A DNA stretch of 64,000 nucleotides from Arthrobacter sp. Leaf234 (lineage in GTDB: Bacteria; Actinomycetota; Actinomycetes; Actinomycetales; Micrococcaceae): contig NZ_LMLU01000007.1 of the NCBI RefSeq assembly GCF_001422665.1, positions 184,892 to 248,891 of the forward strand, read 5' to 3'. The position numbers were made by a program, and so were the translations under genes. Under the pieces are notes generated by a model. It was not told the DNA's origin. It worked only from the letters and a program-made list of their open reading frames with translations, and did not search any database. Positions 1 to 64,000 of the stretch are shown one piece after another (within the stretch, counting starts at the first letter, position 1; every line of letters begins with the position of its first letter).

Positions 1-134
1 TCGCGATGGCGTGGACCAACAGCATGGTCCGCGTGCAGTGGGTCGAATACAGCGTGGCACGTGAAGTGTGGGTTGACGCCGGCGTGGTGAAGCGCCGCCA
101 GCTCGAGGAGCGGAAGCGGAACCGCGACGGCTGA
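1..134 (+). CDS. Partial hypothetical protein, element-borne (C-terminus only)
   Basis: The frame is open from the left window edge and ends in TGA at 132-134, giving about 43 residues rich in W, V and R, ending KRRQLEERKRNRDG. Its middle part (AWTNSMVRVQW, then VWVDAGVV) resembles the C-terminus of the next, oppositely oriented gene (AWTRTAVKIRF, then GWVWRNAV), so the two are likely paralogues. Its stop codon touches the stop of that gene (TGATCA). I do not recognise the family. The start lies outside the window. Confidence 0.5.
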   Translation, partial: AMAWTNSMVRVQWVEYSVAREVWVDAGVVKRRQLEERKRNRDG

Positions 135-443
135 TCAGGCTGGGGTGACCGCGTTCCTCCACACCCAACCCTCTCGCCACGCGTCGACGTGCTGCTCGTA
201 GAAGCGAATCTTCACGGCGGTTCTGGTCCACGCTGTTGCCATGGCTTGCATCCGCACGGCCTGCGTTGGGTAGCGCACCCACGCATACACGCGGCGCGGC
301 TGGTCAAAGTTCTTCGGAGGGTTCTGTCGAAGCTGCAGCTCGGCTGCGGTGAGGAGCATGGGTTCCTCGCGCATCACCCATTCCCCGATCCGCTCGTCCA
401 TCAAGCGGCCGTAGTGCTCGGCGTACCGCTTGTTCTGGCCCAT
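135..443 (-). CDS. Hypothetical small protein of the integrative element
   Basis: This frame encodes 102 residues from ATG at 443 (MGQNKRYAEHYGRLMDERI). I chose this start because the protein becomes non-repetitive and tryptophan-rich from here, and because an upstream start would run across the promoter of the divergent excisionase-like gene. The C-terminal third (AWTRTAVKIRF to WVWRNAV) matches the end of the partial gene on the opposite strand. No known catalytic motif, signal peptide or membrane segment is visible. The function is unknown; a phage or integrative-element accessory role is inferred from location only. Confidence 0.55.
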   Translation of the reverse strand: MGQNKRYAEHYGRLMDERIGEWVMREEPMLLTAAELQLRQNPPKNFDQPRRVYAWVRYPTQAVRMQAMATAWTRTAVKIRFYEQHVDAWREGWVWRNAVTPA

Positions 444-485
444 TTGATGCAGGGTAGGAGCCGCCGGTGACCTTATGATCGGCTC

Positions 486-719
486 ATGACTGCTCAGCCC
501 CGTTTCATGACCCTCACCGATGCTGCGGAGGAGTTGGCGGTGAGTCAGTCTCAGATGTACGCGCTCGTGAAGTCTGGCGACCTGCAAGCGATTCAGGTTG
601 GCGGCCGCGGGCAATGGCGGGTAGAGCGGGTGAAGCTCGAGGAGTACATTGCCCGCATGTACGAGCAGGCGGAAAAGCAGCGTGGGAAGCTCAAGCTGGA
701 AGACCTCCCCGCCGAATAG
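486..719 (+). CDS. Excisionase-like helix-turn-helix protein
   Basis: A 77-residue protein carrying a single HTH_17 (MerR/Xis-like) domain at about residues 8-60: MTLTDAAEEL, then SQSQMYALVKSGDL as the helix-turn-helix, then a GGRGQWRV wing. Proteins of this type bind DNA and either direct excision together with a tyrosine integrase (Xis role) or act as small regulators of mobile elements. It is convergent with the integrase, 12 bp away, and divergent from the small gene at 135-443. The ATG at 486 is used; a second in-frame ATG lies 7 codons later. Excision is inferred from family and position. Confidence 0.75.
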   Translation: MTAQPRFMTLTDAAEELAVSQSQMYALVKSGDLQAIQVGGRGQWRVERVKLEEYIARMYEQAEKQRGKLKLEDLPAE

Positions 720-731
720 CCTTTGGCCCGG

Positions 732-1859
732 CTAGGCGCCGGCGATGGCTCGTTGAGCGCTCACTGCTGTGGACTCAAGCGCCTCGGGTAGCAGGTGGCT
801 GTAGAGGTCGGTCGTTGTGGTCGTGGACTCGTGTCCCAGCCGCCGGGACAGCTTGAAGATGTCGGTGCCGGCGTTCAGCATCCACGACGCATGGGTGTGG
901 CGGAGATCGTGCAGGCGTGGCTTCTTCTCCAGCCCGTGCGCCTGCGCGGCGACGATCGCCGGGTACCAGGCTCGCCGATAGACGGTCCCGTTGCGCATGA
1001 CCTTCCCCGTCGGCGACGTGAACACCTCGCCCTTGGTGAGCTTCGCCCGCTTCACGAGCGACGACACCACGGCGACAGTGTCCGGCGCCAGGGCGACCGT
1101 CCTCCGGGACCTGCGGGTCTTCGGCGGGCCCACGTAGTACCCGCCCGCCCCGTCCTGCTTCCACGCCTTCGAGATACGCACGGACGGCGTCGCGCCGTCG
1201 AGGTCGAAGTCCGACGCAACGAGTGCCGTCGCCTCCCCCATGCGTAGCCCTGTTGCCACGAGGAACCGGAACAGGGGCACATAGTGGGGGTGTGCGAAGC
1301 GCATGAGAAGCCGGAACTCCTCGTGCGTGAGGAACGTGACCGGCTCGACGATGTGGTCGCCCTTCGGCAGGTTGACCCCCTTACACGGGTTGTCGGGTCG
1401 CAGCTTCAACCGCACCGCGGTGGACAGACCGGCGGACAGGAGCCCGTGCACATTCGCGATGGTCTTCGCGGACTTCCCCTGCGCCTGCATCCACTTGATC
1501 CAGGCGACGACGTCGTCGTACTCGATCGCGTCTACTGGGCGGCCACCGAGTGGCCCGTTGAGGTAGAGGCGAAGGTACGTTCGGTACTTGCTCTCCGTGC
1601 CGAGGCTGATGTTCGTGAGCGACCCGACGTGCTTCTCGATCGTCGAGGTGACAGTCGGGGCGAGGGACTTCTGCTCGAGGATGAGCCTTTGGGCGATGTC
1701 GAAGGACTGCCCGTTGGCGTCGAGGAGTCTCTTGAGAGTGAGCGCGTGGTCGCGGTCCTCTGTGGCGATGGAGTCCTGCTTGCGTGTGAGCGGGTCCCGC
1801 CATCGGACGGTGTAGCTGATGTCCCCATTCCGCAGGGGCCGCTCGACGATGTGTGCCAT
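732..1859 (-). CDS. Tyrosine-type site-specific integrase
   Basis: A 375-residue phage-type integrase that would recombine the element attachment site with tRNA-Ala. An N-terminal AP2-like arm-binding segment (about residues 1-60) and a SAM-like core-binding domain (about 75-160) precede the catalytic domain. Catalytic residues are visible: Arg in ATGLRMGEA (about 204), the HDLRHTHAS box (about 320), GHES, and the nucleophile Tyr in TDLYSHL (about 354). The ATG at 1859 (MAHIVERPL) resembles the usual start of actinophage integrases; an in-frame GTG at 1877 would add six residues. The start lies about 110 bp from the tRNA 3' end. The gene appears intact. Confidence 0.93.
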   Translation of the reverse strand: MAHIVERPLRNGDISYTVRWRDPLTRKQDSIATEDRDHALTLKRLLDANGQSFDIAQRLILEQKSLAPTVTSTIEKHVGSLTNISLGTESKYRTYLRLYLNGPLGGRPVDAIEYDDVVAWIKWMQAQGKSAKTIANVHGLLSAGLSTAVRLKLRPDNPCKGVNLPKGDHIVEPVTFLTHEEFRLLMRFAHPHYVPLFRFLVATGLRMGEATALVASDFDLDGATPSVRISKAWKQDGAGGYYVGPPKTRRSRRTVALAPDTVAVVSSLVKRAKLTKGEVFTSPTGKVMRNGTVYRRAWYPAIVAAQAHGLEKKPRLHDLRHTHASWMLNAGTDIFKLSRRLGHESTTTTTDLYSHLLPEALESTAVSAQRAIAGA

Positions 1860-1901
1860 GCCCTGAACTCTAGGCACCGGCGCTGACTTTCAGACCCCCC
1901 G

Positions 1902-1931
1902 TTTGTGAGCAGGTGAGCCAGTTTTGTGAGC
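1902..1931. repeat. Direct repeats beside integrase, candidate arm-type sites
   Basis: TTTGTGAGC occurs at 1902-1910 and again at 1923-1931, 21 bp apart (two helical turns), with an extra GTGAGC at 1913-1918. They lie between the integrase start and the tRNA end, where integrase arm-type sites are commonly found. The repeats are seen; their role is inferred. Confidence 0.4.
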
Positions 1932-1940
1932 GGGAAACAG

Positions 1941-1963
1941 AAAAGGCCCGGTTTCCCGGGCCT
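1941..1963 (-). terminator. Intrinsic terminator of tRNA-Ala
   Basis: A perfect 8-bp stem (AGGCCCGG / CCGGGCCT) with a 4-nt loop is followed on the minus strand by a T-rich stretch (TTTTCTGTTT), just downstream of tRNA-Ala. It may also form part of the attachment region. Confidence 0.75.
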
Positions 1964-1970
1964 CGAACTG

Positions 1971-2043
1971 TGGAGCTAAGGGGATTCGAACCCCTGACCC
2001 CCTGCATGCCATGCAGGTGCGCTACCAGCTGCGCCATAGCCCC
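1971..2043 (-). tRNA. tRNA-Ala (anticodon GGC)
   Basis: A full cloverleaf reads on the minus strand. The acceptor stem GGGGCTA / TAGCTCC contains the G3:U70 wobble pair that is the identity element for alanine. The anticodon stem CCTGC/GCAGG encloses loop ATGGCAT with anticodon GGC at 2008-2010, and the T loop is GTTCGAATC. CCA is not encoded. It reads GCC and GCT codons, GCC being very common in this GC-rich genome. Its 3' end is the likely attachment site of the adjoining integrative element. Confidence 0.95.
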
Positions 2044-2140
2044 GTACTCACGCCGCTTCAGAAGGCTTTCACACCGCCGAAGCAACTTGTCCAGTGTAAT
2101 GAATTCTGGCGGCAGCGCCAAATCGGCTGGGGCACCGAGG

Positions 2141-2821
2141 TCAACCCTCGATGGGCTCGGCCGGAAGGGAGCCCAGACCCACGTTGTGCTCCGTGAGTTG
2201 CCAGGAGAACAGCGCATCGCCCCGGTCTACGACTTCGTGCACCTCGGACCAGTGGCAGTTGGACAGGCCCGCCAAGGCCCCCCACCGTTCGGGCGGCAGC
2301 CCCATCAGCGCTGCCAGCGCAGCCCTGATCGCTCCCCCATGACTGACGACGACGAGCGTGCCGGCCGGTGCGATGCGTCCGACGGCCTCGGTCACCACCG
2401 CAAGCATCCTCCGTCCGACCTCGATGCGGTTCTCCGCACCACCCGCGCGGACGGTCGGGTCACCACCGCGCCAGGCAGCGTTGTCCTCGGCGAACTGCTC
2501 GTCGATCTCGGCGAAGGACAACCCCTGCCACCGGCCGGCATCCGTCTCGCGCAGCCGCTCGTCATAACTCACGGTCAGGCCGGTCCGCTCCGCCAGCGCG
2601 GCAGCGGTATCCGCCGCGCGACGCAGGTCCGACGAGATGATGGCTGCCGGATGGCGGGTCTCGAGCACCTCGGAAGCCCGCAGGGCCTGCTCGCGGCCCG
2701 TGGCATCGAGGTCGATGTCCTCCTGGCCCTGGAACCGTCCCGCATGGTTCCACTCCGTCCGCCCGTGCCTCCAGAAGATGACGCGACGAGCCCCGGGGTC
2801 AGCGTGTACGTGCCGCGTCAC
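2141..2821 (-). CDS. Histidine phosphatase (phosphoglycerate mutase-like)
   Basis: A 226-residue branch-1 histidine phosphatase. The catalytic RHG motif (FWRHGRTEWN) starts about residue 17; the acid residue lies in RLRETDAGRWQG and the second histidine in VVSHGGAIR (about residue 165). Members hydrolyse small phosphate esters; the substrate here is not evident, and true glycolytic mutase activity is unlikely. The GTG start at 2821 overlaps the rsfS stop as GTGA, implying translational coupling; longer in-frame starts would overlap rsfS needlessly. It follows rsfS, as in many actinobacteria, and is the last protein gene before tRNA-Ala. Confidence 0.87.
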   Translation of the reverse strand: MTRHVHADPGARRVIFWRHGRTEWNHAGRFQGQEDIDLDATGREQALRASEVLETRHPAAIISSDLRRAADTAAALAERTGLTVSYDERLRETDAGRWQGLSFAEIDEQFAEDNAAWRGGDPTVRAGGAENRIEVGRRMLAVVTEAVGRIAPAGTLVVVSHGGAIRAALAALMGLPPERWGALAGLSNCHWSEVHEVVDRGDALFSWQLTEHNVGLGSLPAEPIEG

Positions 2822-3228
2822 TCCGCGACGTCGCCGGACACTGCCGCCTGCGGCGAGCTCTGGAGCGTACCTTCGAGCTCCAGGTCCACGGACGGGCAGT
2901 CCTTCCACAGCCGGTCGAGCGCGTAGAACACGCGGTCCTCCTCGTGCTGCACGTGAACGACGACCTGCGCGTAGTCGAGCAGCACCCAGCGGCCCTCGCT
3001 GCGACCCTCGCGACGAACGGGCTTGAGTCCCTGCTTCGAGAGTTCCTCCTCGATGCCATCGACGATCGCGTTGACCTGGCGCTCGCTCGGAGCGGAGGCG
3101 ATCACGAAGACGTCCGTGATGGCGAGGCGGTCACTGACGTCGATGGCGACGATGTCCTGGGCGATCTTGTCCGCTGCCGCGTGCGCCGCGGTGCGGGCGA
3201 TGCTGATGGACTGTTCGGTTGCGCTCAC
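2818..3228 (-). CDS. rsfS: Ribosome silencing factor RsfS
   Basis: A 136-residue RsfS/Iojap (DUF143) protein. In this family the protein binds L14 (uL14) of the 50S subunit and blocks subunit joining when nutrients are scarce. Typical motifs are present: DIVAIDVSDRLAITDVFVIASAPSERQVNAIVDGIEE near the N-terminus and GRWVLLDYAQVVVHVQHEEDR in the middle, followed by FYALDRLWKD. It lies downstream of nadD, the usual arrangement, separated from it here by an unknown alanine/glycine-rich gene, and overlaps the phosphatase gene by 4 bp. The ATG at 3228 is preceded by AAGGAGAT. Confidence 0.95.
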   Translation of the reverse strand: MSATEQSISIARTAAHAAADKIAQDIVAIDVSDRLAITDVFVIASAPSERQVNAIVDGIEEELSKQGLKPVRREGRSEGRWVLLDYAQVVVHVQHEEDRVFYALDRLWKDCPSVDLELEGTLQSSPQAAVSGDVAE

Positions 3229-3255
3229 TGATCTCCTTGTGTGTGGCCAGCATTC

Positions 3256-4695
<1,440 letters not shown>

Positions 4696-4711
4696 CCTGC
4701 TCGTTGCTGAT

Positions 4712-5425
4712 TCACCCGGTGAGTCGTTGTGCGGAGCTGTGATCGCCCGCGTGCCTTCCCTCGGACGGGAAGACGTCTTCGTCGATCTCCGCCGACATGA
4801 CTTCCTCGAGGTCGCCGACCCTGCGGTAGAGGCGGTGCTTCGCGATGTACTGCACCACGCCGTCGGGCACGAGATACCAGACGGGCTTGTCCTCGCCGAC
4901 GCGCCGACGGCAGTCCGTGCTGGAGATGGCCATCGCCGGTACCTCCAGCAGGCTGACGTCGCGTCCCCCGCCGTTGAGTTCGTGCCCGGGCCGTGTCACA
5001 CCGATGAAGTGGGCCAGGGACCACAGTTCCTCGGCGTTCTTCCAGGTGAGGATCTGCGACATCGCATCCGCGCCCGTGATGAAGAAGAGCTGCGCATCGG
5101 GCCGCTGGACCTTGAGGTCCCGCAGCGTGTCGATCGTGAACGTCGGTCCGGGCCGCTCGATGTCGACGCGGCTCACCGTGAAGCTAGGGTTCGACGCCGT
5201 GGCGACAACCGTCATCAGGTATCGGTGCTCGGCCGCCGTGACGTCCTTGTCCGCCTTCTGCCACGGCTGTCCGGTGGGGACGAAGACGACCTCGTCGAGA
5301 TCGAAGACCGAGGCCACCTCGCTGGCAGCCACGAGGTGCCCGTGATGGATCGGATCGAAGGTTCCACCCATGACGCCGAGGCGCCAGGGTGAACCGTCAC
5401 GATGTCGCTGCCGGGGCCCGCCCAT
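4712..5425 (-). CDS. nadD: Nicotinate-nucleotide adenylyltransferase
   Basis: A 237-residue NadD, which joins ATP and nicotinate mononucleotide to make deamido-NAD in NAD synthesis. The nucleotidyltransferase signature [12 protein letters not shown] lies near residue 18 and the ISSTDCRRR (ISSTxxR) motif near 180. The start at ATG 5425 is chosen because GGAGG lies 7 bp upstream; an upstream in-frame ATG at 5482 would overlap the preceding gene and add an unconserved leader. The C-terminal 35 residues after RLYRRVG are an extra acidic tail. It belongs to the rplU-to-rsfS gene series on the minus strand. Confidence 0.95.
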
Positions 5426-5462
5426 GACGTCCCTCCGGTTGCTGTCCACGGGACCGGTACGG

Positions 5463-5699
5463 CTAGTGCCGGCCCGCTTCACCGTGGTCGTGGTTGTTGG
5501 CGTGCTGCTTGTGGGGATCGAGGTGCTCCTCGACGGCCTCGTGCCGGTTGCGCACGTTGGAGAAGGACACCGTAACGATCATGAGGGTCAGGAGGATGCC
5601 CATGGCGATCAGTCCGTACGCGATGGCGGGCATCGGGAGTTCGGTGTGGTGTTCCATGGCTTCGGTCGCCAGCAGTGCGCTGCCGAGGGAGTAGAGCAT
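5463..5699 (-). CDS. Small single-span membrane protein of unknown function
   Basis: A 78-residue protein with one clear transmembrane helix (about residues 25-47, [19 protein letters not shown]) and a charged, histidine-rich C-terminus ([20 protein letters not shown]). The GAGGA ribosome site sits close before ATG 5699. It lies between proA and nadD. The His/Asp-rich tail could bind metal, but this is only suggestive. I do not recognise a named family; similar small genes occur here in related actinobacteria. Confidence 0.75.
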
Positions 5700-5806
5700 C
5701 GTGTGTCCTCTGTCGGGTCATGAACTGTCGGACCATTCGGTCCGGCGCGGGCATTACGTCCCATGGTACGCGCTCGGCCCCCGGGGCCTCCCCTCGGCCA
5801 CGGCCT

Positions 5807-7195
5807 TCAGCGCCGGATCTGGCCCTCGCCCTGGACGATCCACTTGGTCGTCGTGAGCTCGCTGAGGCCCATGGGCCCGCGAGCGTGCATCTTCTGCGTG
5901 GAGATCCCGACCTCCGCACCCAGTCCCAGTTCCCCGCCGTCGACGAAACGGGTCGAGGCGTTCACCAGGACGGCTGCGGAGTCGACGCCGGCGACGAACT
6001 CCTCGGACGCCGCGAGGTCGTTGGTGATGATGGCTTCGCTGTGTCCCGTGCTCCACCGTCGGATGTGCGTGAGGGCCTCGTCGACGGAATCGACGGTCCG
6101 CACCGCGAGGTCGAGTTGCATGTACTCGCGGCCCCAGTCGTCATCGGTCGCTGCGGGGGCGTCGACCCCCTCTGGCAGCAGCGACCGGGCCCGATCGTCC
6201 ACGTGCAGGGTGACACCGGCGCGGATGAGCGCGGCAAGCACGCCCGGTGCAGCCGCCGACCGGCTGTGGACGAGGAGCGTCTCGACGGTGTTGCACACAC
6301 TGGGGCGCTGGGTCTTGGCGTTGAGCAGGAGGTCGACGGCCATCTCCTCGTCCGCGGACGCGTCGAGCAGGATGTGGACGTTGCCCTCACCGGTCTCGAT
6401 GACCGGCACGCGCGCCGTCGTCACGACGGACTGGATGAGGTCACGGCCACCGCGTGGGATGAGGACGTCGATCCGACCGCGCGCGGCCATGAGGACCTGG
6501 GCACCGGCCCTGCCGTATTCGTCGATGGTGAGGACGGCGTCGTCGGGCAGCCCGTGGTCCTCGAGCGTGTCGCGGATGATGCCGATCAGCGCGGCGTTGG
6601 TCGCCCGGGCCGCGCTGCCGCCGCGGAGGACGACGGCGTTGCCGCTCTTGAGCGCCAGCCCGGCGATGTCGACCGTGACGTTGGGACGCGCCTCGTAGAT
6701 CGCCGCGACGACTCCGAGGGGTACCCGGACCTGCCGCATCCGCAGTCCGTTGGGCAGGGTCTCCGCACGCACCGCGGTGCCGACGGGGTCCGGGAGGGCT
6801 GCCAGCTGCGCGAGGGCGGCGGACAGCCCGTCGATCCGCGCGGGGTCCAGGGTCAGGCGGTCGAGGAGATAGTCGGAGGTTCCGGCCGCACGGCCGCGTT
6901 CGACGTCGGCCCGGTTCGCTGCGAGGACGACGTCGCGGCGCGCCACGATCGCCTCGGCGATGGCCAGCAGCGCGCGGTCCTTGCGAGCCCTGGTGGCGCG
7001 GCCCAGGACGCGCGAGGCGGCGCGGGCCCGGTCGGTGATGGAGTGGACGGCCTCGGTCAGCTCGTCCGGTGACAGCGACGAGCCGGACGACGCGGGCGAC
7101 GCGGACGACGCGGACGACGCGGACGGATGGGTCGACGGCGATCGCTCGGCGTCGTCGTCGTTCTGCGTGGTGCGGGCGTCCTGGAGCTCGGTCAT
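5807..7195 (-). CDS. proA: Glutamate-5-semialdehyde dehydrogenase (gamma-glutamyl phosphate reductase)
   Basis: A 462-residue ProA, second enzyme of proline synthesis, which reduces glutamyl 5-phosphate with NADPH. The aldehyde-dehydrogenase fold is recognised from GVVAAIYEARPNVTVD, KSGNAVVLRGGSAA, the catalytic Cys in QRPSVCNTVETLLVH (about residue 295), and FVDGGELGLGAEVGIST near the end. It follows proB. The first 45 residues are an added Ser/Ala/Pro-rich tail partly encoded by 9-bp repeats around 7085-7130; the usual enzyme begins near LSPDELTEAVH. No clear ribosome site precedes ATG 7195, so the exact start is uncertain. Confidence 0.95.
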   Translation of the reverse strand: MTELQDARTTQNDDDAERSPSTHPSASSASSASPASSGSSLSPDELTEAVHSITDRARAASRVLGRATRARKDRALLAIAEAIVARRDVVLAANRADVERGRAAGTSDYLLDRLTLDPARIDGLSAALAQLAALPDPVGTAVRAETLPNGLRMRQVRVPLGVVAAIYEARPNVTVDIAGLALKSGNAVVLRGGSAARATNAALIGIIRDTLEDHGLPDDAVLTIDEYGRAGAQVLMAARGRIDVLIPRGGRDLIQSVVTTARVPVIETGEGNVHILLDASADEEMAVDLLLNAKTQRPSVCNTVETLLVHSRSAAAPGVLAALIRAGVTLHVDDRARSLLPEGVDAPAATDDDWGREYMQLDLAVRTVDSVDEALTHIRRWSTGHSEAIITNDLAASEEFVAGVDSAAVLVNASTRFVDGGELGLGAEVGISTQKMHARGPMGLSELTTTKWIVQGEGQIRR

Positions 7196-7302
7196 GCGGA
7201 CAGTCTAGCGAGCTGCTCCGTCCGGGCCCGCGGGTCTCCGCTTCGTGACGCAGCCCTCAGCAGGGGCGGTGAAGGCCACACCGCCGCCCTGCCGCGGCTC
7301 GC

Positions 7303-8466
7303 TCAGGACGCTGCCGGTCCCTGCCGGAGGACCACGAGATCGTTGACGTGGACGACCGAGCGTTCGTACTCCGCGCCGAGCTCCTCGGCGAGGTCGTGGG
7401 TGGACCGGCCGAGCATGCGTGGCAGCTCGGACGAGCTGTAGTTGACGAGACCGCGGGCCACGACGGTCCCGTCCCCGGCGACCAGCTGCACCGGATCTCC
7501 GGCCTCGAAGGCGCCCGAGACGTCGACCACCCCGGCCGGGAGCAGGGACCGGCGCCGCTCGCCGACAGCGCGGACCGCACCGTCGTCGAGGACGAGCGTT
7601 CCGACCACCCGCGCCAGGTGGGCGAGCCAGAGGAGCCGGATCGGTTGGCGCTTGCCGGTGGCCGTGAACCACGTGCCGACGTCGTCCCCCCGCAGGGCGG
7701 CTGCCGCGTTCGTGGTGGACGTGACGAGCGCGGGGATGCCGGACGACGCGGCGATCGTGGCGGCCTCGACCTTCGTGACCATGCCGCCCGTTCCGACGCC
7801 GGCCTTGCCGGTCCTGCCGATGGTGACCCCCTCGAGGTCCAGCGGTGAGGCGACAAGGGGGATACGCCGGGCCCCCGCGCTGGGCGGGCCGTCGTAGAGG
7901 GCGTCGACATCGGACAGGAGCACGAGTGCCTCCGCCTTGACGAGGTGTGCCACGAGCGCGGCGAGGCGATCGTTGTCGCCGAACCGGATCTCGTGACTGG
8001 CGACGGTGTCGTTCTCGTTGACGATCGGTACCACCCCGAAATTGAGGAGGCGCTCCATGGCCCGGTGGGCGTTCGCGTAGTGGGAGCGCCGGATCAGGTC
8101 GTCAGCGGTGAGCAGGATCTGGCTCACGGTGATCCCGTGCGTGCCGAAGGCCTGCGAGTACCGTGCCATGAGCAGACCCTGCCCCACGCTGGCAGCGGCC
8201 TGCTGGGTGGAGAGCTGGGCCGGGCGTCGGGCCAGGCCCAGCGGGGCGAGGCCCGCCGCAATGGCACCGGAGGACACGAGGATCACCTCGGTCCCCCGTT
8301 CCCGCCGCTCGGCCAGCACGTCGGCGAGGCCTGTCAGGGCCTCGCCGGAGATGCCGCCCGTCACCGACGTGAGCGAGGACGACCCCACCTTGACGACGAT
8401 GCGGCGTGCCGATGCGAGCCCTGCCCGATCGGCGGCGGGCCGCGGCCCGGACTGGTCCAGCGCCAC
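7303..8466 (-). CDS. proB: Glutamate 5-kinase with PUA domain
   Basis: A 387-residue ProB, which phosphorylates glutamate as the first step of proline synthesis. The amino-acid kinase domain (about 20-275) shows IVVKVGSSSLT, VSSGAIAAGL, NENDTVAS and GTGGMVTKVEAA. A C-terminal PUA domain (about 290-370) follows, as in E. coli-type enzymes, where proline feedback acts on the kinase domain. The GTG start at 8466 is 4 bp past the obgE stop with AGGA just upstream, so proB is translationally linked to obgE. proA follows after about 107 bp. Confidence 0.96.
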   Translation of the reverse strand: MALDQSGPRPAADRAGLASARRIVVKVGSSSLTSVTGGISGEALTGLADVLAERRERGTEVILVSSGAIAAGLAPLGLARRPAQLSTQQAAASVGQGLLMARYSQAFGTHGITVSQILLTADDLIRRSHYANAHRAMERLLNFGVVPIVNENDTVASHEIRFGDNDRLAALVAHLVKAEALVLLSDVDALYDGPPSAGARRIPLVASPLDLEGVTIGRTGKAGVGTGGMVTKVEAATIAASSGIPALVTSTTNAAAALRGDDVGTWFTATGKRQPIRLLWLAHLARVVGTLVLDDGAVRAVGERRRSLLPAGVVDVSGAFEAGDPVQLVAGDGTVVARGLVNYSSSELPRMLGRSTHDLAEELGAEYERSVVHVNDLVVLRQGPAAS

Positions 8467-8470
8467 GGTC

Positions 8471-10054
8471 CTAGCTCTGGGACTCGGCGTCGGCCTCCTG
8501 CTGGGCAGGGGCGGACTGCTTGCGGTTCTGCACCGACTCGGTCCAGATGCCGGCTTTGCGATCGGCTTCGAGCTCGGCGCGCGCCGCAGCCTTGGCGTCC
8601 TTGCGTTCCTGGTACTCCTCGCGCTTCTGCTCGCGCGTGGGCCGGATGTACTCCGCCAGTCGGAGATCGCTGCCGCGGGGACCCGCCAGCAGTTCGGCGC
8701 CGCCCATCATGGTCGGCTCCCAGTCGAAGACGACGCCGTCGCCCTCGCCGATGACCACCGTGTCGCCGGGCTTCGCGCCCGACTTGAACAGCTGCTCCTC
8801 CACGCCGAGCTTGGCGAGGCGGTCGGCGAGGAAGCCCACGGCCTCGTCGTTGGTGAAATCGGTCTGCTTGACCCAGCGCTCGGGCTTCTCGCCCAGCACG
8901 CGGAACAGCGGCAGCGCGTCCTTCTCCTCGTTGCGGATGCGGAAGGAGGCGGCATTGACGCCGCGGGGGCGCAGCACGGGGGGCGCCACCACGGGCGGAG
9001 CCGTGGCGACGGCCTTGCGGGCCGCCTCGACGATCTCCGCCATGGCGAAGCCCAGCTGGCGCAGGCCCTCGTGGCTCGATGCGGAGACCTCGAACACACG
9101 GTAGCCACGGGATTCGAGTTCGGGCCGGACGAAACCGGCCATGTCCTTGCCGTCGGGGACGTCCACCTTGTTGAGCGCGATCAGGCGGGGCCGCTCGTTG
9201 AGGGGCACGACGTCGCCGGCGGGGCCCGCGAAGCTCATGTCCACGGCGTACTTCTCGAGCTCGCGCTCGATGATGGCGAGGTCGTTGAGGGGGTCGCGGT
9301 CCGTCTCCAGCGCGGCGCAGTCGAGGACGTGCACGAGGGCCGCGCAGCGCTCGACGTGGCGCAGGAAGTGGTGTCCGAGCCCCTTGCCCTCGCTCGCACC
9401 CTCGATGAGTCCGGGGACGTCCGCGATGGTGAAGCGCGTGGAGCCCGCCTCGACGACGCCGAGGTTCGGGACGAGCGTCGTGAACGGGTAGTCCGCGATC
9501 TTGGGCCGGGCGGCCGACATCGCGGCGATCAGGCTGGACTTGCCCGCCGACGGGAAACCGACGAGGGCGATGTCCGCGATGGACTTCAGTTCCAGCACGA
9601 CGTCGCGCTCGTCGCCCGGGATACCGAGGAGGGCGAAGCCGGGCGCCTTCCGCTTCTGGGAGGAGAGCGCGGCGTTGCCGAGGCCGCCCTGGCCGCCGGC
9701 AGCGGCGACGAACTCGGTACCCTCGCCCACGAGGTCGGCGAGGACCTCACCGTCCTTGGTCTTCACGACCGTGCCGTCGGGGACGGAGAGGATCAGGGTC
9801 TCTCCGCTCTTGCCGCCGCGCCAGTCGCCCATGCCGTTGCCGCCGTTGGTGGCGTGGCGGTGGGGGGCGTGGTGGTAGTCGAGGAGGGTCGTCGTCTGGT
9901 GGTCCACGCGAAGGATCACGTTCCCGCCGTCGCCGCCGTTGCCGCCGTCGGGTCCACCCAGGGGCTTGAACTTCTCCCGGTGGACGGACACGCAGCCGTG
10001 GCCACCGGTGCCACCGGATACGTGCAGGACGACGCGGTCTACGAAGCTCGCCAC
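8471..10054 (-). CDS. obgE: Obg family GTPase (50S assembly)
   Basis: A 527-residue Obg/CgtA GTPase, needed for late 50S assembly and for linking growth to nutrient state. Domains in order: the glycine-rich Obg fold (1-158, many GGxGG turns such as [14 protein letters not shown]), the G domain (about 160-335) with [19 protein letters not shown] and NKVD, the OCT domain (about 355-440, including [17 protein letters not shown]), and a charged C-terminal tail typical of actinobacteria. The GTG start at 10054 has AAGGAG six bases upstream. It follows rpmA, the near-universal order. Confidence 0.97.
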
Positions 10055-10100
10055 GTGGGTCTCCTTCTACAAGTACTTCACTGTGCCGAGTCTGATCGGC

Positions 10101-10140
10101 TTAAAAGAAGGTGGGGCGAGCCGAAGCGGCTCACCCCACC
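10101..10140 (-). terminator. Terminator downstream of rpmA
   Basis: A strong GC-rich hairpin (GGTGGGG...CCCCACC with a GAGCCG/CGGCTC inner stem, 10110-10140) is followed on the minus strand by TTCTTTTAA. It lies between rpmA and obgE and probably sets L21/L27 expression above that of the downstream GTPase and proline genes. Confidence 0.8.
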
Positions 10141-10180
10141 CGAATGCTGGTGCACGGTCGGTGCACGTCCGCGGCGCAGA

Positions 10181-10441
10181 TTACTCTGCTGCGGCCCCTA
10201 CGATGTTGACGACCTTGCGTCCGCGACGGGTACCGAACTCGACGGCACCTGCCTCGAGTGCGAAGAGGGTGTCGTCGCCGCCGCGGCCTACGTTGGCACC
10301 GGGGTGGAAGTGGGTGCCGCGCTGGCGGACGATGATCTCGCCGGCCTTGACGACCTGGCCACCGAAGCGCTTGACGCCGAGGTACTGCGCGTTCGAGTCG
10401 CGGCCGTTACGAGTGGAGCTTGCGCCCTTCTTATGTGCCAT
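10181..10441 (-). CDS. rpmA: 50S ribosomal protein L27
   Basis: An 86-residue L27 (bL27), whose N-terminal tail reaches the peptidyl transferase centre. The sequence begins [19 protein letters not shown] and continues [28 protein letters not shown], a textbook match. It begins directly with MAHKKG, without the cleaved N-terminal extension known in Firmicutes. It lies 55 bp after rplU in the same operon and is followed by a strong terminator. Confidence 0.98.
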
Positions 10442-10496
10442 GGTGTGTGCCTGCCTTCGCTGAAGTGTCTAGGTGACCGATCGGTAGTCCGAAGGA

Positions 10497-10805
10497 CTAC
10501 GCGATACCTGTGATTTTGACGCGGGTCAGTTCCGAACGGTGACCCTGGCGCTTCTTGTAGCCGGTCTTGTTCTTGAACTTCTGGATGACGATCTTCGGTC
10601 CACGGAGATTCTCGACGATCTCGGCAGTCACGGAGACCTTCGCGAGGTCCTCCGCTGCCGAGGTGATCTTGGCGCCGTCGACCAGAAGGAGGGCGGGAAG
10701 CTTGAACGTGCTTCCGGCCTGACCGGTGACGCGGTCAAGGGTAACGAGGTCTCCTACAGAAACCTTTTCTTGGCGGCCGCCTGCGCGGACAATCGCGTAC
10801 ACCAC
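10497..10805 (-). CDS. rplU: 50S ribosomal protein L21
   Basis: A 102-residue L21 (bL21), a 23S rRNA-binding early assembly protein. It starts [19 protein letters not shown] from GTG 10805 (a second GTG follows at once) and ends [14 protein letters not shown]. The frame is open further upstream but that part has no similarity to L21, so the usual length is used. It heads the rplU-rpmA pair; the promoter must lie in the AT-richer 10806-10870 stretch. Confidence 0.96.
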
Positions 10806-11017
10806 TTGGGAACTCACTTCTCTCGACAATCTGACTTCTGATGAAAAAACTCGGGTGCGCCTCGAGCACGAACTGCTGCGCCGCACCGGGCCCGCTCTGT
10901 GCGTCGTCGACGCTGCTGCCCTGGGGCTGCCGGAGCCCGACCGGATTCCTGCGGGGCCGTGCCCCTCCGGGTTCCGGCGGACACGCCGTTAACAGGCGGA
11001 TGCACCGAGGGTCAAGA

Positions 11018-12598
11018 TTACGGCAGGACGACGCCTTCCCGCAAATCAGCGTGCTCGGTCGGCGCGGCGTCCGCGGATGGTCCGCGGTGCGCGTCGAAGA
11101 AGTCGCGCTCGTAGGTGGCGGACCAGCGGAACGCCAGGAGCATCGCACCCCGCTCGCCCGGCGAGGCGGCGCGGTGGGCTCGGTCGGCGATCAGCTTGGC
11201 CTCCGCGGTGGCCTCGGCGAAGACGGGGTCGGCGTACGTCGCGATCCAGTCACCGTAGGGGTGGGCCGCCTCTGCCGCGCCGGCGTCCTGCCGCACCTGG
11301 TCCCGGATGTAGTCCCCCACCGCGGCATAGAGCCAGAAACAGGGCAGCACCGCGGCGACGAGCTCGGCGTAGGAGCCACGGGCCGTCGTCGCCACGAGAT
11401 GGTCGCAATAGGCACGCGTGACGGGGCCGGGCAGGTCCTCGCCGCGCGGTCCGTGCTCCGTCCCGAGCCATGACCGGTGCAGCTCCGCCTCCGTCTCGAG
11501 GCACGAGGCGGCGCACCGGAGCCAGAACAGCTGCTCGGCCTCGGTCGGTGCCAGTGAGGCGGTACGGGCCAGCACGCCCGCGTACTCGCGGAGATAGAGG
11601 GCGTCCTCCCTCAGGTACCACGCGAAGTCCGCCGCGGGCAGGCTGCCGTCGGCCAGCCCGACGACGAACGGGAGCTGCAGGATCTCGTGCCGCAGGCCGG
11701 CGGTGTCCCGCCAGGCGAGGTCGGTGAACGGCTGCAGGTGGCGCGGATCCGGCAGCGCATGGAAATGGTGCACGGGCCCGGCGCCACGCCCGACCCGCAG
11801 GGATGCCGAGGCGCCGAGGGCTGCTTCGAGCCACGCCTTCGCTTCACGGACGGCGGCGGACCAGTCCCCGGTCACCGCGTACCGCGTGGCGACGGCGGAC
11901 GAGAGCGAGCAGCCGGTCCCGTGCGTGTTGTCCGTGCCCACACGGCGTCCGTCGAATACAAGGGCGTCACCGGGGCGTCCGGCTCCCTCGCCCGGCAGGA
12001 TCAGGGCATCGGGGCAGCGCGGCCCCGGCAGGTGCCCGCCCTTGACGAGGACGGCCGTCCCCACGCGTCCGGCGAGCTCCCGCCCCTGCCGTAGCGCCTC
12101 CTGCCAGGATCCGGCAGGCTCCACACCGATGAGGACGGCGAGCTCCGGGATGTTCGGGGTGACCAGGGACGCGCGGGCGGCCAGACGGAGAACGGCCCGT
12201 ACGGCGTCGTCCTGGAGCAGGCGCGCTCCACTCGTCGCCACCATGACGGGATCGAGGACGACGGCGGCGGGCCGGACGCCGTCGAGCCAGCCGGCGACGC
12301 AGTCCGCGACCTCCTCGCTCCCCAGCATCCCGATCTTCACGGCATCGAGGAGGATGTCGTCGGACACCGTATCGAGCTGCCGGCGCAGGAACTCCACGGG
12401 CGGGGTGTGCACGCCTGTGACACCCATGGTGTTCTGGGCGGTCAGCGCCGTCGCCACCGCGAGGGCGTACCCGCCGTTGGCACTGATGCTCTTGACGTCC
12501 GCCTGGATCCCGGCTCCCCCGCTCGGGTCGGATCCGGCGATGCTCAGGACGTTCGGGATGACCGTGTCCCGGCTCGTCGCTGCTCGGTGAGGTTCCAT
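11018..12598 (-). CDS. thiD: Fused HMP(-P) kinase and thiaminase II-type TenA
   Basis: A 526-residue two-domain thiamine protein. The N-terminal ThiD (about 10-270) phosphorylates hydroxymethylpyrimidine twice; SIAGSDPSGGAGIQADVK, ALTAQNTMGV, DPVMVATSG and NTHGTGCSLSSA are diagnostic. The C-terminal TenA (about 300-510) salvages pyrimidine from degraded thiamine; the catalytic Cys is in AVLPCFWLYAAVGDY, with FAWYLREDALYLREY near its start. Such ThiD-TenA fusions are known (yeast Thi20 type). ATG 12598 directly follows a TPP riboswitch, so thiamine pyrophosphate should repress it. It sits as a single gene between rne and rplU, which are usually adjacent. Confidence 0.95.
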   Translation of the reverse strand: MEPHRAATSRDTVIPNVLSIAGSDPSGGAGIQADVKSISANGGYALAVATALTAQNTMGVTGVHTPPVEFLRRQLDTVSDDILLDAVKIGMLGSEEVADCVAGWLDGVRPAAVVLDPVMVATSGARLLQDDAVRAVLRLAARASLVTPNIPELAVLIGVEPAGSWQEALRQGRELAGRVGTAVLVKGGHLPGPRCPDALILPGEGAGRPGDALVFDGRRVGTDNTHGTGCSLSSAVATRYAVTGDWSAAVREAKAWLEAALGASASLRVGRGAGPVHHFHALPDPRHLQPFTDLAWRDTAGLRHEILQLPFVVGLADGSLPAADFAWYLREDALYLREYAGVLARTASLAPTEAEQLFWLRCAASCLETEAELHRSWLGTEHGPRGEDLPGPVTRAYCDHLVATTARGSYAELVAAVLPCFWLYAAVGDYIRDQVRQDAGAAEAAHPYGDWIATYADPVFAEATAEAKLIADRAHRAASPGERGAMLLAFRWSATYERDFFDAHRGPSADAAPTEHADLREGVVLP

Positions 12599-12708
12599 GG
12601 CTGACATCCCTCCGCTAGGCCCCGGACGCCGTGCGTCCGCTAGATCAGGTTCGACGGGTGTGATCTCAGCCCTGCATCCGGCAGGGCACCCCGTGTCACC
12701 GGTCAGCC
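12599..12708 (-). promoter_or_regulatory. TPP (THI-box) riboswitch
   Basis: The minus strand contains the conserved TPP aptamer parts in order: ACACGGGGTGCCC, GCTGAGATCACACCC, GAACCTGATCTAG, and a closing AGCGGAGGGAT. The outer helix GGCTGAC (12708-12702) pairs perfectly with GTCAGCC (12605-12599), which ends one base before the thiD-tenA ATG. The ribosome site GGAGGG is inside the 3' strand of the aptamer, so ligand binding should hide it directly. Confidence 0.95.
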
Positions 12709-12821
12709 TAGCGCAGCTCCAGGGCACCACGTCCCTGGCCGGCGGCAGGGGCCGGACGTCGAGCGTCGTGCCCTTGGTGCAGGCGATCCGCCGTCGCTCC
12801 CGGATCGGACCTCCCTGGACG

Positions 12822-12862
12822 CGGAAGAGGACCGGAGTCCCCTGGACCCCGGTCCTCTTCCG
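12822..12862 (-). terminator. Hairpin downstream of rne
   Basis: A perfect 14-bp stem (CGGAAGAGGACCGG / CCGGTCCTCTTCCG) with a partly self-pairing loop lies 18 bp after the rne stop and upstream of the TPP riboswitch. No T tract follows, so it may act as an RNA 3' stabiliser or a weak terminator. Confidence 0.6.
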
Positions 12863-12879
12863 TCCTGCAGCGCCTGCTG

Positions 12880-15800
12880 CTACAGCTCCGAGGCGGGTAC
12901 CCCGACGCCGAAGATCAACGGCTCTGCGGCACCGGTCGCGGGCGTCCGCACCTGAGCGTGGGCTCGAGCGACATGTCGCGTGCCCGACGGTTCGGCTGCG
13001 GCTTCGGCGCCCTGCGTCTCGATGGTGGTGTCCGCAGCACCCTGCGCGCTGCGGGCGACACGGCGGCGGGGCCGTGACCGGACGGCAGGAGCCTCCTCCG
13101 CCGCGGCCGGGGCCACCCGGGTGGTCCCGGCGGGAGCGGACGACGGCGCCACTGCGGCAACCGCCTCCGGTCCGGGCGCGCGCTGCGGGGCAGCCTGCCG
13201 CGCCTCGCCCGATACCGCCGTGCGTCCGAAGGCCTCGCTCAGGCTGTCGAGGGTCAGGCGGGTCGCCGGGGCGTCCGCCGTCTCCTCCGCGGCAGGACGA
13301 CGCCGATGGGTGGCCCGCGGCAGGGTCACCGTCTCGCCGTTGATCGTCAGCACGGCCTCGGTGACCTGGATGTCCGCGTCGGCGGCCGCGACGTCGGTGT
13401 GTGCACCCCGATCACCGTGTGCCGCGGATTCCTCATGGGCGTGGTGCGTTGCCGCTGCGATACTCGCGAGTGCCGCTCGGGCCGCCTCGGCCTTCGCCGC
13501 GCGGTCGGGACTGTCCGCGACGGGCGCGGCAGGCGGCGTCACGAGGTCGTCCTGCTGGCCGCCACGTCCGCCGCGGTTCCGCTTGCGCTCGCTGCGGGAC
13601 ATCTTGTCCTGCCGCGACTGCTGCTGCTCGGGTGCAGGCAGAGCCCGGCGGTGCTCGACGGGCTCCATGTGCGTGACGACGCCGCGACCAGCACAGTGCT
13701 CGCAGTCCTCGCCGAAGACCTCCAGCAGCCCGGTCCCCATGCGCTTGCGCGTCATCTGGACGAGGCCGAGCGAGGTGACCTCCGCGACCTGGTGCTTGGT
13801 CCTGTCGCGCCCGAGGCACTCCACGAGGCGCCGGAGCACGAGGTCGCGGTTCGCCTCGAGCACCATGTCGATGAAGTCGATGACGATGATCCCGCCGATG
13901 TCGCGCAGGCGCAGCTGCCGCACGACCTCCTCGGCGGCCTCGAGGTTGTTCTTGGTGACGGTCTCCTCCAGGTTGCCGCCGCTGCCGGTGAACTTCCCCG
14001 TGTTGACGTCGACCACCGTCATGGCCTCCGTCCGGTCGATCACCAGTGATCCGCCCGAGGGCAGGAACACCTTCCGCTCGAGGGCTTTGGCGATCTGCTC
14101 GTCGATGCGCGACGCCGCGAAGATGTCCTCCTCGCCCGTCCACTTCTCCAGCCGGCCCACCAGATCGGGCGCCACGTACATGACGTAGGCCTCGATGGTG
14201 TCCCAGGCGTCCTCACCGGAGACGACGAGCTTCGAGAAGTCCTCGTTGAAGACGTCGCGGACCACCTTGATGGTGAGGTCGGGCTCGCCGTACAGGAGCT
14301 CCGGCGCGAGGGTCTTTGTCGAGCCGGACTTGCGCTCGATCTCCTCCCACTGCGCGCGGAGCCTGTTGATGTCGTGCGTCAGCTCTTCCTCGCTGGCACC
14401 CTCGGCCGCCGTGCGGACGATCACGCCCGCGTTCTCCGGCAGGCGGTCCTTCAGGATGCGCTTCAGGCGGTTGCGCTCGACGTCGGGGAGCTTGCGCGAG
14501 ATGCCCGTCATGGAGCCGCCGGGCACATAGACCAGGTAGCGGCCGGGCAGCGAGATCTGGCTGGTCAGGCGGGCGCCCTTGTGGCCCACCGGGTCCTTCG
14601 TGACCTGGACGAGCACCGGGTCGCCGGACTTCAGGGCGAGCTCGATCCGGCGCGGCTGCCCGTCGAGGCCGGCGGCGTCCCAGTTCACCTCGCCGGCGTA
14701 CAGGACGGCGTTGCGGCCGCGCCCGATGTCGACGAAGGCCGCCTCCATGCTGGGGAGCACGTTCTGGACCTTGCCGACGTACACGTTGCCGATCAGGGAG
14801 TCCTGCTGGGTGCGGGACACGAAGTGCTCCGCCAGGATGCCGTCCTCGAGCACGCCGATCTGGATGCGGTCGTCGCTCTGGCGTACGATCATCTGCCGGT
14901 CCACCGACTCACGGCGCGCGAGGAACTCCGCCTCGGTGATCACCTGGCGGCGTCGGCCCGTGTCACGCGACTCGCGGCGGCGCTGCTTCTTGGCTTCGAG
15001 GCGCGTGGAGCCGCGCACACTCGTGACGCGGTCCGAGACGGGTTCGCTGGACTGGCGCGGTGCGCGGACGCGCGTGACGGTGTTGGGCGGGTCGTCGTCC
15101 TCGCCACCGGTGAGTTCGAGATCCTGGTCACCGCGGCGGCGGCGGCGACGACGACGCGAGGTGACGGCGGTGGAGGCATCCGGCCCGTTCGCCTGCGGGG
15201 CATCGTCGGAGCCCTCGGCGTCGGACCCGTCCTCGGCGGCACCGGTCGCGGAATCCGCGGCAGCGTCTCCGCGCGTGCGGTTCCTGGTCCGGCGGCTACG
15301 ACGCGAGCGACGGCCGGCATCCTCGGTGTCGTCCTCCTCGGAGTCGTCGTCCCGGGGCGCCGCGACCTTGACGGACGGCACGGTGACGGTGGTGAGGTCG
15401 GGCGCGTGGAACAGCAGGGACAGCGGGGATTCGGGGACGGCGAACGGGTCGAAGCGGTGGGTCGAGCTGTCCGCTGCCTCCTCGGTCACGTCGGCCGGAT
15501 CCTCGCCGGCGGCGACGTCCGGCTGGTTGCTCGGCTGCCCGGCAGGCTCGGACGATACTCCGGTCGCGGGTGCGTCCGCCTGTGCCGCTGCGTCGACCTG
15601 CCCGACGCCCTGCCCGTCGCCCTGCGTCGCGGCGCGGCCGGACCTCCGGGAGGTGCGCCGTGTCGCCGGGCGGGTCGCTCCGGTCTCGGTGGCGGTGTCC
15701 GGCGCTGCACTGTCGGGCGCGGCTGCAACGACGTCCCTCGGGGCGGAGGCGTCGGGGACGGTGTCCGTCGTCGGTGCTTCCACGGGCTCGGAGGCGCGAC

Positions 15801-16419
15801 GGCTGCGGGTGCGGGTGGCGGTCCGCCTGGTGCGGGCGGGCTTCTCCTCGGCACCGGACGAGGTGTCTCCGTCGCCCACGGTTGCGCCCGACGCCGTTGC
15901 GTCGACGGGTGCCTCAGCGCTGTCGGACGACTCGGTGGACTCGGGGGGAGCGGCGGCCGCGGCACTGCCTGCCCCGATCGTGGCCGGCGCGGCGGGCTCG
16001 ACGGCACGGGCCGGTCCGGCCTCCGCGGTCGCGGCACGACGGCGGGTCCGGGGCGCGCGTGCAGGTGCTGCACCGTTCTGCGCCCCTGCCTCGGTGGAGA
16101 TCGCCGAGGGCAGAGCGGACTCGGCCCCGACGGATGCGTCGGCAGGGTCCGCGACGCCCGCGGCAGGGGCGACAGCCGGCGCAGCGGTCTCGTCGGTGAC
16201 GACGACCGGCTTGCGGACGCGGGTCGCCCTCTTCCGCACGGGGGCCGCGACGGCCCCCTCGGGCGGCGCCGGCGGCGCGGGTGGGGCGCCTTCCGGCGCG
16301 CTGGCCGCCCGGCGCTTCCTCGGGGCCTTCGGCGGGGCGGTGTCCGCCGCGACCTCCGGAGTGGTCACCGGCGCGTCCGTGCGGTCCTGTTCGTTCCCCT
16401 GCAGTTCTGACTGATCCAT
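12880..16419 (-). CDS. rne: Ribonuclease E/G
   Basis: A 1179-residue RNase E/G, the main endonuclease of mRNA turnover and rRNA processing. A long disordered N-terminal arm (about 1-490; Ala/Pro/Thr/Arg-rich) precedes the S1 domain (from about 543, YVGKVQNVLPSMEAAFVDIG). The DNase I-like catalytic domain holds the metal Asp residues in VVDVNTGKFTG (about 803) and VIDFIDM (about 846). A Zn-link CEHCAGRG follows (about 903), then a second disordered basic arm with KRNRGGRGGQ. Catalytic core in the middle with both arms disordered is the usual actinobacterial plan. ATG 16419 is preceded by GGAG at good spacing; a longer open frame exists upstream without one. Confidence 0.95.
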   Translation of the reverse strand: MDQSELQGNEQDRTDAPVTTPEVAADTAPPKAPRKRRAASAPEGAPPAPPAPPEGAVAAPVRKRATRVRKPVVVTDETAAPAVAPAAGVADPADASVGAESALPSAISTEAGAQNGAAPARAPRTRRRAATAEAGPARAVEPAAPATIGAGSAAAAAPPESTESSDSAEAPVDATASGATVGDGDTSSGAEEKPARTRRTATRTRSRRASEPVEAPTTDTVPDASAPRDVVAAAPDSAAPDTATETGATRPATRRTSRRSGRAATQGDGQGVGQVDAAAQADAPATGVSSEPAGQPSNQPDVAAGEDPADVTEEAADSSTHRFDPFAVPESPLSLLFHAPDLTTVTVPSVKVAAPRDDDSEEDDTEDAGRRSRRSRRTRNRTRGDAAADSATGAAEDGSDAEGSDDAPQANGPDASTAVTSRRRRRRRRGDQDLELTGGEDDDPPNTVTRVRAPRQSSEPVSDRVTSVRGSTRLEAKKQRRRESRDTGRRRQVITEAEFLARRESVDRQMIVRQSDDRIQIGVLEDGILAEHFVSRTQQDSLIGNVYVGKVQNVLPSMEAAFVDIGRGRNAVLYAGEVNWDAAGLDGQPRRIELALKSGDPVLVQVTKDPVGHKGARLTSQISLPGRYLVYVPGGSMTGISRKLPDVERNRLKRILKDRLPENAGVIVRTAAEGASEEELTHDINRLRAQWEEIERKSGSTKTLAPELLYGEPDLTIKVVRDVFNEDFSKLVVSGEDAWDTIEAYVMYVAPDLVGRLEKWTGEEDIFAASRIDEQIAKALERKVFLPSGGSLVIDRTEAMTVVDVNTGKFTGSGGNLEETVTKNNLEAAEEVVRQLRLRDIGGIIVIDFIDMVLEANRDLVLRRLVECLGRDRTKHQVAEVTSLGLVQMTRKRMGTGLLEVFGEDCEHCAGRGVVTHMEPVEHRRALPAPEQQQSRQDKMSRSERKRNRGGRGGQQDDLVTPPAAPVADSPDRAAKAEAARAALASIAAATHHAHEESAAHGDRGAHTDVAAADADIQVTEAVLTINGETVTLPRATHRRRPAAEETADAPATRLTLDSLSEAFGRTAVSGEARQAAPQRAPGPEAVAAVAPSSAPAGTTRVAPAAAEEAPAVRSRPRRRVARSAQGAADTTIETQGAEAAAEPSGTRHVARAHAQVRTPATGAAEPLIFGVGVPASEL

Positions 16420-16832
16420 GGGTCTCGCTCCAAACCCCTGCGGCGCCGGCCACATTCCGGCACCCACCAGGGCGGTATGTCGGCCGGCCGCGGGCCCTTC
16501 GCCCGGCGGCAGACCGGAAGTCGTTGTCATGTCGTCCGAGGTCACACCGTCAATCGGGTGCGGAATCACTCGGAGACCAGTGGCGCTTTTCCACCTCAGC
16601 CGCCCTTGCGGACGGTGGGTCCCCCCAGCGGATTCCGCCTCCTTCCGCCGGTGGGGCGGACTCGGGAGGGCAGAAGCATCGCTCGCGGAACGGAAGCCTG
16701 TCACTGGACCGGCGGGGGAATGTGGTTCCCTCTCCGGCCTTCGTCATTGTCTCACACCACCCCCCGGAAGGACCGTTGCGCCGGGCCGGACGTGCTCGCG
16801 GGGCCGCGCCGCGCCCGCGGAGCCCGACGAGC
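16420..16832. other. 413-bp gap: rne leader and dxs 3' region
   Basis: I see no credible gene here. Reading toward rne, a TGAGACAAT sequence (16754-16746) fits an extended -10 element (TGn plus GACAAT) and is part of a 12-mer shared with the sigA upstream region. If it is the promoter, the rne leader is about 320 nt, in keeping with the long leaders known for rne. No convincing -35 box and no clear dxs terminator were found. Confidence 0.4.
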
Positions 16833-18806
16833 TCAGCGCTGGGGGAACTGACCCGTCGCCGGGGCCGTGTCCTCGGCCAGCGGGCGCGCGACCGGCACCT
16901 TCGTGCCGAGGACCTGCGCGACGACGTCGTGCGTGATCTGCTGCGCGGTCAGCCCCACGCGCTCCAGCACCTGGTTGCGCGAGCCGTGGTCGAGGAACTC
17001 GACCGGGAGACCCACCTCGTTCAGCGCGGTGTCGACCCCGGCCGAGCGCATCTCCTGCCGGATGCGCGACCCCACGCCGCCTGCGCGGACGCCGTCCTCG
17101 ATGACGATGACGATGCGGTGCTCGGCAGCGAGGTCGATGACCGACCGTCGGACGGGCAGCAGCCAGCGCGGGTCGATGACGGTGGAACTGATGCCCTGGG
17201 CTCCGAGCCGGTTCGACACGTCGAGCGCGAGCTCGCTCATGGCCCCGACGCTCACGATCAGGACGTCGTTGTGGCGTGAGCCCGCGGGCCGGCGCGAGAG
17301 CACGTCCACGCCGTCGTCGAGTCGCTCGACCGCCTCGACCTCGGCACCGACCGACCCCTTGGAGTAGCGGACCACGCTGGGCGCGTCGGAGATCGCGACG
17401 GCCTCGCGCAGCTCCTCACGGAGGCGGGAGGCATCCCGCGGAGCGGCGAGGTGCAGGCCGGGCACGGCCTGCAGCAGGGCGAGGTCCCACATGCCGTGGT
17501 GGCTGGCGCCGTCGGGCCCGGTGACGCCGGAGCGGTCGAGGACGACGGTGACACCGGCCCTGTGGAGGGCCACGTCCATCAGCAGCTGATCGAACGCCCG
17601 GTTGAGGAACGTCGCGTAGAGCGCGATGACGGGGTGGAGCCCGCCGAAGGCCATGCCGGCCGCACTGGTGAGGGCGTGCTGCTCGGCGATGCCGACGTCG
17701 AACACGCGGTTCGGGTACCGCGCGGCGAAGCGGTGCAGGCCGACGGGGATGAGCATGGCGCCGGTAATGCCGACGATGTCCGGACGCTCGTCCGCGATGT
17801 CCGCGATCTCGTTCGCGAACACCGAGGTCCACGACTGCTGGCCCGCGGCGTCGACGGGTTCGCCCGTCTCCGGGTCGATGATGCCGACGGCGTGGAACTG
17901 GTCGGCCTCGTGGGCGCGGGCAGGAGCGTAGCCGTGACCCTTCTCGGTGATCGCATGGACGATCACGGGCCCCTCGTAGTTCTTGGCGAGGTGCAGCGCC
18001 TGCTCGACGGCTGACTGGTCATGACCGTCCACCGGGCCCACGTACTTCATCCCGAGGTCCTCGAACAGGCCCTGGGGCGCCCACCAGTCCTTGATGCCCT
18101 TCTTCATGGCGTGGAGGCTCTTGTAGCTGAACTCCCCGACCGGTCCCCCGTTCTGCATGCGGAGCTTGACCCAGTCGAGCGTGCGCTCGTAGACGCGGTG
18201 GGTGCGGACGGAATCGAGCGTGGGACGCAGCGAGGCGAGATAGTCGGCGACTCCGCCGATGGTGGGCGCGTAGGACCGGCCGTTGTCGTTCACCACGATG
18301 ACCACGCGCCGGCGCTTGTCGGCGGCGATGTTGTTGAGGGCCTCCCACGCCATGCCACCGGTGAGCGCGCCGTCGCCGACGAGCACGACGGTGTAGCGAT
18401 CACCTTCGCCGTTGAGGGCGCGGGCGCGCGAGATGCCGTCGGCCCAAGAGAGGGAGGAGGAGGCGTGGGAGCTCTCGACGACGTCGTGCACCGACTCCGC
18501 GCGGGAGGGGTACCCGGAGAGGCCGCCCTGCTGGCGGAGGGTGCTGAAGTCCTGACGCCCGGTTACGAGCTTGTGCACGTAGGACTGGTGGCCGGTGTCG
18601 AAGATGATGCTGTCGCGCGGCGAGTCGAAGACGCGGTGGATACCGAGCGTCAGCTCGACGACGCCGAGGTTGGGACCGAGGTGTCCCCCGGTGCGGGACA
18701 CGGTGCTGACCAGGAAGCTGCGGATCTCCTTCGCCAGGGCCGTCAGCTGCACGGCGGTCAGTTTGCTCAGGTCCTGCGGGCCGTTGATCGTCTCCAAGAG
18801 TCCCAT
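16833..18806 (-). CDS. dxs: 1-deoxy-D-xylulose-5-phosphate synthase
   Basis: A 657-residue DXS, the thiamine-diphosphate enzyme that joins pyruvate and glyceraldehyde 3-phosphate at the start of the MEP isoprenoid pathway. Motifs: [16 protein letters not shown], the ThDP motif [25 protein letters not shown], the proton-relay Glu in [17 protein letters not shown], and [15 protein letters not shown] 18806 is preceded by GGAGG at 5 bp; the longer upstream frame has no homology. Its need for thiamine diphosphate links it loosely to the nearby thiD-tenA gene. A 20-bp near-palindrome lies in its leader. Confidence 0.97.
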
Positions 18807-18830
18807 CGGCGCCTCCTCGCTTCGTTCGGC

Positions 18831-18850
18831 ACGGGCGGTCGACCACCCGT
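18831..18850. repeat. 20-bp near-palindrome in the dxs leader
   Basis: ACGGGCGGTCGACCACCCGT is self-complementary except for one wobble pair on each side of the centre. It lies 25-44 bp upstream of the dxs start, where it could be an operator or a leader hairpin. No binding protein is suggested by the sequence. Confidence 0.5.
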
Positions 18851-18936
18851 GATTGACCTTAACCCTAACGTTCGGGCTTCCCCAGGGGTGCCATTGACGG
18901 CGCGGCACCCGCGGGGCTTGCGTCCCTTCCGAACCG

Positions 18937-20289
18937 TCAGGCGGCAGGCGGCAGCAGACGGGCGAAGGACTCCAGGTGGTGGGTGTGCGGGTACAGGTCG
19001 ACGACGCGCAGGCTGTCCAGCGTCCAGCCTGCCGCGTGGAAGTAGCCGAGGTCGCGCGCGAAGGACGCGGGGTCGCACGAGACGTACCCGACGGCCCGCG
19101 GACGGGCGGCGGCGATCTGCCGCACCACCTTCTTCCCCGCACCCGCACGCGGCGGGTCGAGCAGGACGATGTCGAGCCGGTCCGTCCAGCGTCCGAGGAC
19201 GGCGTCGACCCTGCCCTGGACGATCGACACGTGGCCCTGTCCGTGGAGGTTGCGGCGCGCGTCCCTGCTGGTGCCCGCCGATCCTTCGACCGAGAGGACC
19301 GCACCGTCCGGTCCGACGGCGCGCGCCATCGGGACGGTGAAGAGGCCGGCGCCCGCATAGAGGTCGGCGACGCGCTCGCCGGGCGAGGGGACGAGTCCGT
19401 CCAGCACCGCCGACACGAGGGCTTCCGGCGCACCGCGGTGGATCTGCCAGAACCCGGCACCGGTGACCCGGTAGTCGGTACCGAGCACCGATTCCTGCAG
19501 CCAGGTGCGGCCCTTCAGCCGTTCCACCTGGCCGGATCCCGGATCGAGGACCCCGACGGACGCGCCGTCGATCGATGCGGCCACGGTGCCGACGCGCTTC
19601 GGTGTGGTGCCCGCTGCGGGGACGAGCAGCACCAGTGGGTCCCCTCCGCCGGAGGGGACGGCGACATCGACGCGCTCGATCCCGCTGAGATCGAGGGTCC
19701 ACAGGCGCAGCGCGTTGACCGGCCCGACGGCGAGGGGCATCTCCTGGACGGGCAGGACCTCGTGCGAGCGGTGGAGATGCATCGCGAGCCGGCCCGCGGC
19801 GTCGACCGCGAAGGCCGCACGCGTCCGCCAGCCCAGGCCGTCCTCCGACTCCCCGGGCGCCGGCTCCACGACGACGGCGCGGTCGGTCCCCGCGAGCCGC
19901 GAGAGCTGCTCCTCGACGACGGCGGCCTTGAGCCGCCGCTGCTCCGCCAGGTCGATGTGTCCGAATTCCGCGCCGCCCACCGCCGAGCGCCCGCGGGCGG
20001 CGGCGCGCAGGGCATCCGCGACGGGCCACACATGGTCCACGCGATGGGGCGAGGCCTTGAGGACCTCGACGACGTCGGCCCGCCAGAAGCTGGCGTCGTC
20101 GGACGTGTCGGTGAAGCGGACCCGCACGCGCTCACCGGGCAGCGCGTGCCGGACGAAGACCACGCGGCCCTCGTGCCGTGCGACGAAGTGCCCGCCGTGC
20201 GCGGGGCGTCCGATGGTCAGCTCCGCGGTGGGCGGACCGGCCTGCTCCCCCGTCGACGGGGCGGCGGCGGCTGGTACTGCGTCGGTCAT
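18937..20289 (-). CDS. TrmA/RumA-family RNA m5U methyltransferase-like protein
   Basis: A 450-residue SAM-dependent RNA methyltransferase. An N-terminal TRAM domain (about 22-80, [22 protein letters not shown]) is followed by a central domain and a Rossmann methyltransferase (about 285-450) with [29 protein letters not shown] and the catalytic Cys in [12 protein letters not shown], plus the C-terminal [10 protein letters not shown] motif. The four Cys that hold a [4Fe-4S] cluster in RumA/RlmD are absent: that segment reads [18 protein letters not shown]. The target (tRNA U54 or a 23S uridine) is not decidable. It starts 9 bp after the permease gene, so the two are probably co-transcribed. Confidence 0.88.
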
Positions 20290-20298
20290 GGTGTCTTC

Positions 20299-22275
20299 CT
20301 ACTTGAGGTCCTGGTAGATCTGCGCCGCGTCGGAGGACGCCAGCTGCCAGGGCACGCTGGCGACCATCACGCCGGGCACGAAGTGCAGGCGCGCCTTGAT
20401 CCGCAGGGCGGTCTGGTTGTGGACCAGTTGCTCCCACCACTTTCCCACGACGTACTCCGGGATGTAGACCACGATCAGGTCGCGCGGGGAGTCGCGGCGC
20501 ATGGTCCTGATGTAGTCGAGGATCGGTGTGATGGTGTCGCGGTAGGGCGAGGCCAGGACCGTGATCGGGACCGGGATCTCGTACTTCTCCCAGTCCGCGA
20601 GGGTCCGCCGGGTCTGCTCGGGGTCGACATCGACCGTGACCGCGTCCAGGCGGGAGGGTCGCGACGCCCGCGCGAAAGCCAGAGCGCGCAGGACGGGTTT
20701 CCGTAGATGGGAGACCAGGATCACCGCGTGGACGCGTGACGGGAGCGCACGCAGCCGGACGGCGTCGTCGATCGCGAGTTCGGCGGCCACGGCGTCGTAG
20801 TGCTTCTTGATGCTGCGCATCACCGCGAAGAGGATGGCCATCGCGAGCACGGCGATCCAGGCCCCGTACTCGAACTTGGTCACGAGGACCACGACGAGCA
20901 CCGCCGCGGTGAGCGCGAAGCCCAGGCTGTTGATGGCCCGGGACTTGTGGATGGCCCAGCGGTTCTGCGCCCCGACGGTGCTCCGCAATGTCCTGTTCCA
21001 GTGGCGGATGAGTCCGAGCTGGCCGCCCGTGAAGGAGACGAACACCCCGACGATGTACAGCTGCACCAGGGCCGTGACGTCGGCGCGGAACACGAGGATG
21101 AGCACCACGGCGCCGAGGCCGAGCGCGAGGATCCCGTTGCTGAAGGTCAGCCGGTCACCGCGCGTGCGGAGCTGCCGCGGGAGGTACCCGTCCGTGGCCA
21201 GGATCGACGCGAGGACGGGGAAGGCGTTGAAGGCCGCATGACCCGCGAGCATCAGGATCAGCGCCGTCGCCGCGACCACGAGGTAGAAGGCGGGCGAACC
21301 GGCGTCGAAGACGGTGCGCGCGAGCTGGCTCACCACCGGCGCCTGGATGTAGTCCTCGGGGACGGGCCCGCCGTCGAGCAGCAGTTGCCGGGACGGGTCC
21401 TGGACCACGTGGACGCGCGCCGCATTGGCGAGGTAGATGACACCGGCGAGCATCGCGGCCGACACGATCCCGAGGACGACGAGCGTCGTCGCGGCGTTGC
21501 GAGCCTGCGGCGCCTCGAAGCGCGGCACATTGGAGCCCGGGCCCTCGAGCCCGGTCAGGGCGGCGGCGCCCGCGGAGAACGCGCGGAGGATCAGCAGGGC
21601 CCCGGCGAGCCCGACCAGGCCGGCGTCGAGGGCCGCATCCGGGACGATCTCGAAGCGGGCGCTCGGAGCCTGCGCCAGGGTACCCGTCGCGGCCTGGACG
21701 ATGCCGGTGACGCAGAGTGCGGCGATCCCGGCGAGGAACGCGTAGGTCAGCACGGCCCGGGCGCGGACGCCGCGCGTGATGCCCCGCAGGTTGAGCAGGA
21801 CGAGGACCGCGACGCCGAGGACGGCGAGCGTGGTCCGGGCGCCCTCCAGCGCCGGGGCGAGGGACACGACGTACTGCGCGGCCGCCGACACCGAAACAGC
21901 GACGGTCAGCAGGTAGTCGATCATGAGCGCGGAGGCCACCGTGGTGCCCGCGCGGGGACCGATGTTCCGCTTCGCGATCTCGTAGTCGCCGCCACCGGAG
22001 GGGTAGGCGTGCACGGCCTGCCGGTAGGACGCGACGACGACGAGGAGGACCGCGATCACGGCGAGTCCGACCCAGGGTGAGATGGCGACCGAGGCGACCC
22101 CGGCCAGGGCGAGCGTCAACAGGATCTCGTCCGGCGCGTAGGCCACGGAGGAGAGGGCGCTCGCGGAGAAGACGGGCATGGCGAGGCGCTTGGGGAGGCT
22201 TCGGTTCCTCAGCCTGTCGCTGGCGAACGGCTTACCCACCAGCACCCGCTTGACGGCCTCGAGAAAAGTCAGCAC
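20299..22275 (-). CDS. APC-superfamily permease, KimA-like potassium importer
   Basis: A 658-residue transporter with about 12 membrane helices (about 30-490) and a cytoplasmic C-terminal domain. Motifs recalled from Bacillus KimA are present: VLVGKPF, ALSSVAYAPDEI, AYPSGGGDYEIAKRNIG, DYLLTVAVSVSA, KAFSAG-like and ALTGLEG, and GDRLTFSNGI. KimA imports K+ with protons. The position of Bacillus Asp36 appears to be Ser here, so ion coupling could differ. The start is GTG 22275 (VLTFLEAVKR); the frame is open further but overlaps the divergent promoter region. A TrkA/RCK pair is divergent 105 bp away, supporting a role in potassium uptake; amino-acid transport remains possible. Confidence 0.8.
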   Translation of the reverse strand: MLTFLEAVKRVLVGKPFASDRLRNRSLPKRLAMPVFSASALSSVAYAPDEILLTLALAGVASVAISPWVGLAVIAVLLVVVASYRQAVHAYPSGGGDYEIAKRNIGPRAGTTVASALMIDYLLTVAVSVSAAAQYVVSLAPALEGARTTLAVLGVAVLVLLNLRGITRGVRARAVLTYAFLAGIAALCVTGIVQAATGTLAQAPSARFEIVPDAALDAGLVGLAGALLILRAFSAGAAALTGLEGPGSNVPRFEAPQARNAATTLVVLGIVSAAMLAGVIYLANAARVHVVQDPSRQLLLDGGPVPEDYIQAPVVSQLARTVFDAGSPAFYLVVAATALILMLAGHAAFNAFPVLASILATDGYLPRQLRTRGDRLTFSNGILALGLGAVVLILVFRADVTALVQLYIVGVFVSFTGGQLGLIRHWNRTLRSTVGAQNRWAIHKSRAINSLGFALTAAVLVVVLVTKFEYGAWIAVLAMAILFAVMRSIKKHYDAVAAELAIDDAVRLRALPSRVHAVILVSHLRKPVLRALAFARASRPSRLDAVTVDVDPEQTRRTLADWEKYEIPVPITVLASPYRDTITPILDYIRTMRRDSPRDLIVVYIPEYVVGKWWEQLVHNQTALRIKARLHFVPGVMVASVPWQLASSDAAQIYQDLK

Positions 22276-22379
22276 AGCCCTCAGACTAGCGCGTCCGCGC
22301 GGGTGGGCAGCCACTAGGCTTGGGGCTGGTACAGCACGGATCAGCAGGATCTCCACGACGAACAGACCAGGAATCAGGG

Positions 22380-23060
22380 GTGCCCTCGGTGGCTCATTTT
22401 GTGATCATGGGGTGCGGCAGAGTGGGTGTCAGCCTCGCCCACACGCTCGACGAATCCGGGCACTCGGTGGCCATCATCGACCAGGACGACCGTGCGTTCC
22501 GCCGCCTCCGCTCCTCCTTCGGCGGCCGCAAGGTCACCGGGGTCGGCTTCGACCGGGACACCCTGAAGTACGCCGAGATCGACGACGCCTATGCCTTCGC
22601 CGCGGTCTCGAGCGGCGACAACTCGAACATCCTCGCCACGCGCGTGGCCCGCGAGACCTTCCACGTCCCCCACGTCGTCGCCCGCATCTACGATCCCGGC
22701 CGCGCGGAGATCTACCAGCGCCTCGGGATCCCCACCGTGGCGGCCGTCCGCTGGAGCGCGGACCAGGTACTCCGGCGGATCCTCCCGGAGCAGACCATCA
22801 ACGGCGACTTCCGCGAGACGTCCGGGCGCCTGATCCTCGCCGAACTGGCCCTGAGCGACGCCTGGCTCGGGCGGCCCCTGCGCGGCATCGAGATCGCGAG
22901 CGGTGTGCGCATCGCGTACATCACGCGCTTCGGCGAGGGCATCCTGCCGACACCGGAGACGAGCTACCAGCAGGGCGACATCCTGCACGCCATGATGAAG
23001 ACGACCGCGACGGACGAGATCGGACGGATCCTCGCGGCCGCACCGAAGGAGGAGTCATGA
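22380..23060 (+). CDS. TrkA-family RCK protein (first of pair)
   Basis: A 226-residue K+ channel/transporter regulator. The N-terminal RCK Rossmann domain has the nucleotide-binding MGCGRVGVSLA and ends the first strand pair with the acidic IIDQDD; a C-terminal RCK_C domain starts about residue 140 (LILAELALSDAWLGRPL). The family gates ion transporters in response to NAD(H) or ATP. Two near GTG starts exist (22380 and 22389); 22380 is taken because AGGA lies at suitable distance. The stop overlaps the next gene by 4 bp (ATGA), so the two are translated together. Confidence 0.9.
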   Translation: MPSVAHFVIMGCGRVGVSLAHTLDESGHSVAIIDQDDRAFRRLRSSFGGRKVTGVGFDRDTLKYAEIDDAYAFAAVSSGDNSNILATRVARETFHVPHVVARIYDPGRAEIYQRLGIPTVAAVRWSADQVLRRILPEQTINGDFRETSGRLILAELALSDAWLGRPLRGIEIASGVRIAYITRFGEGILPTPETSYQQGDILHAMMKTTATDEIGRILAAAPKEES

Positions 23061-23743
23061 GGGTCGTCATCGCCGGGGCGGGGAGCGTCGGCTCCTCCAT
23101 CGCCCGGGAACTGCTCGGCAACAAGCACGAGATCCTCCTGATCGACGAGAAGCCCGAGGTGATCGGGCGGAGCGGGCTGAAGGGGGCCAAGTGGCTGATC
23201 GGCGACGCCTGCGAGCTCACCACCCTGAAGGACGCGCGGCTGGACGAGGCCGACGTCGTCGTCTCCGCGACCGGCGACGACAAGGTGAACCTCGTGGTCT
23301 CACTGCTCGCCAAGAGCGAGTTCGGCGTGGGCCGGACCGTCGGCCGGGTCAACAACCCCAAGAACGACTGGATGTTCGACGACTCGTGGGGCGTCGACGT
23401 GGCCGTCAACACGCCCCGCCTCATGACGGCTCTCGTGGAGGAAGCCGTGGAGATCGGCGACCTCGTGCGCCTGCTGACCCTGCAGACCGGCATGTCCTCG
23501 ATCGTCGAGTTCACGGTCCCCCAGGACTCGCCGCTGGTCGGCGGGACGATCGGCAGCATCAGCCTGCCCGCGGAATGCGCGGTGGTGGCCGTCCTGCGCG
23601 ACGACTCCCCCATCACGCCGAGCCCCGACGACGTCGTCGAGGGCGGCGACGAAATGTTCTTCCTCGCGGCGATCGCGGCGGAGGACGAACTGAGGATCGC
23701 GCTCTCGGCGCGGAGCGACGACGACCCGGAGGAGGAGCGCTAG
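23057..23743 (+). CDS. TrkA-family RCK protein (second of pair)
   Basis: A 228-residue RCK protein with an N-terminal NAD-binding domain (VIAGAGSVGSSIARELL, then LLIDEKP) and a C-terminal RCK_C ligand-binding domain (about 145-225). Paired RCK genes of this kind probably form a mixed ring on one transporter; the KimA-like permease encoded divergently is the nearest candidate, though no TrkH or TrkG is in the window. Ribosome site AAGGAGG lies directly before ATG 23057. Its stop TAG overlaps the stop of the convergent DUF3159 gene (CTAG). Confidence 0.9.
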   Translation: MRVVIAGAGSVGSSIARELLGNKHEILLIDEKPEVIGRSGLKGAKWLIGDACELTTLKDARLDEADVVVSATGDDKVNLVVSLLAKSEFGVGRTVGRVNNPKNDWMFDDSWGVDVAVNTPRLMTALVEEAVEIGDLVRLLTLQTGMSSIVEFTVPQDSPLVGGTIGSISLPAECAVVAVLRDDSPITPSPDDVVEGGDEMFFLAAIAAEDELRIALSARSDDDPEEER

Positions 23744-24576
23744 CTACGCCCGGGCCCCGCAGGGTCCGGCGTGGGTCCCGGCTCGGAGGCGTCCGCCGCA
23801 GCAGGCGTGGCGGACGCGGGACGCGAGACGACCCACGCGAGCCACAGGCCGAGGGCGTAGAGCGGCAGCCCCATGGCCACGCGCGTCGAGCCGAGGGCGG
23901 CGACGTTCTCGACGAGGTAGAGGGGGACCTGCACCACGAGGCGCAGGGCGAGGACCGCGACGATGATCCACGTGGCGAGGGAGTAGGCGCGGACGCGCAG
24001 CGGATCCTTCCGCCACTCGATGCCCTCGTTGCGGATGAATCCGAAGAGGAGCCCGGCGAAGGGCCAGCGGAACAGCACGGACGCGGCCATCGCCACGATG
24101 TAGGCGCCGTTGATGAAGAACCCCGGGAGGAAGAAGTCCTCGGCGTTCCCCGTCCTCAGCGCCACGAAGGCGCAGAACGCGACACCGACCAGGCCGGCGA
24201 GGGCCTGCGTGACGGGCTTCCTCGACACCAGGCGGACCACGGTGAAGACCGCGGCGACCGCGAGGGCGGCGACGAGGGACACCATGAGGTCCCGCGCGAA
24301 CGTGAAGACGAGCGTGAACACGAGCCCGGGCGCGATGCTCTCGGCAAGTCCCTGCACCCCGCCGATCGAGGAGAGGACATCGATCTGCCCGTCGTCGCTC
24401 CGGCGCACGCCCGACGTCGCGGCGTACTGCGTCGCCAGGTCCGCCGCCGTCGGGCCTGCCGGGCGCTGATCGGCCCCAGCTGCGGTGCCCTCCGGACGCT
24501 GCTGCGGGCTGTGCTCCGGATGCTGCTCGGGACCGTGCTCCGGGGACTGCTCCGGGGACTGCTCCGGGGTGCTCAT
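23740..24576 (-). CDS. DUF3159 membrane protein
   Basis: A 278-residue protein with about six membrane helices (residues 85-255; for example GLVFTLVFTFARDLMVSLVAALAVAAVF split across helices, and GAYIVAMAASVLFRWPFAG). The soluble N-terminus is unusual: a Pro/Glu/Gln run (PEQSPEQSPEHGPEQHPEHSP) coded by near-repeats of GGGGACTGCTCC. DUF3159 proteins are found next to OB-fold, DUF3710 and dut genes throughout actinobacteria, but their function is not known to me. The start ATG 24576 lies 24 bp after the OB-fold gene, in the same operon. Confidence 0.88.
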   Translation of the reverse strand: MSTPEQSPEQSPEHGPEQHPEHSPQQRPEGTAAGADQRPAGPTAADLATQYAATSGVRRSDDGQIDVLSSIGGVQGLAESIAPGLVFTLVFTFARDLMVSLVAALAVAAVFTVVRLVSRKPVTQALAGLVGVAFCAFVALRTGNAEDFFLPGFFINGAYIVAMAASVLFRWPFAGLLFGFIRNEGIEWRKDPLRVRAYSLATWIIVAVLALRLVVQVPLYLVENVAALGSTRVAMGLPLYALGLWLAWVVSRPASATPAAADASEPGPTPDPAGPGRS

Positions 24577-24599
24577 GCGTGGACACTCATTCGTACTCC

Positions 24600-25004
24600 T
24601 CAGTACTCCTCGGGACGCCCGAAGATCTCGTAGCGGGGGTTGTAGACCGTGGGCGTGCCGGCGACGCGGCTCAGCATGCCCTCGAACCGCAGCGTCACGC
24701 CTGCCTCGACGCCCGGCACGCGGCGCTGGCCCATCCACACGATCAGCACCGACTCCCGGGCTCCGTTCCACTCGATGCGGGCGAGCGCCCGGAACGACGG
24801 AGACGCCGTCACCGGAGCGATCGTGATCCTCTCGATCACCCCGTGCGCCTTGATCCTGCCCCGCGTCGGCAGGGCGGACGACGACGGCGCCGGGGAGACC
24901 GCCGCGGGGCCCGGGCGCTGAGCGTGGTGGAACGTGCCGTGCGCCGACCGATCCGCGGGCCCGGGGGGATCGGCGGGCCCGGGAAGTGAGGTCGTGGCGG
25001 GCAC
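24600..25004 (-). CDS. OB-fold nucleic-acid-binding domain protein
   Basis: A 134-residue protein with a Pro/Ala-rich N-terminal third and an OB-fold-like C-terminal part (about 45-134: RGRIKAHGVIERITIAP, VLIVWMGQRRVPGVEAGVTLRFEGML, PTVYNPRYEIF). Members of this group resemble RecG/RuvA-type OB modules, so single-stranded DNA or RNA binding is plausible but unproven. It sits 5 bp after DUF3710 and 24 bp before DUF3159; this trio with dut is a conserved actinobacterial cluster, suggesting a link to nucleotide or genome maintenance. Confidence 0.85.
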   Translation of the reverse strand: MPATTSLPGPADPPGPADRSAHGTFHHAQRPGPAAVSPAPSSSALPTRGRIKAHGVIERITIAPVTASPSFRALARIEWNGARESVLIVWMGQRRVPGVEAGVTLRFEGMLSRVAGTPTVYNPRYEIFGRPEEY

Positions 25005-25009
25005 CGGGG

Positions 25010-25909
25010 CTAGCGGGTCTCGGTGATCTCGGGGCCGCGCTCGAGCGGATTGAGGTCCGGCCGCCGGGACTCGGGAACGGGAGCCGGTGCTGCGGCGGCG
25101 TCCTTCGGCAGCTTGAGCTGCAGCAGTTCACGTGGCGGCAGCGGATGGTCACCACGCACCACGACCACGTCGCGGAAGAGGCTCTCGATCGGGGCGGCCG
25201 CATTCTGCTCCAGCGCCGCCGGTCCCCCGAAGACACCCCGCAGGAACCACCGCGGTCCGTTGATGCCCGCGAAGCGCGCCACGCGGTAGCCGGCCTGACC
25301 GTCGGGCAGCTGCGCGGGCAGCCTGGCCAGGAGTTCGGTGCCCAGCCGTCCCGGGCGCTCCTCGACCGTTCCGCCCTGGGACCCGACCGAGACGCCGATC
25401 TGCTCGCGGATCTCGTCCCACAGGCCCTCGGTCTTCGGCGCCGCGAAAGCCTGCAGCTGCAGGGTCGAACCACCGAGGTCCAGGGTCACGGCGATGACGC
25501 GCTTGCTGCGTTCCTCGACCTCGAGGCGCAGCTGCAGTCCTTCGGCGGCCTTGATCCTCAAGGCGCCGAGATCGATGTAGCCGCTGTCGGTGTTCTGCTC
25601 GGAGACGTCGAACGGCCCGAGAGCGGTCCGGTCGTAGTCCGCGCTGGAGACGTGCGCGGCGGGGACGGCAGATGCGGTGGGAGCGGCAGGCGCTGGGGCA
25701 TCACCGGCCACGCCGTCGCCCCGTGCCGGCGACCCGTTCGTCGACTCCTCGTCCGAGGAGGGGAGACCTGCCGCGTCGTCGGACCCGGCAGCTGCGGTCG
25801 TCCCCGGGGCGCTGTCCTGCGGCGTCGCCGGCACGGCGTCGCCCGTCGTCCCCGCAGCTTCGCCGGCCGCGTCGTCCTGCTTCTTCTTCCTGAGGCGCCC
25901 AAAAGCCAT
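25010..25909 (-). CDS. DUF3710 protein
   Basis: A 299-residue soluble protein. The first 95 residues are basic, then Ala/Asp-rich and disordered; the conserved part begins near DRTALGPFDVSEQNTDSGYIDLGALRIKA and contains ITFDLGG-like VTLDLGGSTLQLQAFAAPKTEGLWDEIREQI and INGPRWFLRGVFGG. The start ATG 25909 (MAFGRLRKKK) is preferred to 25933 because AAAGGG sits seven bases before it. It is the first gene of the DUF3710/OB/DUF3159 operon, downstream of dut. Three 10-bp direct repeats stand just upstream. The function is unknown. Confidence 0.88.
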   Translation of the reverse strand: MAFGRLRKKKQDDAAGEAAGTTGDAVPATPQDSAPGTTAAAGSDDAAGLPSSDEESTNGSPARGDGVAGDAPAPAAPTASAVPAAHVSSADYDRTALGPFDVSEQNTDSGYIDLGALRIKAAEGLQLRLEVEERSKRVIAVTLDLGGSTLQLQAFAAPKTEGLWDEIREQIGVSVGSQGGTVEERPGRLGTELLARLPAQLPDGQAGYRVARFAGINGPRWFLRGVFGGPAALEQNAAAPIESLFRDVVVVRGDHPLPPRELLQLKLPKDAAAAPAPVPESRRPDLNPLERGPEITETR

Positions 25910-25950
25910 TCCGGGTCCCTTTCCTGATGCCATGGTCTGTGTGTCGGAGA

Positions 25951-25980
25951 AATCTGTCGGTATCTGTCGGTATCTGTGGC
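25951..25980. repeat. Three 10-bp direct repeats upstream of DUF3710
   Basis: AATCTGTCGG, TATCTGTCGG and TATCTGTGGC follow each other without gap, in helical phase, 42-71 bp upstream of the DUF3710 start. They may be an activator or repressor site for this operon; no regulator is evident nearby. Confidence 0.55.
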
Positions 25981-26059
25981 TGCACGTGATGATCGCTGCT
26001 GCCGGGCGTCCCCGCCCGGGTCCCGGGGGCGCGTGCTCCGCGCCCGGTCAGCCGCCCGG

Positions 26060-26554
26060 TCAGCCGACCGCGGGACGGACGGCGGGTTCCGCGTCGATGG
26101 TGCCGAAGCCACCGGTCGAGCCGAAGCCACCGGTTCCACGCACGCTGCCCGGGAGCTCGTCCACGATCTCGAACACCGCCCGCTCCACGCGCTGGATGAC
26201 CAGCTGCGCGATCCGGTCGCCGCGGGTGAGGCGCACGGACTCGGTCCGGTCCGTGTTGAGGAGGCAGACCTTGATCTCGCCACGGTAGCCCGCGTCGATG
26301 GTCCCCGGCGCATTGACGATCGTGAGGCCGTGGCGGACGGCCAGCCCCGACCGGGGATGGACCAGCCCGGCATAGCCGTCGGGGAGCGCGATCGCGACTC
26401 CCGTCGGGACGAGCACACGCTCGCCGGGGGCGATGACGACGTCGACGGCGGTCCTGAGGTCCGCTCCGGCATCCCCCTCGGTGGCGTACGACGGTGGCTC
26501 GAGGCCGTCGTCGAGCAACCGGATGCGGACCGGAAGGCCCTGCTGCGTACTCAT
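26060..26554 (-). CDS. dut: dUTP diphosphatase
   Basis: A 164-residue trimeric dUTPase that removes dUTP and supplies dUMP for thymidylate synthesis. The five motifs are visible: [40 protein letters not shown] and the glycine-rich C-terminal P-loop-like [10 protein letters not shown] (about 145-153) that closes over the substrate. Residues after it ([16 protein letters not shown]) are an added tail. Ribosome site AAGGGG precedes ATG 26554. It heads the minus-strand group with DUF3710, divergent from DUF3093. Confidence 0.97.
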
Positions 26555-26797
26555 CGGTGTACCCCTTGATGTACTTGATGAACCTGTGCTGGCGGGCCGG
26601 CTGGCGAGGACGCGGCCGGCACGGAGGTGAAGGTGCGTGCGCGGCTCCGTCGAGCACCTCTCCCGGTGACCAGCACCCCACTGTAGCGCCTTTGCCGGAG
26701 CCCCACCTGACAGTCCTCGGCATGGCCCGGGAGTGGGGCCGCACGCCTCACCGACCGTCGGGATGAGGTCGCCGCCCAGAAGTGGAATGCTGGTGTC

Positions 26798-27274
26798 ATG
26801 TCCAGCGCGCCAGGGGAAGCCCCCCGCAACACACCAGACCAGGCAGTCCTGTACGAGGAGCGGCTCTGGCCGTCGCCGTGGATCTGGCTCATCGCGGCGG
26901 GATTCTCGTCGGCCACGATCGTCATGTTCGCGCCGATCTCGATGGAGGTCGGGTTCGGGGCGGCCGCCGTCGTCGCCGTCATCGTCTTCACCCTGCTCTT
27001 CACGTCCACCCCACGTATCACGGTCACCCCGACCACGCTGACGGTGGGGCGGGCCACGATCGAACGCCGGTACCTCGGGACCGCGGAATGGTTCACGGGC
27101 GACGACGCCACGTACCAGCGCGGCCGTGGCCTGAACGGGCTCGCCTATCTGTGCATCCGCGGGTGGATCTCACCGGTGGTCAGGGTGGAGGTCGTCGATC
27201 CTGAGGACCGGACGCCCTACTGGCTCGCCTCCTCGCGCACACCGGAGCGCCTGGTGGCCGCCCTCGAGGGCTGA
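26798..27274 (+). CDS. DUF3093 membrane protein
   Basis: A 158-residue protein with two adjacent membrane helices (about 28-68: [20 protein letters not shown] and [16 protein letters not shown]) and a soluble C-terminus resembling a PH-like domain ([38 protein letters not shown]). DUF3093 genes stand opposite dut in many actinobacteria. The function is unknown. The ATG at 26798 has only a weak ribosome site. It is convergent with the DUF4193 gene 14 bp away. Confidence 0.88.
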
Positions 27275-27288
27275 CGCCACGTCCCCGG

Positions 27289-27612
27289 TCAGCCCTCGCA
27301 GTCCACGCAGTACAGCCGGCCTCCGCGGTCGGCGGCGATCTGCGACCGGTGGCGCACCAGGAAGCACGAGGCACAGGTGAACTCGTCGGCCTGGGCCGCG
27401 AGGATCTGGACCGAGATCTCCTCGCTCGAGAGATCCGCACCCGGCAGGTCGAAGGCGTCGGCGGCCGCCAGCTCGTCCTCGTCGATCAGCACCTCACCCA
27501 CTCCTCGCCGGTCTCCCGTGTGGGCGACGAGCAGCTGTGCTACGGCACCCGCGCCCCCGGTCCCGCCGTCGTTCGCCGTCGTCGTGCGCGGCGTCTCGTC
27601 ATCCATCGGCAT
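27289..27612 (-). CDS. DUF4193 zinc-ribbon protein
   Basis: A 107-residue protein matching DUF4193: DEDELAAADAFDLPGADLSSEEISVQIL, then QADEFTCASCFLVRHRSQIA and a final YCVDCEG. The four Cys (CxxC...CxxC) probably bind zinc. The N-terminal 45 residues (Thr/Gly-rich) differ from the usual MATDYDAPRK-type start. ATG 27612 is chosen for GGAGA at 6 bp; ATG 27606 is possible. The gene is divergent from sepH. The role is unknown; a nucleic-acid or RNA polymerase-associated zinc ribbon is a guess. Confidence 0.88.
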   Translation of the reverse strand: MPMDDETPRTTTANDGGTGGAGAVAQLLVAHTGDRRGVGEVLIDEDELAAADAFDLPGADLSSEEISVQILAAQADEFTCASCFLVRHRSQIAADRGGRLYCVDCEG

Positions 27613-27741
27613 ACCTGTTCTCCCACGCTCCATCGGTCGGGTCCTTCCCCGGCTGTGTCCCCTCGGCAGCCACAACGCCGGGACCCCCGGATTTGTGCCC
27701 GTTCATCGCCGTGCGCCCCGCCACGCCTTACCGCGTAGTAG

Positions 27742-27762
27742 GAATGGCCGCCATTCAATGGC
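27742..27762. promoter_or_regulatory. Overlapping palindromes upstream of sepH
   Basis: GAATGGC-C-GCCATTC (27742-27756) and GCCATT-C-AATGGC (27750-27762) are perfect inverted repeats sharing their middle half-site. They lie 40-60 bp upstream of sepH, between it and the divergent DUF4193 gene, where an operator would be expected. Confidence 0.5.
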
Positions 27763-27801
27763 AAAGTTTCACCTAGTGATTATTCTCGGCTGGAGGAATT
27801 G

Positions 27802-29142
27802 ATGCAGGAGTTACGCCTGGTGGGTGTCCATGAGGATGGCGGACATCTGCTTCTGAGCGGTGAGACGGGTACGTCCTTCAGACTGCCCATCGACGACGCA
27901 CTGCGCACTGCGAGCACGGGTGGGTCGGAGGAGACGGCCACGCCGGCCTCCGCCCCGGCGCAGGACCTCCGGCAGCCCCCACGCCAGAAGGCGGCCAAGG
28001 CGCCCGTGCATCTCACGCCCCGTGACATCCAGGCACGGATCCGCGCCGGGGCGACGGCGGAGCAGGTCGTCGCCGAGTCCGATCTCGACCTGGCGCACGT
28101 CCGACGCTACGAAGGCCCCGTGCGTGCCGAGCGGGACTACGTCGCCTACCTCGCCCAGCGCGTGGAGGTGGCCTCGCCCCTCCCCAGCCACGACGGCTAC
28201 CGCTCCGCCTTCGGCGATGCTCCCGCGCTGCTCGGTGACATGGTGTCCTACCGCGTCCAGAGCTACGGGATCGATCCGGGGTCTCTCGAATGGGATTCCT
28301 GGCGCCTGCAGGACGGCTCCTGGCACGTCGAGGCCTCCTTCGACCTGCCCGAGGACTTCGCGGTCGATCTCGGCGAGCAGCCCCCGGCGCACTGGACGTA
28401 CAACCCGACGCGGAAGACCGTGGCGAACGGCAACCGGTGGGCGCAGGTGCTCAGTGAGCTCGAGCCGCTCGACGGTCCCCTGCCCTCGCGCCGCCTGAGC
28501 GCCGTCGCCGATCGCGTGTTCGACTTCGAGGCGGAGAAGGAGGAGGAAGCACCGGGGTCGGTAGAGACGGACCAGGACGGCCTGCTCGACGTGCTGCGCT
28601 CGCGCCGGGGCCAGCGCCTCGGCGCGGACGAGGACGGCGACGACGCCCTCGCCGAACTCCTCACCCGCGGCAGCATCCCCGCAGCACACCCGCGCGACGG
28701 TGAGGCGCCCGACGGTCCCGTCGACGACCCGTCCGAGGACCCCGCGCAGGAACGCGACACCCTGATCCCCGGTCTGTCACTCGCGCCGAGGGCCGGAGGG
28801 GACGGCCTGGACGAGTCCGACGACGCGACGGCGTATCACGAGGACGGGACGCCGCGCCTCTACGACGGGGTCAGTACCGAGACACGCGAGATCAGCATCT
28901 TCGCGCAGCCCTCGCGCCGGCTGCAGCCGCTCGCTCCCCCGAAACCCCCGTCCGACGACGCCTCGGCGCGCCCCGCTCAAAGCGCCCAGGACCCGGGTCA
29001 GCAGGCGGGTCGGGAGGCCGGGAGGAACAGCCAGAAGGACGCAGCGGACGGCACCGGGCCCGCACCCGAGCGGAAGGCCAAGCCGAAGCGGTCGAGTGTC
29101 CCGAGCTGGGACGACATCGTGTTCGGCCGCAAGGGCGACTAG
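27802..29142 (+). CDS. sepH: Septation protein SepH
   Basis: A 446-residue SepH. In Streptomyces and mycobacteria this protein binds FtsZ and promotes filament assembly at division sites. The conserved N-terminal DUF3071 (1-170) reads LRLVGVHEDGGHLLLSGETG with a helix-turn-helix at about 80-120 (RDIQARIRAGATAEQVVAES). The long C-terminus is acidic and disordered, ending in the typical short motif VPSWDDIVFGRKGD. ATG 27802 follows GGAGG at 5 bp; a TTG one codon earlier is less likely. The gene stands alone between DUF4193 and the convergent tdk. Confidence 0.95.
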   Translation: MQELRLVGVHEDGGHLLLSGETGTSFRLPIDDALRTASTGGSEETATPASAPAQDLRQPPRQKAAKAPVHLTPRDIQARIRAGATAEQVVAESDLDLAHVRRYEGPVRAERDYVAYLAQRVEVASPLPSHDGYRSAFGDAPALLGDMVSYRVQSYGIDPGSLEWDSWRLQDGSWHVEASFDLPEDFAVDLGEQPPAHWTYNPTRKTVANGNRWAQVLSELEPLDGPLPSRRLSAVADRVFDFEAEKEEEAPGSVETDQDGLLDVLRSRRGQRLGADEDGDDALAELLTRGSIPAAHPRDGEAPDGPVDDPSEDPAQERDTLIPGLSLAPRAGGDGLDESDDATAYHEDGTPRLYDGVSTETREISIFAQPSRRLQPLAPPKPPSDDASARPAQSAQDPGQQAGREAGRNSQKDAADGTGPAPERKAKPKRSSVPSWDDIVFGRKGD

Positions 29143-29173
29143 CACCAGCCGGACACCGCCTCTGCACGCACGA

Positions 29174-29189
29174 CGGGCGGATCCGCCCG
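29174..29189. terminator. Palindrome between convergent sepH and tdk
   Basis: CGGGCGGATCCGCCCG is a perfect 16-bp palindrome midway between the two convergent stops. It may serve as a bidirectional terminator, though there is no T tract. Confidence 0.45.
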
Positions 29190-29212
29190 GACGAGCACTG
29201 CACGGCGTCGGG

Positions 29213-30034
29213 TCAGGCCTGCACCGATGCCTGGCCGGAGAGCGTCCGGTCCTTGCCCGCATCCGGTCCCGCCGTCGGGCCCTGCTCGAACGGCAGGGGC
29301 ACCTGGTTGACGTACAGCGAGGGCGACGTGCGTGAGGTCTGCTGTCGCATGTGGTGCCGCCGGCACAGCGTCTCGTAGCCGACGGTCGCTCCACGGGGCG
29401 CAGGTCCCGTCGTGGACGCCGGTCCGCCGGACACGTCCTCCCCTGCACCGGATGCCGGCCCGGCCGCATCGGTGGGCTGCGGGACGGGACCGGCGCCGTC
29501 GGACTGGTCCACGTCCCCCACGACCATCTGGTCCCCCTCGACGACCATGACGCCGTCGAGGGTGCGGGCGTTGTGCGTGGCCCGCTTCCCGCACCAGCAC
29601 AGGGCCTCGACCTGCAGGACCTGCACGCGGTCCGCCAGCTCGATGAGCCGCTGCGACCCCGGGAAGAGGCGGGTCCGGAAGTCCGAGGTGATGCCGAAGC
29701 CGAAGACGTCGATGCCCATCTCGTCGACGACGCGCGCGAGCTGGTCGATCTGCTCGATGGAGTAGAACTGCGCCTCGTCGCAGATCACGTAGTCGATGCG
29801 CGCACCCATGGTCTGGCGCGCGGTCAGATCCGCCCAGAAGTCCGTGTCCGGGAAGACCTCGACGGCGGGTACCTGCAGGCCGAGCCGGCTCGAGATCATC
29901 GACTCCCCCGCACGGTCGTGGGAGCTGAACAGCACTCCGCGCCGGCCGCGGGCCTTGTGGTTGTGGTCCATCTGCAGTGCGAGGGTCGATTTCCCGCAGT
30001 CCATGGTGCCCGAGAAGAACAGCAGCTCAGCCAT
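29213..30034 (-). CDS. tdk: Thymidine kinase with lasso-loop insertion
   Basis: A 273-residue type II (TK1-like) thymidine kinase for thymidine salvage. The P-loop is FFSGTMDCGKSTLALQ, the DEAQ motif VICDEAQFYS, and the zinc site CWCGKRATHNAR with a second half CRRHH. Between the two zinc halves, in the lasso region that closes over thymidine, there is an extra stretch of about 40 residues rich in Gly/Ala/Pro/Asp (about residues 172-212). A further 40-residue tail follows the enzyme. ATG 30034 overlaps the previous gene by 8 bp and gives the usual MAELLFFSGTMD start. Confidence 0.93.
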   Translation of the reverse strand: MAELLFFSGTMDCGKSTLALQMDHNHKARGRRGVLFSSHDRAGESMISSRLGLQVPAVEVFPDTDFWADLTARQTMGARIDYVICDEAQFYSIEQIDQLARVVDEMGIDVFGFGITSDFRTRLFPGSQRLIELADRVQVLQVEALCWCGKRATHNARTLDGVMVVEGDQMVVGDVDQSDGAGPVPQPTDAAGPASGAGEDVSGGPASTTGPAPRGATVGYETLCRRHHMRQQTSRTSPSLYVNQVPLPFEQGPTAGPDAGKDRTLSGQASVQA

Positions 30035-31229
30035 GCCCCGTGCCCGTCGTCCGCCCACGGCGCCCGTCGCCCACCGGTGCTGCGAGGGTCAGGAGCGGGA
30101 TCTCGCGCTCCGCCCTGGTGAGCGAGCCGTGCTGGCCCACCATCTCGAACGCCGCGGGCTGCGACCGCCGCCCGTCCACGAGGGCGATCCCCTCCCGTGC
30201 GAGCACGAGCAGGTCCCCGATCCTCGGCAGGACGACGTCGCTCACCGTGCCGAAGTACCCGTGCGCCACCGCTTCCTGGCGGGTCATGATCCAGGCCCGG
30301 TTGCCGAACGCCTCCTGCCAGCGCTCCGCGAGGAGTTCACGCTCAGGAGCGCCGAGTGCCGGCTCGAGGTACAGGTGCAGCATCCGCGCCTCCCCACCCG
30401 TATGGGCGACGCCGTCGAGCAGGTCCGGGCGCTCGGAGTAGTCGATCCGCTGCGAGCGCGCGACATCCACCATCCCGTGGTCGGCGGTCAGCAGCAGCAG
30501 CGTGTCCGACGGGACGCGGCGTGCGAGCAGCTTCAGGGCGGCGTCGAGGTCCTCGAGCGCGGTGATCCACTGCGGCGAGTCGACCCCGTACCGATGGCCG
30601 GCCTTGTCGAGGTCGTTGACGTAGAAGTAGACGAGCGCCCGAGGGGCGGCGGCGAGCTCCGTCGCGGCCGCATCGATGCGCGCGTGGATCGTGTTCTCCC
30701 CGACGAAACGCCCCCCGCGCAGCGCCGCGCGCGTCATGGGCGAGTCGGCGAAGCGGGGCTGGCTCACCGTCACCATCGGGAGGTGTTCGGCGACGCGCTC
30801 GAAGACGGTGCGGTGCGGTTGCCAGGCCTGCGGATCGACACCGGGATCCCAGCGGCCCAGCATATTCACCACCCTGCCCTGGTCGGGGTCCAGGACGTCG
30901 TAGCCGACCATGCCGTGCTGGCCCGGGGCGAGGCCCGTACCGAGGCCGGCGAGGGACGCCGCGGTGGTCGAGGGGAACGCGGAGGACAGGGTCCTCGCAG
31001 TCCCGAGGCCCTCGCGGAGGAACGGGGCGTGCGCGGCATATCTGCGCAGCAGGGTCATCCCGAGTCCGTCGACCATGACCACCGCGATCCGGCGCGCGGC
31101 AGGCAGGGCGAGGGCGTTGGTGAAGCCGTCGACGCCGAGCGCGGCGGCCGCACTCGTCATCACCTCGGAGACTGTGGACACGCCGTAGGCGGGCGGAGCC
31201 GGGAGGGGCTCCCTGTGCTGTCGGGGCAT
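30027..31229 (-). CDS. Alkaline phosphatase-superfamily nucleotide phosphodiesterase
   Basis: A 400-residue metal-dependent phosphodiesterase or pyrophosphatase of the NPP type. Metal ligands are recognisable: VVMVDGLGMTLL, the nucleophile Thr in AFPSTTAASLAGLGTG, YVNDLDKAGHRYG, LTADHGMVD, and a late HG in VGQHGSLT. There is no signal peptide, so a cytoplasmic role is likely; the substrate is unknown. It lies 6 bp after the DUF5998 gene and overlaps tdk by 8 bp, so the three form an operon. Confidence 0.88.
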   Translation of the reverse strand: MPRQHREPLPAPPAYGVSTVSEVMTSAAAALGVDGFTNALALPAARRIAVVMVDGLGMTLLRRYAAHAPFLREGLGTARTLSSAFPSTTAASLAGLGTGLAPGQHGMVGYDVLDPDQGRVVNMLGRWDPGVDPQAWQPHRTVFERVAEHLPMVTVSQPRFADSPMTRAALRGGRFVGENTIHARIDAAATELAAAPRALVYFYVNDLDKAGHRYGVDSPQWITALEDLDAALKLLARRVPSDTLLLLTADHGMVDVARSQRIDYSERPDLLDGVAHTGGEARMLHLYLEPALGAPERELLAERWQEAFGNRAWIMTRQEAVAHGYFGTVSDVVLPRIGDLLVLAREGIALVDGRRSQPAAFEMVGQHGSLTRAEREIPLLTLAAPVGDGRRGRTTGTGHG

Positions 31230-31235
31230 CGGCCG

Positions 31236-31913
31236 CTACCGCTGGTGGTGGGCCCGCGTGAACCGGCCTGCGAAGCCCGGCTGGCGACGCGGCGCCACGT
31301 CCGGGCCGGCGAAGTACCCGCCACCCACGGGGCTCGCCGTGTTGACCTTGCGCAGGGCGCGGGCGAACGCCTTCGCGTTCTGGACCGCCTGCGCGCCGTC
31401 CGCCTCGGCGCTGACGCGCAGCACGATGTCCTCCTGGGCCACCGTCCCCGTGAAGCCGTGGTCGGCGTCGCACTGGGGGTCCCCGCAGCTCGCCGGACCG
31501 ATGTCGAGCCGCTGGGCGCCCGACCAGGCGATGGCGAGGGTCACCTCGCGCGTCTGGTCGCTGGGTTTGTAGTCCTGGGGCTGCGCGTAGAGGTAGCTCA
31601 GGACCACCGAGCGGATCTGGCTGACGGGCACCGACTCCGTGGAGATCTGCGCCGTGACCTGTTCGCCGGCGTCGTCGAGCTGCTGGTCGTCCACGTGCGT
31701 GATGACCAGCATGTCCTCGGTCAGCACGAGCACCGTGATGTGCCGGTGCACCTCGGTCCGTTCGAAGTGGGTCTCGAGATGCGCGACGTGGGACAGGGGT
31801 TCACGCCCGTCGAGGGCATCGTGCACCACGTCGGCCACGAGTCGGGGGTAGAAACCAGCCCGCTCGAGGGACGCATCGAGGTCGCGCCACGTGGCGGAGG
31901 GCGATGGGGTCAT
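31236..31913 (-). CDS. DUF5998 protein
   Basis: A 225-residue soluble protein of unknown function, recognised as DUF5998 from LERAGFYPRLVADVVHDAL, ETHFERTEVHRHITVLVLTEDMLVITHVDD and YLYAQPQDYKPSDQTREVTLAIAW. It contains CGDPQCDADHGFTG, a short Cys/His/Asp patch that might hold metal. ATG 31913 is taken; an in-frame GTG 18 bp upstream is possible and has no better ribosome site. It is first in the operon with the phosphodiesterase and tdk, an arrangement known to me from other actinobacteria. Confidence 0.83.
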   Translation of the reverse strand: MTPSPSATWRDLDASLERAGFYPRLVADVVHDALDGREPLSHVAHLETHFERTEVHRHITVLVLTEDMLVITHVDDQQLDDAGEQVTAQISTESVPVSQIRSVVLSYLYAQPQDYKPSDQTREVTLAIAWSGAQRLDIGPASCGDPQCDADHGFTGTVAQEDIVLRVSAEADGAQAVQNAKAFARALRKVNTASPVGGGYFAGPDVAPRRQPGFAGRFTRAHHQR

Positions 31914-31960
31914 GCTCCCAGTTTCCCCCACCGGGCCGCCCAGCGCCTAACCCGGTGGCG

Positions 31961-34816
31961 TCAGTCCCGCATGGCGCGGCGCGCGCTGTCGGTCCGCCGC
32001 TGCGGGTTCCCGACGTCGATCGCGGCGCTCAGGACGGTCAGCCCGGACGTCGCGACGAGCACCGGGTTGAGGTCGAGCCGGGCGATCTCGGGATGGTTGT
32101 CCTTCAGCAGCGCGACCCGCGCCAGCAGGTCCTCGATCGCGGGGACGTCGGCCGGCGGCAGGCCCTGGTACCCGAACAGCTTGCGGCTCGCGCGGGGAGA
32201 ACGCACCAGGTCGGCGGCGTCCACCGTGCTGAGCGGAGGGACGGCGTGCGCCCAGTCGTCGAGGAGGTTGACGGCGTCGCCCGCGAGACCGAAGGACACC
32301 ACCGGTCCCATGAGGGGATCCTCGATGGCGCGGATACTGCAGGCCTGGCCCGCCGGCGCCATGGACTGCACCTCCATGCCGAAGCTCCCGAACGGGGCCA
32401 GGACACGTTCCATCTGGGCGATGTTGCGCCGGAGCGAGGCGGCATCGTCGATGCTCAGGCGCACCCCACCGAGATCGAGGCGGTGCCGCAGGTGTTCGTC
32501 CATCGTCTTCAGGGCGACGGGCCAGCCCAGGCGTGTCGCCTCGGCGACTGCCTCCTCGGCCGTGGTGAACCGCGCAGAGGGCAGCAGGCGGATGCCGTAG
32601 GCGGCCATCAGCGCGACGCACTCCTCGCCGGTGAGGCGCGACAGCTCGACGTCGGCGACGCGCCTCCGCGCCGTCGCGAGGACAGCGGCCGCGGCGTCGA
32701 CGTCGACCCCCTCCGGGTCGAGGAACTCGCCGTGGTCCCGTGCACGCCATCGCGCGTACCGGACGACGGCGCCGAGGGCGGCGAGGGCCGCACCGGGACT
32801 CGTGAAGCAGGGCAGTCCGCGCTGCAGCGGGAGCGCCAGCGGCGTCGCGGCCTGTCCGTCGGCCGCCGTCGTGACAGGTCCCGCAGGCGCTCGCGACGGT
32901 CCCGCGGGTGCGGACCCGTCGTGCGCTGCTTCCACCTGCACGCCACCCTTCCCCTCGCCCTCCGGCGTGGCGTCCAGCGGAGCCGGGCTCACGCCGCCCG
33001 CCGACGCGGCGGTGACGAGCCCGTCGAGCTGCAGGGCGGCGTCGAGGATGCCGGTGAAGGAGGCGACGACCGGCTTGCCCGCGGATTCCGCGCACCGCTG
33101 CAGGCAGGCGGCGACGGACTCGGCGGTCAGCCCGCGCGCCGGCAGGGTCGTCACGACCGCCGCGTGGACGGCCGGATCGGCGAGGGCACCGTCCACCGCC
33201 GCGGCGAGGGCAGGCAGGGCGACGGACTGCCCGGCGTCGAGCTGCAGGTCGGTGTGGAGGCGGGCGACCGTCATGCCCTGCGACACGACGCCGTCCGCCA
33301 CGACCTTGCCGAGCGCGGAGGAGTTGCTGAACACGGCGATCCCGCCACCCCCGGGCAGCGGCTGGCTCGCGACGATCTGCGCGATGTCCATCAGCTGTTC
33401 CGTGGTCTCGACGCGCATCACGCCGGACTGCCGGAGCATCGAGTCGAGCGCTCCCGGCGGCGCCTGGCTGGTCCGCACGGCGTGCCCGGGCGGGAGCTGG
33501 AGGCCGGTGACGTCGGACTTCGCCACGATCACGGGTTTGGTGCGGGCTAGCCTCCGGGCGATCCTCGAGAACTTCCTCGGGTTGCCGATGGACTCGAAGT
33601 AGAGCCCCACAGCACGGGTGGAGGGATCGTCCTCCCAGAACTGCATGGCGTCGTTACCGGACACGTCGGCGCGGTTGCCCGCCGAGATGACGGAGGAGAC
33701 GCCGAGGCCGCGGCGGTGCGCACTGGCGTAGAGGAGGACCCCGAGTCCCGCCGACTGGCTGAAGAGGGAGAGGGCCCCCCGCTCCGGCAGGTCGGGTGCC
33801 ATCGACGCGTTGAGGCGCACCAGGGGATCGGTGTTCACCAGGCCGAGGGACGCCGGTCCCACGACCCGCATGCCGTGGGCCCGCGCCCTGTGCACGAGGG
33901 CGCGCTGCCGCACCATGCCCTCACCGGCGTCGTCGGCGTAGCCCGCGGTCACCACCAGGAGGCCCTTCACGCCGGCACGCGCGCAGTCGTCCACGACGGC
34001 GTCGACCTCCTCGTGGGGCACGGCGATCACCGCGAGGTCGACCTGCTCGGGCACCTCGGCGAGGGAGGCGTACGAGATCATGCCGCCGAGCTCGAAGGCC
34101 TCGGGATTGACCGCGTGGATGCGGCCCGTGAATCCGCCGTCCACGAGGTGCTCCAGCAGCGCGTGGCCCACCGTCCCCCACTCACGGCTCGCGCCGATGA
34201 CGGCGACCGACGACGGCGTCAGGAGCTCGGCCATGCTCCGCGCCTCCGCGCGGTGCTCCCTCGCCTCCATCACGGCCTGCGACTTCCGCGTGGGGTCGAT
34301 GTCGAAGCTGAGCATCACCACGCCGTCGTCGAAGTGGCGCTCCACCTCGTAACCCGCCTCGGCGAAGACCGTGATCATCTTCCGGTTCTCGGGAAGCACC
34401 TCGGCGGAGAACCGCCGGATCCCGTTCTCGCGAGCGGCCACCGCGAGGTGCTCGAGGAGGATCGACCCCACGCCGCGGCCCTGGTGGTGGTCCGAGACGT
34501 TGAAGGCCACCTCCGCCTCGAGGGGATCGTCGAGGCGGTCGTACCGGCCGATCCCGATGATGTCCGCACCCCGCGTGATGACGAACGCAACGCGGTCCCG
34601 GTGGTCCACCTCGGTGAAGCGCGTCAGCTCCTTGGCGCTCAGCTTCGCCTTGTAGGTGAAGAAGCGGAGGTAGATCGATGCCTGGGACTGGCGTACGTGG
34701 AAGGCCTGGACCGCATCGGCGTCCGTCGGCGAGATGGGCCGCAGGTGCGCCGTGCCGCCGTCGCGCAGGATGACATCAGCCTCCCAATATTCCGGGTATT
34801 GTCCGTCCGCCACCAT
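31961..34816 (-). CDS. PatA-type protein acetyltransferase (GNAT plus acyl-CoA synthetase-like)
   Basis: A 951-residue fusion. The N-terminal GNAT domain (about 15-190) has FNVSDHHQGRGVGSILLEHLAVAARENG, the acetyl-CoA loop. An NDP-forming acyl-CoA synthetase module follows: CoA-binding domain (from about 205, VAVIGASREWGTVGHALL), ligase CoA domain (DVTGLQLPPGHA region), a Gly/Pro/Ala-rich linker (about 600-660), and ATP-grasp (from about 730). The GNAT-first order matches Streptomyces PatA, which acetylates and inhibits AMP-forming acyl-CoA synthetases. Whether the second module still makes acetyl-CoA or only senses ligands cannot be told. It is divergent from parC. Confidence 0.88.
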   Translation of the reverse strand: MVADGQYPEYWEADVILRDGGTAHLRPISPTDADAVQAFHVRQSQASIYLRFFTYKAKLSAKELTRFTEVDHRDRVAFVITRGADIIGIGRYDRLDDPLEAEVAFNVSDHHQGRGVGSILLEHLAVAARENGIRRFSAEVLPENRKMITVFAEAGYEVERHFDDGVVMLSFDIDPTRKSQAVMEAREHRAEARSMAELLTPSSVAVIGASREWGTVGHALLEHLVDGGFTGRIHAVNPEAFELGGMISYASLAEVPEQVDLAVIAVPHEEVDAVVDDCARAGVKGLLVVTAGYADDAGEGMVRQRALVHRARAHGMRVVGPASLGLVNTDPLVRLNASMAPDLPERGALSLFSQSAGLGVLLYASAHRRGLGVSSVISAGNRADVSGNDAMQFWEDDPSTRAVGLYFESIGNPRKFSRIARRLARTKPVIVAKSDVTGLQLPPGHAVRTSQAPPGALDSMLRQSGVMRVETTEQLMDIAQIVASQPLPGGGGIAVFSNSSALGKVVADGVVSQGMTVARLHTDLQLDAGQSVALPALAAAVDGALADPAVHAAVVTTLPARGLTAESVAACLQRCAESAGKPVVASFTGILDAALQLDGLVTAASAGGVSPAPLDATPEGEGKGGVQVEAAHDGSAPAGPSRAPAGPVTTAADGQAATPLALPLQRGLPCFTSPGAALAALGAVVRYARWRARDHGEFLDPEGVDVDAAAAVLATARRRVADVELSRLTGEECVALMAAYGIRLLPSARFTTAEEAVAEATRLGWPVALKTMDEHLRHRLDLGGVRLSIDDAASLRRNIAQMERVLAPFGSFGMEVQSMAPAGQACSIRAIEDPLMGPVVSFGLAGDAVNLLDDWAHAVPPLSTVDAADLVRSPRASRKLFGYQGLPPADVPAIEDLLARVALLKDNHPEIARLDLNPVLVATSGLTVLSAAIDVGNPQRRTDSARRAMRD

Positions 34817-34941
34817 AGACTCAGGGTAGTCGGCATCCCCTGCGGTGTCGCAGGCCCGGCCGTCACCGGAGCCGCGCCGCGGGGTGGACGCAGGCACAGC
34901 ACCCCGTCATCACCCCCCGAACCACTGAGGAACAGCCGCAC

Positions 34942-37557
34942 ATGGCCAGGCGCCAGACCCCCGCTCCGCCGGAGGATTTCACCGAGAAGATCATCGACGT
35001 CGACGTCGAAGCCGAGATGGAGGAGTCCTTCCTCGAGTACGCGTACTCGGTCATCTATTCGCGTGCCCTGCCGGACGCTCGCGACGGGCTCAAGCCCGTG
35101 CAGCGGCGCATCCTCTACATGATGTCCGACATGGGGCTGCGTCCCGACCGCGGCCATGTGAAATCCGCCCGCGTGGTGGGCGAGGTCATGGGGAAGCTCC
35201 ACCCGCACGGTGACAGCGCCATCTACGACGCCATGGTCCGCATGGCCCAGGACTTCTCCCTGCGGCTGCCCCTCATCGACGGGCACGGCAACTTCGGGTC
35301 GCTCGACGACGGACCGGCGGCCGCGCGCTACACGGAAGCCCGTCTCGCAGCAGCGGCGCTGACCATGACGAACCACCTCGACGAGGACGTCGTCGACTTC
35401 ATCCCCAACTACGACAACTCGCTCGAACAGCCCGAGGTGCTCCCGGCGGCCTTCCCCAACCTCCTCGTCAACGGTGCGAGCGGGATCGCGGTGGGCATGG
35501 CGACGAACATGCCGCCGCACAATCTCGGCGAGGTCGTCGCCGCCGCACGTCACCTGATCGCGAACCCCGACGCACCGCTCGAGGACCTCATGCGGTTCAT
35601 CCCCGGCCCGGACCTCCCGAGCGGCGGGAAGATCGTCGGGCTCGACGGCGTGCGCGACGCCTACGCGACGGGCCGCGGCTCGTTCAAGACCCGGGCGACG
35701 GTCAAGGTGGAGCAGCTCTCCGCGCGGCGGACAGGCCTCGTGGTGACCGAGCTGCCCTACACCGTCGGCCCGGAGAAGGTGATCGAGCGCATCAAGGACG
35801 CCGTGACCGCCAAGAAGCTGCAGGGCATCTCGGACATCGTCGACCTCACCGACCGGAAGCACGGGCTGCGGCTCGTGATCGAGCTCAAGAACGGGTTCAA
35901 TCCGAATGCCGTCCTCGCGCAGCTGTACCGGTTCACGCCCATGGAGGATTCCTTCGGCATCAACAACGTGGCGCTCGTCGACGGACAGCCCCGCACCCTG
36001 GGGCTCGTGGAGCTCCTGCAGGTCTATGTAGCGCACCGCATCCTCGTGGTCCGCCGTCGCACCTCCTACCGGCTGCAGCGCAAGCGCGACCGCCTGCACC
36101 TCGTCGAGGGCCTGCTCGTCGCCATCGTGGACATCGACGAGGTCATCCAGATCATCCGTTCGTCCGACGAGTCCTCCGCCGCGCGCGAGCGCCTGATGGC
36201 CATCTACGATCTCACCGAGATCCAGGCCAACTACATCCTCGAACTGCGCCTGCGCCAGCTCACCCGCTACTCGCGCATCGAGCTCGAGAAGGAGCAGGAG
36301 CAGTTGCGTCTCGAGATCGCCGAGCTGGAGGCGATCCTCGGGTCGGAGGAGCGCCTGCGGACCCTCGTCTCCGACGAGCTCGCGGCACTGTCCGAGCAGT
36401 TCGCGACACCACGCCGCACGGTCCTCCTCGAGTCCGAGGCGGCCGCCCCGCTCAAGGGGTCCAGCCTGCCCGCTCCCGCGGGCAAGGGGGCGAAGGCCGT
36501 CATGCCGCTCGAGATCGCCGACGACCCCTGCTGGGTCCTGCTCTCGGCCTCGGGTCAGCTCGCCCGGACGTCGGACCGGGAGCCTCTTGCCGACGGCCAG
36601 CGCATCAAGCACGACGCCTTCCGTTCCGTGCTGCCGTCCACGGCCCGCGGCGAGGTAGGTGCGGTGACGTCGGCGGGTCGCATGATCCGCCTGCAGGTGA
36701 TGGACATGCCGGCCCTCCCGCCCACGGCCGGAGTGCCGAATCTCGCGGGCGGCGTGCCGTCGACGGAGTTCATCACCCTCGAGCGCGGGGAGCGCCTGAT
36801 AGGACTCGCTCCGCTCAACGGCGTGGTGGCTCTCGGCACGGCGCAGGGCGTGGTGAAGCGCGTGCAGCCGGACCATCCGCTGAACAGGGACGACTGGGAG
36901 GTCATCTCGCTGAAGCCGAAGGACGCCGTCGTGGGTGTCGCGACCGCCGCGGACGAGGACGATCTCGTCTTCGTCACCCGCACGGCCCAGCTCCTGCGCT
37001 TCCCGGCGTCGGCCGTGCGGCCGCAGGGCAGGACCGCCGGCGGGATGGCAGGCATCAAGCTGGGGGCCGGGGACACCGTGCTGCACTTCGGCGCCGTCGC
37101 GGCCGGCGACGGCCAGGCCGTCGTCGTGACGGTCACGGCTGCGGGAGATGCACTGCCGGGGACCTCGGCCGGCTCGGCCAAGGTCACCGAGTTCGCCGAG
37201 TACCCGGTCAAGGGACGCGCGACCGCGGGAGTGCGCGCCCACCGTTTCCTTCGCGGCGAGGAATCGCTCTCCCTGGCCTGGGCCGGTCACGGTCCGGCGA
37301 GGGCCGCCTCCACGAACGGCGTGGCGCGGGCCCTGCCGACCGAGCACGGACGCCGGGACGGATCCGGCGTGCCCCTCACGCAGCAGATCGACGCGGTCGG
37401 CCCGGCGCTGAAGGGACTCCTCGAGCCCGGGAGATCGGGAGCGGAGGCTCCGGTCGGGAAGACGCAGCCCGCGAACGATGATGCTCCGGATACGGTCAGG
37501 GCGGTCGACGGCTCGGCCGGTGGAACACCCGACGACGCGCAGGGCACCCTGCTCTAG
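34942..37557 (+). CDS. parC: DNA topoisomerase IV subunit A
   Basis: An 871-residue type IIA topoisomerase A subunit, which cuts and rejoins DNA to decatenate chromosomes. The winged-helix region has [30 protein letters not shown] (the Ser and Asp linked to quinolone susceptibility are intact) and the catalytic Tyr in [10 protein letters not shown] (about residue 133). A coiled tower and a C-terminal beta-pinwheel (about 510-820) follow. It is called ParC rather than GyrA because a parE-like gene lies nearby and the pinwheel lacks a clear GyrA box; gyrAB should be elsewhere. GAGGA precedes ATG 34942. Confidence 0.9.
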
Positions 37558-37629
37558 CCCCTCCCGGCCGGGCTGGTGGCCGCCCGTCCTCCTGGCGCGG
37601 CGTGGCGTCCCGTGGTCGCGCGGGAAGGG

Positions 37630-38679
37630 TCAGTCGATCGCTGGGTCGAGGGGCAGATCGAAGACGATGGAGCGCTGCGTGGGGACGAATCCCATGCGCT
37701 CGTACAGGCCGAGCGCACCGGACGGGTTCTCCGTGTCGACACCGAGGCCGGCATTGTCCATTCCCGCCGCACGGTAGCGCCGCATCGCCTCGGCGAGAAG
37801 GGCCGGGGCGAGTCCCCGTCCCCGCCACTTCCGCCGCACGCCCAGCAGATCGGTGTAGCCCTCGGAATGACCGAGCAGCTCCGGCGAATCCGGGTCGAAG
37901 CTCGCCAGCTGATAGGCCACCACCTCCCCGGTGCGGGGGTCCACCAGGCCGAGACTCCAGTCGTCGCGGAACTCCGGATGACTGACCGTGAACTGCCATG
38001 ACTCCTGGTCCCGGGGCTCACTCCCCCAGTGGTCCTGGAAGGCGTCGTTGTGGGCGAGGCGCACCCGTTCCGCGATGTTGCGGTCCGCGCCGTCCGCGAA
38101 CGTCACCAGCTCCAGCTCGGCGGGGAACGGCAGATCGGGGATGGGTTGGTCCAGCGGGCGCGTCATCTCGGTGAAGTACCGGACGATCGTGCTCCCGCTC
38201 GCCGTCATCAGCGCCAGGTGCGAGGGGTTCCGCTCCTCGACATAGTTGCGGAAGATGCCGTCGGTCCGGCCGGTGTCCCGCACTCGTTCCGCTGCACGCC
38301 GTGCCTGCCACGCGAGGACCGCTCCGCCGATCCCCCGCCGGCGCCAGGCCGGATCAACGCCGCCCGCGCCGTGGACGAGTGACGAGCCGGCGTTCATCGA
38401 CACCCGGCCGAACGCGCGGAGGACGCCGTCGTCGTCGAGACCGGCGAGGGTGTCCCGCCGCGGGTCGTTCTTCGACGCCCGGAGGGCCTGCTCGAGATCG
38501 GCACGCTGTTCCACCCAGTCCGGCTGGTCCTCAACGGCGATCCGCCTGACGAGCGCCAGCCAGCGGTCGATGTCCGCGTAGGCCAGCGGCCGCCACTGCA
38601 GCACAGCGGGCAGCGGGAGGACGCCCTCCCCGCGGTCGGAGGTGGGACCGATGTCCGGTGATGAAGTCTCGCGCGTCAT
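37630..38679 (-). CDS. Protein with two GNAT N-acetyltransferase domains
   Basis: A 349-residue protein with tandem GNAT folds. The first (about 25-170) has GVDPAWRRRGIGGAVLAWQARRA; the second (about 190-349) has GVRRKWRGRGLAPALLAEAMRRYRAAG and ends NPSGALGLYERMGFVPTQRS. Both keep the acetyl-CoA pyrophosphate loop (RxxGxG/A). Such double-GNAT proteins resemble mycothiol acetyltransferase and aminoglycoside-type enzymes, but the substrate is not clear. ATG 38679 has no ribosome site, so the mRNA may be leaderless. Convergent with parC. A GC-rich minisatellite lies upstream. Confidence 0.85.
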   Translation of the reverse strand: MTRETSSPDIGPTSDRGEGVLPLPAVLQWRPLAYADIDRWLALVRRIAVEDQPDWVEQRADLEQALRASKNDPRRDTLAGLDDDGVLRAFGRVSMNAGSSLVHGAGGVDPAWRRRGIGGAVLAWQARRAAERVRDTGRTDGIFRNYVEERNPSHLALMTASGSTIVRYFTEMTRPLDQPIPDLPFPAELELVTFADGADRNIAERVRLAHNDAFQDHWGSEPRDQESWQFTVSHPEFRDDWSLGLVDPRTGEVVAYQLASFDPDSPELLGHSEGYTDLLGVRRKWRGRGLAPALLAEAMRRYRAAGMDNAGLGVDTENPSGALGLYERMGFVPTQRSIVFDLPLDPAID

Positions 38680-38796
38680 GATGCCAGCGTATTGCAGGGT
38701 CAACCGGCCCCGCTGGAGGTCCGTCCGCCTCCGGGCGGTTTCCGGGCGCGGCGGGGTCCCGGGCCCCGGCACACGCAGGACCGGTCCAGTGCGGAC

Positions 38797-38873
38797 GGGC
38801 CGGGCGGGCCGGGCGGGCCGGGCGGGCCGGGCGGGCCGGGCGGGCCGGGCGGGCCGGGCGGGCCGGGCGGGGC
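38797..38873. repeat. GC-only minisatellite, 9-bp unit
   Basis: About eight copies of GGGCCGGGC (plus strand) without interruption, between the cydDC stop and the GNAT gene start. The plus strand has many GGG runs close together, so G-quadruplex formation is possible; the minus-strand transcript would be C-rich. Confidence 0.9.
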
Positions 38874-38895
38874 CGTAGGTCCCATCGGGACACGA

Positions 38896-41800
38896 CTACG
38901 GGCGGATGCGGGGTACCGCGGCCTCCGCCTGCCTGCGCGCCGCGCCGAGGAGCAGGACCTCGTCGCAGGTCGCCGCCTCGGCGGGATCGTGCGTCACGAG
39001 GAGTACGGCGGTGTGCGGCAGGCCACCGCGCAGGTCGGTGAGCAGCGCGCGGGCACCGTCACGGTCCAAGTGCGCGGTCGGCTCGTCGAGGAGCACGACG
39101 CGGGACCGCGTGAGCAGGGCACGTGCAACGGCGAGCCGCTGGCGCTGCCCGCCCGAGAGGCGCGACCCGCCGGAGCCCACCTGGGCATCGAGACCGTCTT
39201 CGAGTCCGTCCACCAGCTCCGCCAGGCCCACCGCCCGGACCACCGCGCGGAGCTCCTCCTCCGTGGCGGGATCCCCGGGCCTCCGGGCGAGCTGGAGGTT
39301 CGCCCGCAGGGTGGAGGTGAACAGGTGGCTCTCCTGCGGACACCAGGCGACCCGCGGCCTCGTCGACGGCCGGGCGGACCCGCCATCGACGAGGAGCCGC
39401 CCCGTATCCAGCGGCAGGAAGCCGAGGAGCGCGCCGAGGACGGTCGACTTGCCGCTCCCCGAAGCGCCGGTGAGACCCGTCCACCGACCCGGGACGAGCG
39501 TGAGGTCCACGCCGGTGACCACGGGCTCCCCGGGCACGTACCCGATCGAGGCGTCCTCGAGGGCGAGCGTCGAGGCGGCGACGGGATCCTGCCGGTCCGG
39601 CCGGGCGTCGTCGCGTCCCGCCGTCGGCGCAGCGTCCAGCGACGGCCGGAGCCTCCCCACCACGGCGGCGAGCGGACCCCAGTGCCGGACGGCCGATGTA
39701 CCGGCCGCGAACGGCTCGATCAGGGCGAGTTGCATGAGGACGAGGACGGCCGTGACATCGGCCGGCAGCCCCTCCGCCGTGACGAGGATGCCCAGAGCTG
39801 CGGCTGAGCACGCGGCGACCACCACCGCGGTCGACACCCCGGCTGCCGCTGCGGAACGATGCGCCGCGCGGGCGAGCAGCGCCTCCGTCCGACGTGTCGC
39901 CAGCAGGGCGGGACCGTGGACACCGTTGACGCGGAGATCAGGTGCGGCCCGCAGCAGCCGCGCTACCCGTCCGAGGGCATCCGCCCTCAGCTGCACTGCC
40001 GCAGCACCCGCCGCCCGTTCCCTGAGGACCGCGACCACGGGCGCGACGACGACGGCGCCGCCCACGGCGAGGACCTGCCAGCCCAGGGAGGCGGGGTGCA
40101 GGACGGCAGTCGTCACCAGGGCCGCCGCGCCGGTGAGGCCAGCGGTGAGGAAGGGTGACAGCGCCCGCGCGGAGAGGTCCCTCAGCTCGTCGACGTCGCC
40201 GACGAGCTGCTCGATCGCGCCGGATCCGCGAGCCAGCGTCCGCCAGGACTGCCCTGCGCGGAGGAGGCCTGTCCAGAGGCGGAGCCGCGTCTCGTCCGCC
40301 CGGTGGAAGACCGCCCGGTGGAGCCAGAGCCGCTCCTCGTAGCGCAGGAGCGACCGGCCGATGCCGAAGAATCGCACGCCGACGATCGCCGTGAGCAGGT
40401 AGAGGATGGGCGGCTGTTCCGATGCGCGGACGATCAGCCAGCCGCTGAGCGCGGCCAGGGCGACCGCGAACACGGCGGATCCGAGACCGAGGAGTGTCGC
40501 GGCGACGAAGCGCCGGTCCCACGGCTTCACGAGGACCAGCACGTGACGCGCCGAATGCAGCCACCCGGAGACGGACGGTCGCGTCCCCGGGACGCCGGTG
40601 GACGGGTCCGCAGACGGATCCTCCGCCGTCCGTCCCGTCATCCGTCCCGTCGTCCGCCCTGCTGTCCGTTCCGTTGCGCGGGACGCAGCACGTGGAGCGG
40701 CCGGCGCCGATGCGCCGGACGGGACACCGGTCGGGACGCCGGTCGATGCACCGGACGGGACACCGGTCGATGCACCGGTCGGGACGCCGGTCGAGCTGCT
40801 GGTCAGGGTATCCGTCGAGACATCGGTCGGGCTGTCGGTCGGGCTGCCGGTCGGGCAGCCGGTCGGGCAGCCGGTCGAGGTGCCGAATGACGTGGCGGAC
40901 GGGGTGGGCGACGATGCGACCGCCGATGCCCGTAGCTCGGGCCCGTCAGGCGCGTCAGGCCTGTCAGCGATCGGCAGACCCACGGCCGACGCACTCGTGG
41001 TGGCCCGGGTGCCGGCCGCGGCTCCCAGGTGGACCTGCGTGTCGGCGATGGCCGCGGTGGCGTCGTCGTGCGCGATCAAAAGGACCGTCAGCCCCGGCCG
41101 ACGCAGCGCGATCGCGGCGCGGATGGCTGCGGAGGATCCTTCGTCGACGTGCGCTGTCGGCTCGTCGAGGAGGAGCAGCCCGACTGCAGGGTCCTGCGCG
41201 CGCAGGAGAGCCCGGGCGACGGCGACGCGCCGCAGCTCGCCGGGACTGAGCTCGCCCGTCCGACGGTCGACGAGGTCCGCCGCGCCCACGCCTGCGAGCA
41301 CCTCGGTGATCGCGGGATCGTCCTCCTCCGTCCGTCCGTACAGCGCGAGTTCTGCGCGCACCGTCGGGGCGATCAGCTCCGGATGCTGCGGAACCCACGC
41401 CACCGCGCCGTCCGCCGGTGTTGTGATCGTCCCCTCCAGGTGCAGCCCTGCCGGCAGCGCCGCCCCGCCGGCAAGAGTGCGCATGAGCGTCGACTTGCCG
41501 GTCCCGCTCGGTCCCCTGAGTGCGGTGACCGTTCCCCGGTCGAGCCGGAAGGACACGCCCGACACGACGGGCGGGACGACGCCGTCGTACCGGACCGTCA
41601 CGTCCTCCAGCCTGGCGGTCACCGGGTCCGCCACCGCCGATCGGACCAAAGCCGCACCGGCCGTCGACGGCGGCGGGGCGTCGATGACGGCGCGCACGCG
41701 CTCGCCGCTCTCCTCGCCGTCCTCGCTCGCGTGGTGCGCGGCTCCGACGTCGCGCAGCGGCCCGTAGCACTCGGGCGCGAGGATCAGGGCGATCAGGGCG

Positions 41801-42717
41801 GTTTCGAGTCCAAGGTCCCCGTGGATGAGGCGTACACCGGCGAAGACGGCGACGACGGCGACCGAGATGGTGCTGATCAGTTCGAGGGCCAGCGAGGACA
41901 GGAAGACGGTCCGGAGGGTCGTCATGGTGCGCGATGAATAATCTGCGGCGATCTCGCGCAGCGCCCTGGTCTGCTCGCCCGCGCGGCCGAGGCCCACGAG
42001 CACCGGCAGCCCCCGGGCCAGTTCCAGGAGATGGTCGGAGAGCCGTCCGAGCGCCGTGGCTGCCTGCTGCGTCCGCTCCTGCGTGTGCAGGCCGATGAGG
42101 ACCATGAACACCGGCACGAGGGGGACGGTGAGGACGATGATGAGTGCGCTCACCCAGTCTGCGGCGAGGATCCGCGCGCCGACGAGGAGTGGCACGACGG
42201 TGCAGGTGATGAGCGACGGCAGGTACTGCGTGTAGTACGCGTCGAGTCCGTCGAGGCCGCGTGTGAGCAGCACGGCGAGGGAGCCCTGGCCGGTGCCGCC
42301 GTGGGCCGCCCGGGTGGTCCCCCCGTCGTCGAGCACGCGCAGCAGCGCCGCCTCACGGAGCCGCTCGCGGACGCCGAGGGCCAGCCGGGCGGCGGTGGCG
42401 TCCTGCCCCCAGGCCGCCACCGTCCGGAGGATCGCGCCCGCGACGCCCTGGACGAGGACGGCCCCCACCTCGAGATCGCCTGCGGCGACGGAGGCGATGC
42501 CGACAGCGAGTGCCTGCGCCATGAGGACCAGGCCGAGCGCGCGTGCTGCGGCGAGGACACCGAGGAGATAGACCGCCGTCGTCGATCCGGCCGCACCGGC
42601 CGGTCCGCCCGCCCTCAAGGAGGCGATGGGGGACCTCCGCGCGGCAGGCGCCGACGCAGCGGGCGCCTGCGACAGGTCACCGGCGGGGACGTCCGCGGTG
42701 GGCGTGAAGTCGCGCAT
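38896..42717 (-). CDS. cydDC: Fused CydD-CydC thiol reductant ABC exporter
   Basis: A 1273-residue fusion of two ABC half-transporters that export cysteine/glutathione-type reductants and are needed to assemble cytochrome bd. CydD half: membrane part (about 60-330), Walker A GPSGTGKSTLM (about 405), LSPGELRR, Walker B LLLLDEPTAHVD (about 516). A linker of about 150 residues (about 566-716) is Ser/Thr/Gly/Pro-rich with internal repeats. CydC half: membrane part, GASGSGKSTVLGALL (about 1087), LSGGQRQRLAVARALL, VVLLDEPTAHLD (about 1210). CydCD fusions are known in actinobacteria. ATG 42717 has AGGA at 6 bp; GTG 42741 overlaps the cydB stop and is an alternative. Confidence 0.93.
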   Translation of the reverse strand: MRDFTPTADVPAGDLSQAPAASAPAARRSPIASLRAGGPAGAAGSTTAVYLLGVLAAARALGLVLMAQALAVGIASVAAGDLEVGAVLVQGVAGAILRTVAAWGQDATAARLALGVRERLREAALLRVLDDGGTTRAAHGGTGQGSLAVLLTRGLDGLDAYYTQYLPSLITCTVVPLLVGARILAADWVSALIIVLTVPLVPVFMVLIGLHTQERTQQAATALGRLSDHLLELARGLPVLVGLGRAGEQTRALREIAADYSSRTMTTLRTVFLSSLALELISTISVAVVAVFAGVRLIHGDLGLETALIALILAPECYGPLRDVGAAHHASEDGEESGERVRAVIDAPPPSTAGAALVRSAVADPVTARLEDVTVRYDGVVPPVVSGVSFRLDRGTVTALRGPSGTGKSTLMRTLAGGAALPAGLHLEGTITTPADGAVAWVPQHPELIAPTVRAELALYGRTEEDDPAITEVLAGVGAADLVDRRTGELSPGELRRVAVARALLRAQDPAVGLLLLDEPTAHVDEGSSAAIRAAIALRRPGLTVLLIAHDDATAAIADTQVHLGAAAGTRATTSASAVGLPIADRPDAPDGPELRASAVASSPTPSATSFGTSTGCPTGCPTGSPTDSPTDVSTDTLTSSSTGVPTGASTGVPSGASTGVPTGVPSGASAPAAPRAASRATERTAGRTTGRMTGRTAEDPSADPSTGVPGTRPSVSGWLHSARHVLVLVKPWDRRFVAATLLGLGSAVFAVALAALSGWLIVRASEQPPILYLLTAIVGVRFFGIGRSLLRYEERLWLHRAVFHRADETRLRLWTGLLRAGQSWRTLARGSGAIEQLVGDVDELRDLSARALSPFLTAGLTGAAALVTTAVLHPASLGWQVLAVGGAVVVAPVVAVLRERAAGAAAVQLRADALGRVARLLRAAPDLRVNGVHGPALLATRRTEALLARAAHRSAAAAGVSTAVVVAACSAAALGILVTAEGLPADVTAVLVLMQLALIEPFAAGTSAVRHWGPLAAVVGRLRPSLDAAPTAGRDDARPDRQDPVAASTLALEDASIGYVPGEPVVTGVDLTLVPGRWTGLTGASGSGKSTVLGALLGFLPLDTGRLLVDGGSARPSTRPRVAWCPQESHLFTSTLRANLQLARRPGDPATEEELRAVVRAVGLAELVDGLEDGLDAQVGSGGSRLSGGQRQRLAVARALLTRSRVVLLDEPTAHLDRDGARALLTDLRGGLPHTAVLLVTHDPAEAATCDEVLLLGAARRQAEAAVPRIRP
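40640..40880. repeat. Degenerate repeats coding the CydD-CydC linker
   Basis: Short units around CCGGTCGGGACG and CCGGTCGATGCACCGG recur many times, giving protein repeats such as STGVPTGA, STGVPSGA and SPTDSPTD, and a second set TGRMTGR. The pattern suggests growth by slippage. Confidence 0.8.
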
Positions 42718-42737
42718 GCCGGTCCTGATGGCTCCGC

Positions 42738-43760
42738 TCACAGGGCGTGGACGGCGTGGGCCGCGGGGATGCTCTCCTCGGAGACACGCCGGCGGAACAC
42801 CCAGTAGGTCCAGGCCTGGTACGCCAGGACAAGGGGTAATCCGATGCAGGCGACGATGCTCATCAGGCCGAGCGTGTAGGGCGAGGACGAGGCATTCTGC
42901 ACCGTGAGGTCGAACGCGGTGTCGATCGTGGACGGCAGGACCACAGGGAAAGCGGCGCCGAAGATGGACCCGACGAGGACGAGCATCCCGATGCCGAGGG
43001 CGGCGAAGGCCCGGCCGTCCCGCCCGGTCGCGGCGGACCTGTAGGAGGCCAGGAAGGCGACCACGCCGAGGACGACGGCGGACCAGGTGACCACGGTGCC
43101 GTCGTCGGCCTGGACGAGGAGCGCCCACCCGACGAACGGGATCATGGCGACCGGCAGCAGCCGCCGGAACAGGCGATCAGCCTGGCGGCGGACGCCACCC
43201 TCGGTCTTGAGTGCCACGAACGCCGCCGCGTGCACGAGGCAGAAGAGCACGACGGCGACCGCTCCGAGGAGTGCCGGTGGCGTGGCCCAGGCGAACGCCC
43301 CGCCGACCCGGTCGCCGTTCGCGTCGAGCGGCAGTCCCGTGGTGGTCAGGGCGAGGGCCGCCCCGATGCCTGCTGCCGCGGTGAAGGAGCCGAGGGCGAT
43401 GGCCCAGTCCCACCGGTTGCGCCAGGCGTCGCTGTCACGCTTGCCCCTCCACTCGAAGGCCACGGCCCGGAAGATCAGTCCGAGGAGCACGAGCATGAAC
43501 GGCAGATAGAGCGCGGACAGGAGGGAGGCGTACCAGAGGGGGAACGCGGCGAAGGTTGCACCGACGGCGGTCACGAGCCAGACCTCGTTGCCGTCCCAGA
43601 CCGGCCCCACGGTGTTGAGCAGGACGCGCCGCTGGGTGTCGCTTCGCGCCATGAGCTTCATGAGCATGCCGACGCCGAGGTCGAAACCCTCGAGGAAGAG
43701 GTAGCCGGCCCAGAGCAGGGCGATGAGGACGAACCACACGGTGGGCAGGGCCTCGGTCAT
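42738..43760 (-). CDS. cydB: Cytochrome bd oxidase subunit II
   Basis: A 340-residue integral membrane subunit with eight or nine helices. Motifs: FVLIALLWAGYLFLEGFDLGVGML at the N-terminus, GPVWDGNEVWLVTAVGATFAAFP, and PYTLGLMSIVA near the end. With CydA it forms the quinol oxidase that reduces oxygen to water with very high affinity and supports respiration under low oxygen or when the cytochrome c branch is blocked. It lies 75 bp after cydA and touches cydDC, in one cydABDC operon. The ATG at 43760 gives the usual start. Confidence 0.96.
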   Translation of the reverse strand: MTEALPTVWFVLIALLWAGYLFLEGFDLGVGMLMKLMARSDTQRRVLLNTVGPVWDGNEVWLVTAVGATFAAFPLWYASLLSALYLPFMLVLLGLIFRAVAFEWRGKRDSDAWRNRWDWAIALGSFTAAAGIGAALALTTTGLPLDANGDRVGGAFAWATPPALLGAVAVVLFCLVHAAAFVALKTEGGVRRQADRLFRRLLPVAMIPFVGWALLVQADDGTVVTWSAVVLGVVAFLASYRSAATGRDGRAFAALGIGMLVLVGSIFGAAFPVVLPSTIDTAFDLTVQNASSSPYTLGLMSIVACIGLPLVLAYQAWTYWVFRRRVSEESIPAAHAVHAL

Positions 43761-43835
43761 CGTGGTGCCTTTCGGGGTGCGGACGGGTGGGGTGCACGGG
43801 CACCGATGGCGGTCCCGCGAGGATCGAAGGGCCGG

Positions 43836-45410
43836 TCAGTACGCGAACGCGAGGACATCGCCGTCGTCCTTCCTGCCGCTCCGCGGGTCTTCGTCGTCGT
43901 CGGTGTGGGCGAGTTCGGGCATGGCGGATGCGGTGCCACCCCGGACGTAGGTCACGAGGAGCCTCACCTCGACGACGAGGAGCACGGCGTAGACGGCGGT
44001 GAACAGCACGAGGGAGGTGACGAGTTCGGCGAGGGACACTCCGGGTGACACGGCTGCCGCGGTGAACATGAAGACTCCGTCGACGCCGGTCGGATCCGGG
44101 TTGGGGGCGACGACGAAGGGCTGGCGGCCCATCTCGGTGAACACCCAGCCCGCGATGTTCGCGCCGAAGGGCGCGAGGATGCCGAACACCGCCAGGCGCA
44201 TGAGCCAGCGCGACTCCGGGACGGTGCCCCTGCGCAGGACCCACAGGGCGGCTGCGGCTGCAGCGGCCGCGATCGCACCGAAGCCGATCATGATGCGGAA
44301 GCCCCAGTAGGTGACCTCCATGACGGGCAGGTAGTCGATCTCGGTGCCGGCGAGGTCGCCGTACCGGGGGTCGTCGGGCAGATTCGTGCCGTACTTCTCC
44401 TGGTACTCCGGGAGGAGGGTGTTCACACCCTTGACCTCGGTGGTGAAGTCGCCATTGGCGAGGAAGGAGAGCACCCCCGGGACCTCGATCACGGCGGTGA
44501 TGTCGTCGCAGCTCTGCGCCCCGAGGTTGCCGACGGACAGGATGGAGAATCCGGTGCCGTCGTGGCAGGCAGCCTCGGCCGCGGCCATCTTCATGGGCTG
44601 CTGGTCGAACATCAGCTTGCCCTGGAGGTCGCCGGTGATCCCGGTACCCGCGAACGCGATCATCGCGACGACGGCCCCGGCGCGCGCCGAGCGCAGCCAC
44701 ACGGCGTGGTCGACGGCGTCCCGGGACCCCGTCCGTGCGCCGACGACGACCCTGCCGTCCGCACCGACGGCGTCGATCCCGTCGTGGCGACGCCTCCACA
44801 GGTGGTACCAGCTGATGCCGAGGAGGAATGCCCCGGCGACGGCGAGGCATCCGAAGAGCGTGTGGGGGAAGGCGACGAGCGCCGTGTTGTTGGTGAAGAC
44901 GGCCCACGCGTCCGTCATCACCGGCCTGCCGTCGACCATCTCGACGCCCACGGGGTGCTGCATCCAGGAGTTCGCCACCAGGATGAAGTAGGCGGAGAAC
45001 ACCGAGGCGAGGACCGCCGCCCAGAGCGACATGAGGTGCAGCCGCTTCGGCAGGCGGCCCCAGCCGAAGATCCAAAGGCCCAGGAAGGTGGACTCGACGA
45101 AGAAGGCGAGCAGCGCCTCCATGGCCAGCGGGGCGCCGAAGACGTCACCGACGAAACGACTGTACTCACTCCACGCCATGCCGAACTGGAACTCCTGCAC
45201 AAGTCCCGTGGCCACCCCGACGATGAAGTTGATGAGGAAGAGCTTCCCCCAGAACTTGGTCATGCGCAGATACTGCTCATGACCGGTGCGATGCCACATG
45301 GTCTGCATCATCGCCACCAGGAGCCCGAGACCGATCGTCAGGGGCACCATGACGAAGTGGTAGACGGTCGTGATCCCGAATTGCCACCTGGCGATCTCCA
45401 AGGCTTCCAT
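43836..45410 (-). CDS. cydA: Cytochrome bd oxidase subunit I
   Basis: A 524-residue haem-bearing subunit of cytochrome bd. Haem ligand regions are visible: His in ARWQFGITTVYHFVMVP, GLVQEFQFGMAWSEYSRFVGDVFG, His186-type TALVAFPHTLFGC, the Q-loop region QQPMKMAAAEA, and the Met393-type segment EVTYWGFRIMIGFG. The Q loop is the short form, without the long insertion of E. coli. GAGAGGG precedes ATG 45410. The upstream region carries three palindromic operators shared with the divergent blaI gene, so oxidase expression is probably repressed by BlaI. The C-terminal tail is acidic. Confidence 0.96.
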   Translation of the reverse strand: MEALEIARWQFGITTVYHFVMVPLTIGLGLLVAMMQTMWHRTGHEQYLRMTKFWGKLFLINFIVGVATGLVQEFQFGMAWSEYSRFVGDVFGAPLAMEALLAFFVESTFLGLWIFGWGRLPKRLHLMSLWAAVLASVFSAYFILVANSWMQHPVGVEMVDGRPVMTDAWAVFTNNTALVAFPHTLFGCLAVAGAFLLGISWYHLWRRRHDGIDAVGADGRVVVGARTGSRDAVDHAVWLRSARAGAVVAMIAFAGTGITGDLQGKLMFDQQPMKMAAAEAACHDGTGFSILSVGNLGAQSCDDITAVIEVPGVLSFLANGDFTTEVKGVNTLLPEYQEKYGTNLPDDPRYGDLAGTEIDYLPVMEVTYWGFRIMIGFGAIAAAAAAAALWVLRRGTVPESRWLMRLAVFGILAPFGANIAGWVFTEMGRQPFVVAPNPDPTGVDGVFMFTAAAVSPGVSLAELVTSLVLFTAVYAVLLVVEVRLLVTYVRGGTASAMPELAHTDDDEDPRSGRKDDGDVLAFAY

Positions 45411-45451
45411 GAGACCCTCTCAGCTGTGCCCACCGTCGCTCCGGACGGGAC

Positions 45452-45523
45452 TTCTACGGCGTGTAGAAGAGTTCTTCTACACAGTGTAGAACGATTCCGA
45501 CTGCACTTCTACGTGGAGTAGAA
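45452..45523. promoter_or_regulatory. Three BlaI-type operators between cydA and blaI
   Basis: Three perfect inverted repeats of the form TTCTAC-N5-GTAGAA lie at 45452-45468 (spacer GGCGT), 45475-45491 (ACAGT) and 45507-45523 (GTGGA). The middle one extends to TTCTACAC-A-GTGTAGAA. They are 42-113 bp upstream of cydA and 110-182 bp upstream of blaI, and resemble the TACA-N-TGTA core of known BlaI/MecI operators. Palindromes are seen; BlaI binding is inferred. Confidence 0.82.
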
Positions 45524-45632
45524 ATGTGCGGCTCGACGCTGTACGTTAGATGCACCACGCCTCATCGCTCCCTGCCGGGAGCGGATCCCCGTCCGAGGCG
45601 GGCCGGGATCGCGGAATGACTGAAGGAAGAAC

Positions 45633-46001
45633 ATGGCAACGCTCGGAGACCTCGAACGCACGGTGATGGATCTGCTGTGGGCGACGCCGGAGGCGGCCAC
45701 CGCCAATGAACTGCGGGACGCCATCGCCGAGGCACCGTCGGGAGAAGTGGGACGTGAACTGGCCGTGACGACGGTGCTGACGGTCCTGTCCCGGCTCGAG
45801 AAGAAGGGCCTGGTGGAGCGGGAGCGCGACAGCCGCCCTCATCGGTACAGGTCGGTGACCAGCCGCGAGGACCACACGGCAGAGCTGATGCACGAGGTCC
45901 TCGTGACGGCCCCCGACCGCGAGGCCGTGCTCGCCCGCTTCATCGGCAGCGTCTCGGAGACCGAGGCGCAGACCCTCCGCAAGCTGCTCGGCGGCAGCTG
46001 A
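45633..46001 (+). CDS. blaI: BlaI/MecI/CopY-family repressor
   Basis: A 122-residue winged-helix repressor. The N-terminal DNA-binding domain (about 1-80) has MATLGDLERTVMDLLWATPEAATANEL, LAVTTVLTVLSRLEKKGLVERER, then HRYRSVTSREDHTAELM, and a C-terminal dimer helix region (about 85-120, VLARFIGSVSETEAQTLRKLL). Family members bind paired palindromes and are inactivated by proteolysis triggered by a partner M56 peptidase, here the next gene. Divergent from cydABDC with three shared operators, it probably controls both operons. AAGGA lies 5 bp before ATG 45633. Confidence 0.93.
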   Translation: MATLGDLERTVMDLLWATPEAATANELRDAIAEAPSGEVGRELAVTTVLTVLSRLEKKGLVERERDSRPHRYRSVTSREDHTAELMHEVLVTAPDREAVLARFIGSVSETEAQTLRKLLGGS

Positions 46002-46008
46002 CCCTCCG

Positions 46009-47001
46009 ATGTTCTGGGCCTCCTATCTCCTGGCGGCTCTCGCGATCATCCTCGCGTGGCCTGCGCCGATCGCGCTGTCACGTGCGTCCTGGCCGGCCCG
46101 GGCGCCGTTCACGGCGATGGTGCTCTGGCAGTCGATTGCACTGGCGGGTGGCCTGTCGATGATCGGGGCGATGCTCGTCTGGGGTCTCGAACCCCTGGGG
46201 GACAACCTCGTCTCCGCCTCCGTGGGTTTCCTCGACATCCTGATCGACGACGAATCCGCTGAGACACTCGGTGTCGTCCACGTCTTCGCCATCAGCGCGG
46301 CGACCCTGCTGTTCGCCCATCTGGTCAGCACCCTGGTCCTGACCTTCATGCGCATCCGGCGCCAGCGCCGCCGGCACCGCGACATGCTGAACCTGCTGAG
46401 TTCGCCTGCGGCGGATCAGCCCGCAACGCTCGTGATCAACCATCCCGCTCCGGTCGCCTACTGCCTGCCCGGTGGCGCCCGGTCGGTCACCGTCATGTCC
46501 GACGGCCTCATGGACCTGCTGACCCGCGCCGAACTCGACGCCGTGCTGACGCACGAGAGCGCCCACCTGCACCAGCGCCACCACCTGCTGCTGTGGGCGT
46601 TCGCGGCCTGGCGCTCCGCGCTCCCCTGGCTTCCGACGTCACGGCTCGCCCAGCGGGCCGTGAGTGAGCTCATCGAGATGCTCGCCGACGACGAGGCTCT
46701 GCGCCATGTGGACGAGCCCACCCTCGTGCGGGCGATCGCCATCGTCGGCTCGGGGGCGCTCCCCCGGGCGGAGGACGTCCTGGACGACCCCCTTGCCGAC
46801 GACCCCGGACGCGACACGAGTGCAGGTGCCGAGGTGACCGGCGGGACGGCCGACACGCGGTCCACGGCGCACCGCCTGAGCCGGCTGCTCACACCGCTTC
46901 CACCACTGAGCAGATTCCAGCAGGGTCTGGCCCTCTCGACGGCCGGCCTGCTGCTCGTGGTCCCGCCCGTCCTGCTGGTGGCACCGGAACTGCTCGGCTG
47001 A
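46009..47001 (+). CDS. M56-family membrane metallopeptidase (BlaR1-like, no sensor domain)
   Basis: A 330-residue membrane peptidase. Two or three N-terminal helices (about 3-115) precede a gluzincin domain with the zinc motif HESAH (about residue 184) and the third ligand Glu in ELIEMLADDEAL (about 225). A final helix lies at about 308-328. Unlike BlaR1 of staphylococci it has no C-terminal penicillin-binding domain, so the signal is unknown. It follows blaI by 7 bp with no own ribosome site, implying translational coupling. It probably cleaves BlaI, directly or not, to release the cyd and blaI promoters. Confidence 0.9.
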   Translation: MFWASYLLAALAIILAWPAPIALSRASWPARAPFTAMVLWQSIALAGGLSMIGAMLVWGLEPLGDNLVSASVGFLDILIDDESAETLGVVHVFAISAATLLFAHLVSTLVLTFMRIRRQRRRHRDMLNLLSSPAADQPATLVINHPAPVAYCLPGGARSVTVMSDGLMDLLTRAELDAVLTHESAHLHQRHHLLLWAFAAWRSALPWLPTSRLAQRAVSELIEMLADDEALRHVDEPTLVRAIAIVGSGALPRAEDVLDDPLADDPGRDTSAGAEVTGGTADTRSTAHRLSRLLTPLPPLSRFQQGLALSTAGLLLVVPPVLLVAPELLG

Positions 47002-47038
47002 GCCGTGACCGCGGCTTCGCGTCTCCTGAAGAGACGTC

Positions 47039-49147
47039 TCAGGCGTCGATGCGGTCCCGGTCGAGCGACGACGCTCCGGCCACGATGAAGTCCTTCCGCG
47101 GAGCGACATCACTCCCCATGAGGAGGTTGAACACGCGCTCGGCGGACTCCGCCTCCTGGATCCGCACACGCCGCAGCGTACGGTGCCGCGGATCCATGGT
47201 GGTCTCGGCCAGCTGGTCGGCGTCCATCTCCCCCAATCCCTTGTACCGCTGGATGGGCGACTTGTAGCGCTTGCCCTGCTTCTCCATCGCCGCGAGCAGG
47301 CGGTTGAGTTCCGCCTCCGAGTACGTGTAGATCATCTCGTTCGCCTTCGACCCGCCGTTGATCACCTCGACCCGGTGCAGGGGCGGGACCGCGGCATACA
47401 CACGCCCGTCCTCCACCAGCGGCCGCATGTAGCGGAAGAACAGCGTGAGCAGGAGCGTGCGGATGTGCGCGCCGTCGACGTCGGCGTCCGTCATCAGGAT
47501 GACCTTGCCGTACCTCCGGGCATCGAGCTGGAAGCTCCGTCCGGACCCGGCGCCGATGACCTGGATAAGGGCAGCACACTCGGCGTTCGACAGCATGTCG
47601 CCGACCGAGGCCTTCTGCACGTTCAGGATCTTGCCCCGGATGGGAAGCAGCGCCTGGTAGTCGGAGGACCGTGCGTTCTTGGCCGTCCCGAGAGCGCTGT
47701 CCCCCTCGACGATGAACAGCTCGGAACGCTCCTGGTCGTCGATGCGGCAATCGGCGAGCTTCGCGGGCATGGTCGAGGTCTCCAGGGCGTTCTTCCGGCG
47801 CTGGGTCTCCTTGTGGACACGCGCCGAGATGCGCGACTTCATCTCCGCCACGACCTTCTCGAGGAGGAGCGTGGACTGCGTCTTGTCGTTGCGCGCCGAG
47901 GAGGTCAGCCGCGCCTGCAGCTCCTTCTCGACGACCTTCGTCACGATGGCCTTCACCGCCGACGTGCCGAGGATCTCCTTCGTCTGGCCCTCGAACTGGG
48001 GCTCGGCGAGCCGCACGGTGAGCACGGCGGTGAGCCCCGCGAAGACGTCGTCCTTCTCGATCTTGTCGCTGCCGGCCTTCAGCTTGCGGGCGTTGTCCCC
48101 GATGACCTTGCGGAACGTCTTCAGGAGGGCCCCTTCGAAGCCGCTCTGGTGCGTCCCGCCCTTCGGCGTCGCGATGATGTTGACGTAGCTGCGCACGGTG
48201 GTCTCGTAGCCGATGCCCCAGCGCAGGGCGATGTCGACGTCGCAGTCGCGCTCGACCTCGGCCATCCTGCTGTGTCCCCGCTCGTCGAGGACGGGGACCG
48301 ACTCCTTGAACCGACCCGACCCCTGGATCCGCCAGACGTCCGTTACGGCGGCATCGAGGGCCAGGAACTCGGCGTACTCCGAGATGCCGCCGTCGTGCTG
48401 GAAGACCTCTTCCACCGGCCCGGACTCACCGGGCGTACCCGGCATCCTCCGCTCGTCGCGCAGCACGATGCGGAGTCCCGGGACCAGGAAGGACGTCTGT
48501 CGTGCCCGCGTCTGGAGCTCCTCGTAGGAGAAGGTCGCATCGGCGGTGAAGATCTGGCGGTCCGCCCAGTACCTGATGCGCGTCCCGGTGACACCCCGTT
48601 TCGCCGTCCCGACCACGTCGAGGCGCGATCCGTCGAGGAACGGCTCGAAGGCGGATGTGGGCGACGGCGTCCTCGCGTCCTTGAAGGTGCCGGGTTCACC
48701 GCGGCGGAAGGACATGGTGTACGTCTTGCCGCCGCGGTCCACGAAGGCGTCCAGCCTCGAGGAGAGGGCATTGACCACACTGGCCCCGACACCGTGCAAC
48801 CCGCCGGAGGCGGTGTAGGAGCCGCCACCGAACTTGCCTCCGGCATGGAGTTTCGTGAAGACGACCTCGACCCCGGTCAGACCGGTCTTGGGTTCGATGT
48901 CCACCGGGATACCACGCCCGTCGTCGTGGATCTCGACGGACCCGTCGGCGTGCAGGATGACGGTGATGCTCTGTCCGTGCCCGGCCAGGGCTTCGTCAAC
49001 CGAGTTGTCGATGATCTCCCAGAGGCAGTGCATGAGGCCCCGCGAGTCCGTCGACCCGATGTACATGCCGGGGCGCTTGCGGACTGCTTCGAGTCCCTCG
49101 AGCACCGAGAGGTGCCGGGCTGTGTAGTCCGAAGTGGGAGGTGTCAC
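47039..49147 (-). CDS. parE: DNA topoisomerase IV subunit B
   Basis: A 702-residue ATPase subunit of topoisomerase IV. The GHKL ATPase domain (about 10-230) has YTARHLSVLEGLEAVRKRPGMYIGS, EIIDNSVDEA, DDGRGIPVD and GGLHGVGASVVNAL. The transducer follows, then TOPRIM (about 450-570) with ELFIVEGDSALGTAK, PIRGKILNVQKAS and MTDADVDGAHIRTLLLT; a C-terminal ...RYKGLGEMDADQL segment contacts ParC. GTG 49147 is chosen because the usual protein starts close before YTARHL; GTG 49177 is possible. Its partner parC is 9.5 kb away on the other strand. Confidence 0.93.
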   Translation of the reverse strand: MTPPTSDYTARHLSVLEGLEAVRKRPGMYIGSTDSRGLMHCLWEIIDNSVDEALAGHGQSITVILHADGSVEIHDDGRGIPVDIEPKTGLTGVEVVFTKLHAGGKFGGGSYTASGGLHGVGASVVNALSSRLDAFVDRGGKTYTMSFRRGEPGTFKDARTPSPTSAFEPFLDGSRLDVVGTAKRGVTGTRIRYWADRQIFTADATFSYEELQTRARQTSFLVPGLRIVLRDERRMPGTPGESGPVEEVFQHDGGISEYAEFLALDAAVTDVWRIQGSGRFKESVPVLDERGHSRMAEVERDCDVDIALRWGIGYETTVRSYVNIIATPKGGTHQSGFEGALLKTFRKVIGDNARKLKAGSDKIEKDDVFAGLTAVLTVRLAEPQFEGQTKEILGTSAVKAIVTKVVEKELQARLTSSARNDKTQSTLLLEKVVAEMKSRISARVHKETQRRKNALETSTMPAKLADCRIDDQERSELFIVEGDSALGTAKNARSSDYQALLPIRGKILNVQKASVGDMLSNAECAALIQVIGAGSGRSFQLDARRYGKVILMTDADVDGAHIRTLLLTLFFRYMRPLVEDGRVYAAVPPLHRVEVINGGSKANEMIYTYSEAELNRLLAAMEKQGKRYKSPIQRYKGLGEMDADQLAETTMDPRHRTLRRVRIQEAESAERVFNLLMGSDVAPRKDFIVAGASSLDRDRIDA

Positions 49148-49400
49148 GGTGCGGGGGTCTCCTTGGCGGGACGGCACGATCCAGGACAGGAGTCAGGAGG
49201 GTGATGGTGGGGATGGCTCTCCGTCAGTTTATTACGGGTGACCGACACCGGCCGGAAGGGCGCGATCGGGGCCTGGTTCCGGGGCTCGGCGACTGCCTCC
49301 CATACCCCCGGTACGCCCGGAGCGAAAGGAGGCCCAGCCTGCGAAGAGGCTGCGACGAATAGTGGTTATATGAGTACACGATCCACATGAGGAGGCATTC

Positions 49401-49622
49401 ATGACCACTGCAGTAGCAACTCGCGAACTCACTGCCCTGGACCGCTGTGACCGATGCGGCGCCCAGGCCTACGTGCGGGCGGTCCTTCAGTCCTCCGGTG
49501 GAGAGCTTCTGTTCTGCGGCCACCACGCGCGTGCAGTCGAAGCAAACCTGAAGCCGCTCACATCCGAGTGGCAGGACGAGACCCAGCGGCTTCATGAGAA
49601 GCCCGTCGTCGCGGCCGACTGA
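49401..49622 (+). CDS. DUF7455 small zinc-ribbon protein
   Basis: A 73-residue protein with LTALDRCDRCGAQAYVRAVL and ELLFCGHHARA, giving a CxxC...CxHH-like zinc site. This family is conserved next to the principal sigma factor gene in actinobacteria; its role is unknown to me. GAGGAGG lies 5 bp before ATG 49401, a very strong ribosome site, and TTATAT at 49364-49369 is a good -10 candidate, so high expression is likely. A long bidirectional hairpin follows its stop. Confidence 0.9.
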   Translation: MTTAVATRELTALDRCDRCGAQAYVRAVLQSSGGELLFCGHHARAVEANLKPLTSEWQDETQRLHEKPVVAAD

Positions 49623-49686
49623 CCGGGATCATCCCGCCCCATCCGACGTACGACACCGGCTCCCCCCGTGTACAGGGAGCTGACAA

Positions 49687-49719
49687 GGAAAGGCCCCCTC
49701 CATCGGAGGGGGCCTTTCC
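49687..49719. terminator. Terminator of the DUF7455 gene (15-bp stem)
   Basis: A perfect 15-bp stem (GGAAAGGCCCCCTCC / GGAGGGGGCCTTTCC) with a 3-nt loop. T-containing tails on both strands allow termination in either direction. Confidence 0.85.
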
Positions 49720-49838
49720 TGCTTCTGGACGAGCCACCTGGCGTGCGGGCCCAGCCATCACCTCCGCAGGGCGAGCTGCTGCGCGTTGCAGGCGTGACGG
49801 CACGGGAGCCGACGGGACGCCCGGTGCCGTGCTCGAAC

Positions 49839-49874
49839 GACACAGGGCCCCTCCCGAGGGAGGGGCCCTGTGTC
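49839..49874 (-). terminator. Terminator of sigA (17-bp stem)
   Basis: A perfect 17-bp stem (GACACAGGGCCCCTCCC and its complement) with a nominal 2-nt loop, 35 bp after the sigA stop. It lacks a long T tract. Together with the hairpin at 49687 it insulates two convergent units. Confidence 0.8.
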
Positions 49875-49908
49875 GACCGAGCAGGACCGGCAATGCCGGC
49901 GTCGCTGA

Positions 49909-51120
49909 TCAGTCGAGGTAGTCGCGCAGCACCTGGGAGCGCGAGGGGTGGCGCAGCTTGGACATCGTCTTGGATTCGATCTGGCGGATCCGCTCGCGGG
50001 TCACGCCGTAGACCTTGCCGATCTCGTCCAGCGTCTTCGGCTGCCCGTCGGTCAGGCCGAAGCGCATGGCGACGACGCCGGCCTCACGCTCGGACAGGGT
50101 GTCGAGGACGGAGTGCAGCTGCTCCTGCAGGAGGGTGAAGCTGACGGCATCCGCGGGCACGACGGCCTCGGAATCCTCGATCAGGTCGCCGAACTCGGAG
50201 TCGCCGTCCTCGCCGAGCGGCGTGTGCAGCGAGATGGGCTCGCGGCCGTACTTCTGTACCTCGACGACCTTCTCCGGCGTCATGTCGAGTTCGAGGGCCA
50301 GCTCCTCCGGAGTGGGCTCGCGGCCGAGGTCCTGCAGCATCTGTCGCTGGACACGAGCCAGCTTGTTGATGACCTCGACCATGTGGACGGGGATACGGAT
50401 GGTGCGGGCCTGGTCCGCCATGGCCCGCGTGATGGCCTGGCGGATCCACCAGGTGGCGTAGGTCGAGAACTTGAAGCCCTTGGTGTAGTCGAACTTCTCG
50501 ACGGCGCGGATGAGGCCGAGGTTGCCCTCCTGGATGAGGTCGAGGAAGAGCATGCCACGGCCGGTGTAGCGCTTGGCCAGCGAGACGACCAGGCGGAGGT
50601 TCGCCTCGAGGAGGTGGTTCTTGGCGCGCTTGCCGTCATGGATCACGAACTCGAGCTCGCGCTTCAGCTTCGGATCCATGTCCGGATCGGCGGCGATCTT
50701 CTCCTCGGCGAACAGGCCGGCCTCGATACGCAGCGCGAGGTCGACTTCCTGCTCGGCGTTGAGCAGCGCGACCTTGCCAATCTGCTTGAGGTAGTCCTTG
50801 ACGGGGTCGGCCGTCGCGCCGGCCGACACGACCTGCTGCGCGGGGGCGTCGTCGTCGTCCGCATCGGAGTAGACGAAACCGGTGGTGGTGCCGACCTCGG
50901 CCGCCTCGGGCTTGGCGTCCTCGGAGTCAGTGTCGACGGCGACCTCGATGGCCGGATCCGTCGGCTCGAGCGTGTCCACCGAACCCTGCGCGGCGGAGGC
51001 CTTCGCCGCCGCAGCGGAGGAAGCAGCCTTCGTGGCGGGCTTCTTGGCCGCTACCCGTCGCTTGGTAGTGGTGGTACCAGCGTCTGTCGACGCCGGAGCT
51101 GCTGTCTTCTTGACCGGCAC
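49909..51120 (-). CDS. sigA: Principal RNA polymerase sigma factor
   Basis: A 403-residue group 1 sigma-70 (SigA/HrdB/RpoD). The first 100 residues are Lys/Ala- then Asp-rich, as in actinobacterial principal factors. Region 1.2: [25 protein letters not shown]. Region 2: [42 protein letters not shown] and [16 protein letters not shown], which melts the -10 element. Region 3: [15 protein letters not shown]. Region 4: [21 protein letters not shown] for -35 contact. GTG 51120 has AAAGG at 6 bp. It directs housekeeping transcription. A TGAGACAAT promoter-like element lies about 220 bp upstream. Confidence 0.97.
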
Positions 51121-51430
51121 AGGGGACCTTTCATACGGCGGTGTGTGATGTCATCAGACGGACAACACCACTATGACCCTGTCAAGTCCGCGCTGATCCC
51201 AGACGATACCGACGGAGTCCGTTCCCTGGAGAACGGTTCCGCCGACCGAGCTATTCCCTGCCGGCGTGTGCCTTGCGGCCTTGCACGGACGGGCATGCTC
51301 GATGGAGTTCTGGTGCACGGACCCAACCGGGTCTCAAATTTCATTGTCTCACGACCGACCGTCGCGCCGGAAATTTCCGTCGGTACCCACGGGCGCGGCA
51401 GGATGCACCCGTTACCCCCGTGAGTGCCCG
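51121..51430. other. 310-bp gap: sigA upstream region
   Basis: No gene is credible here. On the minus strand TGAGACAAT (51351-51343) fits an extended -10 element and belongs to the 12-mer GTGAGACAATGA also found upstream of rne. A GGAAATTTCC palindrome (51369-51378) lies about 20 bp further upstream. The leader would be about 220 nt. Confidence 0.45.
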
Positions 51431-52837
51431 TCACGCAGCGGTCCCACGACCCTGCCCGGCCGTCGCCGTCCATGCCGTCCTTCGGGTCCTGGCCCAGGCG
51501 GGCATCCCACCGCGCCGGAGGAGTTCGTGGAGCAGGCGGGCGAGACGATACCCCGGCACCGCCTGCTCGGCGGCGTCCAGGTAGACGGCCGCCCGTGATC
51601 CCCTGCCCCGCGCGTAGTCGAACCAGCCGGCCATCGTCAGCGCGGCGGCCCTCGACTCCCCCTCGCCGACCAGAGGGAGGCGACCGAGCACATGGCTCAT
51701 CGCATCGACGCGTGCCCACTGGATGGTCCCCGCGTAGCGCCCGGCGAGGAGATCGCCGTACAGCCGGGCTGCCTCGTCGAGGAGATGGCCGAGGGAGCCG
51801 GGATCCTCCTCCTGCCCGACCGACACGGATGCCGAGGACGTCGCTCCGTGATCCAGCGCCGCCCGGAGCGCCTCGGGAAGGTCGACGCGCTCCGGCACCT
51901 GCGCCGGACCGGCGTCGCGAGGGGACGCCGCAGGGGACGCCGCAGGGGACGCCGCAGGGGCCATCGCCCCCGGGCTCCGCGACGGTCGGAGCAGGCCGGA
52001 GGCCGCGACGCCCTGCAGGGCTGCGGCGGACCCCAGGCACGCGCTGACCAGGAGGAAGTCGCGCACCGTCCTCGACTCGACGGTGGCGAGCAGGAAGCCT
52101 GCGAGCCCCGCGTCGGCGGCGACGTCGATTCCGGGAGTGCCCTCGAGCACGGCATCCCACATCGCTGACGTCGCCCGGAACCGGCCCTCGTCCGCCCATC
52201 GGCCTGCACACCGGACGCCGGCGCGGGCCCGGGCCTCCTCGATGTCCGGGCGGGCCCCGTCCGTCCCCGCGGACCCCGACCGGAGAAACGGTGTGGCCCG
52301 CTCCACCGCGGCGGGAGCGGACGCGTCGAAGGCGCTGCCGCCGTAGACGAGTTCCGCGTTGAGAGCACTGTCTGTCACGGTGTCGAGCGGCCGGCCCGGC
52401 CAGGGGCAGCACTCCTCGTCGCGGCAGAAGTAGTCCCGCCACGCCTCGTGGGACACGTGCCAGCCCGCGCGGACGGGCAGACCGGCAGCTCCGAGCACGG
52501 TCTCGAGGGCGCGCACCGTGTCGGACGCCGGCGGGGCGGTGAGCCGCTGCCACTCCTGGCCCGCATACACGAGGACCAGCGTGCCGTCCGCCTCCGTGTC
52601 GCCCTCGAGGAAGGACAGGACACCCTCCGCGAAGGTCAGCCGGTCCGTGCCGGAGCACGGGAGGTCGACCCGGAGCGTGGCGCCGAGTCGCCGCTCCGAG
52701 GTGGTCAGGACGACGAGGCTCTCCTCGGGCATGAATCCGAGGGCATGGGGTACGTAGGACAGGATGTCGGCGGGCGAGGTGACGGCATAGGCCGGGGACG
52801 CGTGGCTGCCCGCTGCGGGGCTCGTGGAGGAGGACAT
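51431..52837 (-). CDS. DUF4192 protein
   Basis: A 468-residue protein with the DUF4192 hallmark near its start: SPADILSYVPHALGFMPEESLVVLTTSERRLGATLRVDLP, followed by LVLVYAGQEWQRL and a C-rich DYFCRDEECCPWPGRP. The family is common in actinobacteria and its function is unknown. The C-terminal half is helical and repeat-like (AAALTMAGWFDYARGRGSRAAVYLDAAEQAVPGYRLARLL, tetratricopeptide-like). A 15-bp DNA repeat (about 51920-51960) codes PAASPAASPAAS in a linker. The start ATG 52837 gives MSSSTSPAAG; an upstream ATG adds 20 unconserved residues. Confidence 0.87.
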   Translation of the reverse strand: MSSSTSPAAGSHASPAYAVTSPADILSYVPHALGFMPEESLVVLTTSERRLGATLRVDLPCSGTDRLTFAEGVLSFLEGDTEADGTLVLVYAGQEWQRLTAPPASDTVRALETVLGAAGLPVRAGWHVSHEAWRDYFCRDEECCPWPGRPLDTVTDSALNAELVYGGSAFDASAPAAVERATPFLRSGSAGTDGARPDIEEARARAGVRCAGRWADEGRFRATSAMWDAVLEGTPGIDVAADAGLAGFLLATVESRTVRDFLLVSACLGSAAALQGVAASGLLRPSRSPGAMAPAASPAASPAASPRDAGPAQVPERVDLPEALRAALDHGATSSASVSVGQEEDPGSLGHLLDEAARLYGDLLAGRYAGTIQWARVDAMSHVLGRLPLVGEGESRAAALTMAGWFDYARGRGSRAAVYLDAAEQAVPGYRLARLLHELLRRGGMPAWARTRRTAWTATAGQGRGTAA

Positions 52838-52919
52838 GCGGTCCAGCCTCGTGGCGTGTGCGCCTCCACGCGCGAGGATGCGCTGGTATGTGGACAACGG
52901 GTCGGGCCCGCCGACGGAC

Positions 52920-54269
52920 CTAGCCGTCCTGCCTCCGGGCGGCCTTCCGCTGGCGGCGCAGCCGCCGCTCCCGGGCGAGCGCGTCCCGCAGGGGCGGGAC
53001 CACGACGCCCTGCTCGGCCATCCGCCGTCGCACCCTCCCGCGAGCGATGACCACCGCCGTCGCGCCGGTGGCCAGCACCACGAGCTGGACGGCCATCGCG
53101 AGGCGGAAGGAGGTCAGGGCGTAGAGGTCGCCGCGCGAGTACCCACCCGCGAGGAGGAGGTCGAGCACGATCCCGATCACGAACATCGTCAGGAGCGACG
53201 CCATGAAGCCGCCGATGTTGACGATCCCGGTCGCAGTGCCCATGCGGGCCGCGGGGTTGAAGGTGCGCGCGAAGTCGAAGGCGATCATCGATCCGGGTCC
53301 GCCGACGGCGAGCGCCACCACCAGGAGGGTCAGCAGAGGCAGGGGTGCGGGCCCGGGATAGAGCAGGACGGCGAGCCAGGCAGCCGCCATCAGGCCGGCG
53401 ATGGAGAGCACCATGGTGGAGCGGCGGAGCGGGTGGCGGCCCACGTAGCGCCCGAGGAGCGGCCCGCAGGCGATACCCACGGCCACGAACAACGTCATGA
53501 GCGCGGACGCGGCGCCTTCACCGACCTTCTCCGCACGGACGAGGTACGGGTAGCCCCACATGAGCACGAAGACGGTCCCGGGGAACTGGATGGTGAAGTG
53601 GGACCACAGTCCCAGCCGGGTCCCCGGCTGCTTCCAGGCCTCGGCGAGCGACGTCCCGGTCTCCCGGAGGGTCTGGGATCGTCGTTCGCTGCCCGCGACG
53701 GGGGAATCGCGGATCACACTGACGGACAGCACGACGGCGACCACCGACAGCGCGGCAGCGGACAGGAACGCGGGCTGCCAGCCGACGCCCGACAGGAGGG
53801 CGACGAACGGGATGACGGACACCACCTGCCCGAGCTGCCCGATGATCCCGGTCCACTGGGTGAGCACCGGGATGCGCCGTGGCTCGAACCAGGCGGGGAG
53901 GAGTCGCAGGACACTGATGAACGTCGTCGCGTCACCGGCGCCGACGAACAACCGTCCGACGATGCCGGCGCCGACCGAGTCCGCGAAGGCCAGCTGGGCC
54001 TGGCCGAGCGCCATCAGCACGCCACCGGCCACGATCAGCGTACGCGGCCCCCACCGGTCCACGAGGACACCCACGGGGACCTGCAGGCCCGCGTAGACGA
54101 GCAGCTGCACCACGGTGAAGACGGACAGCTGGGACGCCGTCGCGCCGAACCGGTCCGTCGCTTCGAGCCCTGCCACCCCGAACGTGGTGCGCTGCGTCAC
54201 GGCCACCAGGTACGCCAGCACGCCCGCCGCCCACACCAGTCCGGCTCTCGAGAAGATCACGCTGCCCAT
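52920..54269 (-). CDS. Major facilitator superfamily transporter
   Basis: A 449-residue MFS permease with about twelve helices in two halves. The N-terminal half has GVLVDRWGPRTLIVAGG (the loop 2-3 motif) and LFVGAGDATTFISVLRLLPAWFEPRR; the central loop lies at about 190-220. The C-terminus is an Arg-rich cytoplasmic tail (RERRLRRQRKAARRQDG). Substrate is unknown; the closest resemblance is to nitrate/nitrite- and sugar-phosphate-type MFS carriers, but I cannot choose. It lies between the PAC2 and DUF4192 genes on the same strand. ATG 54269 has a weak ribosome site. Confidence 0.87.
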   Translation of the reverse strand: MGSVIFSRAGLVWAAGVLAYLVAVTQRTTFGVAGLEATDRFGATASQLSVFTVVQLLVYAGLQVPVGVLVDRWGPRTLIVAGGVLMALGQAQLAFADSVGAGIVGRLFVGAGDATTFISVLRLLPAWFEPRRIPVLTQWTGIIGQLGQVVSVIPFVALLSGVGWQPAFLSAAALSVVAVVLSVSVIRDSPVAGSERRSQTLRETGTSLAEAWKQPGTRLGLWSHFTIQFPGTVFVLMWGYPYLVRAEKVGEGAASALMTLFVAVGIACGPLLGRYVGRHPLRRSTMVLSIAGLMAAAWLAVLLYPGPAPLPLLTLLVVALAVGGPGSMIAFDFARTFNPAARMGTATGIVNIGGFMASLLTMFVIGIVLDLLLAGGYSRGDLYALTSFRLAMAVQLVVLATGATAVVIARGRVRRRMAEQGVVVPPLRDALARERRLRRQRKAARRQDG

Positions 54270-54322
54270 TATCCCGTGACGTCCCCTGCGCTACCGCCGT
54301 CCTGCGGCTCTGCCGCCTATGA

Positions 54323-54357
54323 CGATGCCCACCCGCCTGGTCGGCGGATGGGCATCG
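54323..54357 (-). terminator. Hairpin between PAC2 and MFS genes
   Basis: CGATGCCCA-C-CCGCC pairs with GGCGG-A-TGGGCATCG around a 5-nt loop, one mismatch in 15. It probably ends transcription of the PAC2 gene; the T tract is poor. Confidence 0.55.
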
Positions 54358-54451
54358 GCGGCGCGGTACCGGTCTGTCCGACAGGGTTCCGGCCGCGGGG
54401 ATCAGGCGGGATCCGGTCGCCGGATCGAGGCGCGGGGACGCGTGCGGCAGC

Positions 54452-55561
54452 TCAGGAGGGCGGGCGGGTGCCGGACGGGCCGTCGTCGTCCGTCGACCCC
54501 GGAGCCCCGATCCCGGACCCGTCGGCGGCGTCGGACCCGCCCGCAGCACCGGACTCGCCCGATACCGCTCCATCCGGAGCGCTGCCGTGCGAGCCGTAGT
54601 CGATGGGCGTCGTCCCCAGGAACTCCGTGTCCCACAGCAGCGTCGACTCCTCCTCCGCCTGGGGGCTGGCGAGATAGGCCTCGACGGCGGCACCGAGTTC
54701 GTCGGCGCTCGCCAGTTCGCTGTTCTCCTTGACGAGCAGCGACCGGCGGGCCGCCCCGTCGGCGTACTCGTCGTACCGCTGCTCGAGGGACGTGACCACG
54801 GACTGCACCTCGGTGGAGTTCCCCACCTGCCGGGCGATCTGCCGCTCGACGTCGCGGCCCGTCTCGCGCAGCCTGTCCGTCGGCAGGACGAGCCGCGCCG
54901 ACGCGCCGAGGTACTCGAGTCCGGCGACGGCAGCGGGCGGGTACTCCGCCTCGGCGAGGTAGTGCGGGACGTGGATGACGTGCCCGACGACGTCGTTCCC
55001 GGCCTCGATGAGCCGCATCTCGAGGACGTGCCCGATCGACGCCTGGAACTCCGCCGTCGGCCGCCACGCGCTCATGCCGTCGATGAGGTCGGGACGGTTG
55101 CCGTGCACGGTCACGCCGAGGGGGCGCGTGTGCGGGACGGGCATGGGGATGGCGTGCACCCAGGAGACGATCGAGACCTCGAGGTCCTTCACCAGGCCGA
55201 CGACGGCGCTCGAGAAACGCTCCCACTGCAGGTCGGGCTCGAGTCCGGTCAACAGGAGGAACGGCTCGCCGAGGCCGTCGTACAGGCGGTGGAGGCCGAG
55301 GCGATGCGGCCGGTAGTCCGTCAGGTGGTCCTCGACGAAGGTGATCCTCGGACGCCGCCCGCGGTAGTCGATGAGCTGGTCGGCATCGAACTCGGCGACG
55401 GGCTCGTGCTCCAGCACCTCCATCAGCTCCTCGCTGACCTGGGACACCACCTGGCCGGCGTCCATGAAGCCGGTGAGGCTCATGAGCAGCGGGAGGCCCT
55501 TGGTCGCGGGGTCGTCGAAGACGTCGGTGTTGATGTTGTAGAGGGTTCCTGGATCCAGCAT
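54452..55561 (-). CDS. PAC2 (proteasome assembly chaperone) family protein
   Basis: A 369-residue PAC2-fold protein. Recognisable parts: LLMSLTGFMDAGQVVSQVSEELME near the N-terminus, ADQLIDYRGRRPRITFVEDHLTDY, EPFLLLTGLEPDLQWERFSSAVV, and VHAIPMPVPHTRP. Actinobacterial PAC2 proteins are believed to act around the proteasome or as ATP-grasp-associated factors, but the exact role is open. The C-terminal 50 residues are acidic, Gly/Ser-rich and disordered. ATG 55561 is chosen for AAGGAG at good distance. It is divergent from pepA. Confidence 0.9.
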   Translation of the reverse strand: MLDPGTLYNINTDVFDDPATKGLPLLMSLTGFMDAGQVVSQVSEELMEVLEHEPVAEFDADQLIDYRGRRPRITFVEDHLTDYRPHRLGLHRLYDGLGEPFLLLTGLEPDLQWERFSSAVVGLVKDLEVSIVSWVHAIPMPVPHTRPLGVTVHGNRPDLIDGMSAWRPTAEFQASIGHVLEMRLIEAGNDVVGHVIHVPHYLAEAEYPPAAVAGLEYLGASARLVLPTDRLRETGRDVERQIARQVGNSTEVQSVVTSLEQRYDEYADGAARRSLLVKENSELASADELGAAVEAYLASPQAEEESTLLWDTEFLGTTPIDYGSHGSAPDGAVSGESGAAGGSDAADGSGIGAPGSTDDDGPSGTRPPS

Positions 55562-55821
55562 GGCTCTCTCCTTGCTCCGTGGTCCTGCAGGCGTCAACGC
55601 CACCCGGACCGGCTTCATTCCGGGGAGCGGGAGGATGGGGACCGCGGGGCCGGGCGGCAAGCGGCGGATGCGGATCGCGCGGTATGCGTCCTGCGAACGG
55701 CTGCGGGGCACCCGCGGCACAGAGACTACGATCGTCAGGACGGTTCCCGGACCACCAGATACCGGAACCACGCAGCATGCAGCATCTGGACAACCCATCC
55801 GGACACGAGGAGACAGATTCC

Positions 55822-57369
55822 GTGATCAAGACGAGCGAACTACACCTGACGGCTTCCGCGAAGGACATCAAGAAGATCCCGAGCGACGCGCTCGTGATCG
55901 CGGTCGCCAAGGGGACGGACGGACCGGTCCTGCTCGAGAACCCTCTTCCCGCCAAGGCTGCGCGCGCCCTCGGTGACTCGCTGCAGGTGCTCGGGATCAC
56001 CGGGGCGGCGGACGAGGTGCGCAGGCTCCCCGGCCTCCCGGAGACCAGCGCGGACTCGCTCGTCCTGTCCGGCGTCGGTCCGGTGTCCGCGGACGCCGAG
56101 GTGCCCGCCGAGACCCTGCGCCGCGCGGCGGGAGCCGCGGTCCGCCAGCTCACCGGGCTCGACACCGTGGTCATCGCACTCCCCGCCACGACGGTGGCTG
56201 CGGCGACAGCCGTCGCGGAAGGCGCCGCCTTCGGCGCCTACAGCTACGAGGGCCACAAGTCGGGCATGAAGGCCGACGGGACGATCGCCCCGGCGACCGA
56301 CCGAGCGGCCGTGCGCAACGTCGTCGTCCACACGGCCGTGGCCGACGACGCTCAGCTGGCTCCCGCCCTCCGGCGGGCCACCATCCTCGGGAAGAACGTC
56401 AACACCACGCGCTCCCTCGTCAACCAGCCGCCCAGCCACCTGTACCCGGAGACCTTCGCCCAGGCGGCCAAGGACCTGACGCGGGGTCTGCCGATCAAGG
56501 TCACGGTCATGGACGAGAAGCGCCTCGAGCGGGACGGCTACGGCGGGATCCTGGGCGTCGGCAAGGGTTCGTCGCGTCCCCCGCGCATGGTGAAGGTCGA
56601 GTACTCCCCCGCCAGGCCCGCCGTGCACCTGGCCCTCGTGGGCAAGGGCATCACCTTCGACTCCGGTGGACTCTCGCTGAAGCCCGCTGCGGGCATGCAG
56701 ACCATGAAGCTCGACATGGCCGGTGCCGCCGTCGTCCTCAGCACCCTCCTGGCCGTCGCCGAACTGGGCCTTCCCGCCAAGGTCACGGCCTGGCTCTGCC
56801 TCGCCGAGAACATGCCCTCGGGTACCGCGCAGCGCCCCGAGGACGTCCTGTCCATCTACGGCGGACGCACCGTCGAGGTCCTCAACACCGACGCCGAGGG
56901 CCGGCTCGTGATGGCCGACGGCCTCGCCGCCGCGAGCGAGGAGGCACCCGATGCGATCATCGACATCGCCACGCTCACGGGTGCGCAGATGATCGCCCTG
57001 GGCACGCGGGTCTCGGGCGTCATGGGCGACGACGGCGTACGTGACGCCGTCAAGGCCGCAGCAGACCGCGCGGGCGAGCAGTTCTGGCCGATGCCGCTCC
57101 CCGAGGAGCTGCGGCCGAGCCTCGAGTCCCAGGTCGCCGACATCGCGAACATCGGCGAGCGGAACGGCGGCATGATGACCGCAGCCGTGTTCCTGCGGGA
57201 GTTCGTCGGCCAGGTCGACGGCGAGAAGATCCCCTGGGCGCACCTCGACATCGCGGGTCCCGCCTTCAACGAGGGTGCGCCCTACGGCTACACGCCCAAG
57301 GCGGGCACCGGCGTCGGCGTCCGCACGCTCCTCGCCTACGTCGAGGACACCCTCGCCCGCACGGTCTGA
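55822..57369 (+). CDS. pepA: Leucyl aminopeptidase (M17)
   Basis: A 515-residue cytosolic leucine aminopeptidase. The catalytic domain (from about 180) shows NVNTTRSLVNQPPSHLYPETFA, LVGKGITFDSGGLSLKP (metal Lys and Asp), MQTMKLDMAGAA, and the signature NTDAEGRLVMADGLA. The N-terminal macro-like domain is typical. It removes N-terminal residues from peptides and may help protein and glutathione turnover. GTG 55822 (VIKTSELHL) fits the usual start and has GGAG nine bases before; an in-frame ATG at 55777 is an alternative. Expressed divergently from PAC2. Confidence 0.95.
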   Translation: MIKTSELHLTASAKDIKKIPSDALVIAVAKGTDGPVLLENPLPAKAARALGDSLQVLGITGAADEVRRLPGLPETSADSLVLSGVGPVSADAEVPAETLRRAAGAAVRQLTGLDTVVIALPATTVAAATAVAEGAAFGAYSYEGHKSGMKADGTIAPATDRAAVRNVVVHTAVADDAQLAPALRRATILGKNVNTTRSLVNQPPSHLYPETFAQAAKDLTRGLPIKVTVMDEKRLERDGYGGILGVGKGSSRPPRMVKVEYSPARPAVHLALVGKGITFDSGGLSLKPAAGMQTMKLDMAGAAVVLSTLLAVAELGLPAKVTAWLCLAENMPSGTAQRPEDVLSIYGGRTVEVLNTDAEGRLVMADGLAAASEEAPDAIIDIATLTGAQMIALGTRVSGVMGDDGVRDAVKAAADRAGEQFWPMPLPEELRPSLESQVADIANIGERNGGMMTAAVFLREFVGQVDGEKIPWAHLDIAGPAFNEGAPYGYTPKAGTGVGVRTLLAYVEDTLARTV

Positions 57370-57425
57370 CCGGGGGTCCGTCCGGCGGGCGGCCCCTCCG
57401 GCGCGTGAGAAAGCGCACATCACGA

Positions 57426-57478
57426 CCCCACGGTGCGTCCGGCGCCGACTTCGAGTAGAAGCCGGATGCACCGTGGGG
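57426..57478. repeat. Long inverted repeat between pepA and lpdA
   Basis: CCCCACGGTGCGTCCGGC (57426-57443) pairs with GCCGGATGCACCGTGGGG (57461-57478) over 18 bp with a single wobble, enclosing a 17-nt loop. No T tract follows on either strand, so it is not a standard terminator. It lies 116-168 bp upstream of lpdA. Confidence 0.75.
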
Positions 57479-57593
57479 ATAGGGTGAAAAACAAAGCACA
57501 CGAACGATCAGCGACCGCATCGCGACCGCATGAGCAAACGATCCACCAACCGACGCGCAGGGCGCGTCCCAGACCACGCGAGGGAGCGTTCAA

Positions 57594-58976
57594 GTGGCCG
57601 CATCGGCAACTGCGCAAGAATTCGACATCCTGGTACTCGGCGGAGGAAGTGGCGGATACGCCGCCGCACTCCGTGCCGTGCAGCTGGGCTTCACGGTGGG
57701 GCTCATCGAGAAGGGCAAGCTCGGGGGCACCTGCCTGCACAACGGCTGCATCCCCACCAAGGCCCTCCTCCACTCCGCGGAGATCGCCGACGGCGCCCGC
57801 GACGCCGAGAAGTACGGCGTGAAGGCGACGTTCGAGTCGATCGACATGAACGCGGTCAACGCCTACAAGGACGGCATCATCGCCGGTAAGTACCGCGGCC
57901 TGCAGGGACTCATCAAGTCCAAGGGCATCACCGTGATCGAAGGATCGGGCAAGCTGGCGTCGGAGAACACCATCGACGTCGACGGCACCGTCTACACCGG
58001 AAAGCACATCATCCTCGCCACCGGGTCCTTCTCCCGCAGCCTCCCCGGCCTCGAGATCGGCGGCAAGGTCATCACCTCGGACCAGGCCCTGACGATGGAC
58101 TTCGTGCCGAAGTCGGTCATCATCCTCGGCGGCGGCGTCATCGGCTGCGAGTTCGCCTCCGTGTGGAAGTCCTTCGGCGTCGACGTCACGATCGTCGAGG
58201 CGCTGCCCTCGCTCGTGCCCAACGAGGACGCGTCGATCGTCAAGAACTTCGAGCGCGCCTTCAAGAAGCGCGGCATCAAGTTCAACACCGGTACCCGCTT
58301 CAAGTCGGTCGAGCAGAACGACGACGGCGTCGTCGTCTCGCTCGAGGACGGCAAGACCTTCGAAGCGGACCTCATGCTCGTCGCCGTCGGCCGCGGACCG
58401 GTCACGCAGAACCTCGGCTACGAGGAGGCAGGCCTCACCATGGACCGCGGCTTCGTCATCACCAACGAGCGCCTCCACACCGGTGTCGGCACCATCTACG
58501 CGATCGGCGACATCGTCCCCGGCCTGCAGCTGGCCCACCGCGGCTTCCAGCAGGGCATCTTCGTGGCGGAGGAGATCGCGGGCCTGAAGCCCGTCGTCGT
58601 CGCCGATCTCAACATCCCCAAGGTCACCTACAGTGATCCGGAGATCGCCTCGGTCGGCTACACCGAGAAGGCCGCCCGCGAGAAGTTCGGTGACGAGAAC
58701 GTGCTGACCCACGAGTACAACCTCGCCGGCAACGGCAAGAGCTCGATCATCGGCACCGGCGGCATCGTCAAGCTCGTCCGGGAGAAGGACGGCCCCATCG
58801 TCGGTGTCCACATGCTCGGCAGCCGCATGGGCGAGCAGATCGGCGAGGCACAGCTGATCGTCAACTGGGAGGCCTACCCGGAGGACGTCGCCCCGCTGAT
58901 CCACGCACACCCCACGCAGAACGAGGCGCTCGGCGAGGCGCACCTCGCGCTGGCGGGCAAGCCGCTGCACGGCTGA
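57594..58976 (+). CDS. lpdA: Dihydrolipoyl dehydrogenase (E3)
   Basis: A 460-residue FAD enzyme that reoxidises dihydrolipoamide for the 2-oxoacid dehydrogenase complexes. FAD motif LVLGGGSGGYAAALRA, redox disulfide GGTCLHNGCIPTK (CxxxxC, about 45-50), NAD motif IILGGGVIGCEFAS, second FAD contact IYAIGDI, and the C-terminal catalytic HAHPTQNE. GTG 57594 with GGGAG at 7 bp. It is followed by sucB 159 bp later, the usual E3-E2 order of actinobacteria. A large hairpin stands upstream in its leader. Confidence 0.97.
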   Translation: MAASATAQEFDILVLGGGSGGYAAALRAVQLGFTVGLIEKGKLGGTCLHNGCIPTKALLHSAEIADGARDAEKYGVKATFESIDMNAVNAYKDGIIAGKYRGLQGLIKSKGITVIEGSGKLASENTIDVDGTVYTGKHIILATGSFSRSLPGLEIGGKVITSDQALTMDFVPKSVIILGGGVIGCEFASVWKSFGVDVTIVEALPSLVPNEDASIVKNFERAFKKRGIKFNTGTRFKSVEQNDDGVVVSLEDGKTFEADLMLVAVGRGPVTQNLGYEEAGLTMDRGFVITNERLHTGVGTIYAIGDIVPGLQLAHRGFQQGIFVAEEIAGLKPVVVADLNIPKVTYSDPEIASVGYTEKAAREKFGDENVLTHEYNLAGNGKSSIIGTGGIVKLVREKDGPIVGVHMLGSRMGEQIGEAQLIVNWEAYPEDVAPLIHAHPTQNEALGEAHLALAGKPLHG

Positions 58977-59135
58977 CGCCCGTCCGGGAGCCGTCACACG
59001 GTCCCACGAGCCTGGTCCACGCCCCGGAGGCGTGGACTAAGCTCGGAACCAGGAATCTCACGCACGTCCAGCTGAGCGGGCCCCGCTCGTCGATCAGCTG
59101 TCAGGAACGATCTACGAAGGAGAAACGGGCGCATT

Positions 59136-60995
59136 ATGTCTGAATCCGTGAACTTGCCCGCTCTCGGTGAAAGCGTCACCGAAGGCACCGTCACCCGCTG
59201 GCTCAAGCAGGTCGGTGACCGTGTCGAGGTGGACGAGCCGCTCCTCGAGGTCTCCACCGACAAGGTCGACACCGAGATCCCGTCGCCCATCGCCGGCGTC
59301 ATCGAGGAGATCCTGGTGGCCGAGGACGAGACCGCCGAGGTCGGCGCACCGCTCGTCCGGATCGGCGACGGATCGGGCAGCAGCGATTCCGGAGATGCCG
59401 CTCCGGCCGAGGACTCCGCACCGGCCGAGGCCTCGCAGCCCGATACATCGGAGGCACCGCAGGCGGAGGCCTCGTCCTCCGACGGTGGGACCGGCGCAGG
59501 GAGCGATGACGCCGGATCGGGCGAAGGCACCGAGGTCACCCTTCCCGCCCTGGGCGAGAGCGTCACCGAGGGCACCGTCACCCGCTGGCTGAAGGCCATC
59601 GGCGACGAGGTCGAGGTCGACGAGCCCCTCCTCGAAGTCTCGACGGACAAGGTCGACACGGAGATCCCCTCGCCCGTGGCCGGCACCCTGCAGGAGATCC
59701 GCGTCAACGAGGACGAGACCGCCGAGGTCGGCGCGGTCCTCGCCGTCATCGGTGCCGGGGCCTCCGCCCCCCAGAAGGTCGAGGCCGCGTCGGGTGAGCC
59801 GCTCGTGGCCGCGCCCGCCGAGGAGCGCGAGGACGCCCCCACGGAGAAGCCCGGCTCGCACCACGAGGCCGAGCGGGCCTCCGGTACGTCGGAGCCCGAC
59901 GACGACGCGAGCGGCGCATCGGCTCCGCAGCCCGCCGCTGCTGAGAAGCCCGCTGAGAAGCCGGTGGAGAAGCCCGCAGAGAAGTCCGCGGACAAGCCTG
60001 CCGGGACGGCGTCCGACTCCAGCGGTTCGGATGCGTCCGCGTACGTGACCCCGCTCGTGCGACGCCTCGCGAACCAGAACGACGTCGACCTGTCCACGGT
60101 CAAGGGCACCGGGGTGGGAGGGCGTATCCGTAAGCAGGACGTCCTCGACGCCGCCGAGGCCCGGAAGGCGGCGCAGGCGGAGCCCGCTCAGCAGGCCGCG
60201 CCGGCGCCCGCCGCTCCCGCTGGAGGCGCAGCGCCGTCGAAGCCCGCGGCGCCAGCCGTCGAGCCCTCGAAGCTGCGCGGCACCGTGGAGAAGGCCCCGC
60301 GCATCCGCCAGACCATCGCCAAGCGCATGCGGGAGTCCCTCGAGGTCTCGGCGCAGCTGACCCAGGTGATCGAGGTCGACATGACCCGGATCGCCAAGCT
60401 GCGGACCGCGTCGAAGGACACCTTCCTCGCGCAGAACGGCGCGAAGCTCACGTTCCTCCCCTTCATCTCGAAGGCCGTCACCGAGGCCCTGAAGCAGCAC
60501 CCGAAGCTGAACGCCTCCTTCGACGAGGAGAAGAAGGAAGTGACCTACCACGACGCCGAGCACCTGGCGATCGCGGTGGACACCGAGAAGGGCCTGCTCG
60601 TCCCCGTCATCAAGGACGCCGGGAACCTCAACCTCGGTGGTCTCGCCAAGAAGATCGCCGATGTCGGATCCCGGACCCGTAACGGCCAGATCGGTCCCGA
60701 CGAGCTCTCCGGCGGCACGTTCACGATCACGAACATCGGCTCCGCCGGTGCTCTGTTCGACACGCCGATCATCAACCAGCCGCAGGTCGGCATCCTCGGC
60801 ACGGGCATCATCGTCAAGCGCCCGGTGGTGATCACGGGTGCGGACGGCGACGACACCATCGCCATCCGGTCGATGATGTACCTGAGCCTGACCTACGACC
60901 ACCGACTGGTCGACGGCGCGGATGCGGGACGCTTCCTGCAGACGCTCAAGGCTCGCCTGGAAGGCGGCGCCTTCGAGGCCGATCTCGGCCTCTAG
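59136..60995 (+). CDS. sucB: Dihydrolipoamide acyltransferase (E2) with two lipoyl domains
   Basis: A 619-residue E2 of a 2-oxoacid dehydrogenase complex. Two lipoyl domains (about 1-80 and 130-210) each carry the lipoylation Lys in [12 protein letters not shown]; their DNA is near-identical, showing duplication. Ala/Pro/Glu-Lys linkers, an E3-binding domain (about 305-345, [22 protein letters not shown]), and the catalytic domain (about 385-619) with [14 protein letters not shown] follow. Such genes are named sucB, but in actinobacteria this E2 usually serves pyruvate dehydrogenase and also supplies lipoyl arms to OdhA. No E1 gene is in the window. Confidence 0.95.
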
Positions 60996-61020
60996 CAGCA
61001 ACCCGGGCCGTCGCGTCCGC

Positions 61021-61056
61021 ACGGAAGCCGCTTCCCCCCGGGGAGGCGGCTTCCGT
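61021..61056 (+). terminator. Terminator downstream of sucB
   Basis: A 17-bp stem (ACGGAAGCCGCTTCCCC with its near-perfect complement, one wobble) 25 bp after the sucB stop. It ends the lpdA-sucB unit; the T tract is poor. Confidence 0.7.
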
Positions 61057-61201
61057 CGTCCCGGGGTACCCGTCCGCCGTCATCTCCGGTGCAGCCCGCA
61101 GCCCGGCGCAGGTGGGGCGGGGCAGGACGCGGATCTGCTCCTAGGATGGGAGGGAAGTACCGGACGCGACCTCCGCGTCCGGACGGACAGCAAGGAGAAC
61201 C

Positions 61202-61633
61202 ATGGCTACCGTTCGCACAGCCCACACCATCTGGAGCGGGGATCTGCCCTCGGGCTCGGGGCAGGTCACACTGGATTCCTCCGGCCTCGGAACCTACGAC
61301 GTGACCTGGAAGGCCCGTGCAGAGCAGTCGGAGGGCAAGACCAGCCCCGAGGAGCTCATTGCCGCCGCACACTCCGCCTGCTTCTCCATGGCCTTCAGCC
61401 ACGCGCTCGGCGAGGAGGGCAAGACGCCCGACCGCGTCGAGACCAAGGCCGAGGTCGACTTCCAGCCCGGCACCGGGATCACCGCGATCCGCCTCACGCT
61501 CGACGCCACCGTCCCGGATCTCTCCGAGGAGGACTTCCAGCGTGTCGCGCAGGCCGCGAAGGAAGGCTGCCCCGTGTCCCAGGCGCTGGCCGGAGTGAAG
61601 GACATCTCCCTGACGGCGACACTGCACAGCTGA
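61202..61633 (+). CDS. OsmC-family peroxiredoxin
   Basis: A 143-residue OsmC/YhjI-type thiol peroxidase that reduces organic hydroperoxides. The two catalytic Cys are in AAAHSACFSMAFSHAL (about 60) and AKEGCPVSQAL (about 125); the SPEELIAAAHS context is diagnostic. In actinobacteria related peroxidases are recycled through lipoyl-E2 and Lpd, which makes its position just after lpdA-sucB worth noting. AAGGAG lies 4 bp before ATG 61202. It follows the sucB terminator, so it likely has its own promoter. Confidence 0.93.
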   Translation: MATVRTAHTIWSGDLPSGSGQVTLDSSGLGTYDVTWKARAEQSEGKTSPEELIAAAHSACFSMAFSHALGEEGKTPDRVETKAEVDFQPGTGITAIRLTLDATVPDLSEEDFQRVAQAAKEGCPVSQALAGVKDISLTATLHS

Positions 61634-62013
61634 CCCCGGGCGGTCCGGCCCCGCATCGGGTCCAGGACCGCTCACAGGTCCGCTCACGGGCCGCACGAGG
61701 AGGCCTCCGGATTCGTTCGGGGGCCTCCCGCATGTTCGGAGTCGATTCGTCCGCCGTGGTACGACCTGCGCGACGTCGGCGGTCGGTGAGGCCGATGACG
61801 CCCCGCCACGCCGGGACGCCAGAGCGTTCGCGGTGCACGACACCGTGCGCCGCGTTGCGGCGTCACCGCATCAGCGCGGGGGCCGACACCGTTCGCCGCG
61901 TTGCGGGGTCACCGCATCAGCGCGGGACCGACACCGTGCGCCGCGTTGCGGCGTCACCGCGTCCGCTTGGGGGCCCGATACCTTTCGTCGCGCACAAGTG
62001 GTTCGATGGGAGC
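61634..62013. other. 380-bp gap upstream of the TIGR01777 gene
   Basis: There is no credible gene here. It holds a 46-45-46 bp tandem repeat (described separately) and, near 61695-61735, a CGGGAGGC-type inverted repeat (GAGGCCTCC and GGGGGCCTCC). The promoter of the next gene would have to lie in or after the last repeat copy. Confidence 0.6.
61838..61974. repeat. Three tandem 45-46 bp repeats with internal hairpin
   Basis: Copies start at 61838, 61884 and 61929, each with CGACACCGT. Copy 1 contains the perfect hairpin CGCCGC-GTT-GCGGCG (61848-61862), kept in copy 3 and altered by one base in copy 2. Copies differ by only a few bases until the last third of copy 3. They end about 40 bp upstream of the TIGR01777 gene start. 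Confidence 0.92.
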
Positions 62014-62916
62014 ATGCGTATCCTTCTCGCCGGCGCGTCCGGGACCATCGGCACAGCCCTCGTCCGTCAGCTCGAGAAGAACCACGAGGTGACACGCCTC
62101 GTGCGGCGCGCTCCCAAGGGGGCCGGGGAGGTCCGCTGGGACCCTGCACGGGGTGAACTGGACGTCGCTGCCGTGGAGCAGGCCGACGCCGTGATCAACC
62201 TGTCCGGGGCGGGAATTGCCGGCGGTCTGTGGACGCGGAGCTACAAGGAGACCCTGTACTCCTCCCGGATCATGCCCACGAGGACCCTGGTGCGGGCGAT
62301 GCGGCAGGCGGCCCACCCGCCGGAGGTCTTCATCAGCCAGTCGGCGTCCGGTTACTACGGCGACCGCGGTGACGACGTGCTGACGGAGGAGGCCTCCTCG
62401 GGCGAGACGCTGCTCGCGGACATCTGCCGTCGGTGGGAGGCGGAGGCACTCGCCGCTCCCTCCTCCGTGCGGGTGGTCCTCCCCCGCACCGGCATCGTCA
62501 TGGCCACGGAGGGGGGCGCGCTGCCCAACCTCCTGATCCCGATCCGGGCGTTCATCGGGGCTTCGCTCGGGTCCGGCCGCCAGTGGTGGCCCTGGATCAG
62601 CTTGAATGACGAGATACGTGCCATCGAGTTCCTCCTCACGGCTGACCTGGCGGGGCCCGTCAACCTGAGCGCCCCGACGCCCGCGACCCTCGACACCATC
62701 GCGCTGCAGCTGGGGAAGGCTTTCCACCGACCGGTGTGGCTGCGGGCCCCCGCCTTCATCCTCACAGCGGCCATCGGACAACTCGGCTATGAGCTCCTCC
62801 TCGTGAGTACCCGGATGCAGCCGCGCGCCCTCACGGCGTCGGGCTTCTCGTTCGACGAACCGACCCCGGAGGCGCTCGCCGCCTGGGTCCGTCGGAACGT
62901 CGGATCGAAGCAGTAG
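62014..62916 (+). CDS. TIGR01777-family NAD(P)-binding epimerase-like protein
   Basis: A 300-residue extended-SDR fold protein (YfcH/SulA family, DUF1731 C-terminus). The Rossmann motif is ILLAGASGTIGTALV; then VINLSGAGIAGGLWT, KETLYSSRIMPTRTLV, SASGYYGDRGDD (the YxxxK-like region is altered, as usual in this family), and a C-terminal DUF1731 segment with WLRAPAFILTAAIGQLGYELLLVSTRMQPRAL. The substrate is unknown. ATG 62014 follows GGGAG at 1 bp, so initiation could be weak or leaderless. It is preceded by the 45-bp repeats. Confidence 0.93.
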   Translation: MRILLAGASGTIGTALVRQLEKNHEVTRLVRRAPKGAGEVRWDPARGELDVAAVEQADAVINLSGAGIAGGLWTRSYKETLYSSRIMPTRTLVRAMRQAAHPPEVFISQSASGYYGDRGDDVLTEEASSGETLLADICRRWEAEALAAPSSVRVVLPRTGIVMATEGGALPNLLIPIRAFIGASLGSGRQWWPWISLNDEIRAIEFLLTADLAGPVNLSAPTPATLDTIALQLGKAFHRPVWLRAPAFILTAAIGQLGYELLLVSTRMQPRALTASGFSFDEPTPEALAAWVRRNVGSKQ

Positions 62917-62925
62917 CGGGATCCT

Positions 62926-64000
62926 TCAGGCAGGGGGCTCGATCGTGGAGTGGATCCGCCAGCCCCCGCCCGAATTCCACAGGACGAAGATCATGTCCTG
63001 ACGGCCGGCCGCCATCAGCGACGGTGATCCGCGTTCGTCGGCCGGGACGGTTCGTTCCTCGGTGTAGGAGGACAGCGCCGCGGTGGCCCGCACCAGGGAC
63101 ACGGTCGTGCCCGACGGAGCATCGCCGACCGCCGGCGAGTCCGCGAGCGCCGTCATGGCTGCTTGCTCGTCACCGGTGAGGGCCCGGGGCTCCCTGATGC
63201 TGATCGTCAGGCCCGGGAACGTGATTCCGGACGTCGCCAACGACTCCAACGCCTCGCGGTCTGCCGTCATCGCCGGAGATCCCTCCACATCGATCCTCGA
63301 CAACAGGGACGGGTCCGCGGTCGCGAAGGCCTCCGCCCGCAGATTCGCGAGGTCACCGAGCGCGATCAGCGGGTCCTCGCCGGCGGGACCGTCGCGGCCG
63401 GGCACCCGCGGATCGGCTGCTTCCAGGACCCCCCGACCCGGATCGCCCTCCCCCACCTGGTCGTCGATCTCCTCCTCATCCGCGCCCTCCTCCCGCCCCT
63501 GATCGGAGCCGGTCGCCGGGGCGCCTCCGTCCTCCCGCGTCGCCCCCGTCCCCGGACTCCGCCCCGACCCGCCGGCCTCCGGACCATCCTTCGTCCGCGC
63601 CTCGCCGCCGCCCCGTCCCGGTGTGTCCGCCGTCACCGTTACGGGCGCGGACAGAACGCCCGGACGCAGCGGACCGCTCACGGTCAGTGCCAGCCCGGCA
63701 ACCAGCAGGGCCAGGGCGAGTACTCCCGCCACCAGGGCGGCACGGCCGCGCAGGATCCCGTCCCGCCCATCGCGCGGACGCGACCGGAGGGAGCCGAGGG
63801 AGCCGGTGGCGGGCCTGCCGACCAGCGCCGCACCACCGCGTGCGCCTGAGGCCACGCCCGGGGCGATCAGGGAACCGGGGCGGACCGCCACCGCGGCGCG
63901 CTCCCCTGCTCGGGCACGCGGGGCCCTGATCGGCGCCCTGCCGGATCCGGGACGCGGAGTGCCTGGCCCGGCGATCCGCTGCTCTTCTCCGGGCGCGCGC
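62926..64000 (-). CDS. Partial single-span membrane protein of unknown function
   Basis: The frame is open from the right window edge, ending at TGA 62926; a GTG at 63891 would give a 321-residue protein but the frame continues upstream as Arg/Pro/Gly-rich coding-like sequence to 64000. One transmembrane helix ([21 protein letters not shown]) is followed by a disordered Gly/Glu/Asp-rich stretch and a C-terminal domain of about 150 residues (DPLIALGDLANLRAEAFATADPSLLSRIDVEGSPAM to WRIHSTIEPPA) resembling an NTF2-like or extracytoplasmic sensor fold. It could be the C-terminus of a Ser/Thr protein kinase, a gene type I recall near lip genes in relatives, but no kinase motif is in view. Confidence 0.6.
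   Translation of the reverse strand, partial: RAPGEEQRIAGPGTPRPGSGRAPIRAPRARAGERAAVAVRPGSLIAPGVASGARGGAALVGRPATGSLGSLRSRPRDGRDGILRGRAALVAGVLALALLVAGLALTVSGPLRPGVLSAPVTVTADTPGRGGGEARTKDGPEAGGSGRSPGTGATREDGGAPATGSDQGREEGADEEEIDDQVGEGDPGRGVLEAADPRVPGRDGPAGEDPLIALGDLANLRAEAFATADPSLLSRIDVEGSPAMTADREALESLATSGITFPGLTISIREPRALTGDEQAAMTALADSPAVGDAPSGTTVSLVRATAALSSYTEERTVPADERGSPSLMAAGRQDMIFVLWNSGGGWRIHSTIEPPA

What the first reader, a model, noticed from the sequence alone, without database searches (positions are those of the whole stretch)
45411..45632. Cytochrome bd operon apparently controlled by a BlaI-type repressor through three operators
Three perfect TTCTAC-N5-GTAGAA palindromes stand between divergent cydABDC and blaI/M56 genes, and I saw no other such palindrome when reading the window. 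BlaI-family repressors bind TACA-N-TGTA-type sites and are released by an M56 peptidase. Here the peptidase has no beta-lactam-binding domain, so the trigger may be a respiratory or envelope signal. In mycobacteria a BlaI homologue is known to reach beyond beta-lactamase to energy genes, which makes a link to terminal oxidase control plausible.
Basis: partly seen in the sequence, partly recalled or inferred. Interest (0 to 1): 0.78.

Follow-up and report, generated by a model that had tools for sequence, protein, structure and literature searches.

The report
BlaI repressor governs respiration genes
In this soil-type bacterium and in many families of its class, a relative of the penicillin-resistance switch sits beside, and very probably represses, the genes for the back-up oxygen-using enzyme cytochrome bd; in its closer relatives the same binding sites also lie before other breathing-chain genes, which suggests a wider control of respiration.

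Summary
Three perfect TTCTAC-N5-GTAGAA palindromes, the only ones in the window, lie between divergent cydABDC and blaI-protease. They look like real operators: of 69 relatives with this gene order 65 keep three perfect copies and 4 keep two. Two sites go with cydA, one with blaI; in 7 of 7 genomes where cydA lies elsewhere it still has its pair. Site 2 encloses the probable cydA -10 box. BlaI is thus very probably a direct repressor of cydABDC and of itself. The protease is predicted to fold like BlaR1 but lacks a sensor domain. That BlaI binds the cytochrome bd promoter in M. tuberculosis is already in print (PMC5473688, citing Sala 2009), so the core link is known; breadth, operator code and regulon seem new. 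The signal is unknown; oxidase failure or copper lack is my guess.

The parts
45452..45468 (.). operator 1, TTCTACGGCGTGTAGAA, cydA-proximal
   Evidence: lies 27-46 bp from the cydA start in the 65 relatives with three sites (sd 5.8)
45475..45491 (.). operator 2, TTCTACACAGTGTAGAA, over the probable cydA -10 box
   Evidence: spacer in cydA orientation ACTnT in most of 69 relatives (A 78%, C 84%, T 97%)
45507..45523 (.). operator 3, TTCTACGTGGAGTAGAA, blaI-proximal, overlapping the probable blaI -35
   Evidence: a single perfect site is kept in 10 of 11 relatives whose blaI is not beside cydA
45483..45488 (-). probable -10 hexamer TACACT of the cydA promoter, inside operator 2
   Evidence: inference; the same hexamer lies inside 11 of 20 unselected mycobacterial cydA operators, TACnnT in 17 of 20 (read off)
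45542..45547 (+). probable -10 hexamer TACGTT of blaI; a -35 TAGAAA would overlap operator 3
   Evidence: conserved TA.aTT at this distance from the blaI-nearest site in 80 relatives; inference
43836..45410 (-). cydA, cytochrome bd subunit I
   Evidence: PF01654 499.8 bits
42738..43760 (-). cydB, cytochrome bd subunit II
   Evidence: PF02322 338 bits, TIGR00203 275.6 bits
38896..42717 (-). fused cydD-cydC, cytochrome bd assembly ABC exporter (start ATG at 42717 inferred; the open frame reaches 43128)
   Evidence: TIGR02857 645.8 and TIGR02868 547.2 bits in one frame
45633..46001 (+). blaI, BlaI/MecI-type winged-helix repressor, 122 aa
   Evidence: PF03965 78.9 bits; best solved relative 2g9w E 9.7e-19
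46009..47001 (+). BlaR1-like membrane zinc protease without sensor domain, 330 aa, HESAH motif at residues 182-186
   Evidence: PF01435 42 bits; invariant H182 E183 H186 E223 D227; predicted model pLDDT 88, best match S. aureus BlaR1 Z 12.2

Best explanation
The BlaI-type protein encoded at 45633-46001 is a direct, autoregulating repressor of cytochrome bd. A dimer binds each of the two 17-bp palindromes at the cydA promoter (one over the -10 box, one just downstream) and blocks cydABDC; another at the third palindrome blocks blaI and its protease gene. The neighbouring membrane zinc protease, built like BlaR1 but with no external sensor, is switched on by a signal from the respiratory chain or membrane and inactivates BlaI, so cytochrome bd is made. 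The same repressor also controls a respiratory regulon: in this genome most probably chdC (last heme step), ctaE-qcrCAB (bc1-aa3), the resA cytochrome c maturation genes, an ABC-ctaA operon and ctaB. Shown by sequence: the operators, their conservation, their tie to cydA, their position over a promoter-like hexamer, and their recurrence before respiratory genes. Inferred: binding, repression, co-transcription, cleavage. Guessed: the signal, most likely loss of heme-copper oxidase function (copper lack, NO or other inhibition) rather than beta-lactams.
For: Conservation: 65 of 69 adjacent loci with 3 perfect sites, 4 with 2; site1-cydA distance sd 5.8 bp, site3-blaI sd 7.3, but site 2 to site 3 (start to start) 31-190 bp. 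cydA lying elsewhere keeps its pair, 23-25 bp apart, in 7 of 7 genomes (not all independent, two are Arthrobacter echini). Of the 4 genomes without a CydA match, 3 keep one blaI site and 1 keeps two. Over 149 genomes of the order: perfect sites in 26, all 26 with a BlaI homologue; in 0 of the 83 without one. -10 box inside operator. cydA near blaI in 28 of 30 loci of the order, own included, 17 of 19 further loci of the class, 7 of 20 chosen from other families. Recognition helix and operator differ together. Mycobacteria: 20 of 20 intact cydA orthologues with the operator, 19 perfect. Regulon: 47 of 71 further perfect sites by family or homologue match, 51 by a wider reading, before heme, cytochrome, oxidase-assembly, copper or globin genes. 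Literature.
Against: No binding, expression or cleavage data for this organism. 20 of 71 perfect sites outside the cyd and blaI promoters stand before genes of unknown or unrelated role, 4 more are placed with copper only by neighbours or by eye, and some sites lie between divergent genes so that the target is ambiguous. The target panel was partly drawn from the same loci, so these counts describe and do not test. 40 of 66 genomes of the order with some BlaI homologue have no perfect site, among them G026 with a close one (E 1.4e-32); two cyd-linked loci (L195, L196) show no perfect palindrome. In 13 of 20 loci chosen from other families no cydA lies near the BlaI homologue. In the own genome two-mismatch sites are rarer than the reversed control (76 against 136), so weak operators cannot be told from chance. 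The protease misses the Pfam M56 cut-off.
Confidence: 0.86

Rival explanations
1. The palindromes serve only blaI autoregulation (and a beta-lactam response); cydA is affected merely because it shares the intergenic region.
For: BlaI-type proteins usually autoregulate; all 80 close relatives have a perfect site upstream of blaI, whether or not cydA is beside it.
Against: Where cydA lies elsewhere it still has its own perfect pair at its promoter in 7 of 7 genomes, and mycobacterial cydA, not beside blaI in the three f22 loci looked at, has an operator in 20 of 20 intact orthologues. I recognised no beta-lactamase gene among the targets looked at, though I made no search for one.
Confidence: 0.05
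2. A different regulator (for example Rex, a CRP/FNR protein or a response regulator) binds these palindromes and BlaI is a bystander.
For: No binding was tested here; in mycobacteria SenX3-RegX3 is reported to regulate cydAB (PMC5874750 passage).
Against: In 149 genomes perfect sites occur only where a BlaI homologue is found (26 of 26; 0 of 83 without), all 80 close blaI promoters carry one, and operator sequence differs with the BlaI recognition helix.
Confidence: 0.05
3. BlaI acts as an activator at some targets (as reported for PetR at petJ), so cydABDC would be switched off, not on, when the protease destroys BlaI.
For: PetR in Synechocystis represses petE and is needed to express petJ (PMC7896320).
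Against: Operator 2 encloses the probable -10 box and operator 1 lies downstream of it, a repressor geometry; a -10-like hexamer also lies inside most mycobacterial cydA operators.
Confidence: 0.06

Closest known systems
BlaI-BlaR of Mycobacterium tuberculosis (Rv1846c-Rv1845c; Sala et al. 2009, not readable here)
   Same: Related BlaI repressor; sensor-less BlaR; reported binding to the cytochrome bd and ATP synthase promoters (PMC5473688 passages); my f22 loci show an operator at cydA and, in one genome, at an ATP synthase I gene.
   Different: In the three f22 loci looked at blaI is not beside cydA; operator is TACKAC-N5-GTMGTA, not TTCTAC-N5-GTAGAA; one site at cydA instead of two; blaC is a target there, none recognised here.
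PetR-PetP of Synechocystis (copper switch of plastocyanin and cytochrome c6)
   Same: BlaI-type regulator plus BlaR1-type protease without a beta-lactam role, controlling interchangeable electron-transfer proteins beside which they are encoded (commentary PMC7896320, first of two parts read).
   Different: Photosynthetic carriers, not terminal oxidases; regulon of four proteins; copper response shown there, not tested here; PetR also activates.
BlaI-BlaR1 and MecI-MecR1 of Staphylococcus aureus
   Same: Winged-helix repressor of the same Pfam family (MecI structure hit E 8e-4); protease predicted with the same membrane and zinc-protease fold.
   Different: BlaR1 has a C-terminal penicillin-binding sensor, absent here; targets are beta-lactamase or PBP2a genes (recalled).
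CopY/TcrY copper repressors
   Same: Same superfamily (TIGR02698 hit 29.7 bits, far below its cut-off of 121.95).
   Different: CopY senses metal itself and controls copper efflux (recalled); this BlaI is not a CopY by the NCBIfam cut-off.

Membership tests
BlaI/MecI repressor family (Pfam PF03965 Penicillinase_R) | profile match above the curated cut-off | tested here: met
   78.9 bits against 22.6, residues 4-119
BlaI/MecI repressor family (Pfam PF03965 Penicillinase_R) | palindromic operators in its own promoter | tested here: met
   80 of 80 close relatives have at least one perfect palindrome upstream of blaI
BlaI/MecI repressor family (Pfam PF03965 Penicillinase_R) | cleavage by its partner protease (N101-F102 in S. 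aureus, recalled) | not testable with these tools
   a Phe at 103 is invariant in 111 sequences, compatible with but no proof of such a site
BlaR1 / peptidase M56 family | Pfam PF05569 match above cut-off | tested here: not met
   19.8 bits against 31; the better match is PF01435 Peptidase_M48, 42 bits
BlaR1 / peptidase M56 family | BlaR1-type membrane plus zinc-protease fold | tested here: met
   predicted model: BlaR1 is the only Foldseek match at E below 0.001 (8.4e-4); Z 12.2 over 224 residues to 8exs_A, BlaR1 residues 3-292, next ZMPSTE24 Z 9.8. The tool warns that such Z can arise by a common arrangement in helical models; the five best rows are all BlaR1
BlaR1 / peptidase M56 family | HExxH motif and third zinc ligand | tested here: met
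   H182 E183 H186 E223 D227 invariant in 27 aligned sequences and in 109; which of E223 and D227 is the ligand is inferred
BlaR1 / peptidase M56 family | extracellular penicillin-binding sensor domain | tested here: not met
   protein ends at 330 aa after its last long helix; BlaR1 chains have 531-556 residues here and only the first 292 align
PetRP copper switch | BlaI-type gene and BlaR1-like protease gene beside an electron-transport gene | tested here: met
   cydA adjacent and divergent to blaI in 69 of 80 relatives, protease gene downstream
PetRP copper switch | copper-dependent destruction of the regulator | not testable with these tools
   only circumstantial: CopC, CtaG/CopD and genes beside DUF1775 or CopC among the targets
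BlaI-BlaR of Mycobacterium tuberculosis | operator at cydA and at the ATP synthase operon | tested here: inconclusive
   cydA operators in this locus and in mycobacteria; an ATP synthase I gene has one in one mycobacterial genome, none was seen in this genome; no gene tree was built

The most novel reading that the evidence does not exclude
BlaI with its sensor-less BlaR1-like protease is an ancient, actinomycete-wide alarm for failure of the heme-copper oxidase branch: the protease reads the state of the membrane respiratory chain (copper supply, oxidase occupancy or quinol redox state), destroys BlaI, and thereby turns on cytochrome bd together with heme, cytochrome c, bc1-aa3, copper and NO-defence genes. 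Beta-lactam resistance control would then be a side branch of a respiration regulator, and this would supply the unnamed regulator of the joint cydABDC, qcrABC and ATP synthase induction seen on copper loss or Q203 in mycobacteria.
Probability: 0.4. Interest if true: 0.88.

Novelty: new variant of a known kind. Interest (0 to 1): 0.72.

Why it matters
How actinobacteria, mycobacteria included, notice that their main oxidase is failing and switch to cytochrome bd matters for drugs that hit respiration. This locus gives a concrete candidate with defined operators, a defined protease and a list of targets, in harmless organisms. It also suggests that a protein family known for penicillin resistance has respiration control as an old and widespread task in this class of bacteria, as PetRP shows for photosynthetic electron transport.

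Tried and rejected
Considered and set aside: autoregulation only; another regulator; activation (see rivals); chance palindromes. The TACKAC-N5-GTMGTA pattern as a genome-wide detector in f22 genomes is not specific (4-7 sites against 1-6 for the reversed control), so I used it only at the cydA and ctaE promoters. Mycobacterial ctaE-qcrC: no site with 0 or 1 mismatch in 20 genomes, only a two-mismatch element 34-43 bp before ctaE in 20 of 20; I do not count it as a target. G390 (f22) was not checked for a cydA site. Of the 28 mycobacterial genomes, chosen from those that the strict pattern missed, 3 have no CydA match, 3 only a distant one, 2 a broken gene; the 20 intact orthologues were examined, 19 perfect and 1 with one mismatch (L311). 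Own genome, 12 one-mismatch sites: five have a coherent target by homologue or family (ctaE, resA, ABC-ctaA, ctaB, L119p), one (C1:622300) stands before a membrane protein that resembles the copper-side proteins only by eye (BLAST did not link them), one before sucC (seen once), two before nothing coherent (C5:418914, C6:205883), three were not fetched (C1:530367, C1:633366, C1:870450). The listing was cut: sites of 11 of its 20 genomes were seen, G003 with one site missing. The site listing is empty for loci on the minus strand through my script; they were read again. The original papers on M. tuberculosis BlaI (Sala 2009) and on PetRP are not held, so I rely on papers citing them. Paper searches for BlaI with cytochrome bd, cydA, Arthrobacter, ctaA, respiratory chain, cydAB and Rv1623c (only listings, several cut at 15-20 of more) showed no report of this operator set or of BlaI at cydA outside mycobacteria; that is absence in these searches only.

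Full report
WHAT IS THERE. The window lies in a 3.5-Mb genome whose nearest named relatives are Arthrobacter bussei and A. agilis (BlaI 99% and 97% identical). Between cydA (start 45410, minus strand) and blaI (start 45633, plus strand) stand three perfect TTCTAC-N5-GTAGAA palindromes, the only ones in the window. By composition 0.012 would be expected in the whole genome; six exist and the reversed control pattern gives none. With two mismatches allowed the control gives more sites than the pattern (136 against 76), so only perfect and one-mismatch sites are used. cydA, cydB and a fused cydDC follow on the minus strand; blaI is followed after 7 bases by a membrane zinc protease gene.

CONSERVATION AND MODULARITY. 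In 69 cydA is divergent and adjacent. Of these 65 carry three perfect sites and 4 carry two (in L012 and L058 the missing one has a single mismatch). Sites 1 and 2 keep their distance to cydA (27-46 and 51-70 bp) and site 3 its distance to blaI (58-115 bp), while site 2 to site 3, start to start, ranges from 31 to 190 bp. Two modules are thus held separately. In 11 relatives cydA is not adjacent: 10 keep one perfect blaI site, one keeps two. The whole genomes of these 11 plus two others were searched for CydA: 9 of 13 have it. In the seven where it lies elsewhere, its promoter has exactly such a pair, 23-25 bp apart. The seven are not all independent: two are named Arthrobacter echini. This natural separation is the strongest evidence that the pair belongs to cydA.

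PROMOTER GEOMETRY. In 69 aligned pairs the spacer of site 2 mostly reads ACTnT on the cydA strand (T at the -10 end position in 97%), while that of site 1 is free; this puts TACACT, a good actinobacterial -10 box, inside the operator, and a weakly conserved T-rich -35 lies 17 bp upstream. Site 1 follows downstream. At blaI, site 3 overlaps a probable -35 with a conserved TA.aTT 17 bp on. Both are repressor arrangements. These promoters are inferred, not mapped.

THE REGULON. In the own genome the other perfect sites stand before chdC (coproheme decarboxylase; NCBIfam HemQ_actino matched in its homologue), before qcrC inside the ctaE-qcrCAB cluster, and 137 bp before an unknown 80-aa gene; one-mismatch sites stand before ctaE (divergent from trpD), resA (followed by ccdA and resB), an ABC gene with an ABC-membrane and a ctaA gene further on, ctaB, and a small membrane protein called L119p here. 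Over 15 genomes I examined 72 perfect sites outside the cyd loci; one is a blaI site. Of the other 71, 47 precede genes placed by family or homologue: heme (chdC 12), bc1-aa3 and succinate dehydrogenase (qcrC 7, ctaC 1, sdhC 1), oxidase assembly (surf1 1, CtaG 2, ctaB 1, ABC-ctaA 1), cytochrome c maturation (histidine phosphatase 6, which precedes resA in the own genome and in G091; resA-like 4), copper (CopC 2) and globins (flavohemoglobin-like 6, group III truncated globin 3). Four more membrane proteins of no known family bring it to 51: two lie beside DUF1775 or CopC genes, two resemble them by eye only. ctaB (L287) is my reading, as the automatic rule missed it. Twenty precede unknown or unrelated genes: L119p 7, another small membrane protein 3, the 80-aa protein 2, a PPOX protein 2, universal stress protein 2, and four others. 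Some sites lie between divergent genes (for example sdhC, 243 bp away, has a nearer divergent neighbour), so the target is then ambiguous. The classes come from Pfam, NCBIfam and PDB hits on representatives; the flavohemoglobin match is below the NCBIfam equivalog cut-off. One genome of the family with no CydA hit in its blaI locus (G091; its whole genome was not searched for CydA) has 15 perfect sites, including ctaC, ctaB, surf1 and sdhC.

HOW WIDE. In 149 genomes of the order, 26 have perfect sites; all 26 have a BlaI homologue and none of the 83 genomes without one has a site; 40 of the 66 with a homologue have none. Of 22 genomes with BlaI at E below 1e-30, 21 have a site (miss: G026). 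cydA is near blaI in 28 of 30 loci of the order, own included, in 17 of 19 further class loci (in several the CydA hit starts 0.6-0.9 kb away, and two of about 30% identity were confirmed by Pfam) and in 7 of 20 loci chosen from other families: 13 families in all. The loci are the best-scoring ones, not a random draw. More distant BlaI proteins with a ..LAYTTVMTVLDRLAKK.. helix go with TACKAC-N5-GTMGTA operators, the ..LAVTTVLTVLSRLEKK.. type with TTCTAC-N5-GTAGAA: repressor and operator differ together; no statistic was computed.

MYCOBACTERIA. Family f22 is taken to be Mycobacteriaceae: its CydA matches chain 7nkz best (968 bits) and its BlaI is close to 2g9w by eye; that these two chains are M. 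tuberculosis CydA and Rv1846c is recalled. A strict operator-plus-cydA-start pattern occurs in 49 of 198 genomes, reversed control 0. In 28 genomes taken from those it missed, 20 intact CydA orthologues exist, and all 20 have the operator, its first base 27-60 bp before the start, 19 perfect. These 20 loci and 6 chosen for having the site hold 25 perfect sites in 110 kb, one per locus and at cydA, none elsewhere. The spacer gives TACACT in 11 and TACnnT in 17 of the 20. One genome has a perfect site before an ATP synthase I gene, the known target class.

THE PROTEASE. The predicted structure (pLDDT 88) fits S. aureus BlaR1 best (Foldseek E 8.4e-4; Z 12.2, 224 residues, BlaR1 3-292), then ZMPSTE24. 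The zinc motif is invariant, as is a cysteine (C152) ahead of it. No sensor domain follows. It may work like a BlaR1 without its receptor, but by Pfam it is not an M56 member.

LITERATURE. Passages read: PMC5473688 says BlaI of M. tuberculosis binds cytochrome bd and ATP synthase promoters (citing Sala 2009) and that mycobacterial BlaR lacks the sensor domain. PMC12565901 reports EMSA and, on BlaI overexpression, lower transcription at Rv1303 of the ATP synthase operon. PMC12140626 reports joint induction of cydABDC, qcrABC and ATP synthase by copper deprivation in a chalkophore mutant, resembling Q203; the word regulator does not occur in its main text. PMC7924339 reports cyd and rv1303-1305 up in a sigC mutant under copper limitation. 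PMC8765290 reports cyd and ATP synthase genes up on clofazimine in M. abscessus. PMC7771538 Table 1 lists cydA, cydD, ctaC and blaI all down on cholesterol. PMC7896320 (first of two parts) describes PetRP. These co-regulations fit BlaI but name other or no regulators.

VERDICT. The core claim, BlaI control of cytochrome bd, is supported here by strong comparative evidence and was already stated for M. tuberculosis. What appears new is that it is a deep arrangement found in 13 sampled families of the class, with a two-site cydA operator, a co-varying operator and a respiratory regulon. The trigger remains unknown; the copper and heme-copper oxidase genes among the targets make oxidase failure or copper lack my first guess.

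Noticed in passing
L119:3119-3502 (own genome C1) and relatives in L127, L131, L137, L139, L148, L150, L275: Small membrane-like protein family with no Pfam or NCBIfam match, preceded by the operator in 8 genomes (in this genome with one mismatch); a candidate unknown oxidase or heme accessory protein.
   Followed up: partly
L116:3121-3363, L153: 80-aa protein of unknown family 137 bp behind a perfect operator in this genome and its nearest relative.
   Followed up: partly
window 38896-42717: CydD and CydC are fused into one polypeptide.
   Followed up: no
window 34942-37557 and 47039-49177: The cyd locus lies between a gyrase/topoisomerase IV A-type gene and a B-type gene, with a sigma-70 factor gene further on.
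   Followed up: no
L341-L360, 34-43 bp before ctaE: An element AACTACAWARCGTCATA, two mismatches from the mycobacterial BlaI operator, is present in 20 of 20 mycobacterial genomes; it may be a weak operator or just a conserved promoter.
   Followed up: partly
G507 and G542 (loci L331, L332, L336-L340): Two 3.3-Mb mycobacterial genomes have a cydA broken by several stop codons, as expected for leprosy-type reduced genomes (recalled).
   Followed up: no
window 46009-47001, residue C152: An invariant cysteine stands before the zinc motif of the protease in all aligned relatives; a possible redox or metal sensor.
   Followed up: no
L233, L234: In family f53 cydA lies downstream of blaI and the protease in the same direction instead of divergent.
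   Followed up: no
L186, L188-L191 (family f6): The two cydA operators abut exactly, 17 bp apart, with a third degenerate site near blaI.
   Followed up: no
L276, L292, L298: Another small membrane protein family (about 132 aa, no Pfam match) is behind the operator in three genomes of two families, opposite genes that look like isocitrate lyase or PEP carboxykinase by eye.
   Followed up: no
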